Assembly (NCBI RefSeq): GCF_900187355.1
Contig: NZ_LT906451.1
Coordinates: 1,609,001 to 1,673,000 of the forward strand
Source: Legionella lansingensis
GTDB lineage: Bacteria; Pseudomonadota; Gammaproteobacteria; Legionellales; Legionellaceae
Direction: 5' to 3'
DNA: 64,000 nucleotides
Position 1 is the stretch's first letter. The number at the start of each line of letters is the position of its first letter. Both the position numbers and the translations under genes were made by a program. This document shows, piece by piece, positions 1-64,000 of the stretch. The notes beneath the pieces were generated by a model. The model was not told the origin of the DNA. It saw nothing but the letters and a program-made list of their open reading frames with translations, and searched no databases.

Positions 1-544
1 CTTCAGTCGCAATTTGTTGACGCAGTAGCTCGGGAAGTTGTCCACAAGTACGTAGGATGCAAAGTCGTTCTGCCAGTTTTATAAGCACAACGCGAACGTC
101 ATCCACCATAGCGAGAAGCATCTTACGAACATTATCAATTTGATGCTTGTTTTGGGGATATTTGTTTAGCGCTTGTAAATTATGCATCGCGCTCATTTTT
201 TCTATCCCTTTAACTAACTTAGCGATGTGAGGTCCTAACTGCTCTTCGACATCGTCTAGGGATAGCTCAGCATAGTGCACATTTTCAAAAATGATTGCCG
301 CAGTCAAGGTTTCCTGGTCAACCTCTAAATCAGCCAAAACATCAGCCATGGATAACCCAAGCTGCAAGCAGGACACACCCGTCTCGGTGGCATGATCTTG
401 TCCTGCAAGCTGACTTAGGGTACAAGCATTGCGAATCAAATCCAAATCTTGAAAATACCCTTTGCTTCCTAGTTGTTGTAACCATTGTTCAACATCAATG
501 TTTCCATCGATGGACCAAGGAGTATTTTCTTTAACTCTGACCAT
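1..544 (-). CDS. relA: GTP pyrophosphokinase RelA, N-terminal part (runs off the left edge)
   Basis: The first 181 codons of a RelA/SpoT-type (p)ppGpp synthetase, which makes the stringent-response alarmone when uncharged tRNA reaches the ribosome. The protein starts MVRVKENTPW, the usual RelA opening, and continues into the HD-like (inactive hydrolase) region with segments such as DLIRNACTL, SMADVLADL and DDVRVVLIKLAERL. The ATG at 544 lies 5 nt after the rlmD stop, and its ribosome site (AAAGGA) lies inside the end of rlmD, so the two are likely co-transcribed, the same rlmD-relA order as in E. coli. The synthetase and regulatory domains lie outside the window. Assignment is by recognition of the N-terminal sequence and context. 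Confidence 0.9.
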   Translation of the reverse strand, partial: MVRVKENTPWSIDGNIDVEQWLQQLGSKGYFQDLDLIRNACTLSQLAGQDHATETGVSCLQLGLSMADVLADLEVDQETLTAAIIFENVHYAELSLDDVEEQLGPHIAKLVKGIEKMSAMHNLQALNKYPQNKHQIDNVRKMLLAMVDDVRVVLIKLAERLCILRTCGQLPELLRQQIATE

Positions 545-549
545 TACTA

Positions 550-1884
550 TTATCCTTTCTCAAACAAGGCTATGGATTCAACATGAGCTGTATGAGGAAA
601 CATATCCATTACTCCAGCAGCCTTCAGACGATAACCTTTATGATTAATTAAAACATCAGCATCTCTGGCCAACGTGGCAGGATTGCATGAAATATAGAGA
701 ATGCGGCTAACACCAAATTTATCAATATGTTTAACGATCTCTAGAGCACCTGACCGTGGGGGGTCTAATAAAATTTTTGTAAAATGATAATTGGTTAATT
801 TTGCTATCGATTCGATCTTTTCCAAGTTGGCGCAAAAAAACTCGGTATTACTCAGGCCATTCGCTTGAGCATTCATTTGTGCTCTGGCCACCATCGTGTT
901 ACTCCCTTCGATACCAATAACCTTGGCACAACACCTAGCCATAGGAAGAGAAAAATTACCTAAGCCGCAAAACAAGTCTAAAACAACATCCTCTTTCGTT
1001 AGGGCCATTAATTCAAGTGCTAGTGAAACCATTTGTTGATTTAAACCAGCATTGACTTGCGTAAAATCCGTTGGATGAAACTGAAATGTTACTTGTTGTT
1101 GTGGCAAAGCATAGCTTAAAAACTCACAATTTTCTCTTGGATAAAACGAAACCACACTCTCATTGCCACCTGGCTGTAAGAACAAGCGAAAACCAGTTCT
1201 CTCACCGAATGCTTTTAATTTTGCCTCATCGTTGGTACTTAAAGGATCCAAATTGCGGAAAATTAATGCTACCTCTGTATCGCCAGCTGCAACCTCAATT
1301 TGCGCGATAATGCGAGGATCTTCAAATGAATCAATGAGCTGTCTTAAATGGCCAATCTCTTTATCTACCCGGGCATTCATCACCAGGCATCCATTGATTT
1401 CTGTGATAAAGCGAGGGTTATTTTTTTCTCTGAAACCAACCAGACTACTCTGCTTTTTTTCAACGTAACGCACACTAAGACGTGCTTTGTTACGATAATG
1501 CCAACTCTCACTGGTAAGCGGTTTTAGAATTATTTCTGGTTGGCAATGTCCTACACGTTGCAATAAATCCAATAGTAACGATTCCTTTTCGTATATTTGT
1601 GTTTGCTCATCAAGGTGCTGTAAGGAGCAACCTCCACATGATGAATAATGGGGACAAGCAGGGGTTACTCGCGCACAAGAGGCTGAAAGCACAGAGATAA
1701 CCTTGCCTTCGTCAAAATCATTTTTCAGGCGAGTATATTGAAAAACCACTTGTTCATTAGGCAAAGCTCCTTGGATAAATGTTGTCTTACCATTAATTCG
1801 TGCAATGCCTCTGCCATCATGACTAAACTTTTCTATTTCCGCGATTTTTGTTTCCGTAGGTAATCTATGACGTCTTCTACTCAT
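550..1884 (-). CDS. rlmD: 23S rRNA (uracil-1939-C5)-methyltransferase RlmD
   Basis: A SAM-dependent enzyme that makes m5U1939 in 23S rRNA. At 444 residues it has the usual family length. It begins with a TRAM-like RNA-binding part (about 1-60). The 4Fe-4S cysteines are all present with E. coli spacing: C77, C83, C86 ([10 protein letters not shown]) and C166. The Rossmann part contains [16 protein letters not shown], and the catalytic nucleophile is C400 in [14 protein letters not shown], with the general base Glu near the end ([10 protein letters not shown]). It is the upstream partner of relA, 5 nt away. An intergenic stretch of 332 bp with a palindromic repeat separates it from rlpA upstream, so it probably has its own promoter there, though none is clear. 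Confidence 0.96.
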
Positions 1885-2051
1885 TAGTACTTCTCGTTAA
1901 TTCTATTAGCTGGCTGCTTCACCACTAATTATAATGGCTATTGATAATTTTAGGCGCTTTATGGCGCTTTTATAGACAGAAGAATAAAAAAATAAAACCA
2001 AAGCATAGCACAGGCACGCTGCCCCTGTCATAAACACACAAAAATCAGCGA

Positions 2052-2211
2052 GTGTGATTGAAAATGCGGTTTTGTATTAACTGTGTCTTGTTTTTTCTTG
2101 TGACGACGTCCCGCGGCTTGACCGCGGGGTCCATGATATGTTCGACGATCACTGGATCCCGCGGTCAAGCCGCGGGACGTCGGCATAAGGAAACCGCAGT
2201 TTTAATCACAC
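2052..2211. repeat. Outer imperfect palindrome in the rlmD-rlpA gap
   Basis: The gap 1885-2216 (332 bp) has no gene. Its half nearest rlpA is a nested palindrome. The outer arms are 2052-2072 and 2191-2211, which pair over 21 nt with two mismatches (core TGCGGTTT against AAACCGCA, and GTGTGATT against AATCACAC). Inside lies the high-GC element at 2104-2182. Read on the minus strand it starts 5 nt after the rlpA stop codon, so it could also end rlpA transcription. The other half of the gap (1885-2051) is AT-rich and shows nothing definite. Confidence 0.7.
2104..2182. repeat. Palindromic element, family A, intergenic copy
   Basis: Two perfect 25-bp inverted arms (2104-2128 and 2158-2182) around a 29-nt centre. 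Each arm is itself a small hairpin, CCGCGG-CTTGA-CCGCGG, and the arm next to the centre continues into ATCC(A). The same arms occur at 35121-35198 inside mnmC, with a different centre. GC content is far above the surroundings, which speaks for a mobile or spreading sequence rather than local drift. It is 79 bp, one base longer than the coding copy. Confidence 0.9.
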
Positions 2212-2216
2212 CCCAA

Positions 2217-3026
2217 TCAGCGCAATAAAGAAAATGACCCACGGACACCATTAGCGGCTAATTTATCTTTCAAGTTCGTTGTCATTTGCTTATTAGCGAA
2301 AGGCCCCACTCTTACAATATATCGCTGTTGGTATTTTTCAATAATCACAGGAGACGGGGTTAATTTTGCTAATTTACTTTGCAATGCAATAGCCAACTTC
2401 TCTGAACTGAACGCTCCTGCTTGAACATAATAATGAGCAACCTGCTTTCCAGTGTTCAGCGCTTCTATTTCAACAGAAGCTGTTCCTTTAGGAAGTAACC
2501 CTAATTTAGCCGCCGCAGCATAGGATAAATCAATTACCCTATCATTACGAAAAGGTCCTCGATCATTCACTTTTACAACAGCCACTCGGCCATTACTTAA
2601 ATTTTTTACCCTCACATAACTCGGTAAAGGAAGTGTTTTGTGGGCAGCGGTCATGGCATACATATCATAGTTATCACCACTCGATGTTCTTTGTTTGTGA
2701 AATTTTGTGCCATACCATGAGGCTATGCCGCGTGTTTTATAACCACTTGCTGTTTTTAAAACTTCATAAGTGCGCCCCTCCACAGCATAACTATCTGGAT
2801 TACCGTAACGACTAAAGGGTTCAGTTTTAGGTTTAACTTCTTTGAACTTAACTGGGATGGGACCTTTCGGAGCTCCATCATGCTTTTGTGTATATCGGGA
2901 TTTTTGTGGAGAAACAGAAGTGGATGACTTGGCGGATCTAGGTAATTTTTTTGCATTGATATCAGAATTAGGAACTGTTGTACAATTTGTCAACAAAAAT
3001 AGAACAAACAAATAAAAAAATCGCAT
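2217..3026 (-). CDS. rlpA: RlpA-family septal ring lytic transglycosylase / rare lipoprotein A
   Basis: A 269-residue outer-membrane lipoprotein. The start MRFFYLFVLFLLTNC gives a signal peptide and a lipobox with Cys15. A linker rich in Lys, Ser and Pro leads to the double-psi beta-barrel (about 95-190) with GIASWYG, TSSGDNYDMYAMTAAHKTLP and the VNDRGPF motif that carries the catalytic Asp in this family. A SPOR domain (about 195-269, HYYVQAGAF) should bind denuded glycan at the septum. RlpA enzymes cut glycan strands lacking stem peptides during cell separation. It is divergent from dacA, another wall enzyme, with 120 bp between them that must hold both promoters. Confidence 0.92.
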   Translation of the reverse strand: MRFFYLFVLFLLTNCTTVPNSDINAKKLPRSAKSSTSVSPQKSRYTQKHDGAPKGPIPVKFKEVKPKTEPFSRYGNPDSYAVEGRTYEVLKTASGYKTRGIASWYGTKFHKQRTSSGDNYDMYAMTAAHKTLPLPSYVRVKNLSNGRVAVVKVNDRGPFRNDRVIDLSYAAAAKLGLLPKGTASVEIEALNTGKQVAHYYVQAGAFSSEKLAIALQSKLAKLTPSPVIIEKYQQRYIVRVGPFANKQMTTNLKDKLAANGVRGSFSLLR

Positions 3027-3147
3027 TGTTACAACTCAATTAACATTCTTTCTTTGTAATATATACAAAGAGCAATATCATTAAAATACCTTAATGCCAT
3101 TTGGTAGCAAATTGAGGCTGTGATAAGATTACGACATTTTTGTAACC

Positions 3148-4392
3148 ATGAGTATAGAAAACATGAAGTCATCATTCTCACCTTTCAAATTATTATTAGC
3201 AACCAGCTTACTTATGACAACAAATCTAACGTTTGCAGCTAATGATGTTCTCCCAACCACAAGCTTATCGAATAACATTCCTCCTGCTGCGCCAATTAGT
3301 AATAAGCCACTTATCACTCCATCTGCCCCTACCATTAACGCCAAAGCTTATATTCTTATTGATGTAAATAGTGGAAAAATCATTACCGAGAAAAACAGCG
3401 AACAAAAATTACCACCTGCTAGTTTAACGAAAATGATGACCCTCTATGTCATTTCCAACGCACTTCATAATGAGCAAATTCATCTGAATGATAATATCCG
3501 AATTAGTCGTGAGGCGTGGAAAACAGGTGGCTCGCGTATGTTTATTAAAGAAGGTCAGCAAGTAACCGTCGAAGATTTACTTAAAGGGATCATCGTTGAT
3601 TCGGGAAATGATGCCTGCGTAGCTATGGCTGAACATCTGGGAGGTAGTGAACAAGGCTTCGCTGAAATAATGAATCAGCAAGCCAAAAATTTGGGCATGA
3701 AAGATAGCCATTTTACTGATAGCACAGGATTGCCTGATGAAAATCTCTACACAACTGCGAAAGATTTAGCCATTCTAGGGCGAGCGCTAATTATCAACTT
3801 CCCACAATATTATCACTGGTATAAACAAAAGTGGTTTACTTATAACGGCATAAGACAGCCGAATCGTAACCGATTGCTATGGCGGGACAATCAAGTCGAC
3901 GGAATCAAGACCGGTCATACGAATGACGCTGGTTATTGTCTTGTCTCATCAGCAAAGCGTGAGAACATGCGTTTACTTGCGGTCGTAATGGGTTCACCTT
4001 CAGAAACCGCTCGCGCTGATGACAGTGAACGCTTACTCAACTATGGTTTCCGCTTTTTCGAAACGCATGAACTTTATAAAGCTGGGCAGAAGATCAGCGA
4101 AGTTCCTATCTATAAAGGCGAAACAGACAAACTGATGGTTGGCGTTCGCGAAGATCAATTTGTCACTATCCCTAGTGGTCAATACCAACGTCTAAGTATG
4201 CGCACCAAAATATCACAAAATTTGCTAGCCCCTATTGCAAAAGGCGCCAAAGTTGGCGAATTGGTTATACAATTTGATAATAATATAATTAAAACGCAAG
4301 ATCTTTATGCGCTACAGCCCGTACCTAGAGGAGGACTTTATACACGTATGAAGGATTCTATTCGACTTGCGTTTCGTAACTGGTTTGGTTAA
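3148..4392 (+). CDS. dacA: D-alanyl-D-alanine carboxypeptidase (PBP5/6 family)
   Basis: A penicillin-binding protein that removes the terminal D-Ala from murein pentapeptides in the periplasm. After a signal peptide (KLLLATSLLMTTNLTFAA) come the three active-site motifs: SLTK at residues 92-95, SGN in IVDSGNDACVAMAEHL, and KTG in DGIKTGHT. The C-terminal PBP5 domain ends in an amphipathic helix (MKDSIRLAFRNWFG) that anchors the enzyme to the inner membrane. A second in-frame ATG at 3163 (MKSSFSPFK) gives a more normal signal peptide and may be the true start. Neither ATG has a strong ribosome site. The stop is 11 nt before the aminotransferase gene, and dacA-ybeD-lipB is a conserved proteobacterial order. 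Confidence 0.95.
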   Translation: MSIENMKSSFSPFKLLLATSLLMTTNLTFAANDVLPTTSLSNNIPPAAPISNKPLITPSAPTINAKAYILIDVNSGKIITEKNSEQKLPPASLTKMMTLYVISNALHNEQIHLNDNIRISREAWKTGGSRMFIKEGQQVTVEDLLKGIIVDSGNDACVAMAEHLGGSEQGFAEIMNQQAKNLGMKDSHFTDSTGLPDENLYTTAKDLAILGRALIINFPQYYHWYKQKWFTYNGIRQPNRNRLLWRDNQVDGIKTGHTNDAGYCLVSSAKRENMRLLAVVMGSPSETARADDSERLLNYGFRFFETHELYKAGQKISEVPIYKGETDKLMVGVREDQFVTIPSGQYQRLSMRTKISQNLLAPIAKGAKVGELVIQFDNNIIKTQDLYALQPVPRGGLYTRMKDSIRLAFRNWFG

Positions 4393-4403
4393 GGGCCATA
4401 GCA

Positions 4404-5255
4404 ATGCAAGGTATTGTCTTTATTAATGGCGATTATTACCATGCGGCTGATGCAAAAATCTCGGTATTTGATCGTGGATTTTTATTTGGTGATGCGGTTT
4501 ACGAGGTTATTCCTGTATATCAAGGCCGTCCCTTTTTTATGGAGCGACACTTAAAACGACTGAAAGAAAGCCTGGTTAAAGCCAGGATAATGAATCCACA
4601 AGTTGATTGGCCAGTCATTTTGCATGAGTTAATTGAGCGTAATGGTGGAGGTGATTTGCAAGTCTATCTGCAAGTCACTCGTGGCAATCAAGGTGTACGT
4701 AAACATGATATTCCTCATGAGCTCAAACCAACCGTTGTTGCTTTTACCATTCATACCCCCTATGCCAGCTTTGAAGTCAAGAAACAAGGCTTACGTGCTA
4801 ATATTGTTGAGGACATTCGTTGGCAACGTTGTGATATTAAGACAACGTCGTTGTTAGCAAACATTTTGCTCAATGATGAGGCAGTAGCAGCTGGGGCAAA
4901 TACGGCCATTTTGTCACGTGATGGCTTTTTAACCGAAGGAAGCGCAAGCAATGTATTCCTGGTTAATAACCAGGGAATAATTTATACCCCTCCCTTAAGT
5001 GGCTTCTGCTTGCCAGGGGTAACTCGACAGCTTACCGTTGAACTCATTAAGGCTTTATCATGGTCTTTACGAGAAGAGAATGTTCCTACAGAAGCGCTTT
5101 TTACTGCCAAAGAAGTCTGGATAACAAGTACAACAAAAGAAATTTGTCCTGTAACCTATATTAATGATGTAATGATTGCTGATGGTCGCGTAGGTAAATA
5201 TTGGCAACGTATAAATGATGAATACCAACAACTCATCTCTAACCACTATGACTGA
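4404..5255 (+). CDS. dat: D-amino acid aminotransferase (class IV PLP enzyme)
   Basis: A 283-residue fold-type IV PLP enzyme, most like D-alanine transaminases, which interconvert D-Ala plus 2-oxoglutarate and D-Glu plus pyruvate. Visible motifs are FDRGFLFGDAVYEV near the N-terminus, the PLP lysine in RCDIKTTSLLANILLNDEA (about residue 149) and the glycine/serine phosphate-binding stretch TEGSASNVFLV. A branched-chain aminotransferase or aminodeoxychorismate lyase role cannot be excluded by eye, but the position between dacA and ybeD fits D-Ala handling. An AAGG ribosome site lies 9 nt before the ATG. Its last 8 bases overlap the next gene, so the genes are probably translationally coupled. 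Confidence 0.87.
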   Translation: MQGIVFINGDYYHAADAKISVFDRGFLFGDAVYEVIPVYQGRPFFMERHLKRLKESLVKARIMNPQVDWPVILHELIERNGGGDLQVYLQVTRGNQGVRKHDIPHELKPTVVAFTIHTPYASFEVKKQGLRANIVEDIRWQRCDIKTTSLLANILLNDEAVAAGANTAILSRDGFLTEGSASNVFLVNNQGIIYTPPLSGFCLPGVTRQLTVELIKALSWSLREENVPTEALFTAKEVWITSTTKEICPVTYINDVMIADGRVGKYWQRINDEYQQLISNHYD

Positions 5256-5514
5256 TAACAAATCTGTAATTCAATTCCCCTGTCATTTTCCCATAAAAAT
5301 TATCGGGAAAAATACAGCTGACTTTTTTAAGGACATTTCTGATATTACTCGGAAACATTTTCCTGATACGCTCGATGAAGCAATGACTTGTCAAAAAAGC
5401 CAGCAAGGGAATTATCTTTCCATCACTGTTACGATTTATGTTCATAACCAAGTGGTGCTCGATGCACTTTATCTTGAGTTAACCCAACACCCTGATATAA
5501 AAATGGTGTTATGA
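5248..5514 (+). CDS. ybeD: DUF493 (YbeD-like) protein
   Basis: A small protein of 88 residues when started at the ATG at 5248 ([20 protein letters not shown]), which is how the family begins. An upstream in-frame start at 5215 would lie wholly inside the aminotransferase gene and is less likely. YbeD proteins have a ferredoxin-like fold of the ACT type and lie beside lipB in many proteobacteria. Their job is not known, although a regulatory role near lipoate synthesis has been proposed from the gene order. Here the start overlaps the dat stop by 8 nt and the stop overlaps the lipB start (ATGA), so it sits in a strictly coupled operon. Confidence 0.88.
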
Positions 5515-6119
5515 TGTTTAATATCAGAAACTTAGGATTACAGTCGTATCTTAGCGTTTGGGATAAAATGAAGGATTTTACATCAACGAGAAACGAAGCA
5601 ACGATCGATGAGTTATGGTTACTTGAACACCCTGCGGTGTATACTCAGGGTCAAGCTGGGAAAGCTGAGCACATCTTAAATCCCAGCTCTATCCCAATCG
5701 TACAAACTGACCGTGGTGGACAAGTGACTTACCATGGACCCGGGCAACTGGTTGGCTATGTTCTAATGGACATTCGCAGACGCCATCTTGGTATTAGAAC
5801 GTTAGTTAGTCGCTTGGAGCAGGTTTTAATTTCGTTGTTAGCGATATACAAAATAAATGCGGAAATACGGCCCGGAGCTCCGGGTGTTTATGTAGGAGAT
5901 AAGAAAATAGCTTCCATCGGACTGCGAGTTAAGAATGGTTGTACTTATCACGGCATTGCTCTCAATGTAGCCATGGATTTGACCCCTTTTGAGGGCATTA
6001 ATCCTTGTGGATTTGCGAAGCTAAAAATGACTCAAATTAGTGATTATGCATCGAATGTAACTGTTGCCTGTGTTAATGAACAGTTTACTGAGACATTTTT
6101 AACTCATTTTGAATACTAA
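5511..6119 (+). CDS. lipB: Octanoyl-[acyl-carrier-protein]:protein N-octanoyltransferase LipB
   Basis: Moves octanoyl groups from acyl carrier protein to the lipoyl domains of 2-oxoacid dehydrogenases and the glycine cleavage H protein, the first step of lipoate synthesis. The 202 residues carry the family signature ([17 protein letters not shown]), the catalytic Lys region [18 protein letters not shown] and the catalytic Cys in [13 protein letters not shown]. Two adjacent ATGs (5511 and 5514) are possible starts, both overlapping the end of ybeD. LipA is not in the window. The next gene, lssY, starts 2 nt after the stop, so the wall/lipoate operon runs directly into the lss locus. Confidence 0.95.
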
Positions 6120-6121
6120 CC

Positions 6122-8167
6122 ATGCACTTCTTTACCGATTACATTCAACCCCTAACCATTTGGCTCTATGACCATCCTCATTGGGCTTTACTTATTACCT
6201 TTCTTATTTCTCTGACAGAATCTCTAGCCATTATTGGCAGTATTGTTCCTGGCTCAGTAACCATGACAGCCATTGGCATTTTGGCCGGCTCTGGGGTCAT
6301 GCGGGTAGACTTGACCTTACTAGCAGCAACGCTTGGAGCTATAGCAGGTGATAGTGCAAGCTACATGCTTGGCTACACATTTAGTGATCGTTTAGTTAAT
6401 GTATGGCCGTTTAGTCGTTACCCAAATTGGTTGATGTTCGGGAAAGAATATTTTTCTCGTCATGGAGGGAAAAGTGTAATTATTGGCCGATTTGTAGGCC
6501 CACTACGTTCAATCATACCTGTCATTGCTGGAATGATGGGTATGAGTCAATGGCGATTTTTTCTGGCTAACTCCCTCTCGGCGGTGGGCTGGGCCATTCT
6601 TTATATCTTCCCTGGAGTTTTAATTGGTGCAGCAAGTAGTGAATTACCACGTGAAAGCGCCAGTAGACTTTTCTTGTTAGTTCTCCTACTACTCGCAGCT
6701 ATTTGGTTACTGAGTGTCGGTCTTAAATGGCTCTTTATTCACTTGAATCGCTTACTACGCTTAGGTCTACATGGTCTCTGGTCTTGGTCGCGTAATCATC
6801 CTCATCTCGCTGGCCTTTTCAGAAGTATTACACCAATAGACGAGACTAATTATTATCCAACTGCGGCTATTGTCATTTTATTCACCTTAAGTACCTTATT
6901 ATTTTGCATCTTAACAGCGCTGGTGATTCAACAAGGTTGGATTGTTGAAATTAATCAACCTATCCATCTTTTTCTACAAAGTATACGCACCAAGGCTTTT
7001 GACGCATTCTTTATTGTCGTTTCTCAAATAACAAGTGGGATCACAATAGTTGCTTTAGTATTGAGTGTGTTTTTTTTAGCCATTTATTATCGAGATTGGC
7101 GCTCCTTCAATTATTGGTTAAGTCTATGTTTGTCCTCTACCGCGATCTTGCTTCTTTTGCATGGGCTAATAGATAGTCCCAGACCCCAAGGTCTGTGGGC
7201 AACACAACCGGGTCGTTCTTTTCCACTAATCGGATTAACTTATGCTGCGGCTTTATTTGCTGCGTTCATGTTTTTTATAAACACTTATTGTGTGACGCTC
7301 TTAAACCGTTTCGTCAAAATTATTCTAGCTGTTGGTTTATTTCTCGCAGGATTTGCGCCTGTTTATCTGGGTGATAATTGGTTTACAGATAGTCTTGGTG
7401 CTTATTTGTGTGGTTTTAGTATATGTTTGATTCATTGGCTCTTCTATCGTCGTTATAACACTAAAATTGTTTGTTCAACTTATGGGCCATTAAAAATCTT
7501 GGTCATTCTCGTTCTTGCGAGCTTGGTTGCTGTTATCTCTGGTTACCGTGAATCAGTACGTGCTCACCAGCCCTATTTGGCGCAATATGTCCTTACTGAT
7601 CAACTTTGGTGGAACCAGACTCGGCCTCTTTTGCCCATTTATAGAACCAACAGGATTGGTAATCGCATCAGTATTTTTAATATTCAATATGCTGGATCAC
7701 TTACCAGTTTTGAGCGTGCCTTAAGCGATTTTGGCTGGCAAAGATTAGATGATTCGTTATTTACGTCATTGTTGACCAAAATAAGTGGCCAACAATCGGC
7801 AGAGGAGCTGCCGTTAATGGCGCAACTTTACCTCAATCGCAAACCAGTGCTAATTATGGTTTATGAGCCTAATGATGGCAATCCTATACAAATTTTACGA
7901 ATTTGGCGCTCTAATTATCATCTTAAAAATCTTCGTCAACCGATATGGATTGGTAGCGTCCATCCGCACAAGTTGTTAAAACCGCATGAACGAAAGGAAG
8001 CAGTTACAAATGTTGCCAGTCATCCTATCTCACTTTTTTATGTCAGTGCTGCTTTGCCTGAATTTTTACAACGTCATACTTCCTTGCCTGTAAAGGTAAA
8101 ATTGCCAATTGCAGTGGAACCGATTTTACTGTTAGTCAAAGAGTCTCCAATAAAGGAGGGCCGCTAG
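6122..8167 (+). CDS. lssY: LssY: DedA-like / PAP2-like / LssY-C membrane protein
   Basis: A 681-residue polytopic inner-membrane protein. The N-terminal part (about 20-200) is DedA/VTT-like (IGSIVPGSVTMTAIGILAG, FGKEYFSRHGGKSVIIGRFVGPLRSIIPVIAG). The middle (about 240-440) has the layout of a PAP2 phosphatase, and the last 200 residues resemble the LssY C-terminal domain. The PAP2 active site looks dead: where PSGH is expected there is SFPLIGLT (about residue 365), and the last motif reads LGDNWFTD with Asn in place of His (about 418). It was named as part of the Legionella type I secretion locus, but DedA/PAP2 proteins act on lipids, so a direct part in export is unproven. It begins 2 nt after lipB. 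Confidence 0.85.
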   Translation: MHFFTDYIQPLTIWLYDHPHWALLITFLISLTESLAIIGSIVPGSVTMTAIGILAGSGVMRVDLTLLAATLGAIAGDSASYMLGYTFSDRLVNVWPFSRYPNWLMFGKEYFSRHGGKSVIIGRFVGPLRSIIPVIAGMMGMSQWRFFLANSLSAVGWAILYIFPGVLIGAASSELPRESASRLFLLVLLLLAAIWLLSVGLKWLFIHLNRLLRLGLHGLWSWSRNHPHLAGLFRSITPIDETNYYPTAAIVILFTLSTLLFCILTALVIQQGWIVEINQPIHLFLQSIRTKAFDAFFIVVSQITSGITIVALVLSVFFLAIYYRDWRSFNYWLSLCLSSTAILLLLHGLIDSPRPQGLWATQPGRSFPLIGLTYAAALFAAFMFFINTYCVTLLNRFVKIILAVGLFLAGFAPVYLGDNWFTDSLGAYLCGFSICLIHWLFYRRYNTKIVCSTYGPLKILVILVLASLVAVISGYRESVRAHQPYLAQYVLTDQLWWNQTRPLLPIYRTNRIGNRISIFNIQYAGSLTSFERALSDFGWQRLDDSLFTSLLTKISGQQSAEELPLMAQLYLNRKPVLIMVYEPNDGNPIQILRIWRSNYHLKNLRQPIWIGSVHPHKLLKPHERKEAVTNVASHPISLFYVSAALPEFLQRHTSLPVKVKLPIAVEPILLLVKESPIKEGR

Positions 8168-8185
8168 TAAAAATTCCTCAGCCTG

Positions 8186-8210
8186 GAAGATCCTTCGTGT
8201 CGCTCAGGAG
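8186..8210. repeat. Possible fragment of an interspersed repeat
   Basis: The piece GATCCTTCG followed by CGCTCAGGA between lssY and lssZ resembles GATTCTTCG-CTACGCTCAGAATGA in the elements at 32642-32771 and 47325-47431. It is short and diverged, so this is a weak call. The rest of the 113-bp gap shows only a possible ribosome site (GGTAAGGA) for lssZ. Confidence 0.35.
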
Positions 8211-8280
8211 ACATCCTCTTCAGTCTGAGTTAAACTAGTGGGAATTTCATTTAGCCATTATTCCAGGTAAGGATATTTTA

Positions 8281-8880
8281 ATGATTACTATAGCTGACGT
8301 AATTCATTCATTACTTCCTGTGTTAGGCCTTGTGCTTTTGTTTTTAGGTATAAAATTTAAACGCAATAATTATGTTCTACTTGCTTTATGGATTAGTCTC
8401 ATTATTCTTCTTCTGGAATATAAAGCTTCCGGTGGAGAAATTTTAGGAAGTTATTTTAATTATTTTCATGCCGCAATTTACTCTCTAAATTTGCTCGTAC
8501 TGATCAGCTCTATTATTTATTTGATATTCATTCCACTTTATCAAGTTAAACATGTGATTGTACGATATAGTGCAGGCTTTTTATCTGCCATTCTTGTAAC
8601 AGGGCTCATTCTTTTAATCATTAACCTAGGTATCAATGCTTATTTCGTTGAAGACAGGTTATCTAATACGCCGATTCTGCAAGTAGCAACATTTAATAAA
8701 CAACCTTATTGTGATTATCGCTATGTGTTTTATAAAATTAGCCCAGAAAATAAAGTCAAATTTATGTGCCCTAATCACTATGGTTTGCTGCCTTCTGTGG
8801 GCGAATTGAGTACGGCCCCTACTTTTGTTATTAAGCAATTGCCGGCTCAACTACAAGCCAAATTTCAGCAATCAACATGA
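8281..8880 (+). CDS. lssZ: LssZ-like membrane protein of the lss locus
   Basis: A 199-residue inner-membrane protein with about four hydrophobic segments (VIHSLLPVLGLVLLFLGI, YVLLALWISLIILLLEY, LLVLISSIIYLIFIPLY, FLSAILVTGLILLIINLGI), followed by a soluble tail of about 75 residues with two cysteines (QPYCDYRY and FMCPNHYG). No enzyme motif is visible. It is named from its position between lssY and the lssA-like gene, the order of the Legionella lssXYZABD locus; no function has been shown for the family that I know of. A ribosome site (AAGGA) lies 7 nt before the ATG. Separate gaps before and after it suggest it may not be tightly co-translated. Confidence 0.75.
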   Translation: MITIADVIHSLLPVLGLVLLFLGIKFKRNNYVLLALWISLIILLLEYKASGGEILGSYFNYFHAAIYSLNLLVLISSIIYLIFIPLYQVKHVIVRYSAGFLSAILVTGLILLIINLGINAYFVEDRLSNTPILQVATFNKQPYCDYRYVFYKISPENKVKFMCPNHYGLLPSVGELSTAPTFVIKQLPAQLQAKFQQST

Positions 8881-9015
8881 TAATCTGTCAAAAGCAAATT
8901 GACGATGAGCTTGAGTTTTTTTACCATAAAGTCAAGGCGATCAATGGTGTGTTGATAATCTTGTTCTGTTGTTTATTTTTTGTAAACATATTGGAAATTT
9001 TTACATAAGCATATT

Positions 9016-9732
9016 ATGCGCAATTTGCTTTTACTGATCTCATTTTTGTTTTCTTCAGTGCTATTTAGCATGGCTCCCAAACTTAATTGGGATAAAGCAA
9101 TTGATAAAGCAGTAGTTCGTTATGGACTAAGAACCGAACCAGAACTTAAGAGATTTTTTGCCCGTTCGCATGTGGCTTACCCACCTAATGAAGTGGCACT
9201 TCTGGCATTTAAAAAAGAGCGAAAGCTAGAGTTATGGGCTAAAGATGACAATCATTCCTGGCGATACATTCATACCTATCCCTTAACTGCATTCAGTGGT
9301 CGCTTAGGCCCCAAATTGCGGGAAAGAGATGGGCAAATTCCTGAGGGTATATACCGATTAATCACTTTTAACCCCTTTAGCTCAATGCATTTGTCCATGA
9401 TGATTGACTATCCAAATCACTTTGATCGCTTACAAGCCATTAAAGATGGGCGGAAAAAACTAGGAAATAATATTTTTCTGCATGGGAAATCGCTATCTGT
9501 AGGTTGTTTAGCTGTAGGCGACTGGGCAATCGATCAACTCTTTTTACTTGCTCGTAGAGTGGGACTACAACATGTTAAAGTGATTATTGCCCCAAATGAT
9601 TTGCGTATTGCAAAGCCTGCAACTTCTAATTTTGCGCAACCCCGTTGGCTTCCCGATTTATACAAACAAATATCAACTGCCTTAAACCAATTTCCTACCA
9701 CACAGAAAAAAATTATTATGGCTACAAAATAG
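9016..9732 (+). CDS. lssA: YafK-like L,D-transpeptidase-fold protein (lssA position)
   Basis: A secreted 238-residue protein: signal peptide MRNLLLLISFLFSSVLFSMA, then a YkuD (L,D-transpeptidase) domain. The active-site region reads FLHGKSLSVGCLAVGDWAIDQL, with the catalytic His and Cys in the HG-x5-GC form seen in YafK (DpaA/LdtF) rather than the classical SHGC form. YafK-type enzymes act on the link between murein and Braun lipoprotein. Family membership is clear; the exact bond cut is inference. Its place between lssZ and lssB fits lssA in the Legionella lss order, and a cell-wall enzyme beside an exporter of large adhesins could be meaningful. A repeat at 9768-9855 separates it from lssB. 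Confidence 0.82.
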   Translation: MRNLLLLISFLFSSVLFSMAPKLNWDKAIDKAVVRYGLRTEPELKRFFARSHVAYPPNEVALLAFKKERKLELWAKDDNHSWRYIHTYPLTAFSGRLGPKLRERDGQIPEGIYRLITFNPFSSMHLSMMIDYPNHFDRLQAIKDGRKKLGNNIFLHGKSLSVGCLAVGDWAIDQLFLLARRVGLQHVKVIIAPNDLRIAKPATSNFAQPRWLPDLYKQISTALNQFPTTQKKIIMATK

Positions 9733-9767
9733 CTGACATCAACAAAATAGAGGCCGTTCATTAAACC

Positions 9768-9855
9768 GTGTCATTCCGCGTAGGCGGGAATCCTTGCTGG
9801 GATAAGCACGAGGCTTTAATCAGTATAGATCCCCGCCTATGCGAAGATGACACCG
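9768..9855. repeat. Palindromic element, family C (GTCATTCC type)
   Basis: An imperfect inverted repeat: the left end GTGTCATTCCGCGTAGGCGG pairs with the right end around 9830-9853 (CCCCGCCTATGCGAAGATGACAC), with some mismatches. The central part is about 40 nt. Half of a similar unit lies at 25887-25918 between proA and proB. It fills much of the gap between the YafK-like gene and lssB. Confidence 0.75.
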
Positions 9856-9947
9856 TTTGGCAAAACACTCATAAAATATGAAAATAAATTCGCAAAATTT
9901 CGTTAGTTGATTCTATACTACAACTAAAACAATGATATTCTAAGCGA

Positions 9948-12113
9948 ATGACTAACTTCAAAAAGCGGTCATGGTCAACAACTGATTTGAAAAATTTACC
10001 ACAGCATGACTCTTTATTATGCTGCTTGGTCTTGCTTAGTCGTTATTATCAAATATCCTCTTCAGCACAATCGCTCGTAGCAAGATTACCGCTTAAACAA
10101 AATAAACTAACACCTGATTTGTTTGCTCGTGCTGCCAGCCGGGCATCATTAGAGAGCAAAATAGTGGAGGTTTCTCTTGATAAAATCAATGATACTCAAC
10201 TGCCTATGGTTTTATTATTAAAGAACGAGGAAGCCTGCTTATTGGTACAAGACAAAAAAGGTGAGCCCAAAATTATTCTTCCACAAAAAATAGGTGAAGA
10301 TATCGATCTTAAGACCATCCTTCCTGAATACACCGGTCAAGCAATTATTGTCCAACCAGAATATAAATTTACAGCCCGTACTGAAGAAGCATTGGGTAGA
10401 ACACCAAGAAATTGGTTTTGGAAAGTTATCTTTAAATCCTGGCCAACTTATTCTGAAGTTTTAATGGCCTCCTTATTAATTAACCTGTTTGCTTTAGTTA
10501 TTCCACTCTTCACCATGAATATCTATGATCGTGTGGTTCCCAATCATGCTATCGAGACCATGTGGGTTCTAGCCAGTGGTGTTGCTTTGGTATTTCTCTT
10601 TGATGTCTTGCTGAAAACGCTACGAGCGCATTTTATCGACCTTGCGAGTAAACGAAGCGATATTCAATTATCAGCAAATATATTTGAACAGATCTTAGGT
10701 ATTAACATGGGGGTAAGACCTAAATCGGTCGGGGTACTGGCTAATACTGTTCAGTCCTTTGAACTTTTCCGTGATTTTATCACTTCAGGCACCATGACGG
10801 TTCTAGTGGATTTACCTTTTGCCGCAATTTTTATTTTGGTCATTTACTTTATTGGCGGTCCTCTATTTTGGATCCCAACACTGATGATCCCGACTATTCT
10901 TATTATTGGTTTTATATTGCAATTGCCCTTGATTAAGTTAACAAAACAATCCTACCAATATGCAGCTGAAAAACAGGCTATTCTTTTTGAGTCCCTTGCA
11001 AACATCGAAACGGTAAAAACGACAGGGGCTGAATCTGCTCTGCAATCGCGCTGGGAGCAACTGATTAAATTAGCTGCCAATAATGGCATAAAACTCCGCA
11101 CCACCTCTATGGCAAGCCTTACCCTGACCACGCTGATTCAACAAATTGCGACCGTTGCAGTAATCATTGCTGGTGTTTATCTTATTAGTCTAGGGGAAAT
11201 GACAATGGGTGCCTTAATCGCCTGCACATTATTAGCAAGTCGAGCCCTGGCTCCAATGTCGCAGGTTACTTCACTGCTAACCCGGTATTATCAGTCTGTG
11301 AATGCACTTAAATCCCTCAATCTTATTATGCAATTACCTATGGATGTGAATGAAGCTACTCAATACCTTCATCGTCCCATTTTGCAAGGAAACATTGAAT
11401 TCAGACAAGTCTCTTTCACTTACCCAGGCTCTCCCAACGCCGTTTTAAAAAACATAAGCCTGAAGATAAAGGCAGGCGAAAAAGTGGCTATCATTGGTCG
11501 AGTAGGTTCAGGCAAATCCACACTTGCGCGTTTAATTCTTAAACTTTATTCACCCACAGAGGGAATAATTTTACTGGACGGAACGGATTATCGACAAATT
11601 AACCCTGATGATTTACGTCAGCAAATTGGTTATGTCCCGCAAGATGTTTCATTGCTCTATGGCTCAGTGCGAGAAAATATTATCATTGGCGCTCCCTTTA
11701 TTGATGATACATCACTGATTCGTGCTGCTAACATTGCTGGTGTTGGCACATTTATCAATAATCACCCTGATGGATTCGATAGACAAGTCGGCGAAAAAGG
11801 CGGTGACTTGTCTGGTGGACAACGGCAATCTGTAGCGATAGCAAGAGCCCTTCTGTGTGATCCAAAGATCTTGCTATTTGACGAACCAACGTCTGCAATG
11901 GACGATAATAATGAACGACGGTTCAAACAACAGCTTTTAGGCCATATGACTCCACAACATACTCTCCTCTTGGTGACACATAAAATTTCCATGTTGGAGC
12001 TAGTGGAGCGTATTGTTGTGCTTGACGAAGGTAAAGTCGTTGCTGATGGGGCCAAAGAATCCGTATTGTCTGCTTTAAGAGCAGGCATGACTGTCGAGAG
12101 ATCATCAACATGA
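9948..12113 (+). CDS. lssB: LssB: type I secretion ABC exporter with C39-like domain (LapB/RtxB type)
   Basis: A 721-residue fused exporter. The N-terminal 130 residues form a C39-peptidase-like domain without the catalytic Cys context (HDSLLCCLVLLSRYY, close to LapB), so it should bind rather than cut the substrate. The membrane domain (about 165-440) has the usual segments. The ATPase has Walker A GRVGSGKS (about 517-524), signature LSGGQRQSVAIARALL (about 621) and Walker B ILLFDEPTSAMD. In L. pneumophila, LssB with LssD and TolC is reported to export the large adhesin RtxA; the same substrate here is inference, since no rtxA gene lies in the window. The stop overlaps the lssD start by 4 nt (ATGA). 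Confidence 0.93.
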   Translation: MTNFKKRSWSTTDLKNLPQHDSLLCCLVLLSRYYQISSSAQSLVARLPLKQNKLTPDLFARAASRASLESKIVEVSLDKINDTQLPMVLLLKNEEACLLVQDKKGEPKIILPQKIGEDIDLKTILPEYTGQAIIVQPEYKFTARTEEALGRTPRNWFWKVIFKSWPTYSEVLMASLLINLFALVIPLFTMNIYDRVVPNHAIETMWVLASGVALVFLFDVLLKTLRAHFIDLASKRSDIQLSANIFEQILGINMGVRPKSVGVLANTVQSFELFRDFITSGTMTVLVDLPFAAIFILVIYFIGGPLFWIPTLMIPTILIIGFILQLPLIKLTKQSYQYAAEKQAILFESLANIETVKTTGAESALQSRWEQLIKLAANNGIKLRTTSMASLTLTTLIQQIATVAVIIAGVYLISLGEMTMGALIACTLLASRALAPMSQVTSLLTRYYQSVNALKSLNLIMQLPMDVNEATQYLHRPILQGNIEFRQVSFTYPGSPNAVLKNISLKIKAGEKVAIIGRVGSGKSTLARLILKLYSPTEGIILLDGTDYRQINPDDLRQQIGYVPQDVSLLYGSVRENIIIGAPFIDDTSLIRAANIAGVGTFINNHPDGFDRQVGEKGGDLSGGQRQSVAIARALLCDPKILLFDEPTSAMDDNNERRFKQQLLGHMTPQHTLLLVTHKISMLELVERIVVLDEGKVVADGAKESVLSALRAGMTVERSST

Positions 12114-13249
12114 AGCACGAAGAACGCTCACATCTATTTACACATATTATACTTTGGAGTTCTCTTTTATTTATCGTTTGTGCTCTGGTTTGGGCAAATT
12201 ATGCTGTGCTGGATGAAGTAACAACTGGAGAAGGGAAAGTAATACCCTCCAGTCAAATCCAAATCATTCAAAACCTTGAAGGAGGAATCGTCAGTAAACT
12301 CTATGTGCAAGAAGGTGAAATTGTCGAAAAAAATCAGACTCTGATGCAAATTGATAACACACGTTTCAAAGCTTCATTTAATGAAGCAGAACAAAAAATG
12401 ATTGCTTTGGAAATCTCAATTATTCGATTGTCAGCAGAAATGAATAATACCCCTATGGTTGTTCCGGCTTCTCTAAAGAAAAAAAATGGTGGTTTGGTAG
12501 AAGCCGAGGAAGCGCTTTATAAATCCAGACAGGAAGAATTAAAGCAACTTACGTCAGCTTTGGGTTTGGCAGAAAAAGAGTTAGCACTTTCGAAACCGCT
12601 TGTCGCCAAAGGAGCGGTTTCTGAAGTAGAGATTCTAAGGTTGCAGCGAGAAGTTAACGAACTGCAGGGTAAGATTCATCAATTCAAATCACATGCACTT
12701 GAACAATTGAATAAGAATAAAGCCGAACTGGCAGCTCTTAAAGAATCACAATCCGCTGAGGAAGACCGATTAGTACGCACCACCGTACGCTCCCCTGTCA
12801 AAGGCATTGTTAAACGTATTAAAGTAAACACCATAGGTGGGGTGATTCAACCTGGGATGGACATTATTGAAATTGTTCCTTTAGATGATACTTTGCTTAT
12901 TGAAGCTAAAATTAGACCTTCTGATATAGGTTTTATTCACCCAGGCCAAAAAGCAATTGTTAAACTCACTGCTTATGAGTTCCCTATTTATGGGGGACTA
13001 ACTGGAAAAGTTGAACAAATTAGTGCTGATACAATTACCGATGAACAAGGCCCTTCAGGCAAAGAGGAAACGTATTATTTAATTCGTGTAAGAACAGAAA
13101 AAAATTATTTGGGCACTGAGGCTAAACCGCTATATATCATCCCCGGGATGATGGCCACCGTAGATATTCTAACGGGCAACAAAACCGTGTTGCAGTATAT
13201 TCTTAAACCTATCCTAAAAGCACGACAAACCGCACTCAGAGAGCGTTAG
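12110..13249 (+). CDS. lssD: LssD: HlyD-family membrane fusion protein
   Basis: The periplasmic adaptor of the type I secretion system, joining LssB to a TolC-like outer-membrane channel. The 379 residues comprise a short cytoplasmic start, one membrane segment (IILWSSLLFIVCALVWANYAV), a first lipoyl half (LEGGIVSKLYVQEGEIVEKNQTLMQID), a long alpha-helical hairpin (about 80-220) rich in Glu, Lys and Leu, the second lipoyl half (VRTTVRSPVKGIVKRIKVNTIGGVIQPG) and the HlyD C-terminal beta-barrel domain (GQKAIVKLTAYEFPIYGGLTGKV). It is translationally coupled to lssB through ATGA. No TolC gene is nearby, as is usual in this genus. Confidence 0.93.
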   Translation: MKHEERSHLFTHIILWSSLLFIVCALVWANYAVLDEVTTGEGKVIPSSQIQIIQNLEGGIVSKLYVQEGEIVEKNQTLMQIDNTRFKASFNEAEQKMIALEISIIRLSAEMNNTPMVVPASLKKKNGGLVEAEEALYKSRQEELKQLTSALGLAEKELALSKPLVAKGAVSEVEILRLQREVNELQGKIHQFKSHALEQLNKNKAELAALKESQSAEEDRLVRTTVRSPVKGIVKRIKVNTIGGVIQPGMDIIEIVPLDDTLLIEAKIRPSDIGFIHPGQKAIVKLTAYEFPIYGGLTGKVEQISADTITDEQGPSGKEETYYLIRVRTEKNYLGTEAKPLYIIPGMMATVDILTGNKTVLQYILKPILKARQTALRER

Positions 13250-13268
13250 CAAATAATCTATTGGGAGA

Positions 13269-13297
13269 TTGCCTCTTCCTTGGAGGAAGTCAGGCAA
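13269..13297 (+). terminator. Possible hairpin terminator after lssD
   Basis: TTGCCT-CTTCC-TTGG-GGAAG-AGGCAA forms a stem of about 11 pairs 19 nt after the lssD stop. No T run follows, so Rho-independent action is doubtful. Confidence 0.4.
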
Positions 13298-13304
13298 ACT
13301 CAGC

Positions 13305-14248
13305 CTAAAAATTAGCAGCTTTTCCAGAAATACTGTTTCCGTTCATTAATGGTATCCCAGAGCTGTAGTAACCGTTTTCAGTCGTATTTAATGTAGAAGC
13401 AAATTGCTGTATCACCAACTCTACATCACGATAATCACGATAAACCATAAAAGAAGCATGGGGTGTAGGTACAGGATGATTGTAACTTGCTACAGGCCCA
13501 ATGCAAAACAGATTTTCATGTACCTTGCCATGCACATCGATCCCTTGATAATGATCCGTTAAGTCTATGCCGCCATAAGTACGAACAGAGATTAAACCAT
13601 TACCCGCAAGTTTATCTAACAACATGGGTTTTATACTATTGGGGTTAGGCTTATAGCGGTAACCGCTTGCATCAATCAGAGTTGATGCATGTAACACTTC
13701 GCCGGAGGCAAGTGATACTTGGAATGTGCGGCTTTGTTCATCATAGCTTACAGAGACCAGACCTTGGTGCTCTATGATTCTTTGATGTTCATAAAGATGC
13801 AGCATGATCCGCGCGCTCACCGGTATAATACCCGTCGCGCAAGCCACTAAGAGAGAATAGAAGTATTTAAGAAATTGCTCTTTGCCTTCATCATTCAGGC
13901 TTTGTCACATGGCGTTATAACAGCCATTAAGATAAAATGGTTTTGATAAATGCTCGCAGCTCGTCAATATCCCTTGTATTCCCTTGTATGGATTTATCCT
14001 CCGATAGATAATCAAACTTATTCATTTGATAACGTAAAGCCTTGGCAGGACCAGGGAGATGAGCAGGTCAACAGGTTCTTTGGCATCTTTTTGATAAGCA
14101 TTCCAGAATAATATTTTTGCTTCTCAAAGGTTAACGTGTTGGGCGTTCGTCTTTGTAAATTGCTTGCCAATTTCCTGTTGCGCATTGTTGTTACAATGAT
14201 CTGCATTGAACCATTTTCTCAGTTGACAGGGTAGTAAATCAGCCCCCT
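13305..14248 (-). pseudogene. Decayed FAD/NAD(P)-binding oxidoreductase gene
   Basis: The longest open piece (13305-13847, 180 codons) is only the C-terminal part of a flavoprotein, with STLIDASGYRYKPNP and NLFCIGPVASYNHPVPTPHASF. Reading the minus strand upstream, the protein continues in broken form: DEGKEQFLKYFYSLLVACATG joins the piece in frame, then a TGA interrupts after NGCYNAM, a frameshift leads to LPGPAKALRYQMNKFDYL...DIDELRAFIKTIL, a second frameshift leads to EAKILFWNAYQKDAKEPVDL, and another TGA precedes it after GKQFTKTNAQHVNL. The N-terminal dinucleotide-binding motif is missing, cut off at the MFS gene. So at least two frameshifts and two stops disrupt the gene. The family resembles YdhS-like FAD/NAD(P)-binding proteins; the exact substrate is unknown. 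Confidence 0.8.
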
Positions 14249-14250
14249 AA

Positions 14251-15528
14251 TTAAACTTTGCTTGAAATTAATGGGGGACCAAAATTTATAATACAAAATG
14301 TAATAAATGCCCAACCAAAAATATACCAGGCCGGAGCATATATAGTACCGGTGATTTCGATTAATGTGAGTGCGATTAATGGCACCGTGCCACCAAATAG
14401 CGCTTGCCCTATATTGTAACCAATCGAGGTTCCTGTAGCTCTTACCGATGTAGGAAATAACTCTGCAAGGATTGTAGGCACCGTTGCGTTCAATGGAGCA
14501 AGTGTCATGCTTAATATCAACTCACTCCACAGTGCATGCCACCAATTTTTACTGTGCAAAAGCCAAAATATAGGAAAAATAAAGATAAGTAGACTAATCA
14601 AGCCAAATAAAAATACAGGTTTTCTACCAACGTAGTCCGAGAGTAATCCTACGATTGGAATAAGAATTGTCAGGAAAAAGAGTGCAATTAGATTAATGAG
14701 CAACGCATCTTTTAATCCGAATCCAGAAACCTGTATCAAAGATGTCGTGACATAGGCAATCAGCACGTAATTACCTAAGGCCAAGATGCTCGTAAAAATG
14801 ACAGCAAGAAGCAATGACCTTCGATAGTTTGTTAAAACCAGCTTTATGGGAGACCTTACGGTTTGTTTTTCATGTAGAAATTGAGGTGATTCGACGCTTT
14901 TTATTCGTAGATAAATGCCTAGTATCCCGAGTCCTCCTCCAAGTATATAGGCCAAGCGCCAACCCGTATGAAGCAGGAAACGATACTCAAAAAGGCTACT
15001 TAAAATTGAAGCAACCAAAGCTCCGGCAAAGATACCCAAAAATGCTGTACTTAAGACCAAACTTCCAGCAAAACCGCGCCGACGAGCGAAGAGATGTTCA
15101 ATAAGAAAAGTTGCTGAGCCTGGCAGTTCACCACCTACAGCTATGCCTTGGATGAGGCGTAATAAAGTAAATAGAATGGGGGATGCGATACCTATTGCTT
15201 GGTAAGAAGGAGTCAGGGCAATACAAGTGGTTGCAATAGTCATCATTGTGACGGAGAAAATTAATGCTTTACGTCTACCTGCATAGTCCGCCAAATAACC
15301 AATTAAGGCACCACCAATTGGGCGCATAACAAAACCAATTGCAAATACACCAAAGGCTGCAATTAATGAAAGATAATGGACATTCGATGGAAAAAAGAGA
15401 GTGGCAAAAATAGGAGCAAAGCTGGCGTAAAGCAGAAAATCGTACCACTCTAAGGCATTTCCATATAATCCCGCTATGATACTTCTTTTCTCTCTTTTTT
15501 CCATGTGCTCTCTAAGAAGGGCTGACAT
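14251..15528 (-). CDS. MFS transporter, metabolite:H+ symporter (ProP-like)
   Basis: A 425-residue, 12-segment transporter of the metabolite:H+ symporter subfamily, which includes ProP (proline/betaine) and KgtP (2-oxoglutarate). Recognisable stretches are IIAGLYGNALEWYDFLLYASFAPIF, RPIGGALIGYLADYAGRRKAL, RLIQGIAVGGELPGSATFL and LLSDYVGRKPVFLFG, the family motifs after helices 2 and 8. The substrate cannot be told from sequence. It lies alone between the pseudogene and hpt, 45 nt after hpt on the same strand. A start a few codons downstream (MEKREKRS) is also possible. Legionella species carry many paralogues of this family. Confidence 0.85.
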   Translation of the reverse strand: MSALLREHMEKREKRSIIAGLYGNALEWYDFLLYASFAPIFATLFFPSNVHYLSLIAAFGVFAIGFVMRPIGGALIGYLADYAGRRKALIFSVTMMTIATTCIALTPSYQAIGIASPILFTLLRLIQGIAVGGELPGSATFLIEHLFARRRGFAGSLVLSTAFLGIFAGALVASILSSLFEYRFLLHTGWRLAYILGGGLGILGIYLRIKSVESPQFLHEKQTVRSPIKLVLTNYRRSLLLAVIFTSILALGNYVLIAYVTTSLIQVSGFGLKDALLINLIALFFLTILIPIVGLLSDYVGRKPVFLFGLISLLIFIFPIFWLLHSKNWWHALWSELILSMTLAPLNATVPTILAELFPTSVRATGTSIGYNIGQALFGGTVPLIALTLIEITGTIYAPAWYIFGWAFITFCIINFGPPLISSKV

Positions 15529-15573
15529 AGTTTGCGGGTATTCTTAACCCAGAGGATTTATAAAGTCATTCAT

Positions 15574-16134
15574 TTACTCGTGCTCAGGAGCTACAACAAA
15601 GATCCCTGGAGCATTGCGAAGGTACTCGTTGTAATCCATGCCATAGCCAAAAATGTAATGGTCATCAACTTGCAAACCCACAAAATCGGCTTGTTGTAGG
15701 CCATCTGGTAAGCGTTTGTGATGTTTATCAACGAGCACGGCACTATAAACCTTACTGGCTCCCATGGCTTCAATTTCTTGTATGATTGCTGCTAAAGTCG
15801 CCCCACCATCGAGAATATCATCGATAACTAATACGATTCTGTCCTTTAGGTTTACACTGGGTTTCACTTTCCATTGCAGCTCTCCTCCCCTGATATCCCC
15901 GCAATAACGGGTAGCATGAACATAATCCACTTCTAAAGGAAAATCGAGCCTGGGCAATAAATTTCCCATCGGAACCAAGCCACCGATCATAACGCATAGT
16001 AAAACAGGATTCTTATCATGCAACTGCTCATGAATATTGATTGCCATACGATCTAAAGCTGCCTCAACTTCTTTGGTGGTATAAAGACAACTTGATTTCT
16101 CATATACTTCTTTAATTTTACTTGGAATAGACAT
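15574..16134 (-). CDS. hpt: Hypoxanthine(-guanine) phosphoribosyltransferase
   Basis: A purine-salvage enzyme that joins hypoxanthine or guanine to PRPP. The type I phosphoribosyltransferase signature [17 protein letters not shown] (about residue 97-113) binds PRPP, the loop [16 protein letters not shown] binds pyrophosphate, and VDKHHKRLP matches the purine-binding region. At 186 residues it is of normal length. The ATG has an AGGA site 7 nt upstream (GGATCCCTA). It follows the DUF1820 gene by 23 nt on the same strand, so they may be co-transcribed. Substrate preference between hypoxanthine and guanine is not decided by these motifs. Confidence 0.93.
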
Positions 16135-16157
16135 TAGGGATCCTAAGGTTTAAGGGT

Positions 16158-16484
16158 TTACTCCTTGCGTTTGCCAGGAACCGGGAACATACTTACCTTA
16201 CTATCATCCTTTGATTTGTCACGCACCTTTGCCACGCCCTGTTTATTCACTTCATCAATACGAAACACAGCATGCATAGGAATGTAGGTGCGTTTTACAC
16301 TATTAAACTCAACTTTTAACCGCTCTTCTGAAGGGTCAACAACCAAGGAACTATTTTCACCAAAAACAAATTCCTCAACTTCAAGAAAGCCAAATATTTC
16401 ACTTTCACACACTTTGCGCGCATAAATCTCATAAACTGCATCTTGATTGGCGAACGTTATCCGATATAGCGATTTTTTTGACAT
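16158..16484 (-). CDS. DUF1820 family protein
   Basis: A 108-residue protein of a conserved gammaproteobacterial family without known function. Visible features are the opening SLYRITFANQDAVYEIYARKV, the middle FGFLEVEEFVFGENSSLVVDPSEERLKVEF and RTYIPMHAVFRIDEV, and a basic tail. It has no signal peptide or membrane segment, so it is probably cytoplasmic. The neighbouring hpt is 23 nt downstream. Beyond the family match nothing can be said about its role. Confidence 0.85.
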   Translation of the reverse strand: MSKKSLYRITFANQDAVYEIYARKVCESEIFGFLEVEEFVFGENSSLVVDPSEERLKVEFNSVKRTYIPMHAVFRIDEVNKQGVAKVRDKSKDDSKVSMFPVPGKRKE

Positions 16485-16547
16485 GCGATTAACCTAAAAT
16501 AAATCCGCGATATTATAGCCAATGTTACTAAGTCTATTCAAACGATC

Positions 16548-17315
16548 TCAAACACTATTGTCTTTAAGATAATCATGACGACAGCTTGTTTGTAGAGGTA
16601 GCCGTTCTCTATCTAATAATTCTTCTTCAATAGCTTCAGGCAGGAAGTCTGTATGCCCTTCTTCGAGTTTCTGCATCACTAGACAATAAAAACCAGCAGG
16701 ACATGGCCACATCATTTTTCCAACTTCATTAAGAAATTCCAAGTGATGAATCCATTTTTCCTGATAAATGGGTGGTATAAAGTAAAAGCTCGACAAACTG
16801 CACTGAATATAACCGCGGTGAAGCATAGCACGCTTTACAAAGAAAAATGACATGGAATGTGCCTTTAAAGCCCCAAAACAAGAATGCATGCCAAAACGCA
16901 TAAATAAACCCCAAAGACTCAAGGGATTGATACCAAAAAAAATAATGTAGCCCATTGGTTTTAAAATACGATCGAGTTCATCAATAGGATTTTTCTTATG
17001 AGTAAAGGCTTGTAAAGTCAATGGGGCTATTATGCAGTCAACACTGTTTCTATCCAAAGACAAAGAATTAAAGTCCGTTATGACTTCACTACCGGGACTG
17101 TAATAAGGGGTAGCTAACCATTTATGGCGATAATGCAGTGAATTCAACCAAAGATTATCCCCGCAATCACCCAGTTGCAGTAAAGTCTCCCCATACAAAA
17201 ACTCAGTTAAGGGGGTTAATTCACCCACAAAGGCACGCGCAACATGAAGACCTTGGCTAGTCTTAAACCAGTCACGAAGGGCTTGAAATCTATTTTTCTC
17301 ATCCTCAAAAGACAA
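16548..17315 (-). CDS. Class I SAM methyltransferase-like protein (YafS-like)
   Basis: A 255-residue protein resembling YafS-type methyltransferases. The usual glycine-rich SAM motif is worn (TLLQLGDCGDNLW), while later motifs are recognisable: NSVDCIIAPLTLQAFTHKKNPIDELDRILKPMGYIIFFGINPLSLWG. The substrate is unknown. The start is odd: no ATG occurs in this frame until about residue 137, an in-frame stop lies 8 codons upstream, and the only reasonable start is TTG at 17315 without a visible ribosome site. Another frame holds ATG-AAC-ATG just upstream, so a recent frameshift near the 5' end is possible. In E. coli yafS sits between gloB and rnhA; neither is here. Confidence 0.72.
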   Translation of the reverse strand: MSFEDEKNRFQALRDWFKTSQGLHVARAFVGELTPLTEFLYGETLLQLGDCGDNLWLNSLHYRHKWLATPYYSPGSEVITDFNSLSLDRNSVDCIIAPLTLQAFTHKKNPIDELDRILKPMGYIIFFGINPLSLWGLFMRFGMHSCFGALKAHSMSFFFVKRAMLHRGYIQCSLSSFYFIPPIYQEKWIHHLEFLNEVGKMMWPCPAGFYCLVMQKLEEGHTDFLPEAIEEELLDRERLPLQTSCRHDYLKDNSV

Positions 17316-17436
17316 AATCGTGGCCCATGTTCATGCAAATTATCTTTTGTACCATACAGTTACGCTAAGCAGCAAGTCCACTATCCAACTACTTGGATTG
17401 TATTTTATAAATTGTGTGAAAAATAAACAAATCGCA

Positions 17437-17685
17437 TCAGATCGACGTTTTCTTCTGCTCTAAAAAAGACAATAGGTTATCAATCTCGGCAATTAGGTTG
17501 ACATCAACAAACCTGCCTCCATCCATATTTTCAGCAGCTGCAAGTAACTTCAGATTAATATCGTCCCGCCAATTTTTAAGAGCGGTGATTTGTTCTTCTA
17601 TCGTCATTTCCTCATCTGCTAATATCGAAGAGGGCTCACTGTAGTAACGTGGTGGATCTGCGATACGGTCACCATGCTCTATCAT
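17437..17685 (-). CDS. Small hypothetical protein (82 residues)
   Basis: Not recognised. The reading frame is well supported by a strong ribosome site (AAAGGAGGAGAG) right before the ATG and by acidic, soluble composition. It contains a predicted helical stretch MTIEEQITALKNWRDDINLKLLAAAENM and ends with a second helix (IAEIDNLLSFLEQKK). No membrane segment or cysteine. It lies between the YafS-like gene and pilB, divergent from pilB, with about 130 bp between them. Confidence 0.65.
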   Translation of the reverse strand: MIEHGDRIADPPRYYSEPSSILADEEMTIEEQITALKNWRDDINLKLLAAAENMDGGRFVDVNLIAEIDNLLSFLEQKKTSI

Positions 17686-17815
17686 CTCTCCTCCTTTGTT
17701 TTTATTGGTTTTTTAGTTGTTAGTATAAGTCTAGCATATTGCGAACTTATCTTACTGCATAATCTCTTTTTTTGAGGTATAGTGATGACTGCAAAATAAT
17801 AGCAAAGTCCTCATT

Positions 17816-19522
17816 ATGGAAATTCAGGAAGAACAATTTTTACACCCAATTTCTCAGCTATTGGTTCAAACAAATTTTTTTACTGAGATAAAAATGCTTA
17901 AATATCAAAAGGAAGCTCGCTCTACCAAGCAGACTTTACCTCAGTATTTGATCAAGAATAAGCTAATCTCTTCACAAAAATTAGCATGGCTGCTCTCTCT
18001 TCATTTTGGAATAGATTTTCTTGATTTGGATAGTGTTAATAATGATCTCATCCCCTGGAAACTCATTGACGAAAAAATCATGCGTCAATATCACTTGGCA
18101 CCTCTTTTTGTGCGTGGGAATCAATTATTCCTAGCTATTGACGATCCTAGTAATCAAATTGCTCTCAAAGAAGTTCAATTTCACACAGGTTTTTATCCGA
18201 TGCCAGTTGTCGTGGAAAGTGACAAATTAATGCATTTTATCGAAAAGCTAGCTCAAATAAGGCTCAAACAAGGTCCAACGAATGATCACCCTACTCTCCA
18301 ATTACAGAGTCCAGATATCGAAGATGTTTATGATGCAAATCTAGAAGCATCGCGCGATGATGGTCCAATCGTTAAATTTGTCAATGCAATTCTTTCAGGT
18401 GCAATACACCGGAAAGCCTCTGATATTCATTTCGAACCGTATGAGGATAGATACCGTATTCGTTATCGTCAGGATGGAATTTTAGTCGAAGTTGCATCAC
18501 CATCAATCCACCTGGCAAGTAGAGTGGCAGCTCGCGTAAAAATTATGTCCAATTTGGATATTTCTGAGCGCCGTCTACCTCAAGACGGTCGTTTTAAAAT
18601 GAAATTTTCTGAAAAAGAAGCCATTGATTTCCGAGTAAGTATTTGTCCAATTGTTAATGGCGAAAAAGTTGTCATCCGTATCCTTGATCCCAATACTCCC
18701 AAAATTCCCATCGAGGAACTTGGATTGAATGCTACTCAACAGGAACTCTTCTTACAGGCCATCGGAAAACCTCAGGGGATGGTTTTAGTGACTGGACCTA
18801 CCGGTAGTGGTAAGACCGTATCTCTCTATGCAGCGATCAATCTCCTAAATACCCAGGATAAAAATATCTTAACTGCAGAGGATCCTGTTGAAATCAAGAT
18901 ACCTGGGGTCAATCAGGTACACATCAATCCCAAAGCGGGACTAACCTTTGCAACAACGCTGCGCTCCTTTTTGCGACAAGATCCTGACATTATCATGATC
19001 GGTGAAATCAGAGACGCAGAAACAGCTGAGATGGCTATAAATGCAGCCCAAACCGGACATCTTGTGCTTTCTACTTTGCATACAAATAGTGCAGTTGAGA
19101 GCTTAACACGATTAAATAATATGGGCATTCCTTCATTCAATATTGCCAGTTCTGTTAGTTTATTAATTGCTCAGCGATTAGCAAGACGATTATGTAACGA
19201 TTGCAAGGTTGAGCGTAAAGACCTTTCTTCACACGATTTATTTATGCTTGGGTTTGATAAAGAGAGTGCGGTGAATATCAAACTCTATCAACGTTGCGGA
19301 TGTAAGCACTGCATCGATGGGTACAGCGGGCGCATTGGCTTATTTGAAGTGGTACCCATCTCAAAAACAATTGGGGATCTTATTCTCGCGGGACAAGGGA
19401 CAGTAGATATTATGAAGCAAGCCCAAAATGAAGGAATGATAACGCTTTATGAGTCTGGCATTGAGAAAATCAAAGCAGGTTTAACAACAATCGAGGAAGT
19501 TAATCGCGTCACGACAAATTAA
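17816..19522 (+). CDS. pilB: Type IV pilus assembly ATPase PilB
   Basis: The extension motor of type IV pili, a hexameric cytoplasmic ATPase of the GspE/PilB family. The N-terminal GspE-N domain (about 20-160) is followed by the catalytic domain with Walker A VTGPTGSGKT (about 324-333), Asp box and Walker B DPDIIMIGEIRDAETAEMA, a His box, and the zinc-binding tetracysteine loop RRLCNDCKVERKD...YQRCGCKHCIDGYSGR. All key residues are intact and the 568 residues match PilB length. The gene leads a compact pilB-pilC-pilD operon; the pilC start is 1 nt after its stop. In Legionella type IV pili serve natural transformation and attachment. Confidence 0.95.
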   Translation: MEIQEEQFLHPISQLLVQTNFFTEIKMLKYQKEARSTKQTLPQYLIKNKLISSQKLAWLLSLHFGIDFLDLDSVNNDLIPWKLIDEKIMRQYHLAPLFVRGNQLFLAIDDPSNQIALKEVQFHTGFYPMPVVVESDKLMHFIEKLAQIRLKQGPTNDHPTLQLQSPDIEDVYDANLEASRDDGPIVKFVNAILSGAIHRKASDIHFEPYEDRYRIRYRQDGILVEVASPSIHLASRVAARVKIMSNLDISERRLPQDGRFKMKFSEKEAIDFRVSICPIVNGEKVVIRILDPNTPKIPIEELGLNATQQELFLQAIGKPQGMVLVTGPTGSGKTVSLYAAINLLNTQDKNILTAEDPVEIKIPGVNQVHINPKAGLTFATTLRSFLRQDPDIIMIGEIRDAETAEMAINAAQTGHLVLSTLHTNSAVESLTRLNNMGIPSFNIASSVSLLIAQRLARRLCNDCKVERKDLSSHDLFMLGFDKESAVNIKLYQRCGCKHCIDGYSGRIGLFEVVPISKTIGDLILAGQGTVDIMKQAQNEGMITLYESGIEKIKAGLTTIEEVNRVTTN

Positions 19523-19523
19523 T

Positions 19524-20741
19524 ATGAATAACAAGTCTAAAATGCAACATTATCACTGGCAAGGCCTAAATCAACGAGGGATAACATGTAAAGGTATTAT
19601 CAAAGCCTCTACGCTATTAGAAGCAAAGTTTGAAGTCATACAACAAGGCATCATCCTTAAAAAAATATCTAAGAAACAATTCTCTTTATTTCAGCAAAGA
19701 TCCAAGAAAATAAATCACTGGGATATCTCTGTTTTCAGTAGGCAAATAGCTACCTTAATACAAGCAGGAATTCCTTTAATCACGGCCTTCGATATCATTA
19801 AAAAGGGGCAAGCCAAATACGCGATGAGAGATTTGATTGCCAAAATCCAAAAAGAAATTGCAAGCGGATTAACCCTTTTTGAATCATTAAATAAACACCC
19901 TATTTATTTTAATCCGCTGTACTGTAGCCTAATTGAAGCTGGGGAAAAATCAGGCACTCTTGCGTTGATGATAAATAATATTGCTAGCTATAGGGAAAAA
20001 CTCGAACGGATGAAAAGAAAGATAACAAAAACCCTGGCTTACCCTCTAGTCATTTTAATCATTGCCCTGCTAATAACCTTTGCCCTGTTATTTTTTGTCA
20101 TCCCAGAATTTGCAGCGATGTTTAATGCCTATAATGCTGAGCTGCCATTCATAACTCAGCAAGCCATTCATTTATCTAACTTTTGTCAAGATCACTATTT
20201 TATTTTTTGTGTAATGAGCGTAATAACAACATTAACTCTTATTTATATGCCAAAATATTCTTCATACTTTTCCCAGCTCTTAGATAGAACATTATTAAAT
20301 TTTCCCTTAATAGGGGCCATTATATCTAAATCAGTCTTTGCTCGCTTTTCACGCACCTTATCTATTACGTTGGCAGCGGGATTGCCTTTAGTACAAGCTC
20401 TACGTCTTGCTGCTAACGTTACAGGTAATAGCGTCTATCAAAGAGCAAGTCACAAAATCATCGATGAAGTGATTTGTGGACAGCCAATGTGGGTTGCGAT
20501 AGAAACCACAGGTTTATTTCCAGATATGGTGGTGCAAATGATTGCTATCGGCGAAGAATCAGGTGTCCTCGAACAGATGTTTCATAAAATAGCAGATTAT
20601 TTTGAAGAGGACATTGATCACAGCATTGATACGTTAAATACTTTGTTAGAGCCTGTTATCATGTCAGTATTAGGCCTTATTATTGGCTTTTTATTACTTG
20701 CCATGTATATCCCTATTTTTAAACTTGGTTCGATAACATGA
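19524..20741 (+). CDS. pilC: Type IV pilus inner-membrane platform protein PilC
   Basis: The inner-membrane platform on which PilB builds the pilus. The 405 residues contain two copies of the GspF/PilC domain: the first with ISVFSRQIATLIQAGIPLI and IEAGEKSGTLALM, the second with FARFSRTLSITLAAGLPLVQAL and IGEESGVLEQM. Membrane segments lie at about 180-205, 230-245 and 380-400. It starts 1 nt after pilB and overlaps pilD by 4 nt (ATGATG/TGA), so the three proteins should be made together. Confidence 0.95.
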   Translation: MNNKSKMQHYHWQGLNQRGITCKGIIKASTLLEAKFEVIQQGIILKKISKKQFSLFQQRSKKINHWDISVFSRQIATLIQAGIPLITAFDIIKKGQAKYAMRDLIAKIQKEIASGLTLFESLNKHPIYFNPLYCSLIEAGEKSGTLALMINNIASYREKLERMKRKITKTLAYPLVILIIALLITFALLFFVIPEFAAMFNAYNAELPFITQQAIHLSNFCQDHYFIFCVMSVITTLTLIYMPKYSSYFSQLLDRTLLNFPLIGAIISKSVFARFSRTLSITLAAGLPLVQALRLAANVTGNSVYQRASHKIIDEVICGQPMWVAIETTGLFPDMVVQMIAIGEESGVLEQMFHKIADYFEEDIDHSIDTLNTLLEPVIMSVLGLIIGFLLLAMYIPIFKLGSIT

Positions 20742-21601
20742 TGCTCACTGAACTTGAAATTGTTTCTTGGCCTGGTATTTATATTTTTCTGGCACTTTTC
20801 TCTTTGGCCATTGGCAGTTTGCTGAATGTGATTATTTATCGATTACCTTTGATGCTCCATGAAGAAATGACGAGAGAGTGTAGAAGCTATCTGAAATTAC
20901 CAGCAAAGGAAAAACAAAAAATTAACCTTTTTTTCCCTCGCTCTTTTTGTCCCCATTGTAAAAAAACCATTCCAGCTATCAATAATATACCGCTGTTGAG
21001 CTATTGCTTACTTCGTGGTCGTTGCAAACACTGCCAACATCACATCTCCATACGATACCCTATCGTAGAGTTTGTAAGCTGTGCTTTCGCTTTGTTCTCA
21101 GCCTGGCAATTTGGCTTTAATCTAACGCTCTTTTTTGCACTCTTATTTATTTGGTTGCTGATTTGCTTATTTTTTATCGACTTAGAACATGGGCTTTTGC
21201 CTGATAATTTAACCCTTAGTTTACTTTGGCTAGGGCTCATAGCAAATACACAATCTTTGTTTACAAGTTTACCTGATGCCGTTTTAAGCAGCGCTATAGC
21301 TTTCTTAAGCTTATGGTTTTTCATAAAAATATTTTATTTGCTTACTGGTAAAATAGGCATGGGCAACGGCGATTTTAAATTGTTTGCCGCTCTTGGTGCT
21401 TGGTTTGGATGGACGCAACTACCCTTCATTTTGCTTTTAGCCTCATTTACAGGGGCTCTGGTTGGTATTGGTTATCTTCATATGCACAAAAAAACAAACG
21501 ACACACCAATCCCCTTTGGACCGTTTTTGTGTCTGGCAGGAATTGTTTCTTTGTTTTGGGGGAAGACAATTATGAATGGGTATTTGGGGCTGTTTTTTTA
21601 A
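20738..21601 (+). CDS. pilD: Prepilin peptidase / N-methyltransferase PilD
   Basis: An inner-membrane aspartic protease that cuts and N-methylates type IV prepilins and type II pseudopilins; in Legionella it serves both pili and the Lsp type II secretion system. The methyltransferase domain carries the tetracysteine motif (FCPHCKKTIP and GRCKHCQHHISIRYP, from about residue 69). The catalytic aspartates are in FFIDLEHGLLPD (about 146) and GMGNGDFKLFAALGAWFG (about 210), the GxGD motif. About eight membrane segments are visible. The stop codon lies within the left end of a 107-bp palindrome at 21601-21707. Confidence 0.95.
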   Translation: MMLTELEIVSWPGIYIFLALFSLAIGSLLNVIIYRLPLMLHEEMTRECRSYLKLPAKEKQKINLFFPRSFCPHCKKTIPAINNIPLLSYCLLRGRCKHCQHHISIRYPIVEFVSCAFALFSAWQFGFNLTLFFALLFIWLLICLFFIDLEHGLLPDNLTLSLLWLGLIANTQSLFTSLPDAVLSSAIAFLSLWFFIKIFYLLTGKIGMGNGDFKLFAALGAWFGWTQLPFILLLASFTGALVGIGYLHMHKKTNDTPIPFGPFLCLAGIVSLFWGKTIMNGYLGLFF

Positions 21602-21707
21602 GAGCTTATTAATTATTCTACTAAAAATGAACACTAGCCATCATTTGCTGCGCTGCTCGCAAATAACGTCTATTGTTCTATTTTTAGCGAATTAATTAAC
21701 AAGCTCT
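21601..21707. repeat. 107-bp near-palindrome between convergent genes
   Basis: The whole space between the pilD stop and the hydrolase stop folds on itself. The ends AGAGCTT and AAGCTCT pair exactly, then ATTAATTA/TAATTAA, CTAAAAAT/ATTTTTAG and GAACA/TGTTC pair with a few mismatches, and the centre is TTTGC...GCAAA around GCGCTGCTC. A hairpin this size could end transcription from both sides, or be a small non-autonomous transposon (MITE). A 13-nt piece of its right end recurs exactly at 22462-22474. Confidence 0.75.
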
Positions 21708-22419
21708 AAGAATGAATAAATTTTCCATGATCAAGAAAACTTAAAATTTGCTTTTGTACCAATGCATTATCCATCATAAATGTATGACTGACAGAAAGTA
21801 TAACGAAATCTTTCATCGTATTCATTCGAGTGCTAGAAACCGCCACCTTGCCATCATTCTCTTCATGAAATATCAACCGATTGAATGGATTTAAACTAAA
21901 ATTGCCTGCTATAACACCTATTTGATAAGGACCCAACGTGCCGCGAATGCTTATTTTCTCTGTAGTTAATTCTTGGCCTGCAGGACCAGCAAAGAATTTA
22001 AATATCCAATTATTATGTAATAGATCAGCAAGTTTACTTCCATGGTTGGGTGGTGCAAGCATGACAATGCGCGATAACTTAGGAATTTGATGGTTTTGCA
22101 AATATTCTCGCAATATGATGCCGCCCAGCGAATGCGTAACAAAATTTATATGATCAGAGTGGTTACTTAAACACTGATCTATCATCGGTGGAATATACTG
22201 ATTTGCAAGATCTTCAATCGACTTTCTGGTTGATGGATAGTCTTCATTGACTACAATGAAATTCTGCCGCTTCAGTGTGGATTCTAATGAGGACATCGAA
22301 TAATGTGTGCGTCCTAATCCATGCAGCAATATAACACACTCTCGTTCCGAAGCTGTGCAATCAAATGCAATGAAAACGTCAATGATTAGAAAAATCAAAA
22401 ATTTAATCCGTGAGATCAT
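21706..22419 (-). CDS. Secreted alpha/beta-hydrolase (lipase/esterase-like)
   Basis: A 237-residue exported hydrolase. A signal peptide (IKFLIFLIIDVFIAFDCTAS) precedes the hydrolase core. The oxyanion stretch is CVILLHGLGRTHYSM, the nucleophile Ser is in VTHSLGGI (about residue 97), the acid is likely Asp in EENDGKVAVSSTRM and the base is His in LSVSHTFMMD. The shape recalls the PGAP1/lipase-like group often annotated in Legionella. The substrate is unknown; a lipid ester is the natural guess. Export through Sec followed by type II secretion is possible but not shown. It is the last of three same-strand genes. Confidence 0.82.
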   Translation of the reverse strand: MISRIKFLIFLIIDVFIAFDCTASERECVILLHGLGRTHYSMSSLESTLKRQNFIVVNEDYPSTRKSIEDLANQYIPPMIDQCLSNHSDHINFVTHSLGGIILREYLQNHQIPKLSRIVMLAPPNHGSKLADLLHNNWIFKFFAGPAGQELTTEKISIRGTLGPYQIGVIAGNFSLNPFNRLIFHEENDGKVAVSSTRMNTMKDFVILSVSHTFMMDNALVQKQILSFLDHGKFIHS

Positions 22420-22468
22420 ATGTGCTTTATTTTTATAAATTTTTATATCCAGGATACTCTTACAAGCT

Positions 22469-23056
22469 CTAAGACGCCTTACGATGCTTCATGATAGCGG
22501 CAAAAAATTCTGGCTTATTTAGACCAATGGCTGCAAATATTTGAGGCACCTTATCCCAACTATTCTCCTGTTCAATACTCTCTACGACCAACTCGAACCC
22601 CTTCTCTTTATCTGAGCTAACTCCCCAACCATTAATATATGCAAGACCACGTAGTCGTTTAGCTAACACATGACCAAGTTTTTCCGCGGTTTGTAAATAA
22701 ACATGTGCTTCTTCATACAATTGCTTCATCTGTCTTTCATTGCTCGAGCTGGCAAAAAGCCCCTCAAGCTGCAAGCGTTCTCTAAATTTGGCCTCATCCA
22801 ACAAATTTTTAGCTACTTCGTATTGTGCGTTTGCATCTTCTAAGTTTCCAGCCGCTCGTAAACAAGCAATGACCATATCATGAGCAAATGGATATTTCTT
22901 ATGTCCTATCAATTTGTTATAAATTCCTGCGAGTTCATGATAATAGGCAATTTCTTTGGCCAGTATTTCATCTCGAGGCGGATTATGAATACGATTTTGC
23001 TGCATGGCTTTTAATTTCTTTGTCAATCTTCGAATTTTATATCTCTTGAAAAACAT
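22469..23056 (-). CDS. Sel1-like repeat-containing hypothetical protein
   Basis: A soluble 195-residue helical protein starting with a very basic stretch (MFFKRYKIRRLTKKLKAMQ). Near the C-terminus, AEKLGHVLAKRLRGLAYINGWGVSSDKEKGFELV has the spacing of a Sel1 repeat, and the region before it (ANAQYEVAKNLLDEA, YEEAHVYLQTAEKLG) may be a second, weaker one. Sel1/TPR-like proteins mediate protein contacts; no partner is evident. The ribosome site AAGGAGCAACC precedes the ATG. It starts 12 nt after the membrane protein gene, so the two form an operon. Confidence 0.7.
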   Translation of the reverse strand: MFFKRYKIRRLTKKLKAMQQNRIHNPPRDEILAKEIAYYHELAGIYNKLIGHKKYPFAHDMVIACLRAAGNLEDANAQYEVAKNLLDEAKFRERLQLEGLFASSSNERQMKQLYEEAHVYLQTAEKLGHVLAKRLRGLAYINGWGVSSDKEKGFELVVESIEQENSWDKVPQIFAAIGLNKPEFFAAIMKHRKAS

Positions 23057-23068
23057 AAGGTTGCTCCT

Positions 23069-23524
23069 TTAAGAAGGTGTAGGCACGGCAACTATCCATT
23101 GAAGAATAGAGATACCAATAAGAACCAAAATAACTAATCCTAGTATTTTTAATACAAAGACAAGTGTTTCCTGAATATCCTTTCTAATCTCTACCCTTTT
23201 CTTCTTTGCAGTTTCTTCAGGAACAATACCATAAAGACGGTTATCAATATAATTAGATATAAAATAAGAGATATAGCCACAAATAAATGCAGGTACAAGA
23301 AATATAAGCAAAATTACCCAGGAAGCGCCTGTAATAGTATAATTGTATTCTTCTATTAGCCATTCTCGCCAAATGGAAACAAATTCAGGGACATTATATA
23401 CCCAGTCAAATAAAAGAAATGGGAAAATATAAAAGCAAATTGTAAATAAACTCAAGCTTAGAAGTAAGGCAATAATACCAATAACAAAAAGAACGCTGTT
23501 TTGCTGAAAGCGATCATATTCCAT
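23069..23524 (-). CDS. Small membrane protein of unknown function
   Basis: Not recognised. The 151 residues have three hydrophobic segments: VLFVIGIIALLLSLSLFTICFYIFP, WVILLIFLVPAFICGYISYFI and TLVFVLKILGLVILVLIGISILQW. A charged loop (PEETAKKKRVEIRKD) lies between the second and third. It heads an operon with the Sel1-like gene. A perfect inverted repeat sits 24 nt before its start codon. Confidence 0.68.
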   Translation of the reverse strand: MEYDRFQQNSVLFVIGIIALLLSLSLFTICFYIFPFLLFDWVYNVPEFVSIWREWLIEEYNYTITGASWVILLIFLVPAFICGYISYFISNYIDNRLYGIVPEETAKKKRVEIRKDIQETLVFVLKILGLVILVLIGISILQWIVAVPTPS

Positions 23525-23547
23525 AATTCAACCTTATCCTGATTAAT

Positions 23548-23593
23548 CATATAGAACATCGAATTACCGACCACTAATTCGATGTTCTATATG
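23548..23593. repeat. Perfect 19-bp inverted repeat upstream of the membrane-protein gene
   Basis: Arms 23548-23566 and 23575-23593 are exactly complementary, with an 8-nt loop CCGACCAC. The piece AGAACATCGAATTACCG also opens the family B element before 54616, so this may be an element that has lost its inner part. It lies 5' of a gene on one strand and far 5' of ppsR on the other, so it could also act as an operator or 5' UTR hairpin. Confidence 0.75.
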
Positions 23594-23753
23594 TAAAGAA
23601 AAACTTGAAAATCCAGTCATACAGTTTAATGACATCACCGCATTTTAAGGAACATAGCAGAAGCCAAAGCAATTTCCAAGTTATGAGTCTTGTTATAGCA
23701 GATAACTCACTTATCGATTAGAATCTTGAGGATACAATCTTAGAGAAAATAAA

Positions 23754-24569
23754 ATGAAACGATATGTCTTCATGCTTTCAGATGGTACTGGCATTACCGC
23801 AGAGAATCTTGGTAATAGTTTGATTACTCAGTTTGAAAATATTCAATTTGAAAAACTTACTATACCCTACGTCGATTCAATAGCTAAAGCCCAGGCTGCT
23901 GTTGAGCGTATTAATAATTGCTATGAAGAAACCAAGATAAAGCCCCTCGTGTTTATGACATTAATCAACCCTGAGATTGTGAATACCATTAAGCAATCCA
24001 AAGGAAGTATTTTTGATTTGTTTAATACCTTTCTTGGTCCTCTGGAACAAGAACTCCACGCAAAATCATCTTACACTGTAGGAAAAACACACGGTGTGGC
24101 AAACAGTCAATCTTATAGCCAGCGGATTGAAGCTGTAGATTATGCCTTGGCACATGATGACGGCATTAAAATACGTGATTACGACAAAGCAGACATTGTG
24201 TTAATTGGTGTTTCTCGCTGCGGCAAAACACCTAGCTGCATTTATATGGCTTTACACTTTGGCATACTTGCCGCTAACTATCCCTTCACAGATGAGGATT
24301 TGACTTTCTACAAGTTACCCGAGATATTGCGACCTTACAGGCATAAGCTTTTTGGTTTAACCATTGATCCTGAGCGATTGCAGCATATTCGCACAGAACG
24401 ACGCCCGAACAGCAAATACGCATCTGCAGAACAATGTCGCCTGGAAGTGACTGAAGTGGAGGCAATGTATCAACGAGAAAAAATCCCCTATTTAAATTCC
24501 ACCCGTTATTCTATTGAAGAAATTGCAACAAAGATACTGGCAGCTGCAGGACTTAAACGCAAATTTTAA
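23754..24569 (+). CDS. ppsR: PEP synthase regulatory protein PpsR (kinase-phosphotransferase, DUF299)
   Basis: A bifunctional enzyme that switches PEP synthase off by ADP-dependent phosphorylation and on by phosphate-dependent dephosphorylation. The 271 residues match the family: it opens YVFMLSDGTGITAENLG, has the P-loop GVSRCGKTPSCIYMAL (about 153-168), and the ending VEAMYQREKIPYLNSTRYSIEEIATKIL. Its target, ppsA, is not in the window. It stands alone, convergent with proA; the two stops are only 3 nt apart. Confidence 0.93.
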   Translation: MKRYVFMLSDGTGITAENLGNSLITQFENIQFEKLTIPYVDSIAKAQAAVERINNCYEETKIKPLVFMTLINPEIVNTIKQSKGSIFDLFNTFLGPLEQELHAKSSYTVGKTHGVANSQSYSQRIEAVDYALAHDDGIKIRDYDKADIVLIGVSRCGKTPSCIYMALHFGILAANYPFTDEDLTFYKLPEILRPYRHKLFGLTIDPERLQHIRTERRPNSKYASAEQCRLEVTEVEAMYQREKIPYLNSTRYSIEEIATKILAAAGLKRKF

Positions 24570-24572
24570 TGG

Positions 24573-25826
24573 TTATGTTCTAATGTGGCCATCACCTAAA
24601 ACAATCCATTTGTAGCTAGTCAAGGCGTCTAAAGACATAGGGCCTCGAGCATGCAATTTTTGTGTACTAATACCAATTTCAGCACCCATCCCAAATTGTC
24701 CGCCATCAGTAAATGCCGTTGACGCATTCACATAAACAGCTGCTGCATCAATATGATCTAGAAAATAACGAATTGCAGCCTGATCTTCTGCAATAATTGC
24801 TTCACTATGACCGGAGCTATATTCCATGATGTGATTAACAGCTCCTTCTACCGAAGCAACTGTTTTTATCGACATTTTATAGGATAGAAACTCTTGGCCA
24901 AAATCTTTGGCGCTTGCTTGGTGAAGTAACTTTTTAGGATAAAAAGATTCGAGGGCCTTATAACTATGATCATCCGCAAAGATTTCGACATTTTTATTCG
25001 CAAGTGGTTCTACTAGCAAGTGTAAATCAGGTAAGCGCTTTTCATGAATAATCAAAGTATCCAAGGCATTACAAACGCTAACTCTTCTTGTTTTAGCATT
25101 GTCGATAATTAACCGGCCTTTTTCCACATCGGCACTTGAGTCAAAATAAGTATGAACAATACCAGCACCCGTTTCTATAAAAGGTATTCGTGCATTTTTA
25201 CGCACAAAATTTATTAATGACTGACTTCCCCTTGGAATACAAACGTCCACGAAATGATTTGCTTTCAACAGTGTATTCAATGCTTCTCGTTCTAATGGCA
25301 ATAAATAGACAACATTTTCAGTGATATCATGATGGTGTAGAGCTTGCTTAATTAATGAAACCAGGCATTGGTTACTATGATAAGCTTCCTTGCCACCTTT
25401 TAATACACAAGCATTGCCCGTTTTAAAACATAAAGCAAAAGCATCGATTGTCACGTTAGGTCTTGATTCATAAATAACGGCTACTACTCCTAATGGGACG
25501 GTAACTTTTTGAATTTTTAAGCCATTTGGAAGTTTTTTTTCGTCGAGAATGGTCGCTCTCGGGTGCGGTAAAGAAGCCACTAATTCAACATCAGCTGCAA
25601 TAGAATAAATACGTTCTGCAGATAAAAGAAGCCGATCATACTTTGGATCTTCCTTATTCATTAAAGCCAAATCTTTCTTATTTTCATCAATGATTTTAGA
25701 CACAGATTTACGTAATTGCTTAGCTAGAGTTAATAACACTTGATTGCGCATTTCTTCATCAATAAGCATTAAACTGTGGCTGGCTTTTTTGACAATTTTA
25801 AGTTGGTCAATTACTTCCTCAAGCAT
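24573..25826 (-). CDS. proA: Gamma-glutamyl phosphate reductase ProA
   Basis: The second step of proline synthesis: reduces gamma-glutamyl phosphate to glutamate-5-semialdehyde with NADPH. The 417 residues show the aldehyde-dehydrogenase-like fold, with NVTIDAFALCFKTGNACVLKGGKEA and the catalytic Cys in TRRVSVCNALDTLI (about residue 250). The end, GQFGMGAEIGISTQKLHARGPM, is diagnostic. It follows proB by 107 bp, a wider gap than usual because it holds part of a family C repeat. Confidence 0.95.
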   Translation of the reverse strand: MLEEVIDQLKIVKKASHSLMLIDEEMRNQVLLTLAKQLRKSVSKIIDENKKDLALMNKEDPKYDRLLLSAERIYSIAADVELVASLPHPRATILDEKKLPNGLKIQKVTVPLGVVAVIYESRPNVTIDAFALCFKTGNACVLKGGKEAYHSNQCLVSLIKQALHHHDITENVVYLLPLEREALNTLLKANHFVDVCIPRGSQSLINFVRKNARIPFIETGAGIVHTYFDSSADVEKGRLIIDNAKTRRVSVCNALDTLIIHEKRLPDLHLLVEPLANKNVEIFADDHSYKALESFYPKKLLHQASAKDFGQEFLSYKMSIKTVASVEGAVNHIMEYSSGHSEAIIAEDQAAIRYFLDHIDAAAVYVNASTAFTDGGQFGMGAEIGISTQKLHARGPMSLDALTSYKWIVLGDGHIRT

Positions 25827-25886
25827 TGAAAAATACCTTTAAAAGTAGACGAGGATCAATCCTGATCAAAGCCCTCATGCCATTCC

Positions 25887-25918
25887 AGAATGGATTCCGC
25901 CTACGCGGGAATGACACA
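25887..25918. repeat. Half copy of a family C palindromic element in the proB-proA gap
   Basis: GGATTCCGCCTACGCGGGAA followed by TGACAC is the reverse complement of the unit seen at 9768-9855 (GTGTCATTCC-GCGTAGGCGG). It forms a short hairpin around CTACG and ends, like families A and B, in ATCCA when read on the minus strand. It lies inside what should be the proBA transcript. Confidence 0.7.
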
Positions 25919-25933
25919 GCTGATGAACAGTCT

Positions 25934-27004
25934 CTAAAAAATATGTAAATGATCATAGTGAATAAATTCCGGTTTTGCTAATTGACCCAAATATTCATTT
26001 AATTTAACAGCATCATACCGAGCAAGACCTACTCCAATCTTTTCATTCTCCGGGGTAAGTATCTCTACCAAATCACCCCGCTTAAAATTACCAGTACATT
26101 TCTCGATACCAACAGGTAATATACTTATGACACGTTTATTTTCTTTTAAAATTACAACCAAGCGGGAGTTTATTGTAATGGAGCCGATGTTTTTTTCACT
26201 ACTATAAGCCATCCATCTTTTTATGTTTGACTTTTTTCTACTCGGCAAAATCGTTGAGCCCAAAGTTTCCTCATTGACAATGCGAGTAACCACAAAAGAA
26301 TGGTTGATGTTGGCTATATGCGTTGTAATCCCTAGATTTGACATTTTACGGGCCGTTCCGAGTTTGCTAATCATTCCCCCTCTTCCGTGAAGGCTTTTAC
26401 TAGAAGACACTTCAGGCCATGCATCTTTCGGATTAATTATGGGAATAAGTTCTGATCCTGGTTCACGGGGATGTCCCGTATAAACGCCGTCAACATTACT
26501 TAAAATAATTAGCTTATCAGCATTCATCTGAGCAGCAATAAGGCCTGCCAATTCATCATTATCGGTAAACATGAGCTCTTCAATGGCAACGCTGTCATTC
26601 TCATTAATGATGGGTACAATGTTTTTCTGAGCTAATATTTCACGAAGTAATCGCGAAATATTTAGATAATGCTGCCTAGTTTGAAAATCTTGTTTTGTCA
26701 GTAACAATTGTGATGCTAGCACGTTATGTCTTTTCAGCATCGAGGCATAAATATGCATAAGTTCATATTGACCCAATGAGGCCAAAACTTGTTTTTCTCC
26801 TATCGAACTTCCATATTGACGTCCAAGAAATTGGCCTGCCACTTTACGACCTGAAGCAACAGCCCCAGAACTAACTAACACAACATGATGGCCGGCTTTC
26901 TGGAGGGTCACAATTTGCTCAACCAAGTGAAGCATAATTGGCTCAAAGGGTGTCCCATCACTCGATAAAATGCTTTGCGTTCCAACTTTGATAACAATTT
27001 TCAT
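25934..27004 (-). CDS. proB: Glutamate 5-kinase ProB
   Basis: The first and usually feedback-inhibited step of proline synthesis. The kinase domain starts MKIVIKVGTQSILSSDG (ATG at 27004), has VVLVSSGAVASGRK, IPIINENDSVAIEE and the FTDNDELAGLIAAQM motif. A C-terminal PUA domain (about 265-356, SITINSRLVVILKENKRVISILPVG) is present. An upstream in-frame TTG at 27028 would add MNDLYLTP but has its GAGG directly against the start, so the ATG is preferred despite lacking a good ribosome site. Just upstream an out-of-frame ATG with GAGG opens a 4-codon frame, which could couple translation to prpD. Confidence 0.93.
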   Translation of the reverse strand: MKIVIKVGTQSILSSDGTPFEPIMLHLVEQIVTLQKAGHHVVLVSSGAVASGRKVAGQFLGRQYGSSIGEKQVLASLGQYELMHIYASMLKRHNVLASQLLLTKQDFQTRQHYLNISRLLREILAQKNIVPIINENDSVAIEELMFTDNDELAGLIAAQMNADKLIILSNVDGVYTGHPREPGSELIPIINPKDAWPEVSSSKSLHGRGGMISKLGTARKMSNLGITTHIANINHSFVVTRIVNEETLGSTILPSRKKSNIKRWMAYSSEKNIGSITINSRLVVILKENKRVISILPVGIEKCTGNFKRGDLVEILTPENEKIGVGLARYDAVKLNEYLGQLAKPEFIHYDHLHIF

Positions 27005-27031
27005 TGGTGTTAAGTATAAATCATTCAACCT

Positions 27032-28489
27032 CTATTTAGGCTGCCAAAGCGCCATAAAATCAACGACAGGCATTGCTGCGAAACGATCAACATCATTCAT
27101 CGCTTGAGTGATACTATCTACCTGCGCTGGCGTATAGCGCGTAGCAAGATTATGTTTAAATTTAGCAATTAATACTGGTATACCTTCCTCACGGCGTCGT
27201 TTGTGACCGATTGGGTATTCAACAGTAACCAACTTAGACTCTGTACCATCTTTAAACACTATTTTAATGCTATTAGCAATAGAACGTTTCTCTGGATCAA
27301 GATAATCAACAGAAAATTGCTTGTTCTCGGTCACCTGCATTTTAGCTCTTAATTGATCAATGCGCGGATCAGCAGCAGCTTCATCTTCGTAATGCTCTGC
27401 GCGCAAATCACCGTGTAATAAGGCTACGGCTACCATGTACTGTAAACAATGATCTCTATCAGCTGGGTTATATAGAGTCCCTTGTTTACTAATAATACGA
27501 ATAGCGGATTCATGCGTGATTAGTTCAATTCTCAGGATGTCGTTAAAACGATCTTTCACTAATGGATGCAAAGAAACAGCGCACTCAACGGCTGTTTGAG
27601 CATGAAATTCAGCTGGATAAGAAAGTTTAAATAGAACATTTTCCATCACATAGCTGCCATACTTCCTTTGAAATTTGAAACGATTACCACCAAATAAAAC
27701 ATCATAAAAACCCCACTTAGGAGCAGTTAAAGCACTTGGATATCCCATCTCCCCTGTGGCAGCAATCAATGCAAGCCGTACAGCACGAGCGGTTGCATCT
27801 CCGGCCGCCCAGGATTTGCGTGATCCAGCATTAGGCGCATGTCTGTATGTTCTCAGGCTTTGTCCATCAACAAAAACTTGCGAGAGAGTTCGCAGTAAAG
27901 TATCTCTATCCGCACCCAATAATTGTGCTGCAACAGCCGCACTGGCGACCTTCACCAAGATCACATGGTCCAAACCTACACGATTAAAACTGTTCTCCAG
28001 AGCAAGACATCCTTGAATTTCATGCGCTTTGATCATGGCGGTCAAAACGGCATGCATCGTTAATGCAGGTTTACCATTCCTAAGGTTTTGACGGCTTATA
28101 TAATCCGCAACCGCCAGAATAGCACCTAAATTATCAGATGGATGCCCCCATTCAGCGGCTAACCAGGTATCATTAAAATCAAGCCATCTGATCATTGTTC
28201 CAATATTAAATGCGGCTTGCACAGGATCAAGCTCATAAGAAGTTCCTGGTACACGGGCTCCGCCAGGTAAAAAGACACCAGGAACAATCGGTCCAAGTAA
28301 CTTTGTGCATTCCGGAAAATTTAAGGCCAACATTCCACAGCCCAAGGTATCCATCAAACAAAGGCGGGCCGTCTCATAGGCATCAATACTGTCAATTTTT
28401 TTATCTAGGACATAATCAGCAATGTCACGTATAACCAGGTCGTAATCTGGCCTAACGTTATCTTCTACATAAGAATGCATTATCATCAC
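27032..28489 (-). CDS. prpD: 2-methylcitrate dehydratase PrpD (MmgE/PrpD family)
   Basis: Dehydrates 2-methylcitrate to 2-methyl-cis-aconitate in propionyl-CoA breakdown. The 485 residues match Prp[71 protein letters not shown], and a clear C-terminal lid domain with [16 protein letters not shown]. PrpD is a soluble cytoplasmic enzyme. The start overlaps the prpC stop by 4 nt. No acnD/prpF pair is present, so this is the prpD form of the pathway. proB follows 27 nt downstream. Confidence 0.94.
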
Positions 28490-29613
28490 CCTCTTTTATC
28501 TATGGGAATAAATTCTTGACGCTCAGGTCCGGTATATTCAGACGTTGGCCGAATCAAACGATTATCAGCTCGCTGTTCAAAGACATGTGCTGACCAGCCT
28601 GTAGTCCGTGACATCACAAAGACGGGTGTAAATAGATGCGTTGGGATACCGCAGAAGTGATAAGCAGATGCACTATAAAAATCGAGGTTAGGAAACAATT
28701 TTTTTTCCCGGCGCATAACTGCTTCAATACGTTCAGATATATTAAATAAAAGCATACCATTTCTCGCTTCAGCTAACTTATGCGACCAAGCTTTAATAAT
28801 GTCCGAGCGAGGATCAGACGTCGTGTAAACTCGATGGCCAAAACCCATGATTTTTTCTTTTCTAGAGAGCATGCTCACTAACTCTTTTTCCGCCTCATCA
28901 GGGCTTTTAAATCGACTAATCAACTCCATAGCTGCTTCATTTGCACCACCATGCAAAGGACCACGTAGAGCACCTATCGCTGTCGTAATGGCAGAATAGA
29001 AATCAGACAAGGTTGCGGCTGTCACTCGTGCAGCAAATGTTGAAGCATTAAACTCATGCTCCGCGTATAAAATTAGCGAAACATTCATCGTGTCAGACTC
29101 AACCTGCGTTGGCTTACGTCCATGTAAAAGGCTAAGGAAATGGCCACCAATCGTTTGCTCTTCACTCTCCCCAGAAATCTCTTTTCCTTGAAAGTGATAA
29201 GCATACCAATAACACATCATGCCCGGAAAAACAGCCAATAAACGATCAGCGATCTCGTATTGCTGGGAAAAACTCTCTTCTTGCTCAAGTGTCCCAAGCA
29301 TAGAGCACCCTGTTCTTAAAACATCCATTGGATGCGCATTCTTCGGAATTAATTTTAGTACCCTTTTTAATTCCTCTGGCAGCTTTCGTAAGCCCATCAA
29401 TTTTTTTATGTAAGCATCAAGTTCTGAGCGCGTAGGTAAGTGACCATAATGAAGTAAGTAGGCGACTTCCTCAAAGGTTGCATATTCTGCCAAATCATAA
29501 ATAGAATAACCACGATAGTTTAAGCCTTTGCCTTCTTGCCCCACCGTAGCGATAGCTGATTGTCCAGCAACCACACCAGCCAATCCCCCCGCTGACTTAT
29601 TGACCATCCTCAA
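28486..29613 (-). CDS. prpC: 2-methylcitrate synthase PrpC
   Basis: Condenses propionyl-CoA with oxaloacetate. A citrate-synthase-fold enzyme of 375 residues with the short N-terminus typical of PrpC ([20 protein letters not shown]). The active-site regions are [17 protein letters not shown] (first His), [17 protein letters not shown] (second His) and the Asp in [18 protein letters not shown]. The more likely start is the internal Met3 (MVNKSAGG). It overlaps prpB by 17 nt and prpD by 4 nt, so the three prp genes form a coupled operon. Confidence 0.94.
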
Positions 29614-30520
29614 CCTCCATTAATTGGTCCAGTTTTTTTTCGTAATCGTAATAACCCAAAATCTCATATAAATCGTTACGTGTTTGCATACTATCCAACA
29701 CACCACGTTGAGTGCCCATGTTTTTTATTGTTTGATACACTGTTAAGGCAGCTTGTGACATTGCTCTGAAAGCGCTTAGAGGATATAAAATCAATTGAAC
29801 ACCCGCTTCTTGCAATTCCTCTCGTGTAAATAACGGTGTTTTACCGAACTCAGTAATATTTGCTAAGACAGGTACCGTGGTGTGCTTACAAAATTCTTTG
29901 TATTCCGCAAGAGTCGTCATGGCTTCAGCGAAGAGCATGTCTGCGCCCAATTCAACGTAATATTGCGCACGCTCAATCGCTGCAGCCATCCCCTCAATTG
30001 CATAGGCATCGGTGCGAGCCATAATTACAAAATCCTTATCTGAGCGAGCATCAACCGCTGTTTTTATCCTATCACCCATTTCTTGCATCGAAACAATTGC
30101 TTTATGGGGACGATGTCCACAACGTTTGGCAAGAACTTGATCCTCAATATGAATCGCAGCAACACCAGTGTGCTCCATGAGTTTGACCGTTCTTGCAATA
30201 TTAAAAGCATGCCCCCATCCAGTATCAACATCGACCAATAAGGGCAGAGAACAAGCTTGTGTGATACGCCTTGCATCTTCTAGAACTTCAGCAAGCGAAG
30301 TCATCCCTAAATCAGGCAAACCATAAGAGGCATTAGCAACGCCCGCACCAGACAAATAGATTGCCTCAAAACCAGCTTTCTCAGCCAGCATGGCAGAGTA
30401 AGCGTTAATAGTACCCGCAACTTGTAATGGGGAATTGGTTTTGACAAGGGATCGAAAGCGCTTTCCCATGGAATAAGACATGACTTCACTCCTTGACATT
30501 GCGAACCGCTTTTTTATCAC
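29597..30520 (-). CDS. prpB: 2-methylisocitrate lyase PrpB
   Basis: Cleaves 2-methylisocitrate to pyruvate and succinate. Motifs of the isocitrate-lyase superfamily are visible: [59 protein letters not shown] with the catalytic Cys, and [12 protein letters not shown]. Several in-frame starts exist; the conserved part begins near [10 protein letters not shown], so the first residues ([16 protein letters not shown]) are uncertain. It leads the prpBCD run. No prpR-like regulator gene lies beside it, unlike in enterobacteria. Confidence 0.94.
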
Positions 30521-30590
30521 GCTACCACACCAATGGCAAGGTTACTCAATACTCGACCTCTAAGTTTTTTTGCTTGACTTTTTAGAATAT

Positions 30591-30621
30591 CGAATTACCG
30601 TGGTCAAGCCACGGTAATTCG
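30591..30621. repeat. Single-arm copy of palindromic family B
   Basis: CGAATTACCGTGG and CCACGGTAATTCG pair perfectly over 13 bp around the loop TCAAG. This corresponds to one end of the element at 54616-54693 folded on itself, with the same AT-rich left flank (TTTTAGAATAT). It lies between the prpB start and the terminator of the next minus-strand gene. Confidence 0.8.
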
Positions 30622-30646
30622 CTTTTTGATTTGTCAAAAATAAAAA

Positions 30647-30662
30647 CCCAGCCAAGGCTGGG
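30647..30662 (-). terminator. Rho-independent terminator of the RAM-domain-like gene
   Basis: On the minus strand CCCAGCC-TT-GGCTGGG is followed by TTTTTATTTTT. It begins 18 nt after the stop codon of the gene at 30680-30925. On the plus strand the trailing sequence GCTTTTATTATTT is weaker but could also work. Confidence 0.88.
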
Positions 30663-30679
30663 GCTTTTATTATTTATTG

Positions 30680-30925
30680 CTATTTTGCAGAAATTTCTTT
30701 CCACCAATTAGTTTGGGTTTCAGTGGCCCAATGACCATCACGCATGCGAGTCACAAATTCATGGGTTTTTTCGGGAGTCGAGGAATTTTTGTCCAACTTA
30801 ATACACCAATCCCATTTACCGGTTGTAGACCACATTTTTTCTACACCAGGCCATTTTGCCATTGAACTCAATTCGGACCATGGTTTACTGGTTTTCATAA
30901 AAATAACACTATTCCAAGCATTCAT
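30680..30925 (-). CDS. Stand-alone small protein resembling an Lrp/AsnC ligand-binding (RAM) domain
   Basis: An 81-residue protein started at the ATG at 30925, chosen because AAGGA lies 8 nt upstream; a second ATG 9 nt further up has no spacing for it. The pattern VIFMKTSKPWSELSSMAKWPGVEKMWSTTGKWDWCIKLD follows the RAM domain of Lrp/AsnC proteins (beta strand, helix, PGV, strand, TG-x2-D, strand), but no DNA-binding part is present. Such single-domain dimers can bind small molecules. This is a resemblance seen by eye. Unusual richness in Trp (7) is noticeable. Confidence 0.6.
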   Translation of the reverse strand: MNAWNSVIFMKTSKPWSELSSMAKWPGVEKMWSTTGKWDWCIKLDKNSSTPEKTHEFVTRMRDGHWATETQTNWWKEISAK

Positions 30926-31048
30926 TGTTACCATCCTTAGTTAAAAATGAAAAAGTCAAAATGCTTAAACGGTCTTAAGCTCAATCAGCATAAAACATTT
31001 ATTGGGTGCTTTCTATGTGTTTCCGGGAATTTTTGGTAATTTATCTAC

Positions 31049-31789
31049 TTGGTGCATTTCTGCATGGAATTGATAAACATAATGCCAGGGTTCCTTTTAT
31101 CTCTTATGGCTGTTGTTGCTATGAGTATTCTTGCAACGGGAGCCCTACAAGCTGCTCAAATGAATGAAAAAGTATGGTCAACTCTTTCAATCGATACCAA
31201 CATTGGCAAATTCTCTTATCAATTGGAGCCACAACTACGTCTAATTGAGCGCGCAAATATTTTTGATCAATTTTTGGGTAATTTTGGTGCTGGTTATCAA
31301 TTTTCACCCCAATGGCTCATCACTCTTGGAATAACCTCTGTAACCACAGCACAAACTCTGGGTACAGATATTACACAAACTTCAGGTTCAAACATTCATG
31401 AGATGCGACTATGGGCACAAACAACTTATACACCCAAGCAAAATCCAAAATGGGTTATGCGTTCACGACTTGAGCAACGAAAGCTTCAAAATTTTAATCA
31501 ACTGGGCTATCGACTTAGGGAGCGTCTAACTTTTAAACAGCCGATAACAGAAAGTATTAGCTTAGTTATTTCTGATGAATTATTTTTTAATCTAAACCAA
31601 ACAGATTGGATCACAACCGATACTATCGATCAAAATCGCATTCAAATAAGCATTGATCAGAAAGCCTCGAACATATTACTTGTCGGGGCTGGGTATATGT
31701 ACCAATTTATTTGTTCTCATCCAAGGCAAAATTACAACGTGGCTGTATTCTATGCTCGATTGACCTTGCCTGAAGAAAAAAGGTGGTAA
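31049..31789 (+). CDS. DUF2490-type outer-membrane protein
   Basis: A 246-residue exported protein. The signal peptide (MPGFLLSLMAVVAMSILATGALQA) starts most naturally at the ATG at 31082; earlier starts at 31049 and 31064 add residues that do not help export. The body alternates hydrophobic and polar residues like a small beta-barrel (GKFSYQLEPQLRLIERANIF, WVMRSRLEQRKLQNFN, YRLRERLTFKQPI) and fits DUF2490. Function unknown. It is convergent with the PhzF-like gene, 6 nt apart. Confidence 0.75.
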   Translation: MVHFCMELINIMPGFLLSLMAVVAMSILATGALQAAQMNEKVWSTLSIDTNIGKFSYQLEPQLRLIERANIFDQFLGNFGAGYQFSPQWLITLGITSVTTAQTLGTDITQTSGSNIHEMRLWAQTTYTPKQNPKWVMRSRLEQRKLQNFNQLGYRLRERLTFKQPITESISLVISDELFFNLNQTDWITTDTIDQNRIQISIDQKASNILLVGAGYMYQFICSHPRQNYNVAVFYARLTLPEEKRW

Positions 31790-31795
31790 ACACTC

Positions 31796-32581
31796 TCAAA
31801 TAATTAAATGTCCTTTCAAATACCATTTGCAATAGCCAGAAAGATAAACTCTTTCCTTCACAACCTCACAAAAAATCTCACCTCTCCTAAAAGAGCCTTG
31901 TGTTGCTCTTAGAACATTTTTATCCAATCGATCGGCCCAAAAAGGAGCCAAGACGCAATGTGCTGAACCAGTAACCGGATCTTCCGGAATATTATGCTTT
32001 GGATAAAAGCATCTTGAATAAAAATCAGCCTCAGCACTTTTGGCTGTTAATATCAATCCTCGTTTAGGTAACTTAACCAAAGCCTTGAGATCAACCTGAG
32101 CCTGCAGCACCTTATTTTCATCTGCGAGAAGCACCATGTGGTCGAGATCACTGTCATAAATCTCTAAACAAGACTGATCGATCACCTGACTTATCATCTC
32201 AGGTATTTTGCTGGTTTCAAAACCTAACTGCGGAAAATCCAGAGTAAAACACTCCCCTTTTTTTCTTACCGCCAACGGACCGCTCATGCTTGAGAACTCA
32301 ACCGTATCGCCAGTGCATTTTTCTAATTCATGCAAAACAAATCCAGCTGCCAATGTGGCATGGCCACATAGACTGATCTCGCCTCGTGGAGTAAACCAAC
32401 GGATATGAAATCCACGTTTATCCTCAATCACAAAAGCAGTTTCGGAGAGATTATTCTCAACTGCAATCGCCTGCATTAGCTCATCATTAAGCCAATCATT
32501 TAATAGACATACTGCTGCTGGGTTACCGTAGAAAACTTTATCTGTAAATGCATCTATTTGAAAAATATCGATGGTCTGCAC
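31796..32581 (-). CDS. PhzF-family isomerase/epimerase
   Basis: A 261-residue PhzF-fold enzyme. The opening IDIFQIDAFTDKVFYGNPAAVCLL and the catalytic Glu in NNLSETAFVI (about residue 46) are intact, as are FTPRGEISLCGHATLAAGFVL and the later PEDPVTGSAHCVLAPFW. The family includes phenazine enzymes, diaminopimelate-epimerase relatives and YddE-like proteins of unknown substrate. No phenazine genes are near, so a metabolic or housekeeping isomerase is more likely. It is monocistronic. Confidence 0.87.
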   Translation of the reverse strand: MQTIDIFQIDAFTDKVFYGNPAAVCLLNDWLNDELMQAIAVENNLSETAFVIEDKRGFHIRWFTPRGEISLCGHATLAAGFVLHELEKCTGDTVEFSSMSGPLAVRKKGECFTLDFPQLGFETSKIPEMISQVIDQSCLEIYDSDLDHMVLLADENKVLQAQVDLKALVKLPKRGLILTAKSAEADFYSRCFYPKHNIPEDPVTGSAHCVLAPFWADRLDKNVLRATQGSFRRGEIFCEVVKERVYLSGYCKWYLKGHLII

Positions 32582-32641
32582 AGTCTAATCTCATTTAAGG
32601 ATTATGCGCGAAGAGTAACGATCTAGACGATGATAAGCAAG

Positions 32642-32771
32642 TGCTATTTTATCTCCCAGGATTGAGAAGATTCTTCGCTACGCTCAGAATGACAGCATTC
32701 TGTCGTCCGGAGCATCACGAAAGACCTCCTGAATCTTAGGAGATCTTCGCTGTACTGTACTCAAAATAGCA
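32642..32771. repeat. Composite inverted repeat with GCTACGCTCAGAATGA core
   Basis: Ends TGCTATTTT (32642) and AAAATAGCA (32771) are inverted. Inside, the left part TTCTTCGCTACGCTCAGAATG-ACAG is mirrored by the diverged right part read on the other strand (CTTTCGTGATGCTCC-GACGACAG). The same core recurs at 47371-47392 beside pcnB. It fills most of the 196-bp gap between the PhzF-like gene and the next. Confidence 0.65.
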
Positions 32772-32777
32772 GTAAAA

Positions 32778-33152
32778 TTATAAGTGCAAATGAGAACCAG
32801 CATTTCCTTGCTGAGGTTTGACAGTAAACTGTTCCACCGCTCTCTCATCCGCTAAGCAATGAGCTAAAGAGCTTATGGCTCGCTGAAACAGGTGTTGATT
32901 TACTTGTTGTGGATATGTGCTCTGCTCAGTAGTGGTTTGAAAAAAATCGGTTTCTTTTAATGCAGTTAAGAGTGCTTTGGACAAAAACTCTGAGGTTGTT
33001 AAATCTAAATCCAAACGATCAATACACCCGATAACGATAGAAAAATGATTAAGCATAACATCCATATTTTTGTCTCTACGCTTTTTCAATTCACCCAAGG
33101 TTTGCCAAAGAGACGATTTATTGCCGGCTGCAATTTTTTTTATAGCACTCAT
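32778..33152 (-). CDS. Hypothetical protein (124 residues)
   Basis: Not recognised. A soluble, mostly helical protein with a basic N-terminal half (SAIKKIAAGNKSSLWQTLGELKKRRDKNMD) and a His-rich end (GNAGSHLHL). GGAGAG lies 7 nt before the ATG. A short helix pair (RAISSLAHCLADERAVEQFTV) follows. No export signal. It stands alone between the repeat at 32642-32771 and mnmC. Confidence 0.6.
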   Translation of the reverse strand: MSAIKKIAAGNKSSLWQTLGELKKRRDKNMDVMLNHFSIVIGCIDRLDLDLTTSEFLSKALLTALKETDFFQTTTEQSTYPQQVNQHLFQRAISSLAHCLADERAVEQFTVKPQQGNAGSHLHL

Positions 33153-33276
33153 GACCTCTCCCTAATCTTATGATTTTTAAATTAAATTTCCATATGCGTA
33201 TTAACTACCGCGATGATTTAAAGTATAGATGATGAATCAAAATTTTTTTGAAATTCCGAGAAATTTTTAGAAAAAA

Positions 33277-35400
33277 TTAGATTCTTTTGATCAATGCTTT
33301 CTGCAAAAAACGTGCCGGAGATAAAGCTTGCACCAATGTGCGAGGCAAAAAAGAAGGATTTTGATTAATTATTGCAGCCAACCATTCTGCTGCCAAAGGA
33401 ATTGTCGTCAACCCTCTTGAACCGAAACCCGCACACAAATATAAACCAGGATAATAAGACCCAGCATAGGGCAGCCAGCGTTTTGAGTTACTCTCCAAAG
33501 TGGCAAATTGTTGCTTAAAAGCACTAGCATCTGGAGCAGGACCCACAACCGGTAAATAATCCGTTGTAGCGCCCCTTACCGCAGCCCAGCTATCTTTATA
33601 ACGATTAGATAATATTAGTGTTGACAGTTGCTTAATTCGTGCAAGGTTAACTTGATCGTCTTCAAGCTGACAATGATTGTCAGTCCTTCCTGAGTGATAA
33701 GTTGCTCCAATGGTATGTGTATTATCATGCGCAGGCAAAATATGGCCACTGCCGCAAACAGGTATTCTTAGTTTTTTACTTTCTGTATCACTTGCTATGC
33801 TTGTCATTTGTCCGCGAATGGGTTTCAGCGGTAAATAATTGGTTTGTGTAAATTGACACGCCTGATAACCGTTAGCGATAATTAATACCTCGGCAGAATG
33901 GTCATTTACATGCCAATGTCCTTCACCAAACACCAACTCATCAACCATGGTATTATGAACACAAGTAATTTCATTCTTCTTTGTGAGCAATTTACATAAC
34001 GCTTGGGAATTTAACCAGCCAGAAAGGGGAATGAATAATCCTCCGGATTGCAATTGGATACCTGCCAATTCTGAGGCTTGCGTCGCATCCACTAGCAAAC
34101 CTAACTCAGGATAAGCAGAAAGCCATTTACTCAAGCTTGCCTGACTTGCGGCTTCTTTTCCATTTAAAGCTAACTGCAGAATTCCTGATAGTTCACCTAC
34201 AGGATGTTCTGCCAACAGTCTCTGATAGGAACGAGAAGCGAATAAAAACGCGCTTAGCATAAACATGGTCAAGGGAGATTGATATGCCGATAGCCTGGGA
34301 TAGAGAACGGCTTGTTTATTACCAGAAGCGCCGCACCCCACGTCCGACTGCGCATCAATCAAGGTGACTTGCCAATTCCTTTTAGCTAAAGCATGAGCAG
34401 TGTAACAACCCGCAAGACCAGCCCCGAGCACAATCGCTTTCTTTTGGTTAACCATTCTGGGCTTATCTTGAAACCATGGTGTTGTACGAAATTTAGTCTT
34501 GACAGGGACTATCATGTCCTCCATCCGAGCAGCTATCATTTCCCGTTTGCGCCCAAAACCCGTTAACTTAGCAACAGCAAAACCTGCGTTCTGCAAATTT
34601 TTTTTAATAACACTTGCTGCCGAAAAAGTAGCCAATGTCGTACCGGGTTTAGATAATAGGCTTATGGTATAAAACAAATCTTGAGACCACATGGCCTGAT
34701 TTTTGGCTGGAGCAAACCCATCCAAGAACCAAGCATCAACATGTTGTGTCCTCAGGCTTCGTTCAAGCATCGGATCCCCACAAACTAAAAGTTGATTAAA
34801 GCACGATAATGCATCGCCCAGCATAAGGGTTAAATTTACTCGTCCATTTTCAAAGGACAAATGATGAAAGCCAGGTGTCAGTATTGGGTAATCTGTCAAT
34901 AAAGCTTGGGCTTGGTTCTTCAATTGCGGCCACAGGCTCAAGCAGCGTGCAAGATCAGCTTTCTTTAAAGGAAATTTTTCGCAACTGAGGAAGTGTAAGC
35001 GAGCATTTTGTGGAGCATATTGCAACCAGAGAGACCAGCTTAATAAAAAATTTAAAGCACTGCCAAACCCTGTTTCAGCAATAACAAAGTTTTCTTTTGC
35101 GGTAATTACTCGCTCACTTCCGACGTCCCGCGGCTTGACCGCGGGCTCCATGAATCTGGCAAGTTCGCTGGATCCCGCGGTCAAGCCGCGGGACGTCGGC
35201 GATATAGATAGAGAAGAGCAGTTACTTTTTGCTAAGGCCTGCCAGCGCTGGATCAAATTGTTTCCATTAATAAAGACATGCTCTGTTTCTTTTAAGCCAT
35301 CATCAGTTGAGAAATAGACATCATCAAATTGCAGAGAAAACGGCAACTGATTACGCCACGTCAGCTTTGCCGTTTCAATTGGAACAAAAGGACTACTCAC
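33277..35400 (-). CDS. mnmC: tRNA 5-methylaminomethyl-2-thiouridine biosynthesis bifunctional protein MnmC, with a repeat-derived insert
   Basis: A two-domain enzyme that finishes mnm5s2U34 in tRNA. The N-terminal methyltransferase (about 1-270) has FDDVYFSTDDGL, the SAM motif FVIAETGFGSALNFLL, DAWFLDGFAPAKN and GFGRKREM. The C-terminal FAD oxidase (about 310-707) has AIVLGAGLAGCYTAHALAKR and GFGSRGLTTIPL. The length is 707 against 668 in E. coli. Residues 68-94 (PTSRG to VKPRDVG) come from a 78-bp palindromic element at 35121-35198, placed in frame between GNNLIQRW and the SAM motif. The gene otherwise looks intact, so the insert is probably tolerated in a surface loop. It starts 12 nt after the peptide-transporter gene. 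Confidence 0.95.
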   Translation of the reverse strand: MSSPFVPIETAKLTWRNQLPFSLQFDDVYFSTDDGLKETEHVFINGNNLIQRWQALAKSNCSSLSISPTSRGLTAGSSELARFMEPAVKPRDVGSERVITAKENFVIAETGFGSALNFLLSWSLWLQYAPQNARLHFLSCEKFPLKKADLARCLSLWPQLKNQAQALLTDYPILTPGFHHLSFENGRVNLTLMLGDALSCFNQLLVCGDPMLERSLRTQHVDAWFLDGFAPAKNQAMWSQDLFYTISLLSKPGTTLATFSAASVIKKNLQNAGFAVAKLTGFGRKREMIAARMEDMIVPVKTKFRTTPWFQDKPRMVNQKKAIVLGAGLAGCYTAHALAKRNWQVTLIDAQSDVGCGASGNKQAVLYPRLSAYQSPLTMFMLSAFLFASRSYQRLLAEHPVGELSGILQLALNGKEAASQASLSKWLSAYPELGLLVDATQASELAGIQLQSGGLFIPLSGWLNSQALCKLLTKKNEITCVHNTMVDELVFGEGHWHVNDHSAEVLIIANGYQACQFTQTNYLPLKPIRGQMTSIASDTESKKLRIPVCGSGHILPAHDNTHTIGATYHSGRTDNHCQLEDDQVNLARIKQLSTLILSNRYKDSWAAVRGATTDYLPVVGPAPDASAFKQQFATLESNSKRWLPYAGSYYPGLYLCAGFGSRGLTTIPLAAEWLAAIINQNPSFLPRTLVQALSPARFLQKALIKRI
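35121..35198. repeat. Palindromic element, family A, inserted in frame in mnmC
   Basis: The same two 25-bp inverted arms as at 2104-2182 (here 35121-35145 and 35174-35198) around a different 28-nt centre. The copy is 78 bp, exactly 26 codons, and has no stop codon in the mnmC frame. On the opposite strand it is open as well. Confidence 0.92.
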
Positions 35401-35412
35401 ACATCACACCTA

Positions 35413-36918
35413 TTAAGCTGGAACAGAAGCAGGTCCATTCGCTTGGTTCGATTGTTTATTATTTATCCAAGAACGTAATCTTGGAGCTAATAAAAAGAGT
35501 AATACCGAAGCAGCGATTGCGAACAAACCCAAGTCTAAAAAAACACTACTATAACCGCTATTCGTCACAAGGGGTAGACTACTCTCTTTCCCAGCCGTCA
35601 TCCAATTAGAGCTGTAACTGGATAAGGTGGCTCCGACTCCGGTCGCCAACATCCACATGCCCATCATAATTCCTTGGAGAGAACCAGGCACTAAAGCTCC
35701 AACCATAGCATAGCCAATGGGAGAAATCAGTAACTCACCTATACTTTGCAAAATGAAACAGAGAACGACCCAGCCGGGAGCAACCAAACCTGCTGCATTG
35801 GCGTTACCAATACCAATTGGTAGAATTGCAAAGGCTAAACCAATAAACAATAGGGCAAAGGCGAATTGCGTGGGTATATTCACTTGAATTCCTCTTGAGC
35901 GCATGTGGTTAAGCAAAAAGCTCAAAGAAGGCCCACCAATGACAATGCATAGGGTGTTGATGTTTTGAAACCATTGTGGAGGTATCGTTAAAATAGACCA
36001 ATGGCGTTGAACGTTATTTTCAATAAAATGTGTTAATCCCATAGGCCCGATTTGATACAACATCCAAAACACCGTGCTTACCAGCATCAATACCACAAAA
36101 GCGAGCATTTTTTCACGCGCATCTCGCGATGGTTGCTGTAAAGCCAGGCAGACTGCTATAGCTAATACAACAACCCCTGTCACTATAATGAGTTTATTAG
36201 CCCAATCTGCAAAATGAATTAGCGAGCTTAAGAAAAATGGAAGCACAAGAACCATTGTGACACCGCCTAACGATGCCCATCTTTTATGAGATGGAGAAAG
36301 AGCGCTATAGGTCGTTTTTCTGTCCTCTAAACTGTGCCAGAAGTACAAGCAGATAAACATGGCGATCAAATTGCCTAAACTGCTTAACAAAAACAATCGG
36401 GAATAATTTTGTGATAATTGAAAATAACCACTTAAAGTAAAACCAATAAAAAAGCCGATATTCATGCCAGCATAATTCCATAAAAATGCTGTCTCTCGGC
36501 GATTATCTTTCGGTGTAAAACGCTGAGTGAGCATGCAATTAATACACGTTACATTCAACCCACAACCTGTTAAAAAGAAACCCAGACCATAATAAAGATA
36601 GTTTGTGTTCTCCAAAGCCAACAAAACACACCCTATGATTTGCGCCAACATACCAAAACAAAAGAGAGCTCTATTTGATAAAAATCGACCTCCGCAATAA
36701 CCACCTAGTAAGTGCAAGGCAAAATTAGAAGCAACAAAGATCCCGATGATACTGTTTGCTAAAGATGGAGATATTGCCAATTGCTTAGTCATGTATAAGA
36801 CCAACGTAGAATAAAGCACGCTAAAGCTTAAAGTCGAAAAAATCTGGATGAAGAATAGAGCCACAATACCCTGCGGCAATTCATTCCAAACTGCTTTTTT
36901 GCTATCAACTATAGACAT
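35413..36918 (-). CDS. Proton-dependent oligopeptide transporter (POT/PTR family)
   Basis: A 12-plus-segment major-facilitator symporter for di- and tripeptides, 501 residues from the ATG at 36918 (MSIVDSKKAVWNELPQGIV). That start is supported by AAAGGA 9 nt upstream; the longer frame to 36966 adds an unlikely leader. Family signs are FFIQIFSTLSFSVLYSTLVLYM, FFLTGCGLNVTCINCMLTQRF and NYAGMNIGFFIGFTLSGYFQ, plus ELLISPIGYAMVGALVPGSLQGIMMG near the end. The ExxERFxYY motif of classical POTs is not kept, so peptide specificity is inference. Amino acids are a main carbon source for Legionella, which fits. Confidence 0.85.
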   Translation of the reverse strand: MSIVDSKKAVWNELPQGIVALFFIQIFSTLSFSVLYSTLVLYMTKQLAISPSLANSIIGIFVASNFALHLLGGYCGGRFLSNRALFCFGMLAQIIGCVLLALENTNYLYYGLGFFLTGCGLNVTCINCMLTQRFTPKDNRRETAFLWNYAGMNIGFFIGFTLSGYFQLSQNYSRLFLLSSLGNLIAMFICLYFWHSLEDRKTTYSALSPSHKRWASLGGVTMVLVLPFFLSSLIHFADWANKLIIVTGVVVLAIAVCLALQQPSRDAREKMLAFVVLMLVSTVFWMLYQIGPMGLTHFIENNVQRHWSILTIPPQWFQNINTLCIVIGGPSLSFLLNHMRSRGIQVNIPTQFAFALLFIGLAFAILPIGIGNANAAGLVAPGWVVLCFILQSIGELLISPIGYAMVGALVPGSLQGIMMGMWMLATGVGATLSSYSSNWMTAGKESSLPLVTNSGYSSVFLDLGLFAIAASVLLFLLAPRLRSWINNKQSNQANGPASVPA

Positions 36919-37126
36919 TAAATGCCATCCTTTGTTAGCCCGATTTCTTCCGAATATGACATGCAATTTTTTAACTGTCTACGGTCATTTTATAGAAATT
37001 CCTGTAATATATAATCTTCTTACAAAAACCTTCAATTTCTTTACAATGCAGGCACTTTCTTTACACATTTTTTCATTTTTGTGATTTGCGCTCTATAGTA
37101 AACAATTAGATGAAACAGAGGTTAGT

Positions 37127-39208
37127 ATGCATAAAAAATTATATTTAACTGGAATTGAAAAACGACCTGGAAAGTCTTTTGTTTCTCTAGGATTTGTTTC
37201 AGCGCTCAAGGAACAGCAAAATTCTTTAAGATGCTTCAAACTCTTCTCCGAATCGGATCAATCACAAGCATCTTTGCTTGAAAAGATTACCGAGCAAACC
37301 TTAACGCCAATAATGGATGTCAGTAAAGCCATTTCCTTGATGCGTACCGAGCCTACTGATCTAGTCTCTGTAGCTCTTGAAGCCACACAAAGCAGTAAGG
37401 AGTATCCCCTCACCTATTTAGAAGGTACTGATTTTAAAAGTGACAACGATGTTTTTGAATTTCAATTCAATTTAATGCTCGCTTATCAACTCAATTGCGA
37501 TGTGGTTCTCGTCGTGTCCTCGAAAGATAGAACGTTAGAGCATACTCTTTCTCTATTAAATAATGCCTTGGAGATTAGTAAAAAACATCATGCCCGCGTT
37601 GTTGGTATCATCGTTAATCGTGTTCCAGCTTTACAGGAAAGTGAGGCTTTGGATTTATTCCGCAAACATTTTCCTTTTTTACCCTTGATTGCCGTGTTGC
37701 CTGAATTTGAAGACTTGGCAAATCCCTCCGTGCGTGAGGTAGCCATGAAATTAGAGGCTCGGGTTATTTGTGGTGAAGAGGAATTGCATCGCCCTGTTCG
37801 ACTGTTCACCGTTGCAGCTAAAACAATAAGTAATTTCTTGGAATCACGATTGGATAGGAATGGGATGCTCATTATTACCCCTGATGACAGAATTGATATC
37901 TTGCTGGGCTCCTTATTAGCCGACCAATCAGCGCATTACCCGAAAATCGCTGGCATCGTCTTGACTGGCGGAGAAATGCCGGGATCTATCATCCGGGAAA
38001 TTCTCACAGGTCTCGAACATCCTTTTCCAGTTTTGCTCACCAAGCATAAAACCTACGAGACAGCCACTGCTCTTTTCTCAGCTAAATTTAGCTTAAATAA
38101 AGCAGATCCTGCCAAAATCAATAGAGCCATTGATGCAATGCGTGCTTATCTTGCTCAATCGCTGCTTAAATGGCTTAGCGATAAATCGCAACAACCAAGA
38201 CTGAGTCCAGCTGTCTTTTTACATGAACTAAGCAGTAAAGCAAAGCAAATGAAGCAACATATTGTGCTCCCTGAGGGCAACGATCCGCGAATATTAATTG
38301 CAGCAGATCACTTGTTAAAGCGTGGGATAGCGGACATTACTCTGCTCGGGAAAAAAGAGAAAATCTCTATTCTGGCGAAGCGTCTCGATTTGGATTTGCC
38401 AGGTGTTAACATCATTGATATAGAGAAATCCAATCAGCGTAAGCGATACGCGAAGAAATATTATGAAATTAGACGACATAAAAATGTCAACCTTCCAATT
38501 GCCATGGAACGAATGGCAGATTTAAATTATTTCGGGGCTATGATGGTTTATTGCGGTGATGCAGACGGAATGGTTTCTGGCGCTGCGCATACAACAGCTG
38601 ACACTGTACGTCCTGCATTAGAAATTATAAAAACAAAGCCAAACATCAATAGAGTATCTTCTGTTTTTATCATGTGTTTGCCGTCACGTGTGGTTATATA
38701 TGGTGACTGCGCTATTAATCCAGAACCAGATAGTCAACTGCTTGCTGAAATTGCAACCCAAGCAGCTCAAATTGCCCAAAAACTAGGTATTGTCCCAAAA
38801 GTCGCTTTGTTATCTTATTCATCGGGTGCTTCGGGTAAAGGCGAAAGTGTTGAGAAGGTAGCAAAGGCGCTAGACATCGTAAAAATACTACAACCAGATT
38901 TGTTGGTTGAGGGTCCTATCCAATATGATGCCGCTGTTGACCCAGAAGTAGCTGCAAAAAAACTACCTCATTCAAAGTTACGTGGTGATGCCAATGTGCT
39001 TATCTTTCCTGATTTGAACACAGGTAATAACACTTACAAGGCAGTACAAAGGGAAAGTGGCGCACTCGCAATTGGTCCAGTTTTGCTGGGCTTGAACAAA
39101 CCGGTGAATGATTTAAGTCGAGGTTGTACCCCGCAAGATATCATTAACACCATTCTCGTAACCGCAATACAGGCCCAAGGAGATAGTAATGAATGTTTTA
39201 ACGCTTAA
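37127..39208 (+). CDS. pta: Phosphate acetyltransferase Pta (long form)
   Basis: Interconverts acetyl-CoA and acetyl phosphate. The 693-residue long form has an N-terminal P-loop-like domain (about 1-210; the motif reads GIEKRPGKSFVSLG), a DRTGG domain (about 215-330, LIITPDDRIDILLGSLLA) and the catalytic PTA domain (about 365-690: HIVLPEGNDPRILIAADHLL, MVSGAAHTTADTVRPALEII, VALLSYSSGASGKGES, FPDLNTGNNTYKAVQR). An AGAGG ribosome site lies 7 nt before the ATG. Its last 20 bp overlap ackA, so both are made together for acetate overflow or uptake. Confidence 0.95.
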   Translation: MHKKLYLTGIEKRPGKSFVSLGFVSALKEQQNSLRCFKLFSESDQSQASLLEKITEQTLTPIMDVSKAISLMRTEPTDLVSVALEATQSSKEYPLTYLEGTDFKSDNDVFEFQFNLMLAYQLNCDVVLVVSSKDRTLEHTLSLLNNALEISKKHHARVVGIIVNRVPALQESEALDLFRKHFPFLPLIAVLPEFEDLANPSVREVAMKLEARVICGEEELHRPVRLFTVAAKTISNFLESRLDRNGMLIITPDDRIDILLGSLLADQSAHYPKIAGIVLTGGEMPGSIIREILTGLEHPFPVLLTKHKTYETATALFSAKFSLNKADPAKINRAIDAMRAYLAQSLLKWLSDKSQQPRLSPAVFLHELSSKAKQMKQHIVLPEGNDPRILIAADHLLKRGIADITLLGKKEKISILAKRLDLDLPGVNIIDIEKSNQRKRYAKKYYEIRRHKNVNLPIAMERMADLNYFGAMMVYCGDADGMVSGAAHTTADTVRPALEIIKTKPNINRVSSVFIMCLPSRVVIYGDCAINPEPDSQLLAEIATQAAQIAQKLGIVPKVALLSYSSGASGKGESVEKVAKALDIVKILQPDLLVEGPIQYDAAVDPEVAAKKLPHSKLRGDANVLIFPDLNTGNNTYKAVQRESGALAIGPVLLGLNKPVNDLSRGCTPQDIINTILVTAIQAQGDSNECFNA

Positions 39209-40376
39209 TGCCGGAAGCTCCTCAATCAAATACAAGGCATTCAAAGTCGATAATCAACAAACCTTGGTTTTAGTTGCAGGCTTAATCGAAGGTATTGGGG
39301 AAGCAACAGGTCAATGGCACCATCAAGGTAGCAAAGGAGTAAAAGAAAGTGACTCGTGTAAATTTAACGATCACGGGGAAGCTTTTGCGAGCTTAGCGGA
39401 AAAATTAAAGGCGGATCTTGTCAAATATCCCATTCAAGGCGTAGGTCACCGAGTTGTTCATGGAGGTGATGAATACTATTTACCTACCATCGTCACTTCT
39501 GAAGTTCTACAAAGCATACGAAAATTATCGCAACTTGCTCCGATTCACAATCCCATTAATGCCTTAGGCATTCAGTTCGCCCAAGAGCATTTTCCCCACG
39601 CGCTGCATATTGCTGTGTTTGATAGTGGCTTTCATCACAGTATCCCTTCCCATGTGCATCAATATGCTATCAAGGCTGATGTGGCTCATAAATATCAAAT
39701 CAAACGCTACGGATTCCATGGAATCAATCATGAATATGTTGCCCGCCATGCAGCTACCTACCTCAATAAACCTTTGGAAAAGTCCAACTTCATTAGTCTT
39801 CATTTGGGTAACGGTGCCAGTGCCTGCCTCATCAAGCAAGGACAATCTTTCGATACCACTATGGGAATGACCCCCTTGGCCGGATTGATTATGGGCACTC
39901 GTTGCGGTGACATTGATCCTGCTATTCCTCTGTATTTGCAATACCAAGGTCTAACAACACAAGAGGTAGATACCCTTCTAAATAAAGAAAGTGGACTCAA
40001 AGGCATTGCTGATGAAAATGATATGCGTCGATTGGTTGAACGTGCATTAGCTGATGATAAATCAGCTCAACTGGCGATCGATATGTATGTCTATTCTCTG
40101 CAGAAAGTCATCGGTGCCTACAGTAGTCAAATCGCTAACTTAGACGCACTCATTTTTACCGGAGGAATAGGGGAAAATGCTTCTTTAATTCGAGAAAAAG
40201 TTGTCGCACCCCTTCGGCATTTGGATTTTATCCTGGATGACTATCAGAATCAGCAACAAGGGAATGAAAGTTGTCGGGATATTTCAGCAAGCGGCAAGCG
40301 GATTTTGGTCATTCGTGGAGATGAAGAAGTGTTGATTGCTCAAAAGGTCGAACAGATCGTTGTGAACCTTTTTTAG
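39189..40376 (+). CDS. ackA: Acetate kinase AckA
   Basis: Makes ATP from acetyl phosphate, or the reverse. The 395 residues start with NVLTLNAGSSSIKYKAF (phosphate-1 motif), carry VGHRVVHGGDEY, AVFDSGFHHSIPSHVHQYAI, RYGFHGINHEYVA, SLHLGNGASACLIKQG with the catalytic Asn/His/Arg neighbourhood, and DALIFTGGIGENASLIREKV. Ribosome site CAAGGAGAT lies inside pta. Downstream, an 86-bp gap leads to the VOC gene. Confidence 0.96.
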   Translation: MNVLTLNAGSSSIKYKAFKVDNQQTLVLVAGLIEGIGEATGQWHHQGSKGVKESDSCKFNDHGEAFASLAEKLKADLVKYPIQGVGHRVVHGGDEYYLPTIVTSEVLQSIRKLSQLAPIHNPINALGIQFAQEHFPHALHIAVFDSGFHHSIPSHVHQYAIKADVAHKYQIKRYGFHGINHEYVARHAATYLNKPLEKSNFISLHLGNGASACLIKQGQSFDTTMGMTPLAGLIMGTRCGDIDPAIPLYLQYQGLTTQEVDTLLNKESGLKGIADENDMRRLVERALADDKSAQLAIDMYVYSLQKVIGAYSSQIANLDALIFTGGIGENASLIREKVVAPLRHLDFILDDYQNQQQGNESCRDISASGKRILVIRGDEEVLIAQKVEQIVVNLF

Positions 40377-40462
40377 CTATCGCATCTCGTAGGAGTTGCA
40401 CTCTAGCAAACGATTGTTCACAATGAGAATCTTATGTATCTGATAAAAGATCTCAAGGAGAA

Positions 40463-40888
40463 ATGATGAACCCAATTACGCCCTATTTGTTTTTCAATGG
40501 AAACTGTCGCGAAGCTATGAATTTTTACAAAGACTGCTTTGGTGGGGAATTGGAACTGACGACCTACGCTGATGCTCCAGAAGGCAATATCTGTCCTGGC
40601 AGCGATATTGAATCAGCCAGAGATAAAATCATGCACAGTATGTTAACTGTAGGAAACTTTTCAATCATGGCATCGGATAATCCCATGGGCACACCAGAGG
40701 TTGGAGATAATGTGTCTTTAAGCATCCAATGCGAAAGCATCCCGGAAACGCAAGAATTATTCGAGGCGCTAAGTAAGGGGGGCAAAATCACGATGCCACT
40801 TGCCGACACCTTCTGGGACGCGTATTTCGGGATGTTGATCGATAAATATGGTTTTCATTGGATGCTGAACTGCCCATTGAAAAAGTAG
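40463..40888 (+). CDS. VOC-superfamily protein (PhnB-like)
   Basis: A 141-residue glyoxalase/dioxygenase-fold protein of the PhnB-like group: PYLFFNGNCREAMNFYKDCFGGEL at the start and DTFWDAYFGMLIDKYGFHWMLN at the end, the usual repeated beta-alpha-beta units. Metal ligands are not obvious, as common in PhnB-like proteins, so enzymatic activity is uncertain. A strong ribosome site (AAGGAGAA) precedes the double ATG. A hairpin follows 7 nt after the stop. Confidence 0.82.
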   Translation: MMNPITPYLFFNGNCREAMNFYKDCFGGELELTTYADAPEGNICPGSDIESARDKIMHSMLTVGNFSIMASDNPMGTPEVGDNVSLSIQCESIPETQELFEALSKGGKITMPLADTFWDAYFGMLIDKYGFHWMLNCPLKK

Positions 40889-40894
40889 AGACCT

Positions 40895-40931
40895 CATGAA
40901 GTTGTTGCAGAGATTCTTCAACAACTTCATG
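40895..40931 (+). terminator. Hairpin after the VOC gene
   Basis: CATGAAGTTGTTG and CAACAACTTCATG form a perfect 13-bp stem with an 11-nt loop, 6 nt after the stop. No T run follows, so it could be a terminator, an mRNA-stabilising hairpin or both. Confidence 0.55.
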
Positions 40932-41037
40932 GAATATCAATTCATACCGTAATATACCCATCTATTACTGTCTGCGTGCATCTCCTACAACATCTAGCTC
41001 AACAAATCCGAAAACGCTTCTATTGATAGATTTTTTC

Positions 41038-41853
41038 TCAAGAGGGTTCAACAAGAGCTATGGTAATGACCATATGGTCGTCGTAAGGAACTGAGAAGTT
41101 TTTATGAATGAGTAACTTACAAATCCTACAAAGCAACTGATGAGCTAGAAAAGGATGTACTAAGCCACTGATAAACCAGCCACCGTTAATAAAAAAATCA
41201 AATATCTCGTTTTCAGTCTTTAAGCTGATTGAAATTTTCTTTTGGGTGAATGCTTTGATTTTAAAACCATTATCTTCAACTATCTTCTGCAGATGATTTC
41301 CATCTAACGGGACGTACACTTTTTTTAATGTCTTTTTGATATGACTTGCAACAAGCTTGTTGAATGGGTTTGTTGACTTCTCAAGTTTTGACACCAACGA
41401 GCGCGCTTGGGGGAACGACTCCATCGTATTGGTCACAATAGAAACAACTCCCTGTTGAGAGATGAGTTTCTTGCATTCGGCAAGAATAGAGGGAAGAGGG
41501 ATATAGGCAGTAACAAAATGTGCAAGTATGAAATCAAAATCATGCTTTTCGATGATGGAAGCAGCCTCGTGAATATCTCCATGATAAGTACGGCATTTTA
41601 ATATTTTTTTTGCCTTCTCTAACATGCGTTCTGAGATATCCAAGCCATGTAACTGAGCTTGAGAATAATGCTGGGCATAAGGTAATAAATCCGTACCATC
41701 TCCCATGCCTAGCGCAAGAATCGATCTCATTGGTCCATCATAATTTGAGATTGCAAGTTCCAAAGCGGCTTGCTTGGCTAAATCAAGGACTTTTCCGCTG
41801 ACATCTTGGTTATAAGTCCTTGCTATCTTGTCATATAAGTTATCTATTTGCAT
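41038..41853 (-). CDS. Class I SAM-dependent methyltransferase, substrate unknown
   Basis: A 271-residue protein whose first 170 residues form a methyltransferase domain: DKIARTYNQDVSG, motif I ILALGMGDGTDLLPYA (about residue 44), acidic motif LHGLDISERMLEKA, and FDFILAHFVTAYIPLP. The C-terminal 100 residues (VASHIKKTLKKVYVPLDGNHLQKIVEDNGF...) are of no known type to me. It is similar to small-molecule methyltransferases of the ubiquinone/tocopherol kind. It is monocistronic, with no informative neighbours. Confidence 0.78.
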   Translation of the reverse strand: MQIDNLYDKIARTYNQDVSGKVLDLAKQAALELAISNYDGPMRSILALGMGDGTDLLPYAQHYSQAQLHGLDISERMLEKAKKILKCRTYHGDIHEAASIIEKHDFDFILAHFVTAYIPLPSILAECKKLISQQGVVSIVTNTMESFPQARSLVSKLEKSTNPFNKLVASHIKKTLKKVYVPLDGNHLQKIVEDNGFKIKAFTQKKISISLKTENEIFDFFINGGWFISGLVHPFLAHQLLCRICKLLIHKNFSVPYDDHMVITIALVEPS

Positions 41854-42012
41854 ATATTGTATGAATGTTAGTTTTTTTTAAATCATACAGACACTTATAT
41901 GGACCGTGCAAATACTTTTTTTGCAAACAATCAGCTTTTTTACCAAATGGCTCCGCGAAGGGAAGAAGTAGTACTCATCTCCTGGGCGAACATCTCATTT
42001 TATTTGGCACTG

Positions 42013-43074
42013 TTAAGATGGCAGAGCATGCTCATTCACTTCTGGGACAACATGCCTTTGCCGTAAAATACTGTAATTATTCTCAATAAATTCACGTTTA
42101 ATGGCTAACACCTGTTCATCCTTTAAACGTGCTCCAAACTGTCCAACAACTTCTGCTGCAGCCCTATTGGCAAGAATAGTAGCTAATTGGGGAGCATAGC
42201 CATGAGTGATTGCATACAGATAAGCACCAGCAAACATATCTCCCGCTCCAACAGTATCAATGGCTTTAATAGCAAACGTTGGAATGGAAAGAATTTCCCC
42301 ATCAATAGCAATCACAGCGCCCTCGCTACCACGAGTAACGACTAGATGATTCGCGGAGGGCTGTAATAAGGCAATGGCTGTTTCTAAATGATGCGTTTCT
42401 GTAAATAAAAGAGCTTCTTCCTCATTGCAAAACAAGAGATCGACATGCCCATCAATCACTGTGAGCAATTCATTTTTAAAATAACGCACCATATTGGCAT
42501 CTGATAATGTTAAGGCGACTTTGGTGCCAGTTCGTTTGGCATGCTTTCTAGCCGCCAATAAGGCATTTCTCGCCGTTGCAGAGGTAACCAGATAACCTTC
42601 CAGATACAGATACTCAGCAGCACTGATAGCCTGCATATCCAGAACGTCAGGACATAACGTTTCGGATATACCAAGATGTGTATTCATAGTGCGTTGGGCA
42701 TCATCAGTAACCAGAACCAGACATTGACCGGTTACGCCAGGAGATAGCGCATCTGGCTGCAAATTGCAATCAAGCCCTAAGGCATATAATTCTTTTAGGA
42801 ACAATTGACCTGCATCATCATTGGCTACTTTACAACTATAAAAACCGCGGCCACCAAACTGACTCAGTGCAATCAAGGTGTTGGCTGCAGAGCCCCCACA
42901 GCCACTATGACAGAAATTCCCTTCCAAAGCTTCTATAAGACATTTATGTCTTGCTTCATCCGTTAGTGTCATGACCCCCTTTTCGATATCCAGAGCTTGC
43001 AAAAGTGCTTCATCCACTTGCGCATCCCTATCCAATAAGGCGTTACCAATTCCATAGACATGATATTTTTTCAT
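42013..43074 (-). CDS. PfkB-family sugar kinase, adenosine kinase type
   Basis: A 353-residue ribokinase-fold kinase most like bacterial adenosine kinases: VYGIGNALLDRDAQVDE, GGSAANTLIALSQFGGRGFYSCKVANDDAGQ, LLFCNEEEALLFTE and the PfkB signature with the catalytic Asp in DTVGAGDMFAGAYLYAITHG (about residue 280). The start codon shares one base with the hemL stop (TAATG), so it is translationally coupled to hemL. The nucleoside or sugar substrate is not proven. No link to heme synthesis is evident. Confidence 0.82.
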   Translation of the reverse strand: MKKYHVYGIGNALLDRDAQVDEALLQALDIEKGVMTLTDEARHKCLIEALEGNFCHSGCGGSAANTLIALSQFGGRGFYSCKVANDDAGQLFLKELYALGLDCNLQPDALSPGVTGQCLVLVTDDAQRTMNTHLGISETLCPDVLDMQAISAAEYLYLEGYLVTSATARNALLAARKHAKRTGTKVALTLSDANMVRYFKNELLTVIDGHVDLLFCNEEEALLFTETHHLETAIALLQPSANHLVVTRGSEGAVIAIDGEILSIPTFAIKAIDTVGAGDMFAGAYLYAITHGYAPQLATILANRAAAEVVGQFGARLKDEQVLAIKREFIENNYSILRQRHVVPEVNEHALPS

Positions 43075-44372
43075 TATGCACTAACCTTTATTTTCGCTAA
43101 TACTGATTCAGCCGCTTCGAACGTTAAGCGCATTTCCTCATTCTGATGAGCACTTGACACAAATCCCGCTTCATACATTGAAGGAGCAAAATAGATTCCT
43201 TTCTCCAACATGCCATGGAAAAACTGCTTAAATAAAACCTCATCTGATGAAGCCACATCGCGATAGTCAAGCACCTGCTTTTTAGAATTAAAACAAAATC
43301 CAAACATACCACCTTGGGAGGCATAGCAGAATGGCATATTAAAAGACTCAGCTATTTCAGCTAACCCTTGAACCATAGCAGAAGTATACTTAGCAAGATT
43401 TTCAAAAAATCCAGGCCTCTCTATTTCGACAAGTGTAGCTAATCCAGCAGCCATTGCTAAAGGATTACCTGATAAAGTGCCAGCTTGATAAACCGTTCCT
43501 TCCGGCGCTAAATGGTTCATAATCGCAGCACTTCCACCCACAGCTCCAACGGGCATTCCCCCGCCAATGACTTTGCCAAGGGTTGTGAGGTCGGGTGTAA
43601 CATTAAATAGAGCCTGTGCTCCACCCAAAGCAACTCTGAATCCAGTCATCACTTCATCAAAAATAAGCAGAGCCTCATTCTCTGTGCATAATTGACGTAG
43701 TTCTTTGAGGAATTGCGGCCTGGGCATAACAAATCCCATGTTTCCAGCAATAGGTTCAAGAATGACAGCAGCGATATCGCCTCGATATCGTTCAAACAAC
43801 GCTGCAGTTTGCTCTAAGTTATTAAAATCCGCTGTTAGTGTATGCTCTGTAATACTCGCGGGAATGCCAGGTGTAGAGGGCAGCCCCAAAGTCAATAATC
43901 CTGAGCCTGCTTTGACCAATAAGCCATCATTGTGCCCATGGTAGCAACCATTAAATTTGATAATTTTGTTTTTCCCAGTAAAGCCACGCGCCAATCGTAT
44001 TGCAGTCATGGTTGCTTCTGTGCCTGAATTTACCATGCGAATTTTTTCAATAGCAGGCATTAAATGGGTTATCTTTTGAGCAAGTTTGACCTCAAGCTCT
44101 GTAGGTGCACCAAAGCTCATGCCATTATGTAGCACCTCGCTCACGGCGCTAATCACATTGGGGTGGCAATGCCCTAGAATCAATGGCCCCCAAGAACCCA
44201 CATAATCAATGTAGTGTTTATTATCAGCATCAATTAAATAAGCCCCTTTCCCTTGCTTAAAAAAGATAGGATCCCCACCTACTCCTTTAAAAGCCCGTAC
44301 AGGTGAATTAACTCCACCCGGGATCACTGCTTGTGCTTGAGCAAATAATTGCTGTGAGTACATCATGTTCAC
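43074..44372 (-). CDS. hemL: Glutamate-1-semialdehyde 2,1-aminomutase HemL
   Basis: The PLP enzyme that makes 5-aminolevulinate in the C5 heme pathway. The 432 residues show IPGGVNSPVRAFKGVGGDP near the start, NSGTEATMTAIRLARGFT, FNGCYHGHNDGLLVKAGSG, LLIFDEVMTGFRVALGGAQ and the PLP lysine in LTTLGKVIGGGMPVGAVGG (about residue 265). All known catalytic residues are present. hemJ, for a later step, is encoded 300 bp away on the same strand, with the rubredoxin in between on the other strand. Confidence 0.96.
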   Translation of the reverse strand: MNMMYSQQLFAQAQAVIPGGVNSPVRAFKGVGGDPIFFKQGKGAYLIDADNKHYIDYVGSWGPLILGHCHPNVISAVSEVLHNGMSFGAPTELEVKLAQKITHLMPAIEKIRMVNSGTEATMTAIRLARGFTGKNKIIKFNGCYHGHNDGLLVKAGSGLLTLGLPSTPGIPASITEHTLTADFNNLEQTAALFERYRGDIAAVILEPIAGNMGFVMPRPQFLKELRQLCTENEALLIFDEVMTGFRVALGGAQALFNVTPDLTTLGKVIGGGMPVGAVGGSAAIMNHLAPEGTVYQAGTLSGNPLAMAAGLATLVEIERPGFFENLAKYTSAMVQGLAEIAESFNMPFCYASQGGMFGFCFNSKKQVLDYRDVASSDEVLFKQFFHGMLEKGIYFAPSMYEAGFVSSAHQNEEMRLTFEAAESVLAKIKVSA

Positions 44373-44499
44373 TCCATTTGCAAAAATAGGCTCACATTTT
44401 ACAGGTTTTTCATAATATTGACAAAATCAAGCAACGCAGTCTTTACATTCTTGGAAGCAGTCGCTAAATTAGCCCCTTTTCAACATAGAGCAATACACT

Positions 44500-44676
44500 A
44501 TGCAAGAATATAAACGATATATTTGTGTCATTTGCGGCTTTATCTATGATGAAGCTGAGGGATGGCCAGAAGATGGCATAGAGCCAGGTACTCGTTGGGA
44601 AGATGTGCCAGAAAATTGGTTTTGTCCGGATTGTGGCGCTGGAAAAGAAGATTTTGAAATGGTTGAATTGGATTAA
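44500..44676 (+). CDS. Rubredoxin
   Basis: A 58-residue redox protein, too short for common ORF cut-offs. The iron-binding cysteines are in the classical pattern: C9 and C12 ([15 protein letters not shown]) and C42 and C45 ([14 protein letters not shown]), with the conserved aromatic [15 protein letters not shown] between them. Rubredoxins pass single electrons, for example to alkane or aromatic oxygenases or in oxidative-stress detoxification; the partner here is unknown. The stop codon overlaps that of hemJ on the opposite strand. Divergent from hemL with 127 bp between them. Confidence 0.93.
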
Positions 44677-45104
44677 AAGGGTTTAGTTACCACTAACAAG
44701 ACAATAGCTATTAAGAATAAAGTCGGTAACTCATTAAAAATACGATAGAATCTCGAGCCTTTAGTATTCTTTTGTTGTGCAAAGCACTTTCTAAAATGCC
44801 CACAAAAGAGATGATAAACCCACAATAAAAGAACGAGCCCAAGTTTGGCATGCATCCATCCTGCTTTCAAATAATATTGCGGATTAAAAAGGATAAGCAG
44901 TAGTCCGAGAACAGTGGTTAGAATCGCAGCAGGCCAAGTAATCCCATAGTAAAGTCGACGCTCCATGACTTTGAAACGCTCGATGCTGATGCTATCGTTC
45001 GTCTCGGCATGATAAACAAAAAGACGTGGAAGATAAAAAAGGCCAGCAAACCAAGCAACCATTGCAATAATGTGGAAAGCTTTAATAGTGAGCATAACGA
45101 CCAC
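44673..45104 (-). CDS. hemJ: Protoporphyrinogen IX oxidase HemJ
   Basis: An integral-membrane enzyme of 143 residues that oxidises protoporphyrinogen IX in many Gram-negative bacteria. The HemJ/UPF0093 sequence is clear: [27 protein letters not shown], with the conserved His, then [42 protein letters not shown]. Four membrane segments are visible. The internal ATG at 45095 (MLTIKAFHI) is the more likely start. The gene lies 1 nt after terC on the same strand. Confidence 0.92.
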
Positions 45105-45105
45105 C

Positions 45106-45828
45106 CTACTGTTGTTTGCGTTTATGTTGCCGTGAACGTCTAAGGAGATTAAGCATCTCGACCCCTAAAGAAAAGCCCATGGCAAAATAAACATAGCCAC
45201 GAGGCACATGAAACGAAAAGCTATCAGCCACCAGAACCATTCCAATTAGGATTAAGAAGCTCAAAGCAAGCATTTTAACCGTTGGATGTTTATCAATGAA
45301 ACGACTCACCGGCTCACTGGCGTACAGCATGACCAAAATAGCACAAGTGATGGCGGTGGCCATTACCAAGAAATGCGTCGTTAGACCAATTGCTGTTAAC
45401 ACGCTATCAAGAGAGAAAATAATATCCATCAGAGCTACTTGAAATACCACCCCTTTAAACGTAACCCTTTTATTGTTTGAGATAGTGAGCTCCCTGGCAT
45501 CGCTTTCACCAACCTCGTAATGAATTTCCTGCGTTGCTTTGGCAATTAAAAAAGCTCCGCCAGCCATTAGAAATAAGTCGCGACCTGAGAAAGAAAAACC
45601 AAAGATGGTAAATAATGGGCTGGTCAACTTCACCAACCAAACCGCTGAGGCTAAAAGAAGAAGCCGAGTTACCCAAGCAAACGTTAACCCCCAGCGACGA
45701 GCATACTTACGTTGCTCTTTTGGCAATTTCTCCGTCAAAATTGACAAAAAGACTAAATTATCAATGCCTAGAACGATTTCTAAAACAGTTAACGCTGCAA
45801 GGCTTAAAATAATATCCAAAAACTCCAT
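45106..45828 (-). CDS. TerC-family membrane protein
   Basis: A 240-residue, seven-segment membrane protein of the TerC/YoaE family, linked in other bacteria to tellurite resistance, and more recently to manganese export during protein secretion. The signature acidic membrane residues are in LEIVLGIDNLVFLSILTEKLP (Glu and two Asp) and ALMDIIFSLDSVLTAIGL. The polypeptide ends in a basic tail (RRSRQHKRKQQ). It precedes hemJ by 1 nt, so the pair probably forms an operon. Confidence 0.9.
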   Translation of the reverse strand: MEFLDIILSLAALTVLEIVLGIDNLVFLSILTEKLPKEQRKYARRWGLTFAWVTRLLLLASAVWLVKLTSPLFTIFGFSFSGRDLFLMAGGAFLIAKATQEIHYEVGESDARELTISNNKRVTFKGVVFQVALMDIIFSLDSVLTAIGLTTHFLVMATAITCAILVMLYASEPVSRFIDKHPTVKMLALSFLILIGMVLVADSFSFHVPRGYVYFAMGFSLGVEMLNLLRRSRQHKRKQQ

Positions 45829-45893
45829 GGTTTATACTGATTCCTAATTTTAAAGATCGTTATTGTCCACTGTAACGTCCTAAAGGTAAATAA

Positions 45894-45922
45894 TTCACTT
45901 TTTCCCTGATCTGAGCTATACT
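45894..45922 (+). promoter_or_regulatory. Likely sigma-70 promoter of pcnB
   Basis: TTCACT (45894-45899) and TATACT (45917-45922) are separated by exactly 17 nt, 28 nt before the pcnB start codon. The -10 matches consensus at 5 of 6 positions, the -35 at 4 of 6. Confidence 0.6.
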
Positions 45923-45950
45923 TATGCCGCGTTAGGTAGGTCATTAAAGG

Positions 45951-47357
45951 GTGACGACAATAATTAAGTTAATCAAAAAACTGTTACGTAAATCAAGGAC
46001 CAGTCATCCACCTGTTGATGCGAGTTACATTATTCCACGTACTCAACACAAGGTTTCCAAAACAGACATTAGCATCAATGCTCTTAAAGTTTTGAATCGT
46101 CTCAATAGTGCAGGCTTTCAAGCTTATCTAGTCGGTGGCAGCGTTCGTGATCTTCTTTTAGGCAAAGCACCTAAAGACTTTGATATTGCTACAAATGCCA
46201 CGCCGACTCAAATTAAAAAATTGTTCCGTAATGCTCGTATTATTGGACGTCGTTTCAAATTAGTACATATTATCTTCCACCGAGACATCATTGAGGTTGC
46301 AACGTTCCGCAAGAGCAGTGAATCTGAGACTGAGGCACTCGAAGCTAATCAGTTGACAAATGAAAGAGGGATGCTAGTCCGTGATAACGTTTATGGCACA
46401 TTAGACGAAGATGCTTGGCGTCGCGATTTCACAGTCAATTCCCTCTACTATAACATCGACGATGCGACCATCGTTGACTTTACTGGTGGTGTTAACGATG
46501 TTGAGCAGCGAATACTACGCATCATTGGTGATCCGATCACTCGCTATCAGGAAGATCCTGTACGAATGTTACGTGCCATTCGTTTTAGTGCAAAATTACA
46601 TTTTAAACTTGCGGCGGAAACGGCTGCTCCTATTCCTAAACTAAGCCATTTGATTAAAGATGTTTCTGGCTCACGCTTATTTGATGAAATGACAAAACTA
46701 TACCAATGTGGTGAAGCCGAAACCGTTCATCGTCTGTTAGTTGAACATGGTTTGTTTTCTCATCTTTTTGAACAAACTGCGAATTTGATAGCCAACAGTG
46801 AATACCCAGTTAATGCTCTTCTTGGGATAGCGTTGGAGAATACAGACACTCGTGTTCGTGATGAGAAACCTGTTACACCAGCTTTTTTATTTGCTGTGTT
46901 ACTTTGGTTTCCTTTAAAAACCCGAGCTATCTTTCTCCAAGAAAATGAAGGGATGGACCCTCTACCTGCCCTTGAAAAAGCCATGACACATGTCATCATT
47001 GAACAAAATCGGATCATTACCATTCCAAGACGCTTTAGTCAAGTCATGCGAGAAATATGGTTACTGCAGTTTCGTTTTCCAAAACGTTTTGGGAATCGAG
47101 CCTTTAATCTTTTGCAACATCCCAGATTTCGTGCAGCTTACGACTTTATGGCTTTGCGTGCCTTAGCTGGAGATGAATCCCTTGAATTAGCACAATGGTG
47201 GACAACGTTTCAGGAGAGCGATGAAAAAGAGCAAGCTACGATGGTAGCAGCGCTTATGCCACAACAACTCCCATATAAAGCTCGAAAACGCCGTAAACCT
47301 AAAGTTGTATCTTCCCAAAACAGTGGTCATCCTGAACATAGTGAAGGCTCCTCTTAA
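45951..47357 (+). CDS. pcnB: Poly(A) polymerase I PcnB, with repeat-derived tail
   Basis: Adds A tails to RNA 3' ends, speeding decay. The GTG start at 45951 has AAAGG next to it. Nucleotidyltransferase motifs are AYLVGGSVRDLLLGKAPKDFDIATNA and RDFTVNSLYYNIDD; the RNA-binding region EDPVRMLRAIRFSAKL follows, then the C-terminal arm to about 458. Assignment as PcnB rather than CCA-adding enzyme rests on length (468), the folK neighbour and the basic tail KARKRRKPK. The last ten residues (GHPEHSEGSS) are encoded by an interspersed repeat that begins at 47325, so the natural tail has been replaced or extended. Confidence 0.92.
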   Translation: MTTIIKLIKKLLRKSRTSHPPVDASYIIPRTQHKVSKTDISINALKVLNRLNSAGFQAYLVGGSVRDLLLGKAPKDFDIATNATPTQIKKLFRNARIIGRRFKLVHIIFHRDIIEVATFRKSSESETEALEANQLTNERGMLVRDNVYGTLDEDAWRRDFTVNSLYYNIDDATIVDFTGGVNDVEQRILRIIGDPITRYQEDPVRMLRAIRFSAKLHFKLAAETAAPIPKLSHLIKDVSGSRLFDEMTKLYQCGEAETVHRLLVEHGLFSHLFEQTANLIANSEYPVNALLGIALENTDTRVRDEKPVTPAFLFAVLLWFPLKTRAIFLQENEGMDPLPALEKAMTHVIIEQNRIITIPRRFSQVMREIWLLQFRFPKRFGNRAFNLLQHPRFRAAYDFMALRALAGDESLELAQWWTTFQESDEKEQATMVAALMPQQLPYKARKRRKPKVVSSQNSGHPEHSEGSS

Positions 47358-47431
47358 ACTGGGGGAGATTCCTTTGGCTACGCTCAGAATGAATAGAAAC
47401 AATCTTGTCATCCCGAGGAGCTTGCGACGAA
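47325..47431. repeat. Interspersed palindromic repeat spanning the pcnB end and folK start
   Basis: The left part (GTCATCCTGAACATAGTGAAGG) pairs imperfectly with the right part (CCTTTGGCTACGCTCAGAATGA) around a centre CTCCTCTTAAACTGGGGGAGATT that forms its own hairpin (CTCC/GGAG). A further piece, GTCATCCCGAGGAGC-TTGCGACGAAATGA, runs up to the folK ATG. The GCTACGCTCAGAATGA core also occurs at 32679-32692. It provides the pcnB stop codon and may also supply the folK ribosome site (GAGGAG). Confidence 0.75.
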
Positions 47432-47884
47432 ATGAACCTTTGTTATCTTGGCCTTGGAAGTAATTTAAACTCACCAGAGCGTCAATTAAGACAGGCAATC
47501 CAGGCTTTGCGCCAATTACCTTCAACTTATTTACTTAAAGTTGCAAGATTTTATCGCAATAAAGCTTGGGGTCGTAAGGGTCAGCCTCGTTTTTATAATA
47601 CTGTTGCCTTAATACAGACTTGCCTCACTCCACAGCAACTGCTCTTAACCTGCCAAAAAATAGAGAGAAAACAAGGACGCATTCGTCACGTTAAATGGGG
47701 AAGCAGAACGCTCGACATTGATATTCTGCTTTATGGCTCATTAATAATAGAGTCTGAAAAGTTGATCATTCCGCATCCCAGGATGCATTTGCGGGATTTT
47801 GTCATACTCCCGTTGCTCGAAATTTGTCCGAAACCGATTACCGAAGACAAACGTTTAGCTGCAATTGTGCAAAAAAGAGCATAG
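47432..47884 (+). CDS. folK: 6-hydroxymethyl-7,8-dihydropterin pyrophosphokinase FolK
   Basis: A folate-synthesis enzyme moving pyrophosphate from ATP to hydroxymethyldihydropterin. The start at 47432 gives MNLCYLGLGSNLNSPERQL, the family opening; an upstream in-frame ATG at 47405 adds MSSRGACDE, which is simply translated repeat sequence. Motifs: VARFYRNKAWGRKGQPRFYNTVALIQT and KWGSRTLDIDILLYG with the metal-binding DxD, followed by IPHPRMHLRDFVILPLLEI. At 150 residues it has normal length. The pcnB-folK order is as in E. coli; panB is not next to it. Confidence 0.95.
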   Translation: MNLCYLGLGSNLNSPERQLRQAIQALRQLPSTYLLKVARFYRNKAWGRKGQPRFYNTVALIQTCLTPQQLLLTCQKIERKQGRIRHVKWGSRTLDIDILLYGSLIIESEKLIIPHPRMHLRDFVILPLLEICPKPITEDKRLAAIVQKRA

Positions 47885-48037
47885 ATAATTCTACGACCCC
47901 GATCCATCGTTTAACTGTGATTTATGACGTGCTTCGCACCTGCATCCTGAGACTATTGAAGGATTCATCAATTTAAGACTTTTCTAAAAGATCAACTACA
48001 ATTAGCCTATCAGGTATCGTTTTTAAGCGAGGGAATC

Positions 48038-48472
48038 GTGTACAAATGTATCCTACACGCAACGGACTTAAGTGAAAATCATTTTGATATCTGTAAAAAA
48101 GCTACCGAAATTGCCGCACTTTTTGGGGCGAAACTCCACTTACTTCATGTAATCGAACCGCCAACAAGTTTACAATTAGCCCAAAGCCTTGGATTCGCAG
48201 AGCTTGCCAATCCCGTTAAAGATGATGCTTTGACAGTCATGGCTTTATTAGGTGATGCTATGAATATCCCTACTGAACAGCAACATGTTGAGATCGGTTC
48301 GCTAAAGATGCATATTCTTGAGAAAGTAAAAGCACTTGGTTGCGGTTTGATTATCTTGGGCAGCCATCAGGCCAGTGCTGTGCCAGCATTTCTAGGAAGC
48401 ACTGCCTATGCAATGCTCCACCACGCGCCCTGCGACGTACTTACCCTGCGCACAAGTGCAGAATCGTTGTAG
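48038..48472 (+). CDS. Universal stress protein, UspA family
   Basis: A 144-residue cytoplasmic Usp-fold protein. The start is GTG with AGCGAGGG 5-6 nt upstream. It opens YKCILHATDLSENHFDICKKATEIA and shows the ATP-binding type G-2x-G-9x-G(S/T) pattern only in part (IILGSHQASAVPAFLGSTAYAMLHHAPCDVL), so it may belong to the UspFG-like ATP binders. Role: stress survival, exact function unknown. It is monocistronic. Confidence 0.85.
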   Translation: MYKCILHATDLSENHFDICKKATEIAALFGAKLHLLHVIEPPTSLQLAQSLGFAELANPVKDDALTVMALLGDAMNIPTEQQHVEIGSLKMHILEKVKALGCGLIILGSHQASAVPAFLGSTAYAMLHHAPCDVLTLRTSAESL

Positions 48473-48516
48473 AGCAGCTATATCGTTTTGACTGTGTTTG
48501 CGATAATGCCCAAATG

Positions 48517-49902
48517 TTACTTCTTTTTAACCCGTTTCATTAAACGTTTCTTCTTTTTAATCTGTCGTTGGGTAAGTTTATTCTTTTTATCTTTAAATGG
48601 ATTAACGCTTCCTTTAAATTCTAATTTTAAGGGTGTACCTACCAAGCCTAAATGGCTAACAAAAGCATTATTCAGATAACGTTTATAACTGTCAGGTAAC
48701 GACTCAAGCTGATTTCCATGAATAACTATAATAGGTGGATTATGGCCTCCAGCATGAGCATATCTTAATTTGATTCGACGGCCACGAACCATTGGCGGGG
48801 TATGTTGACTGACAACATCCTGTAACAATCGAGTCAACTTGGGAGTAGAAAAGGCCTGCATTGCCGAAGAATAAGCTTGTTCTATGTCCTTAAACAATAA
48901 CCCGACACCACTACCATGCAGCGCTGAGATAAACCGAATTTTAGCAAAATGAGCAAATTGCAAACGACGAGATAATTCAGCTTTAACCTTTTCCTTATGA
49001 TCATCGTCTAAACCATCCCATTTGTTGACCGCAATAACCAATGCTTTGCCAGCTTCAATAATAAAACCCAGCAAATGCAAGTCCTGCTCAGTTATACCCT
49101 CTTGGGCATCTAAAAGCATCATGCACACGTGGGATTCTTTAATTGACTGAAGCGTTTTGATGACGGAAAATTTTTCAATTTTTTCTTCAACACGTGCACG
49201 TCTGCGGATCCCCGCTGTATCAATCAAGATATACGGCTTTTCGTCACGGGCAAAGGGAACAGCAATGCTATCTCGCGTGGTCCCCGGCATATCATAAACG
49301 ACCACTCGCTCTTCACCCAGAATGCGATTAATTAAGGTAGACTTCCCTACATTTGGCCGACCTACAAAGGCGATTTTGATTGCTTTATTATCAGTCTCTT
49401 CTTGCAAGGATGGTGCAAAATCAGCAGTCAAATTGCTTAATAGGGTTTGCGTACCACGACCATGGGTAGCCGAGATTGGATATACTTCAGTGAATCCAAG
49501 TTCTTGAAATTCGGAGCAAGCAATTTCTTCGTCCATCCCATCGGTCTTATTAACAATCAGATAAATTGGTTTGCTGATTTTTCGTAACCGCTTGGCTATC
49601 TCTTCATCAACCCCAGTTAAGCCTGCCCGACCATCGACCAAGAATAAGATGATATTAGCTTCTTCCAAAGCCATTTCAGACTGCTTAGACATTAAGGCAT
49701 CTATTGCTAAATCATCAACCCCTACCCCACCAGTATCAATCACTATAAAGGGCTTCTGATTAAAATAAGCCTGTCCATACTGTCTATCTCGAGTCAACCC
49801 GGGAAAATCAGCCACTAATGCATCTTGAGTGTGAGTTAATCGATTAAATAAAGTCGATTTCCCCACATTAGGACGCCCAACAAGGGCAATAACAGGAACC
49901 AT
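48517..49902 (-). CDS. der: Ribosome-assembly GTPase Der (EngA)
   Basis: A double-domain GTPase for 50S subunit assembly. Two G1 motifs ([17 protein letters not shown] near residue 7 and [19 protein letters not shown] near 182), two G3 motifs (DTGGVG, DTAGIR), two NKxD motifs (NKTDG, NKWDG) and the C-terminal KH-like domain ([33 protein letters not shown]) are present. It ends in a very basic tail ([17 protein letters not shown]) that probably touches rRNA. It follows bamB by 3 nt. Confidence 0.96.
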
Positions 49903-49905
49903 TAA

Positions 49906-51066
49906 TTAACTCACAGAAAAACGATTTAATTTGCCATTGCTTGTTAGAACATAAATATTTTTACCAGAAACAGAGGGCGCAGTACCTACTGCACCACTTA
50001 ACTGCTCTCGGGAAACTAAATCCCCATTGCTCGTTGCAAGAACATGTAAAAGACCAGTTTTGTCACCAATAATTAAACGATTCCCCATTAATACCGGCTC
50101 CGTCAAACCTCGAGCTTTTAAAGCAACTTGTTTCCAATTTACTTGACCATTTTGCCTATTGATAGACCAAACTATATCTTCACTATCTGTTAGATAGAGA
50201 GAATGTCCGTCGATTGCCATGTTCTTATAGACTGATGCTGGCTTACGCCAGAGGAATTGACCGTCCTTTAATGATAACGCCCCAACATAACCCTGATAGC
50301 TCGCGAGATAAGCAATATCCCCACGAATGATTGGATCAGCATCTATATCAACTAAACGCTCAACATCGCTTGCGCCACTCGCGTAAGCAATACTGCGTTG
50401 CCAAACGAGCCGACCCGTTTGCAAATCAACTGCATCCATTTTGCCGTCGGAATAGCCAACGAGCACGAGTTGATCCCCAATAACGACTGGAGAGGAGCTG
50501 GCTTTTAGAATTAAACTGGGAGCCCCATGTTCAGAGACCCACAATTTTTCTCCAGACACAATATCAAAAGCATATAAATTTCCATCAATTGTTTTCGCGA
50601 TGACTTTACTATGTGCAATCACAGGCTTAGATAAAACTTCACTTGATACCTTGCTTGTCCATAATTCAGAACCATCAACCTGTTTTAATAATATGACCGT
50701 TGAGGCGTCTGTAGCGACAACAATCGATCCTGAAGATACACTAGGGCCGCTGACTATTCCGTTTGCCAACTTCTTAGACCAAAGCAATTTCCCGTTTGTT
50801 TTATCAACCGCTTCAATTAGACCACTAGCATCAGCTGTATAAATGACATTACCAACAATTTCAGGCTTCAACTTAAGGTTAGCGTTCGATTTCGCATTGA
50901 GGGGCACTGACCACTTTTGCTGTAATTTGACCTTAGGTTTAATGGGTTCTAACTCAGCTGGAGGCGGAGTATTGTCTTTCCCCAACATGTAATTATCCAG
51001 ATGATTACATGCTTGTAATAAAAGAACAGAGGCGACTAGAGCCAGAGTTTTTTTCATATTCGACAT
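49906..51066 (-). CDS. bamB: Outer-membrane assembly lipoprotein BamB
   Basis: A lipoprotein of the BAM complex that inserts beta-barrel proteins. The signal peptide and lipobox read TLALVASVLLLQAC (Cys20 of this start, or Cys17 from the internal ATG MKKTLAL). The rest is an eight-bladed beta-propeller with PQQ-like repeats: TNGKLLWSKKL, VDGSELWTSKV, VSGEKLWVSEHG, QTGRLVWQRSI, KDGQFLWRKPA, QNGQVNWKQVA. At 386 residues it matches the family. It lies between yfgM and der in the standard order. Confidence 0.95.
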   Translation of the reverse strand: MSNMKKTLALVASVLLLQACNHLDNYMLGKDNTPPPAELEPIKPKVKLQQKWSVPLNAKSNANLKLKPEIVGNVIYTADASGLIEAVDKTNGKLLWSKKLANGIVSGPSVSSGSIVVATDASTVILLKQVDGSELWTSKVSSEVLSKPVIAHSKVIAKTIDGNLYAFDIVSGEKLWVSEHGAPSLILKASSSPVVIGDQLVLVGYSDGKMDAVDLQTGRLVWQRSIAYASGASDVERLVDIDADPIIRGDIAYLASYQGYVGALSLKDGQFLWRKPASVYKNMAIDGHSLYLTDSEDIVWSINRQNGQVNWKQVALKARGLTEPVLMGNRLIIGDKTGLLHVLATSNGDLVSREQLSGAVGTAPSVSGKNIYVLTSNGKLNRFSVS

Positions 51067-51077
51067 AATGTGACCTC

Positions 51078-51896
51078 TTAAGCAGCTTGTGGATTAGATT
51101 TCTTGCGAACCTCTACTGCATCGGAGGATTGCCTCGCCGAAGCGGTACTCGAATCCTCATGTACTGACGCGTACGCTGCGGTTCTGCGCTCCGTTTCTCC
51201 TCGCACTTCTTTCCCTGCAGCGAGTGTTGAAAGAAGTCTATTACTGTCATCTCCCATCGATTGAGTGAGAGCAGCCAATTCATTTGTTTTCATTTCAAGG
51301 AAAAGATTGCCCATTCCATTGGTACGAACTTCGGTTATAGCTTCCTTATAAGAATTCATTGCTTGCTGATATTTTCCTGTTGCAGCATAGATATCACCTT
51401 TTAACTCATTAACCACGGGCATATAAGCGACATCATCTACCTTGGTCAGTTCGGCTAAAGCCCTATCATAAGCTTTCTCAGCAGCAAAAAGTCGGGCAAT
51501 CCGAATTTTAGCAACTTGTCTTAAGGCGATCATTCTTGAATGATTTGCAACATATTCTAGCGCTTCTCTCGCCTTATCGTATTTATCATGAGTGACATCC
51601 ACTTTCGCTAGAGTAAGGCGAGCAGCATCTGCATAAATTGTTTGCCCATATTCCTTTATCAACTGATTGGCGTAAGAGCGCACACGTTTGTTATCCTGAT
51701 TTGAAAAAGCAATCATCATTTGTTCATAAGCATTTGAGGCTTGCGAACTGATTTTGTATTGGTGCCAGGTCCAATATTTGTAGCCGGCGACTACAAGTAA
51801 TATTAAGGATAAAATTACTGTAATAACCGTGTTGTATTTTTGCCACCATTTTTTTATGGCTTCTAATTGTTCTTCTTCTGTCATATACATTGACAT
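51078..51896 (-). CDS. yfgM: YfgM-family ancillary translocon protein with an unusual C-terminal tail
   Basis: A membrane-anchored TPR-like protein that in E. coli binds PpiD and the SecYEG translocon. It has a cytoplasmic start (YMTEEEQLEAIKKWWQKYNT), one membrane segment (VITVILSLILLVVAGYKYW) and helical TPR-like repeats to about 220. It is 272 residues long against 206 in E. coli. The last about 45 residues (GKEVRGETERRTAAYASV...KKSNPQAA) are charged and of low complexity; the DNA for them (51090-51225) is much richer in G and C than the rest and has inverted GAGGATT/AATCCTC ends, so the tail is probably captured repeat sequence. Confidence 0.85.
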   Translation of the reverse strand: MSMYMTEEEQLEAIKKWWQKYNTVITVILSLILLVVAGYKYWTWHQYKISSQASNAYEQMMIAFSNQDNKRVRSYANQLIKEYGQTIYADAARLTLAKVDVTHDKYDKAREALEYVANHSRMIALRQVAKIRIARLFAAEKAYDRALAELTKVDDVAYMPVVNELKGDIYAATGKYQQAMNSYKEAITEVRTNGMGNLFLEMKTNELAALTQSMGDDSNRLLSTLAAGKEVRGETERRTAAYASVHEDSSTASARQSSDAVEVRKKSNPQAA

Positions 51897-51905
51897 ATCA
51901 ATCCC

Positions 51906-53189
51906 CTACTGTCTCTGCAGATAGTCTTGTAAGTACTTGAGCAAATCTTGTTGAAGAATCGTTACCTGCTCCTCATGCCTGCGCAAATTTTTTACACCAA
52001 TTTTATTAGTCCTTGCTTCATCTTCCCCAATGATGAGAGCAAAATCAGCTCCACTCTTATCCGCTTTTTTGAACTGACTTTTGAAGCTGCCCCCCACTGT
52101 ATTGGTGATAATCTGCCAATTGCTATTTTCATCCCTTAACATTTCAGCAAGCACTAACGCTTGCTGCATTGGGGTGTCGCCAGTAGCAATAATAAATAAA
52201 GATGGAAACTTTTCTGCCTCCAAAGAAATATTTAACGTCTCGAGCAATAGTAATAGACGTTCTTCGCCTATAGCAAAACCCACAGCTGGAGTTGGATCTC
52301 CACCTAACTGTTCGACCAATACATCATATCGTCCACCAGCACAAACTGTAGCTTGACTACCTAGTTTGTCAGTTACCCATTCAAAAACCACGTGACCGTA
52401 ATAATCCAGGCCACGCACTAAAAAAGGATTAATTGTATAAGATATCTCGAGAGCATTTAAACCCTCACACAAATCAAGGAAGCGCTTTTTACTGTCAGGA
52501 CCTAATGAATCGATCAACTGAGGCGCTTCCTTAAGCAAAACTTGCATGTCTGGATTTTTGCTATCTAGTATTCTCAGTGGGTTTCTATCTAAGCGTTTCT
52601 TGCTGTCTTCATCTAACTTGTCAAAATGAGCTTTAAAATAGTCAACTAATTTATTGCGATAATGACTTCTTTCAGCTATCTCACCTAAAGTGTTTATTTG
52701 TAATTCAACATGTTGGTCAATCTTTAGAAGTTTCCACAAACGCTGACACAGTGCAATGATCTCAAGTTCGATTGCCACACCACTGATGCCCAAAGCCTCA
52801 ACACCGAATTGATAAAATTGCCTATATCTACCTTTTTGCGGTTTTTCGTAGCGAAACATAGGCCCCATATACCATAGCTTCTGTTGCTGATTATGCAATA
52901 AACCATGTTCTAAACAAGCCCGCAAGCAACCAGCAGTTCCCTCTGGTCTTAGAGTTAAACTCTCTCCGTTGCGATCATTAAAGGTATACATCTCCTTTTC
53001 CACAATATCGGTCACTTCACCGATGGAACGTTGGAATAACTGAGTACTCTCTAGCAATGGAAAACGAATTTCGCGATAACCATACTGCAACATACATTGC
53101 GCGAAAGCTGCTTCTAATTGGCGCCACGAGGCTGTATCAGAGGGCAAAATATCATTCATGCCCCGTATCGCTTGAATTTTATCAGCCAC
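51906..53189 (-). CDS. hisS: Histidyl-tRNA synthetase
   Basis: Class II synthetase charging tRNA-His. Motifs: IRGMNDILPSDTASWRQLE, motif 2 LTLRPEGTAGCLRACLEHGL, YMGPMFRYEKPQKGRYRQFYQFGVEALG, the histidine A and B loops (LVRGLDYYGHVVFEWVTD) and motif 3 PAVGFAIGEERLLLLL. An anticodon-binding domain completes the 427 residues. It overlaps rodZ by 8 nt. Confidence 0.97.
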   Translation of the reverse strand: MADKIQAIRGMNDILPSDTASWRQLEAAFAQCMLQYGYREIRFPLLESTQLFQRSIGEVTDIVEKEMYTFNDRNGESLTLRPEGTAGCLRACLEHGLLHNQQQKLWYMGPMFRYEKPQKGRYRQFYQFGVEALGISGVAIELEIIALCQRLWKLLKIDQHVELQINTLGEIAERSHYRNKLVDYFKAHFDKLDEDSKKRLDRNPLRILDSKNPDMQVLLKEAPQLIDSLGPDSKKRFLDLCEGLNALEISYTINPFLVRGLDYYGHVVFEWVTDKLGSQATVCAGGRYDVLVEQLGGDPTPAVGFAIGEERLLLLLETLNISLEAEKFPSLFIIATGDTPMQQALVLAEMLRDENSNWQIITNTVGGSFKSQFKKADKSGADFALIIGEDEARTNKIGVKNLRRHEEQVTILQQDLLKYLQDYLQRQ

Positions 53190-53754
53190 CTTGATTCTCC
53201 AATGGGGTCAGCGGCCCGCTGTTACTGCTCGTCGAAAACATCGCTTGCATTTTGGAGAGATCCGTTAATTTGGTCTCTGATTCATTTTTACTTACGGTGG
53301 TCTCGTTTTGATTGCTCTTCACTGTGATAATTTGCTGTGTGTCTCTATTCTTATGCCACCAAATACCAACAGCAACAATGGCGGCAATGGCGATTAAACC
53401 TGTTAACCATCGCATAAACCGCTCGCCATGATTAGGCTCTCGCTTACTTTGCCATAAAGCCTTTTCCAATTTTCTTTCAGCGGTATGCATGCTGTTGTAC
53501 ATAGCAAGCAAAGGTTCAGGTGAAATCCCAAGTAATTTGGCATAAGCACGTATATAGCCTTTAATAAAGACAGGCTCAGGCATTTGATGATAGCTATCTG
53601 ACTCGAGCAATTCAATAATCCTGACTCTTAAGTGCAACTTACCAGCCACATATTCCTGACTGTATCCTTTTTTTTCACGTACCCGCGCTAACTGCATGCC
53701 AGGTTTCTCGTGTTGATCATTATGAACTTCATCCATTGCTACTGTTGTATTCAT
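53182..53754 (-). CDS. rodZ: Short RodZ-like HTH membrane protein
   Basis: A cytoskeleton-linked cell-shape protein in the RodZ family. Residues about 20-85 form an XRE-type helix-turn-helix (GMQLARVREKKGYSQEYVAGKLHLRVRIIELLE, then YIRAYAKLLGISPEPLL), which in RodZ binds MreB. One membrane segment follows (WLTGLIAIAAIVAVGIWW). The periplasmic part is only about 55 residues and lacks the beta domain of E. coli RodZ (337 residues in all, 190 here). It overlaps pilW by 26 nt and hisS by 8 nt. Either the family is naturally short in this genus or the 3' part was lost. Confidence 0.85.
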   Translation of the reverse strand: MNTTVAMDEVHNDQHEKPGMQLARVREKKGYSQEYVAGKLHLRVRIIELLESDSYHQMPEPVFIKGYIRAYAKLLGISPEPLLAMYNSMHTAERKLEKALWQSKREPNHGERFMRWLTGLIAIAAIVAVGIWWHKNRDTQQIITVKSNQNETTVSKNESETKLTDLSKMQAMFSTSSNSGPLTPLENQGG

Positions 53755-54529
53755 TTCTTGCTCCGGTATAGTCCGTGAAATTGGTTATGTCAGCTAAATG
53801 TTTTTGATAGTTTGCAGCAAGCCTTACCTTACCTGCTTGTCGAGCAGACTTGATCGCCATTTCTAGCAAAGTCGGATCATTATAAGAAAGATCAGAATAT
53901 TTTTGTAAATGACTCAATGCCGTATTTGCATGCTTCTGTTTTAGCTCAATGGCAACTAATTCATACAGTGATTGCTTGCGTTTTGGATCCTGTTCCAGTG
54001 CTTTGGCAAAATAGTTCTTCGCCTTGGAATAATTCGGAATAGCTGCTGCACAAAGGCCCGCATTTTCATAAGCAGCTGCGGTGTAAATATAGTGCACGTC
54101 TTTCGCTGCTTTTAAGAAATAACGCTCTGCATCCGCATAGTGCCCAAGACGACATAAAAAAGTGCCGTAATTATTTAATTGAGTTCCACTATTGGGTGCC
54201 AATGATAATGCTTTTTGATAATAAGTTCGCGCTTCCTTGATATCACCTGTTTTTTCAAGATAATAGGCCATGGCCACATTGGCATCGGCAGAATTTGGAG
54301 CTAAATCCAAAGCAGCTAACAACTTTCGTTTTGCCCGTGGCATATCCCCCTGTTTTAAATAAGCCATCCCTAATTGCGTATTATAAACAGCTGCCTCATT
54401 GTGCTTTTGCTGAGCATGGACAGTTTCTTCCGACTTGATTCCTTTACCGTGCTGGCATGCCAGTAAAAATAACAAACTTAAAAGGGGCAAAAAGCGCAAT
54501 ACATTCAACACAATTATCACATAGCGCAA
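53729..54529 (-). CDS. pilW: Type IV pilus biogenesis/stability lipoprotein PilW (PilF)
   Basis: An outer-membrane TPR lipoprotein needed for PilQ secretin assembly. The signal peptide and lipobox read LRFLPLLSLLFLLAC (about Cys25). Tetratricopeptide repeats follow: AVYNTQLGMAYLKQGDMPRAKRKLLAALDLAPN, ADANVAMAYYLEKTGDIKEARTYYQKALSLAPN, TQLNNYGTFLCRLGHYADAERYFLKAA, AAYENAGLCAAAIPNYSKAKNYFAKALEQDP. The position upstream of rodZ and downstream of rlmN is the standard one. The 204 bp between it and rlmN contain a family B repeat. Confidence 0.92.
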   Translation of the reverse strand: MRYVIIVLNVLRFLPLLSLLFLLACQHGKGIKSEETVHAQQKHNEAAVYNTQLGMAYLKQGDMPRAKRKLLAALDLAPNSADANVAMAYYLEKTGDIKEARTYYQKALSLAPNSGTQLNNYGTFLCRLGHYADAERYFLKAAKDVHYIYTAAAYENAGLCAAAIPNYSKAKNYFAKALEQDPKRKQSLYELVAIELKQKHANTALSHLQKYSDLSYNDPTLLEMAIKSARQAGKVRLAANYQKHLADITNFTDYTGARNEYNSSNG

Positions 54530-54615
54530 AAAAGATGGGTTATTATAACCGTGAACAGAAGAATTTAAAAAGAGTTATTCTCGATCCTCAAGTTTTTATT
54601 TGGCTTTTAGAACAT

Positions 54616-54693
54616 CGAATTACCGTGGCTTGACCACGGTATCCAGCGATCTGCAATAAACCATGGATACCGTGGTCAAGCCACGGTAATTCG
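54616..54693. repeat. Palindromic element, family B, full copy
   Basis: Two perfect 30-bp inverted arms (54616-54645 and 54664-54693) around an 18-nt centre. Each arm is a hairpin, CCGTGG-CTTGA-CCACGG, continuing to TATCCA. It differs from family A by base-pair-preserving changes in the stem. At 78 bp it has the same length as the copy in mnmC. It lies between rlmN and pilW, so it should be transcribed. Confidence 0.92.
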
Positions 54694-54733
54694 ACATTTT
54701 GGTTTGCTAAATGCAAAAATGTTGGGGATCGAG

Positions 54734-55873
54734 TTATTCATTCTCTGAAGCTTCCTTTTGCGATACAAAATGTAATTTCTGCCATCTTGCCGAACGACTC
54801 GTTCTGTCTTGGACCTCACCAGCCAGTTGGCCGCAGGCTGCATCGATATCATCTCCTCGGGTTTTTCTGGTGATGGTATTGATTCCCTTGGCAAGCAATT
54901 TGTCACGGAACGCATCAATAGTCGTTTGTGAGGAACGTTGATACTCAGTCATGGGAAAAGGGTTAAATGGGATCAGGTTAACCTTAGCGGGAACATCTCT
55001 TAACAATTTGATGAGTTGCTCAGCATGTTCAGGTTGATCATTAACATCCTTTAACATGACATACTCAAAAGTAACCCGTCTTTTAGGTTCATTTTTAAAA
55101 TAAGTTTTGCATATAGCCATTAACTCGGCTAAGGGGTATTTTTTATTAATGGGCACGAGTTCATTACGTAATTTATCATTAGGTGCATGTAGTGAAACAG
55201 CTAAAGCAACTGGACTGACTTCGCGTAACTGCCTTAATGCAGGCAACACCCCTGAGGTGCTTAAGGTCACTCGTCGTTTTGATAAACCATATGCGAAATC
55301 ATCCATCATAATGTCCATAGCAGCAACAACATTATCAAAATTAAGTAGGGGCTCTCCCATTCCCATCATAACAACATTAGTGATTCGTTTATCATGAGCC
55401 CCACCCTGCTGCGACAGTTCGCGCACGGCCACCCAGACCTGACCGATAATCTCGGCGGCTGAGAGATTACGATTAAACCCTTGTTTAGCAGTGGAACAGA
55501 AGCTGCAGTTTAAACCACAGCCAACTTGGGAAGAGACGCAAAGGGTGCCTCTATTTGTCTCAGGAATAAAAACGGTCTCGATACAGTTACCACAATCTAA
55601 TTTTAGCAACCACTTATGGGTACCATCATTAGATTTTTGGCAAGTCACGATTTCAGGTAAACGTATTTCAGCTATCTCAGTAAGCCTTTGTCGTAAATTC
55701 TTACCAAGATTAGTCATCTGAGTGAAATCATTAAAACCAGCCTGATGAATCCATTGCATCACTTGTTGCGCACGATAAGGTTTTTCACCCAAATCGCTAA
55801 AAAATTGGCGCATCTGCTGGTGATTCAAATTCAATAGATTAATTTTTTGGCCCATTTTCCCGACCTCTAACAC
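54734..55873 (-). CDS. rlmN: Dual-specificity 23S rRNA/tRNA m2A methyltransferase RlmN
   Basis: A radical-SAM enzyme that makes m2A2503 in 23S rRNA and m2A37 in some tRNAs. The 4Fe-4S cysteines are in [21 protein letters not shown] (CxxxCxxC), preceded by [32 protein letters not shown] and the catalytic Cys near the end ([18 protein letters not shown]) are intact. The start may be the internal Met7 ([19 protein letters not shown]). A hairpin and 118 bp separate it from ndk. Confidence 0.96.
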
Positions 55874-55926
55874 CTGTATCGGACAATTTTAGATAATGCC
55901 AATGGCTACTACAGTACAGTATAACA

Positions 55927-55961
55927 CCCTTACATGCTTGCATCTCCCAAGCATATAAGGG
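55927..55961 (-). terminator. Hairpin between ndk and rlmN
   Basis: CCCTTACATGCTTG and CAAGCATATAAGGG form a 14-bp stem with one mismatch and a 7-nt loop, 31 nt after the ndk stop. It is followed on the minus strand by GTGTTATACT rather than a T run, so it may end ndk weakly. Confidence 0.55.
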
Positions 55962-55991
55962 CTAACAACTTGTCAGTTATAAAGTCCGAAC

Positions 55992-56417
55992 TTATCTCTT
56001 GCAGATTTCATGAGGCTCAAAGAAAAATGCAACTTCTTGAGCAGCTGTTTCTGCACTATCAGAACCATGCACCGCATTCGCATCAATGCTGTCAGCAAAA
56101 TCTGCACGAATAGTCCCAGGTGCAGCTTCCTTTGGATTCGTTGCTCCCATAAGCTCACGATTTTTAGCAATGGCATTTTCACCTTCTAATACCTGCATCA
56201 TGACTGGACCTGAGATCATGAAAGACACAAGATCTTTGAAGAAAGGGCGAGCTTTGTGCACAGCATAAAAACCTTCAGCTTGCTCACGAGAAAGTTGAAC
56301 CATCTTCGCAGCGACTATACGTAACCCCGCATTCTCAAAACGTGAATAAATTTGGCCAATCACCGATTTAGCAACAGCGTCAGGTTTAATGATAGACAAC
56401 GTTAACTCATTTGCCAT
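55992..56417 (-). CDS. ndk: Nucleoside diphosphate kinase
   Basis: Balances nucleoside triphosphates by a ping-pong mechanism through a phospho-histidine. The ATG at 56417 ([17 protein letters not shown]) is chosen because GGAG lies 7 nt upstream; the longer frame adds only MECA. The active-site His is in [17 protein letters not shown] (about residue 117), and the Kpn loop region [21 protein letters not shown] is normal. The 141 residues match the bacterial tetrameric enzymes. It leads the rlmN-pilW-rodZ-hisS-yfgM-bamB-der run. Confidence 0.97.
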
Positions 56418-56520
56418 AGCACACTCCAAAATAACTAAGATTAAAAGCGCGACATTATACCTGATTGATGGGTCAGCTGGCTAATAGAAATTCATCTTAG
56501 GGGAATGACGATCGTGAAAA

Positions 56521-57408
56521 TCAGCTTTGTTCACCGATGGCAGCATCAAAAAGCAACGATTCTTTATTTTCTTCAGTTTGCGCTGGATCAAAGTGAAATT
56601 CTGGAAGCACTTTTATTAATTCATTGGTTCTTAAAATCAAATTATAAAACTGGCTGCGGAAATCTCGTAGCTTTGCAGTCATGTCACCTATTTTGTCCAT
56701 AAAAGCAGTAAACGAGGGCTCGGTTTCTAGCATGAAATCTCTTAGTTTGGGCATCTGGTCAACAAATTTTTGTCTTGCCTCGTTATTTAATGTCTGACCA
56801 AGTATTTTTTCAACCCGTGACCAACTTTCCCCCTTGAGTGATACGTCTTCTGTTTGAGTAAAATCATACATAATCAGCAGAATATTGATTGCTTGTATCA
56901 CAGCATTGTCGCTTGCAGAAACCCTTTCTGCCTGCAGGGCTTTTTTAATATCTCTGGCTACATTGGCCAAAACTTTATGCCATTGCTCAGTTAACTTCAT
57001 CAAACTTCGCTGGCTTTCGGCAATCAAGTTGTTATGGACCAACTCTTGCTCATGGAACGCTTCCCCGATTCTTATAAGTTCTTGTCGTTCCTTTTCCAGA
57101 TCCTCACGGGTAAAGCCACCAGGTGAGTCTTCGCTTTTAGATGTTTCTCCAGACAATAAATAATCAATAAATAGCTTTTGCGCATACACTTGGTAATCAT
57201 TAGCTTGCTGCAAAATAATACCATTGAGAACATTTTTTAAAGGGACATGCAGCACTCGATGATAAAAGGTATTAGGGCTTTTAATTGCACTAGCCAGATC
57301 TTCAGGTTGCAAGCGTATCTTGTATCTCTCCAAAATACGCTCAGCAGTAATTAAACCGTAAGTTGACAACCACTCTGATAAATCATTTTCTGTTTTTTCT
57401 TCGCTCAT
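56521..57408 (-). CDS. Hypothetical helical protein (295 residues)
   Basis: Not recognised. A soluble, acidic, largely helical protein. The middle (about 105-175) has coiled-coil character (REDLEKERQELIRIGEAFHEQELVHNNLIAESQRSLMKLTEQW is the visible stretch, in shortened form: KERQELIRIGEAFHEQEL). It has no signal peptide, membrane segment or catalytic motif. The acidic C-terminus (PAQTEENKESLLFDAAIGEQS) could be compatible with a Dot/Icm secretion signal, but this is speculation. It is divergent from miaE with 75 bp between the starts. Confidence 0.65.
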   Translation of the reverse strand: MSEEKTENDLSEWLSTYGLITAERILERYKIRLQPEDLASAIKSPNTFYHRVLHVPLKNVLNGIILQQANDYQVYAQKLFIDYLLSGETSKSEDSPGGFTREDLEKERQELIRIGEAFHEQELVHNNLIAESQRSLMKLTEQWHKVLANVARDIKKALQAERVSASDNAVIQAINILLIMYDFTQTEDVSLKGESWSRVEKILGQTLNNEARQKFVDQMPKLRDFMLETEPSFTAFMDKIGDMTAKLRDFRSQFYNLILRTNELIKVLPEFHFDPAQTEENKESLLFDAAIGEQS

Positions 57409-57483
57409 TATTCATCCAATTTGATTTTGCAACACTCTGTGATATAACGCTCTCTATTTTTAAAAGAGTATAGTTTAATTTTT

Positions 57484-58110
57484 ATGATGCTAAGCCCACA
57501 AACCCACGATTTGCAAATGTTAATTGATTTTCTTGGTGTCCCTACACCAAGTTTATGGCTAGAAGCATGCTTAGACAATTTACCTACACTGTTAATTGAT
57601 CATGCCCATTGTGAACGAAAAGCAGCTGCCACAGCCGTCAATTTTATTAGCAAATATCCTGAGAAAAAAGAACTGGTTGCAGCGATGTCTCCTTTAGCCC
57701 GTGAAGAGTTACTACATTTTGAGAAAGTGCTGCAATTCATGACCGAGCGTCAGATTCATTTTACTCCGTTACCGCCCTGTAATTATGCACAACAAATGCA
57801 TAAGCACGTCACAAAAGGAGGGTGTAACCAACGTTTGGTAGACCAGTTAATTGTTGGGGCAATCATTGAGGCGCGTTCATGTGAACGCTTCAATGCGCTC
57901 CTTTCTGTTCTTGAAGACCCACTGTTAAAAAAATTTTACTCATCCCTAGTCAAATCTGAAGCACGTCATTTTCAGGATTACCTGCAATTAGCAACGCTCT
58001 ATGGAAAAAACATTGAGGAGAGATGCAATTTTTTTATGCAAATTGAGAATGAATTGATTTCAGGGGAAGATAAGGTATTCCGTTTTCATAGCGGAATACC
58101 TTGTCATTGA
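57484..58110 (+). CDS. miaE: tRNA-(ms2io6A)-hydroxylase MiaE
   Basis: A non-haem di-iron enzyme that hydroxylates the isopentenyl group of ms2i6A37 in tRNA. The ferritin-like ligands are visible: Glu in HCERKAAATAVNFI, the ELLHFEKVLQFM pair, LIVGAIIEARSCERFNALL, and SLVKSEARHFQDYLQLA. At 208 residues it is somewhat shorter than the Salmonella enzyme. A TATAGT -10-like box lies 14 nt before the start, so the leader is short. The MiaA/MiaB partners are elsewhere. Confidence 0.92.
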   Translation: MMLSPQTHDLQMLIDFLGVPTPSLWLEACLDNLPTLLIDHAHCERKAAATAVNFISKYPEKKELVAAMSPLAREELLHFEKVLQFMTERQIHFTPLPPCNYAQQMHKHVTKGGCNQRLVDQLIVGAIIEARSCERFNALLSVLEDPLLKKFYSSLVKSEARHFQDYLQLATLYGKNIEERCNFFMQIENELISGEDKVFRFHSGIPCH

Positions 58111-58112
58111 AC

Positions 58113-58847
58113 TTAAGGTGTTAAACCACTACTTTCTTGTAAATCAGTCGTATCTGTCATGGATAGACCGAGTTTATTATTTATAAACGTATGAAAACCA
58201 TTTGTAGGATCCTTTTTGAGCCTATCGAAATCTGCCTTATCCAGCTCTCTACCGGTTTGATCTTTAACTTTACCGTCAGGCTGAATGGTAAGGTTGTTAT
58301 TTTGAGCCCACTCATTAAACGCATCGTCAAAAGGCTGCTGTGCTCCGGGGGGTATAGGAATAGGTGTTGTTTTATCCCCCTCTTTCTGAGTGAAATAGGC
58401 TTGCTTATGTAAAACGCCATTATCATCCAAGCCAACTACATAGGTGCAATCGTCCGTAAACTTTAACGTGTCTGATTTATCCCAAGAGGGATTATAGCTA
58501 GGTACACTCTTCCATCCAGCCAACAACTGTGGATGCCCCCACGGTATCTTTACATTCCATTCAGAAGCCAAAGCTGCGTTAAACGCTTTAAGAGAATTCA
58601 CAATATTGTTCATTCCAGTCGTCCATTCATTGTAAGCTTCAGCTCCTCCTCGCTGGTTGGCCATTGTCTCTTCCCATTTTTTCCAATTCTCTTCACGTAT
58701 GTCTTGGCGGACTTTAGTATCGGCTTCCGCATAATAGTTCGCTCTATTCTTTTTATTTTCTTCTTTAAGAGCATCTTGAGCAGCTTTGTTTTCCGCCGCT
58801 ACCTTATCCTGCACCTCTTGGGCGAACTTGGTTCTTTGATCTACCAT
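58113..58847 (-). CDS. Hypothetical protein (244 residues), minC-lpxH operon end
   Basis: Not recognised. The gene is real: a near-perfect ribosome site (AGGAGGAGAGG) stands before the ATG and the reading frame is the only long one. The N-terminal 70 residues are charged and coiled-coil-like (KFAQEVQDKVAAENKAAQDA, REENWKKWEETMANQRGG). The rest is globular and rich in Trp, Asn and Asp (WNVKIPWGHPQLLAGWKSVPSYN). The end has KLGLSMTDTTDLQESSGLTP. No signal peptide or membrane segment. It starts 12 nt after lpxH. An exported effector is possible but unsupported. Confidence 0.7.
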   Translation of the reverse strand: MVDQRTKFAQEVQDKVAAENKAAQDALKEENKKNRANYYAEADTKVRQDIREENWKKWEETMANQRGGAEAYNEWTTGMNNIVNSLKAFNAALASEWNVKIPWGHPQLLAGWKSVPSYNPSWDKSDTLKFTDDCTYVVGLDDNGVLHKQAYFTQKEGDKTTPIPIPPGAQQPFDDAFNEWAQNNNLTIQPDGKVKDQTGRELDKADFDRLKKDPTNGFHTFINNKLGLSMTDTTDLQESSGLTP

Positions 58848-58859
58848 CTACCTCTCCTC

Positions 58860-59588
58860 CTAAACAGGATAAATAAATTCAAAACCAATAGTTTTTTTAT
58901 AACACAGCACGCTGGGCCTGTCATCCCAATCACTTAAAACATATTGGCTATATTTCCTATTATTATACTCGTGATTTATTAAGCCTGCCTTATGTATGTG
59001 GCCATGAACCAAAGTATTTACTTGTCTTTGTTGCATGTGTTCTAGCATTGAATCTAAAACAATGTCCATTTGGGCTTCCGTTTTTCTTTTATTGCTTTGA
59101 CTATGCTCACGGACTTTATGAACAATTTTATTACGAAACTTAAATGGCAATCTTAGAAAAATTTTGGGGAAGTAAGGATTTCTAGTAAGGCGTCTAAACC
59201 ATTGATGTTTTTTATCATTGGTGCAATATCTATCGCCATGCGCAAGCATGATCGGTTGATCAAATTGAATCACGGCAGGCTCAGTGAGAATTTGCATATT
59301 GGCATAGGTGGCAAACTGATTACCTAATAAAAAATCGCGATTGCCATGAATGTAGTAAACACTGACCGCATTTTTTGCTAGCGAAGACAACCGCTCTGCA
59401 ACCCCCCTACTCCAAGAATCCAGCCCATCATCCCCAGGCCAAGCATGAAAAAAATCGCCTAAAATATAAAGACTTCGCGTATTAAGTGCTGCCCAATCAA
59501 TAAAGGCATTAAACCGCGCATTTATCTCTGGTTCATCAGGATGCAAATGTAAGTCGGAAATAAAAACAGCATCAACAGGTTCTAACAT
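58860..59588 (-). CDS. lpxH: UDP-2,3-diacylglucosamine diphosphatase LpxH
   Basis: A metallophosphatase of lipid A synthesis, cleaving UDP-2,3-diacylglucosamine to lipid X. The calcineurin-like metal ligands are visible: FISDLHLHPDEPEI, ILGDFFHAWPGDDG, YIHGNRDFLLG, MLAHGDRYCT and LVHGHIHKAGL. The usual GDxFE reads GDFFH here, a small departure at a position next to the metal site. 242 residues. The start overlaps the end of minC by 7 nt. Confidence 0.93.
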   Translation of the reverse strand: MLEPVDAVFISDLHLHPDEPEINARFNAFIDWAALNTRSLYILGDFFHAWPGDDGLDSWSRGVAERLSSLAKNAVSVYYIHGNRDFLLGNQFATYANMQILTEPAVIQFDQPIMLAHGDRYCTNDKKHQWFRRLTRNPYFPKIFLRLPFKFRNKIVHKVREHSQSNKRKTEAQMDIVLDSMLEHMQQRQVNTLVHGHIHKAGLINHEYNNRKYSQYVLSDWDDRPSVLCYKKTIGFEFIYPV

Positions 59589-60280
59589 AAGGCTTCTATA
59601 TGAATATGTTCATCTTGTAAATAAATTTGACACGGACCGCTCTGTGGTTCTATCGCATCACTTAAACGATAAAAACCGGCAATCGATACCAATTCTGCTT
59701 CTAGCGCTTGGCAAAAAATTCGTGCTTGCTGGTCACCTGAAATACCTGCTAAAGCTCGCCCTCGGAGCGCTCCATAGACATGAATATTCCCATCAGCGAG
59801 CAACTCTGCACCATGACTTACTGAAGCAGTGATCACCAAGTCACCATCCTTGCTAACAACCTGCTGTCCTGAGCGAACCGGAGAAGTTAATAGTTTTGTC
59901 CTGACAGACTCTGTATTGGCTACTTCATGTCCCTCCTCAAGGAGTGGCTTATCATGCGCCGAAGAGGCATTTAAGACAGCTAAACCTTGACATTGGGCAA
60001 GGGTGGCAAGTAAGGGGGTTGCCCCTTGAATCCCAACCGGAACCAAATGATGTTCGCGCAAACATCGACATAGAACCTGCAAGTCAAGCTCCACATCATC
60101 TAAAGCACTGCAGTCCAATACCACAGGCGTTCTATCGAAAAGCCGAGGCGCTTTGGCAATAACCTCAGCTAACTGTTGTGCAAAAAGCGCGGCATCAGAC
60201 CTTAGCAATTGCAAAACAGTGAAGGTGTAGAATCGACCCTTTAGCTTAAATGCCTGTGATTTCAATAAATTATCGACCAT
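59582..60280 (-). CDS. minC: Septum-site inhibitor MinC
   Basis: Blocks FtsZ assembly away from mid-cell. The start at 60280 (MVDNLLKSQAFKLKGRFYTF) is the family one; the upstream codons (MMDIVI) are unneeded. The N-terminal domain (about 1-110) and the C-terminal beta-helix (about 130-230, SGQQVVSKDGDLVITASVSHGAELLADGNIHVYGALRGRALAGISGD) are both present, with the RSGQ and GDQQARIFCQALEAELVSIAG signatures. minD and minE are not adjacent, so minC is separated from its partners and linked instead to lpxH. Confidence 0.94.
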   Translation of the reverse strand: MVDNLLKSQAFKLKGRFYTFTVLQLLRSDAALFAQQLAEVIAKAPRLFDRTPVVLDCSALDDVELDLQVLCRCLREHHLVPVGIQGATPLLATLAQCQGLAVLNASSAHDKPLLEEGHEVANTESVRTKLLTSPVRSGQQVVSKDGDLVITASVSHGAELLADGNIHVYGALRGRALAGISGDQQARIFCQALEAELVSIAGFYRLSDAIEPQSGPCQIYLQDEHIHIEALC

Positions 60281-60351
60281 AATCACGATATCCATCACCC
60301 TGTTTTTTGTTTATACTAACATGAGGGGATTAATAACAGAAGGATATCGAC

Positions 60352-62028
60352 GTGGATAAGATTTGGTTAGAACAGTACCAAAAGGGCGTACCTCAAGCAA
60401 TTGATCCAAACGAGTATACATCATTGGTTGAGTTATTTGAGCAATCTTGCCTTAAGTACGCCTCCAAAGTGGCCTATGTTAACCTAGGCAATTCAATAAC
60501 TTATGAAGAATTGGACAAAAAAAGTCGACAATTTGCCATTTATCTACAGCAACTAGGTCTAAAAAAAGGCGCACGTGTCGCTATCATGATGCCTAACTTA
60601 TTGCAATATCCCATTGCTCTATTCGGAATTTTGCGAGCTGGATACATTGTTGTAAATACCAATCCACTTTACACCCCTGATGAAGTCGCTCATCAAATGA
60701 AAGATTCTGGAGCCGAAGTGCTCATTGTTCTTGCCAATTTTGCGAAAACTGTGGAAAAAGCACTTCCACACACAAATATTAAGCATATTATTGTCACCGA
60801 AATTGGCGACATTTTCCCAACCATCAAACGATTTATCGTCAATGCTGTCGTAAAATATGTTAAGAAAATGGTACCTGCTTATGATCTTCCTCAAGCCGTA
60901 CGTTTTAATACGGCTTTGCGACGAGGAGAGAGTGGGACATTAGAACCGATACATCTTGATCACCATTCCATTGCTTTTCTGCAATACACTGGAGGAACAA
61001 CTGGGGTGGCCAAAGGAGCCATCTTAACCCACGGCAACATGATTGCCAATGTATTGCAAGCTTCCTCCTGGATAACTCCTTTAGCGATTGATGGTGAAGA
61101 TATTATTATCACTGCATTACCCCTCTATCATATCTTTTCACTGACTGCGAATTGTCTAACATTTATAAGAGCCGGTGCCAAGAATATACTAATAACGAAT
61201 CCACGTGATATTTCTCATTTCATCAGCGAGATTAAAACAAGTGGCTTTACTGCCATTACTGGCGTAAATACATTATTCAACGCTCTATTGAATCACCCTC
61301 GATTCGATGAAATTGATTTTTCAAAACTTAAACTTGCCTTAGCTGGTGGGATGGCTTTACAAAAAAGCGTTGCTTTAAGATGGAAAGAAAAAACGAATAC
61401 GCGAGTACTTGAAGCCTATGGTTTAACCGAAACAAGCCCTGCAGTCACTATCAATCCAATGTACCTAGAAGAATACAATGGTAGCATTGGTCTTCCCTTA
61501 CCATCCACAGAAATTGCGATTCGCGATAATGCCGGTCAGGATGTCCCTGTGGGTCAAGCCGGTGAATTATGTGTCAAAGGCCCGCAAGTCATGGCTGGCT
61601 ATTGGCAACGACCTGATGAAACAGCATTAGTCTTTACTCAAGACGGTTTTTTAAAAACTGGAGATATAGCAAGAGTTGATGAGAAAGGTTATGTCTACAT
61701 TGTCGATCGAAAAAAAGATATGATCGATGTTTCAGGTTTTAATGTATATCCAAACGAAGTAGAGCAGGTCATTAGCATGCACCCAGGAGTTCTTGAGGTG
61801 GGTGTTGTTGGCATTATGGATGAGGAGTCAGGCGAGAGGGTCAAAGCTTGTGTTGTTAAACGAGACCCAAATTTAACCGCGGAAGAAATTATTGCGCATT
61901 GTCGTGAACACTTAACCGCATACAAAATCCCTAAAGTTGTCGAATTTTATGAAGAGCTTCCCAAAACAAACGTCGGCAAAATTTTAAGGCGCGCATTAAA
62001 GGCGGAAGAGACATATATTGCTGCTTAA
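60352..62028 (+). CDS. fadD: Long-chain fatty-acid--CoA ligase FadD
   Basis: Activates fatty acids to acyl-CoA with ATP. The GTG start has AGAAGGA 8 nt upstream. The adenylate-forming signatures are YTGGTTGVAKGAILTHGNM (P-loop), the LEAYGLTETSPAV linker and KTGDIARVDEKGYVYIVDRKKDMIDVSGFNVYPNEVE. The end carries the catalytic Lys in PKTNVGKILRRALK. 558 residues, as in E. coli FadD. Host lipids are a plausible carbon source. The IS element begins 32 nt after the stop. Confidence 0.95.
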   Translation: MDKIWLEQYQKGVPQAIDPNEYTSLVELFEQSCLKYASKVAYVNLGNSITYEELDKKSRQFAIYLQQLGLKKGARVAIMMPNLLQYPIALFGILRAGYIVVNTNPLYTPDEVAHQMKDSGAEVLIVLANFAKTVEKALPHTNIKHIIVTEIGDIFPTIKRFIVNAVVKYVKKMVPAYDLPQAVRFNTALRRGESGTLEPIHLDHHSIAFLQYTGGTTGVAKGAILTHGNMIANVLQASSWITPLAIDGEDIIITALPLYHIFSLTANCLTFIRAGAKNILITNPRDISHFISEIKTSGFTAITGVNTLFNALLNHPRFDEIDFSKLKLALAGGMALQKSVALRWKEKTNTRVLEAYGLTETSPAVTINPMYLEEYNGSIGLPLPSTEIAIRDNAGQDVPVGQAGELCVKGPQVMAGYWQRPDETALVFTQDGFLKTGDIARVDEKGYVYIVDRKKDMIDVSGFNVYPNEVEQVISMHPGVLEVGVVGIMDEESGERVKACVVKRDPNLTAEEIIAHCREHLTAYKIPKVVEFYEELPKTNVGKILRRALKAEETYIAA

Positions 62029-62048
62029 GACAATGTAGTACCAATGTT

Positions 62049-62060
62049 GGGCCTTGGCCC
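62049..62060 (+). repeat. Left copy of the 12-bp IS target duplication
   Basis: GGGCCTTGGCCC directly precedes the left inverted repeat of the IS element, and the same sequence in the same orientation directly follows the right one at 63504-63515. Since the sequence is not self-complementary in its centre (TT), the two copies really are direct repeats. Confidence 0.9.
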
Positions 62061-63503
62061 ATAGCCGTCAGGCTAAGAAAGAAATTGTTTGTTTAACTTA
62101 TTGAAATAATAATAAAAAAAGCTAGAGTACCCTTTTAAATTTTTTCCCGCCAGGAAAACAACCAAAAGGGACTCTATGCTGCTGGATACCCTATCAAATA
62201 TTCCTCAAGAAATCTTTAAATTTTTTACTTATGAAGCGGATCGGATAGGAAAGGAAACAGGTTTTCAGAAACGCCGTTCAAAATTGACACCTAGTGTTTT
62301 TATAAAATCATTGATAACGCTCTGTTTTTCAGAACATTTTAATTTGGAACTTTTCTGTGGATTGGTAAAAACGCAAAAAGTTTATATCAAAAAACAATCA
62401 TTACATGAGCGATTTAACGAACGAACAGCCGGATTTCTTAAAGCCTTTTCATTATTCTGTTTAAAGCACTTTCAAATGAAAAAGTTACCTCAACTCCAAG
62501 GATTGGAGCAATTTAGTAGCCTTAACATCATTGATAGCAGTACTATATCCTTACATCAGGCGCTGAATGAGCTTTTTAAAGGCAGTGGCGGAGCCGCATC
62601 CAGTTCCGCTATGAAAATCCAAATGATGTTTGATTATCTTGGTGGACAAATAAAAGAGCTTACTCTAACTTCGGGCTGTGATAACGATCAGGGCTTTGAT
62701 AATTATTTTAATACTATTGAAAAAGGAGCTCTTTATTTAATGGATTTAGGTTATTTTAAACTGAACACGTTTAAGAAAATTATGGAAGAAAACGCTTTCT
62801 TCATAAGCCGCTTGCTCACCGGAACTAAACTTCTAACACAAGATAAGAAACCTTTTGATTTACTCGTTACCTTGGAGAATGCTGCACCATTCTTTTCTCA
62901 GCAGGTCCTTATGGGAGCAACGCATAAAATTCCTGTCCGCTTGGTCGCTCAACGATTACCACCAGTCATTGCCGAGCAAAGGCGGAGAAGACTTATAAAA
63001 GATCATCGTCGCCGTGGTTCCACACCAAACCAGGAATCGTTGGCTTTACAAAGTTGGTCTATTTATATTACCAATACCTCTGAAACTCAAATCAATAATA
63101 AAGCAATTCATCAAACGTATGCTTTACGATGGCAGGTAGAACTCCTCTTTAAATTAAGTAAATCCTTAATGCATATTGACTCTATCAAAACTAAAAAGTT
63201 TGCTCGAGTGATTATTGAAACCTATGGTAAGTTTATTGCAATGATGCTTTTGTTTTTGCTATGCAATCCCATGCGCAACATAGAAGGCAAACAACTCTCT
63301 TTTTATAAAGCCTGTCACCAACTAAGTTCCAAGGCTACTGGATTGATTATCGCCCTCATGTCTCCTTATCGATTAAAGCATTTCTTGAATGATTTCTATG
63401 AAAATCTCTCCCTCTTTGCTATCAAAGATTCAAAAAAGAAACCTCTTTTGACCTTTGACTTCTGCGAAGGAGAGTGCTTTTAAACTCTTAGCCTGACGGC
63501 TAT
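62061..63503 (+). mobile_element. IS4-family insertion sequence (1443 bp)
   Basis: Perfect 18-bp terminal inverted repeats, ATAGCCGTCAGGCTAAGA at 62061-62078 and its complement at 63486-63503, surround one transposase gene. The 12-bp direct repeat on both sides fits the IS4 subgroup, whose duplications are about 11-13 bp. The element appears complete and the transposase intact, so it may be active or recently so. It split a hairpin (GTTGGGCC-TT-GGCCCAAC) between fadD and kdsA. Confidence 0.93.
62176..63483 (+). CDS. IS4-family DDE transposase
   Basis: A 435-residue transposase with the DDE triad D120 (NIIDSSTISL), D190 (YLMDLGYF) and E322, the last in YALRWQVELLFKLSK, which matches the IS4 YREK pattern Y-(2)-R-(3)-E-(6)-K exactly. 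AAAGGGA lies 5 nt before the ATG. No frameshift or stop is seen. The N-terminal part is a likely DNA-binding region (LTPSVFIKSLITLCFSEHFN). Confidence 0.94.
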   Translation: MLLDTLSNIPQEIFKFFTYEADRIGKETGFQKRRSKLTPSVFIKSLITLCFSEHFNLELFCGLVKTQKVYIKKQSLHERFNERTAGFLKAFSLFCLKHFQMKKLPQLQGLEQFSSLNIIDSSTISLHQALNELFKGSGGAASSSAMKIQMMFDYLGGQIKELTLTSGCDNDQGFDNYFNTIEKGALYLMDLGYFKLNTFKKIMEENAFFISRLLTGTKLLTQDKKPFDLLVTLENAAPFFSQQVLMGATHKIPVRLVAQRLPPVIAEQRRRRLIKDHRRRGSTPNQESLALQSWSIYITNTSETQINNKAIHQTYALRWQVELLFKLSKSLMHIDSIKTKKFARVIIETYGKFIAMMLLFLLCNPMRNIEGKQLSFYKACHQLSSKATGLIIALMSPYRLKHFLNDFYENLSLFAIKDSKKKPLLTFDFCEGECF

Positions 63504-63515
63504 GGGCCTTGGCCC
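63504..63515 (+). repeat. Right copy of the 12-bp IS target duplication
   Basis: GGGCCTTGGCCC, identical in sequence and orientation to 62049-62060. Joined without the element, the sequence reads as one 18-bp hairpin GTTGGGCC-TT-GGCCCAAC. Confidence 0.9.
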
Positions 63516-63553
63516 AACAACTCCAACATCAAACGGTACGGTATCTTAAAATT

Positions 63554-63571
63554 GTTGGGCCAAGGCCCAAC
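63554..63571 (-). terminator. kdsA terminator hairpin
   Basis: On the minus strand GTTGGGCC-TT-GGCCCAAC is followed by AATTTTAAG, and it lies 5 nt after the kdsA stop. The stem is a perfect 8 bp. It is the same palindrome as the one split by the IS element, in the opposite orientation. Confidence 0.75.
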
Positions 63572-63576
63572 CTATT

Positions 63577-64000
63577 TTATCTGCCTTCTTTAACAACGTT
63601 ATCAATAGCCATCAAAATTTCCAGTAAGCTTTTCATCTTATCCAATGGCCAGCTGTTAGGGCCGTCACTTAACGCTTTATCAGGATCAGGATGAGTTTCC
63701 ATGAAAATCCCTGAGATACCGGCAGCCACAGCCGCTCTGGCTAAAACAGGTACAAATTCTCTTTGCCCACCTGAGACACCATTGTTCCCACCAGGTAATT
63801 GCACAGAGTGGGTCGCATCATAGACCACAGGACATTGCGTTTCTCGCATGATTTGTAAAGAACGCATATCCGAAACAAGATTGTTATATCCAAAACTGAC
63901 ACCACGCTCACATACCATAATTTGTTCATTCCCACAGGCTTTGGCTTTAGCAACTACATGCTTCATTTCCCATGGGGATAAAAATTGTCCTTTCTTGATA
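63577..64000 (-). CDS. kdsA: 3-deoxy-D-manno-octulosonate 8-phosphate synthase KdsA, C-terminal part (runs off the right edge)
   Basis: Makes KDO-8-phosphate from arabinose-5-phosphate and PEP for lipopolysaccharide. The visible 140 codons start in the middle at [19 protein letters not shown] and include [34 protein letters not shown] and [26 protein letters not shown], all diagnostic. The start codon lies beyond the right edge of the window. The gene ends 5 nt before the hairpin at 63554-63571. Confidence 0.95.

What the first reader, a model, noticed from the sequence alone, without database searches (positions are those of the whole stretch)
35121..35198. A 78-bp palindromic repeat is inserted in frame in mnmC and is translated
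The same inverted 25-bp arms found in the intergenic copy at 2104-2182 lie inside the methyltransferase domain of MnmC, at exactly 26 codons and with no stop. They add about 27 residues (68-94) right before the SAM-binding loop, and the gene is otherwise intact. This behaviour is known for Rickettsia palindromic elements. If general, it would be a mechanism that makes new protein segments in a Legionella-like genome.
Basis: partly seen in the sequence, partly recalled or inferred. Interest (0 to 1): 0.85.

Follow-up and report, generated by a model that had tools for sequence, protein, structure and literature searches.

The report
Mobile palindrome translated inside a gene
A small mobile DNA palindrome has landed in frame inside a tRNA-modifying enzyme gene and appears to add a 44-residue floppy loop; the same kind of element sits in frame in at least three other genes of this genome, as is known mainly from Rickettsia.

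Summary
The palindrome is real and is an in-frame insertion, but larger than reported. Twenty of 20 intact same-genus orthologues, and E. coli MnmC, lack it; the insert is 44 residues (58-101), not about 27. It is a 124-bp element (35102-35225) with an imperfect ~8-bp target duplication: 132 bp, 44 codons. An outer inverted repeat (GTAATTACTCGCTC) surrounds it at twelve places of this genome and in no listed match of 21 other genomes of the genus. Four of the twelve are internal and in frame: MnmC, a HyuAB/oxoprolinase, an Lhr helicase and a PurQ fusion; one extends LysAC. AlphaFold shows a disordered loop on an intact MnmC fold. Best reading: a non-autonomous, MITE-like element with an RPE4-type core, tolerated in stop-free frames. 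A new variant of a known kind. Translation was not shown, and the mobilising transposase was not found.

The parts
33277..35400 (-). mnmC ORF, 707 codons (MnmC2 methyltransferase + MnmC1 oxidoreductase)
35102..35225 (.). whole palindromic element, 124 bp (outer inverted repeat GTAATTACTCGCTC... / ...GAGCAGTTAC)
   Evidence: aligned with 11 other places of the genome; length and flanks; letters
35120..35150 (.). left core arm (CGTC/RPE4-type REP)
35169..35199 (.). right core arm, inverted copy
35094..35101 (.). left half of imperfect target-site duplication (6 of 8 match)
35226..35233 (.). right half of imperfect target-site duplication
35098..35229 (-). 44 inserted codons, residues 58-101, absent from orthologues
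35125..35193 (-). stretch matching NCBIfam TIGR03777 (RPE4), residues 70-92, 26.3 bits, cut-off 23.95
35047..35076 (-). SAM-binding motif I of MnmC2 (ETGFGSALNF, residues 109-118; motif name recalled) soon after the insert; A115 where all 20 orthologues have G
2093..2193 (.). intergenic copy of the same core in a different shell
54593..54718 (.). related palindrome, CCGTGG subfamily, different shell
30586..30646 (.). single related arm, CCGTGG subfamily

Best explanation
The insert is a short non-autonomous mobile element (MITE-like) of two nested parts: a core that is an inverted dimer of a CGTC-type REP of the RPE4 kind, and an outer inverted repeat seen in full only in this genome. It transposed into mnmC, duplicating about 8 bp; element plus duplication is 132 bp, so the frame downstream was kept, and the element has no stop in the frame in which it is read. 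It landed between an N-terminal helix and the first strand of the SAM domain, so the enzyme keeps its fold with a disordered 44-residue loop. Copies that hit genes in stop-closed frames were presumably removed by selection; copies in the RPE4 frame at tolerant sites stayed, which gives at least four internal insertions. Shown: insertion, shared sequence, frame, target duplications, absence in orthologues. Inferred: transposition by an IS transposase in trans, translation, near-neutrality.
Against: No mobilising transposase was found: IS66, whose ends and 8-bp repeats fit best, has 0 matches in this genome, and the outer repeat was in no locus from elsewhere among those scanned (partial flanks only). 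The target duplications are imperfect, and the element ends were set by eye. Two of the twelve places (855282, 931108) keep only one outer end. No strain of the same species without the insertion was available. G115A in the methyltransferase motif is private to this protein and could mean a weakened domain. The RPE4 model is below cut-off for the PurQ copy and does not list the Lhr copy. In the PurQ case one genome (G001) has a linker of similar length and unrelated sequence. No proteome evidence.
Confidence: 0.85

Rival explanations
1. The element inactivated the methyltransferase half; the ORF stays open by chance and the domain is decaying.
For: Residue 115, glycine in 20 of 20 orthologues, is alanine here; it lies 14 residues after the insert.
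Confidence: 0.12
2. It is a REPIN moved by a RAYT (Y1) transposase, not a MITE with its own ends.
For: The core is a REP dimer; three Y1_Tnp matches exist in this genome.
Against: Of the three loci, two hold no arm and the third has one about 0.95 kb from the gene; target duplications and a shared outer inverted repeat fit a MITE better. Di Nocera 2013 (PMC3733652, passages) also reports CGTC repeats as not associated with such genes.
Confidence: 0.1
3. The segment is ancestral and was lost elsewhere.
For: None found.
Against: Absent in 20 of 20 intact orthologues and in E. coli; closely similar to dispersed copies.
Confidence: 0.01
4. The peptide is kept because it is useful: the element is a donor of functional segments rather than a tolerated passenger.
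For: Same reading frame in all six gene copies and internal copies in 4 of 12 outer-repeat places against 0 of 109 others (p = 6e-5, a post-hoc grouping).
Against: The common frame follows from stops in most other frames; hosts are unrelated enzymes; AlphaFold shows no structure in the insert.
Confidence: 0.06

Closest known systems
Rickettsia palindromic element RPE4 (NCBIfam TIGR03777)
   Same: Peptide above the model's cut-off; palindromic DNA with the same arm design as in Rickettsia tamurae; in frame inside unrelated genes. In R. tamurae the model has matches in open frames of 1045, 1116, 844 and 666 aa. That RPEs sit in frame in genes is in print (PMC10969869 and PMC3767692, passages).
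   Different: Legionella-like genome; core sits inside a larger outer inverted repeat; insert 44 codons; mnmC arms begin GACGTC, the R. tamurae arms seen begin (T)GTCAT; best score here 36.0 bits against 69.5 in R. tamurae.
CGTC-tagged REPs, family CGTC-4 (Di Nocera et al. 2013, PMC3733652; passages and sections 7 and 15 seen)
   Same: CGTC tag, 5-nt loop, CCA tail, dimers, some intragenic copies; that paper equates CGTC-4 of R. conorii with RPE-4 and reports CGTC-1 dimers of H. neapolitanus inside longer palindromes.
   Different: The term 'Legionell' does not occur in its main text; here one core type is nested in several different shells.
Bacterial MITEs, e.g. QMITE2 of Coxiella burnetii (PMC5896051, abstract and passages)
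   Same: 150-190 bp, 7-11 nt direct repeats, contains a REP, occasionally in frame (C-terminus of enhC in one strain).
   Different: The REP there is of GTAG type; QMITE2 lies mainly in 3' untranslated and intergenic regions.

Membership tests
RPE4 (TIGR03777) | peptide scores above the curated cut-off (23.95 bits) | tested here: met
RPE4 (TIGR03777) | resident of Rickettsia | tested here: not met
   Host is a 2.99-Mb genome with 21 same-genus relatives, Legionella-like; RPE4-like, not a Rickettsia element proper. The exact 25-nt arm is in Rickettsia, Legionella, Kangiella and others.
CGTC-4 REP | CGTC tag, 5-nt loop, CCA tail, palindromic stem | tested here: met
   GACGTCCCGCGG-CTTGA-CCGCGGG.TCCA in the window; definition from passages
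CGTC-4 REP | stem of 9 bp with AT pairs in first and second position (text of PMC3733652; consensus figure not held) | tested here: inconclusive
   R. tamurae arms have AT...AT; the mnmC copy has GT at those places
MITE | terminal inverted repeats, no gene inside | tested here: met
MITE | target-site duplication | tested here: met
   imperfect, ~8 bp; 8 of 11 pairs at 6 or more matches, 12% of cross pairs; permutations 0 of 20000
MITE of IS66 | ends GTAAGCG, 8-bp repeats (PMC11946415, passages), IS66 transposase at hand | tested here: not met
   GTAA and ~8 bp fit, GCG does not; PF03050 0 matches in this genome, over cut-off in 11 of 22 of the genus
REPIN/RAYT system | RAYT gene flanked by the same REP | tested here: not met
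   three Y1 genes; no arm within the fetched stretch of two, one arm about 0.95 kb from the third

The most novel reading that the evidence does not exclude
RPE4-type REP dimers are a modular cargo that has been loaded into several unrelated IS-derived shells within one Legionella-like genome; the one shell that is stop-free in the core's reading frame behaves as a mobile exon, so that a gammaproteobacterium has independently reached the protein-coding palindromes of Rickettsia, perhaps with a core passed between lineages that share amoeba hosts.
Probability: 0.35. Interest if true: 0.7.

Novelty: new variant of a known kind. Interest (0 to 1): 0.52.

Why it matters
Protein-coding palindromes are discussed mainly for Rickettsia. 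A second, unrelated host with four internal in-frame insertions, three of them against clean orthologues, gives an independent test of why such insertions survive: here stop-free frames and tolerant sites seem enough. It also warns that 'RPE4 domain' annotations in other bacteria can be mobile-element inserts, and suggests that the core travels inside different mobile shells.

Tried and rejected
Rejected: ancestral segment; chance palindrome; assembly error (single-contig genome, 12 places with the outer repeat); a known structured RNA: no Rfam family at gathering score in the window. A RAYT origin and an IS66 parent were looked for and not found. An exact 50-nt pattern of the shell had no match in IMG/VR (a weak test, as no copy need match a typed consensus exactly), and the element had no match in PLSDB plasmids.

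Compensatory changes in the arms exceed shuffles, but they reflect mostly one split into CCGCGG and CCGTGG subfamilies, so I do not use them as evidence of selection on structure. Of 17 places with an open frame of 120 aa or more across the arm, three (26495, 69699, 628072) look like chance matches inside conserved genes, a judgement from recalled family conservation, and were dropped before the 4 of 12 against 0 of 109 comparison. Eight more (216965, 445940, 572523, 1234182, 1794296, 1937397, 1996075, 2743802) lie near an ORF end or in short ORFs, were not tested with orthologues and were counted as not internal; the MFS copy (2741130) may lie upstream of the true start. G021's fragmentary mnmC was left out of the orthologue count, and G020's fragment of HyuAB likewise. 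Five of 11 Lhr loci were missed by my motif filter; one search covers them by match ranges. The query (35108-35232) starts 6 nt inside the element, and its list was truncated. Shell assignment is by loose motifs; 13 of 124 places stayed unassigned. The RPE4 scan at E up to 1 also rang, below cut-off, in 9 of 14 control genomes; at E up to 0.001 it rang in 0 of 14. PMC186582 (Ogata 2002) is not held; it and Ogata 2000 are known to me through citing papers and recall. No paper listed in searches had a title or abstract start that reports such elements in Legionella genes; the lists were capped and the library is open-licence only.

Full report
What was checked. The palindrome lies at 35120-35199 in the 707-codon ORF 33277-35400 on the minus strand. 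The ORF is MnmC, with both the MnmC2 methyltransferase and the MnmC1 oxidoreductase parts. The arm pattern is not a chance event: 4 matches in the window against none in 100 shuffles, 97 in the genome against 0 for the reversed pattern, and 197 for a looser pattern against 0.

How large the insert is. In an alignment with 20 intact MnmC orthologues of the same genus (54-69% identical for the 17 measured), none has the segment: they pass from 'RW' to 'ETGFG' with 7 to about 11 residues less 44. Against E. coli MnmC (3ps9, 3awi) the matched stretches leave 51 residues here and 7 there. The insert is therefore about 44 residues, 58-101. The same six bases GCAAAA stand in frame at both edges.

What the element is. 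Twelve places of the genome share not only the core but an outer inverted repeat, GTAATTACTCGCTC to GAGCAGTTAC; in mnmC the element is 124 bp, 35102-35225. Three of the twelve have lost 47 bp between the arms and keep one hairpin; two (855282, 931108) keep only one outer end. Flanking 7-9-mers match across the element in 8 of 11 measured copies at 6 or more positions, against 12% of 110 cross pairs, with 0 of 20000 permutations as good (ends set by eye). Element plus 8 bp is 132 bp. A search with most of the element over the genus gives matches in 13 of 22 genomes, this one included; full-length ones only in this genome among the listed matches, the others covering the core (list truncated).

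What the core is. NCBIfam's RPE4 model (Rickettsia palindromic element 4) hits residues 70-92 at 26.3 bits, cut-off 23.95. Over this genome it gives 123 matches at E up to 1, of which 53 pass the cut-off, both strands of a palindrome being counted; at that lax E it also rings below cut-off in 9 of 14 control genomes. In Rickettsia tamurae all 150 scored candidates match, best 69.5 bits, several inside long open frames, with 0 of 14 controls at E up to 0.001, and the arm design in DNA is the same. Di Nocera et al. (PMC3733652; passages, sections 7 and 15) place RPE-4 in the CGTC-4 class of REPs, mostly dimers, sometimes inside genes. Of 124 places in this genome, 60 are inverted dimers and 64 single or other.

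Is it general? I collected 124 places and read about 2.2 kb on each side. Seventeen have an open frame of 120 aa or more across the arm; three look like chance and eight lie near ORF ends or in short ORFs. The other six are all outer-repeat copies: MnmC, HyuAB/oxoprolinase (2769921), Lhr (931108), a PurQ fusion (594840), the C-terminus of LysAC (779953) and the N-terminus of an MFS transporter (2741130), named. HyuAB: 7 of 7 other genomes with both halves skip the segment. Lhr: 19 of 19. PurQ: 15 of 16, the last having an unrelated linker of similar length. LysAC: its family model ends at residue 723 and the element supplies the rest to 757. So four internal in-frame insertions in 12 outer-repeat places, against none counted in 109 others (p = 6e-5, post-hoc grouping).

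Why these survive. In the mnmC copy two of six frames have no stop, and one is used. Counted from the left end on the genome's plus strand, one frame is open in 7 of 8 long copies, and most others have stops. All six genic copies are read in the RPE4 frame. That is what tolerance plus purging of other frames predicts; no special targeting is needed. In eight other Legionella or same-genus genomes, no listed RPE4 match lies in a frame longer than 142 aa (E up to 0.001, list truncated, so that the single matches of two of these genomes and some of a third were not seen).

Mobilisation. Ends in GTAA and 8-bp repeats recall IS66 (PMC11946415, passages), but no IS66 transposase is in this genome. 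Three Y1 genes are present; only one fetched stretch holds an arm, about 0.95 kb away. The mobiliser is unknown and may be lost.

Naming.

Conclusion. The finding is right in kind: a protein-coding palindrome of the Rickettsia sort in a Legionella-like genome. It is larger than thought, nested in its own shell, and repeated in other genes. It is a new variant of a known kind; translation and neutrality remain to be shown.

Noticed in passing
window 62045-63519: A 435-codon ORF (62176-63483) flanked by 34-bp inverted repeats, 94% complementary, looks like an insertion sequence; part of its end (CTTAGCCTGACGGCTATGG) also lies beside a palindrome at genome position 749340.
   Followed up: no
window 35056-35058 (residue 115): Third glycine of the SAM motif of MnmC2 is alanine; glycine in 20 of 20 orthologues.
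   Followed up: partly
genome places: One REP core type appears in at least five different outer shells (loose counts D 42, C 23, E 16, A 12, B 11 of 124; E includes at least two of the chance places).
   Followed up: partly
L185 and L183 (2769921, 2741130): The spacer between the arms is inverted relative to the shell when compared with the mnmC copy, as if the core had flipped by recombination between its arms.
   Followed up: no
L117 (931108): In the Lhr gene the second arm is replaced by a different hairpin (GATCCCGGATCGAGTCCGGGA), seen also beside other copies.
   Followed up: no
L340: In genome G001 the PurQ linker carries an unrelated extra segment of similar length.
   Followed up: no
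G023 (Legionella shakespearei record): 178 arm matches, about twice the 86 of this genome with the same pattern.
   Followed up: no
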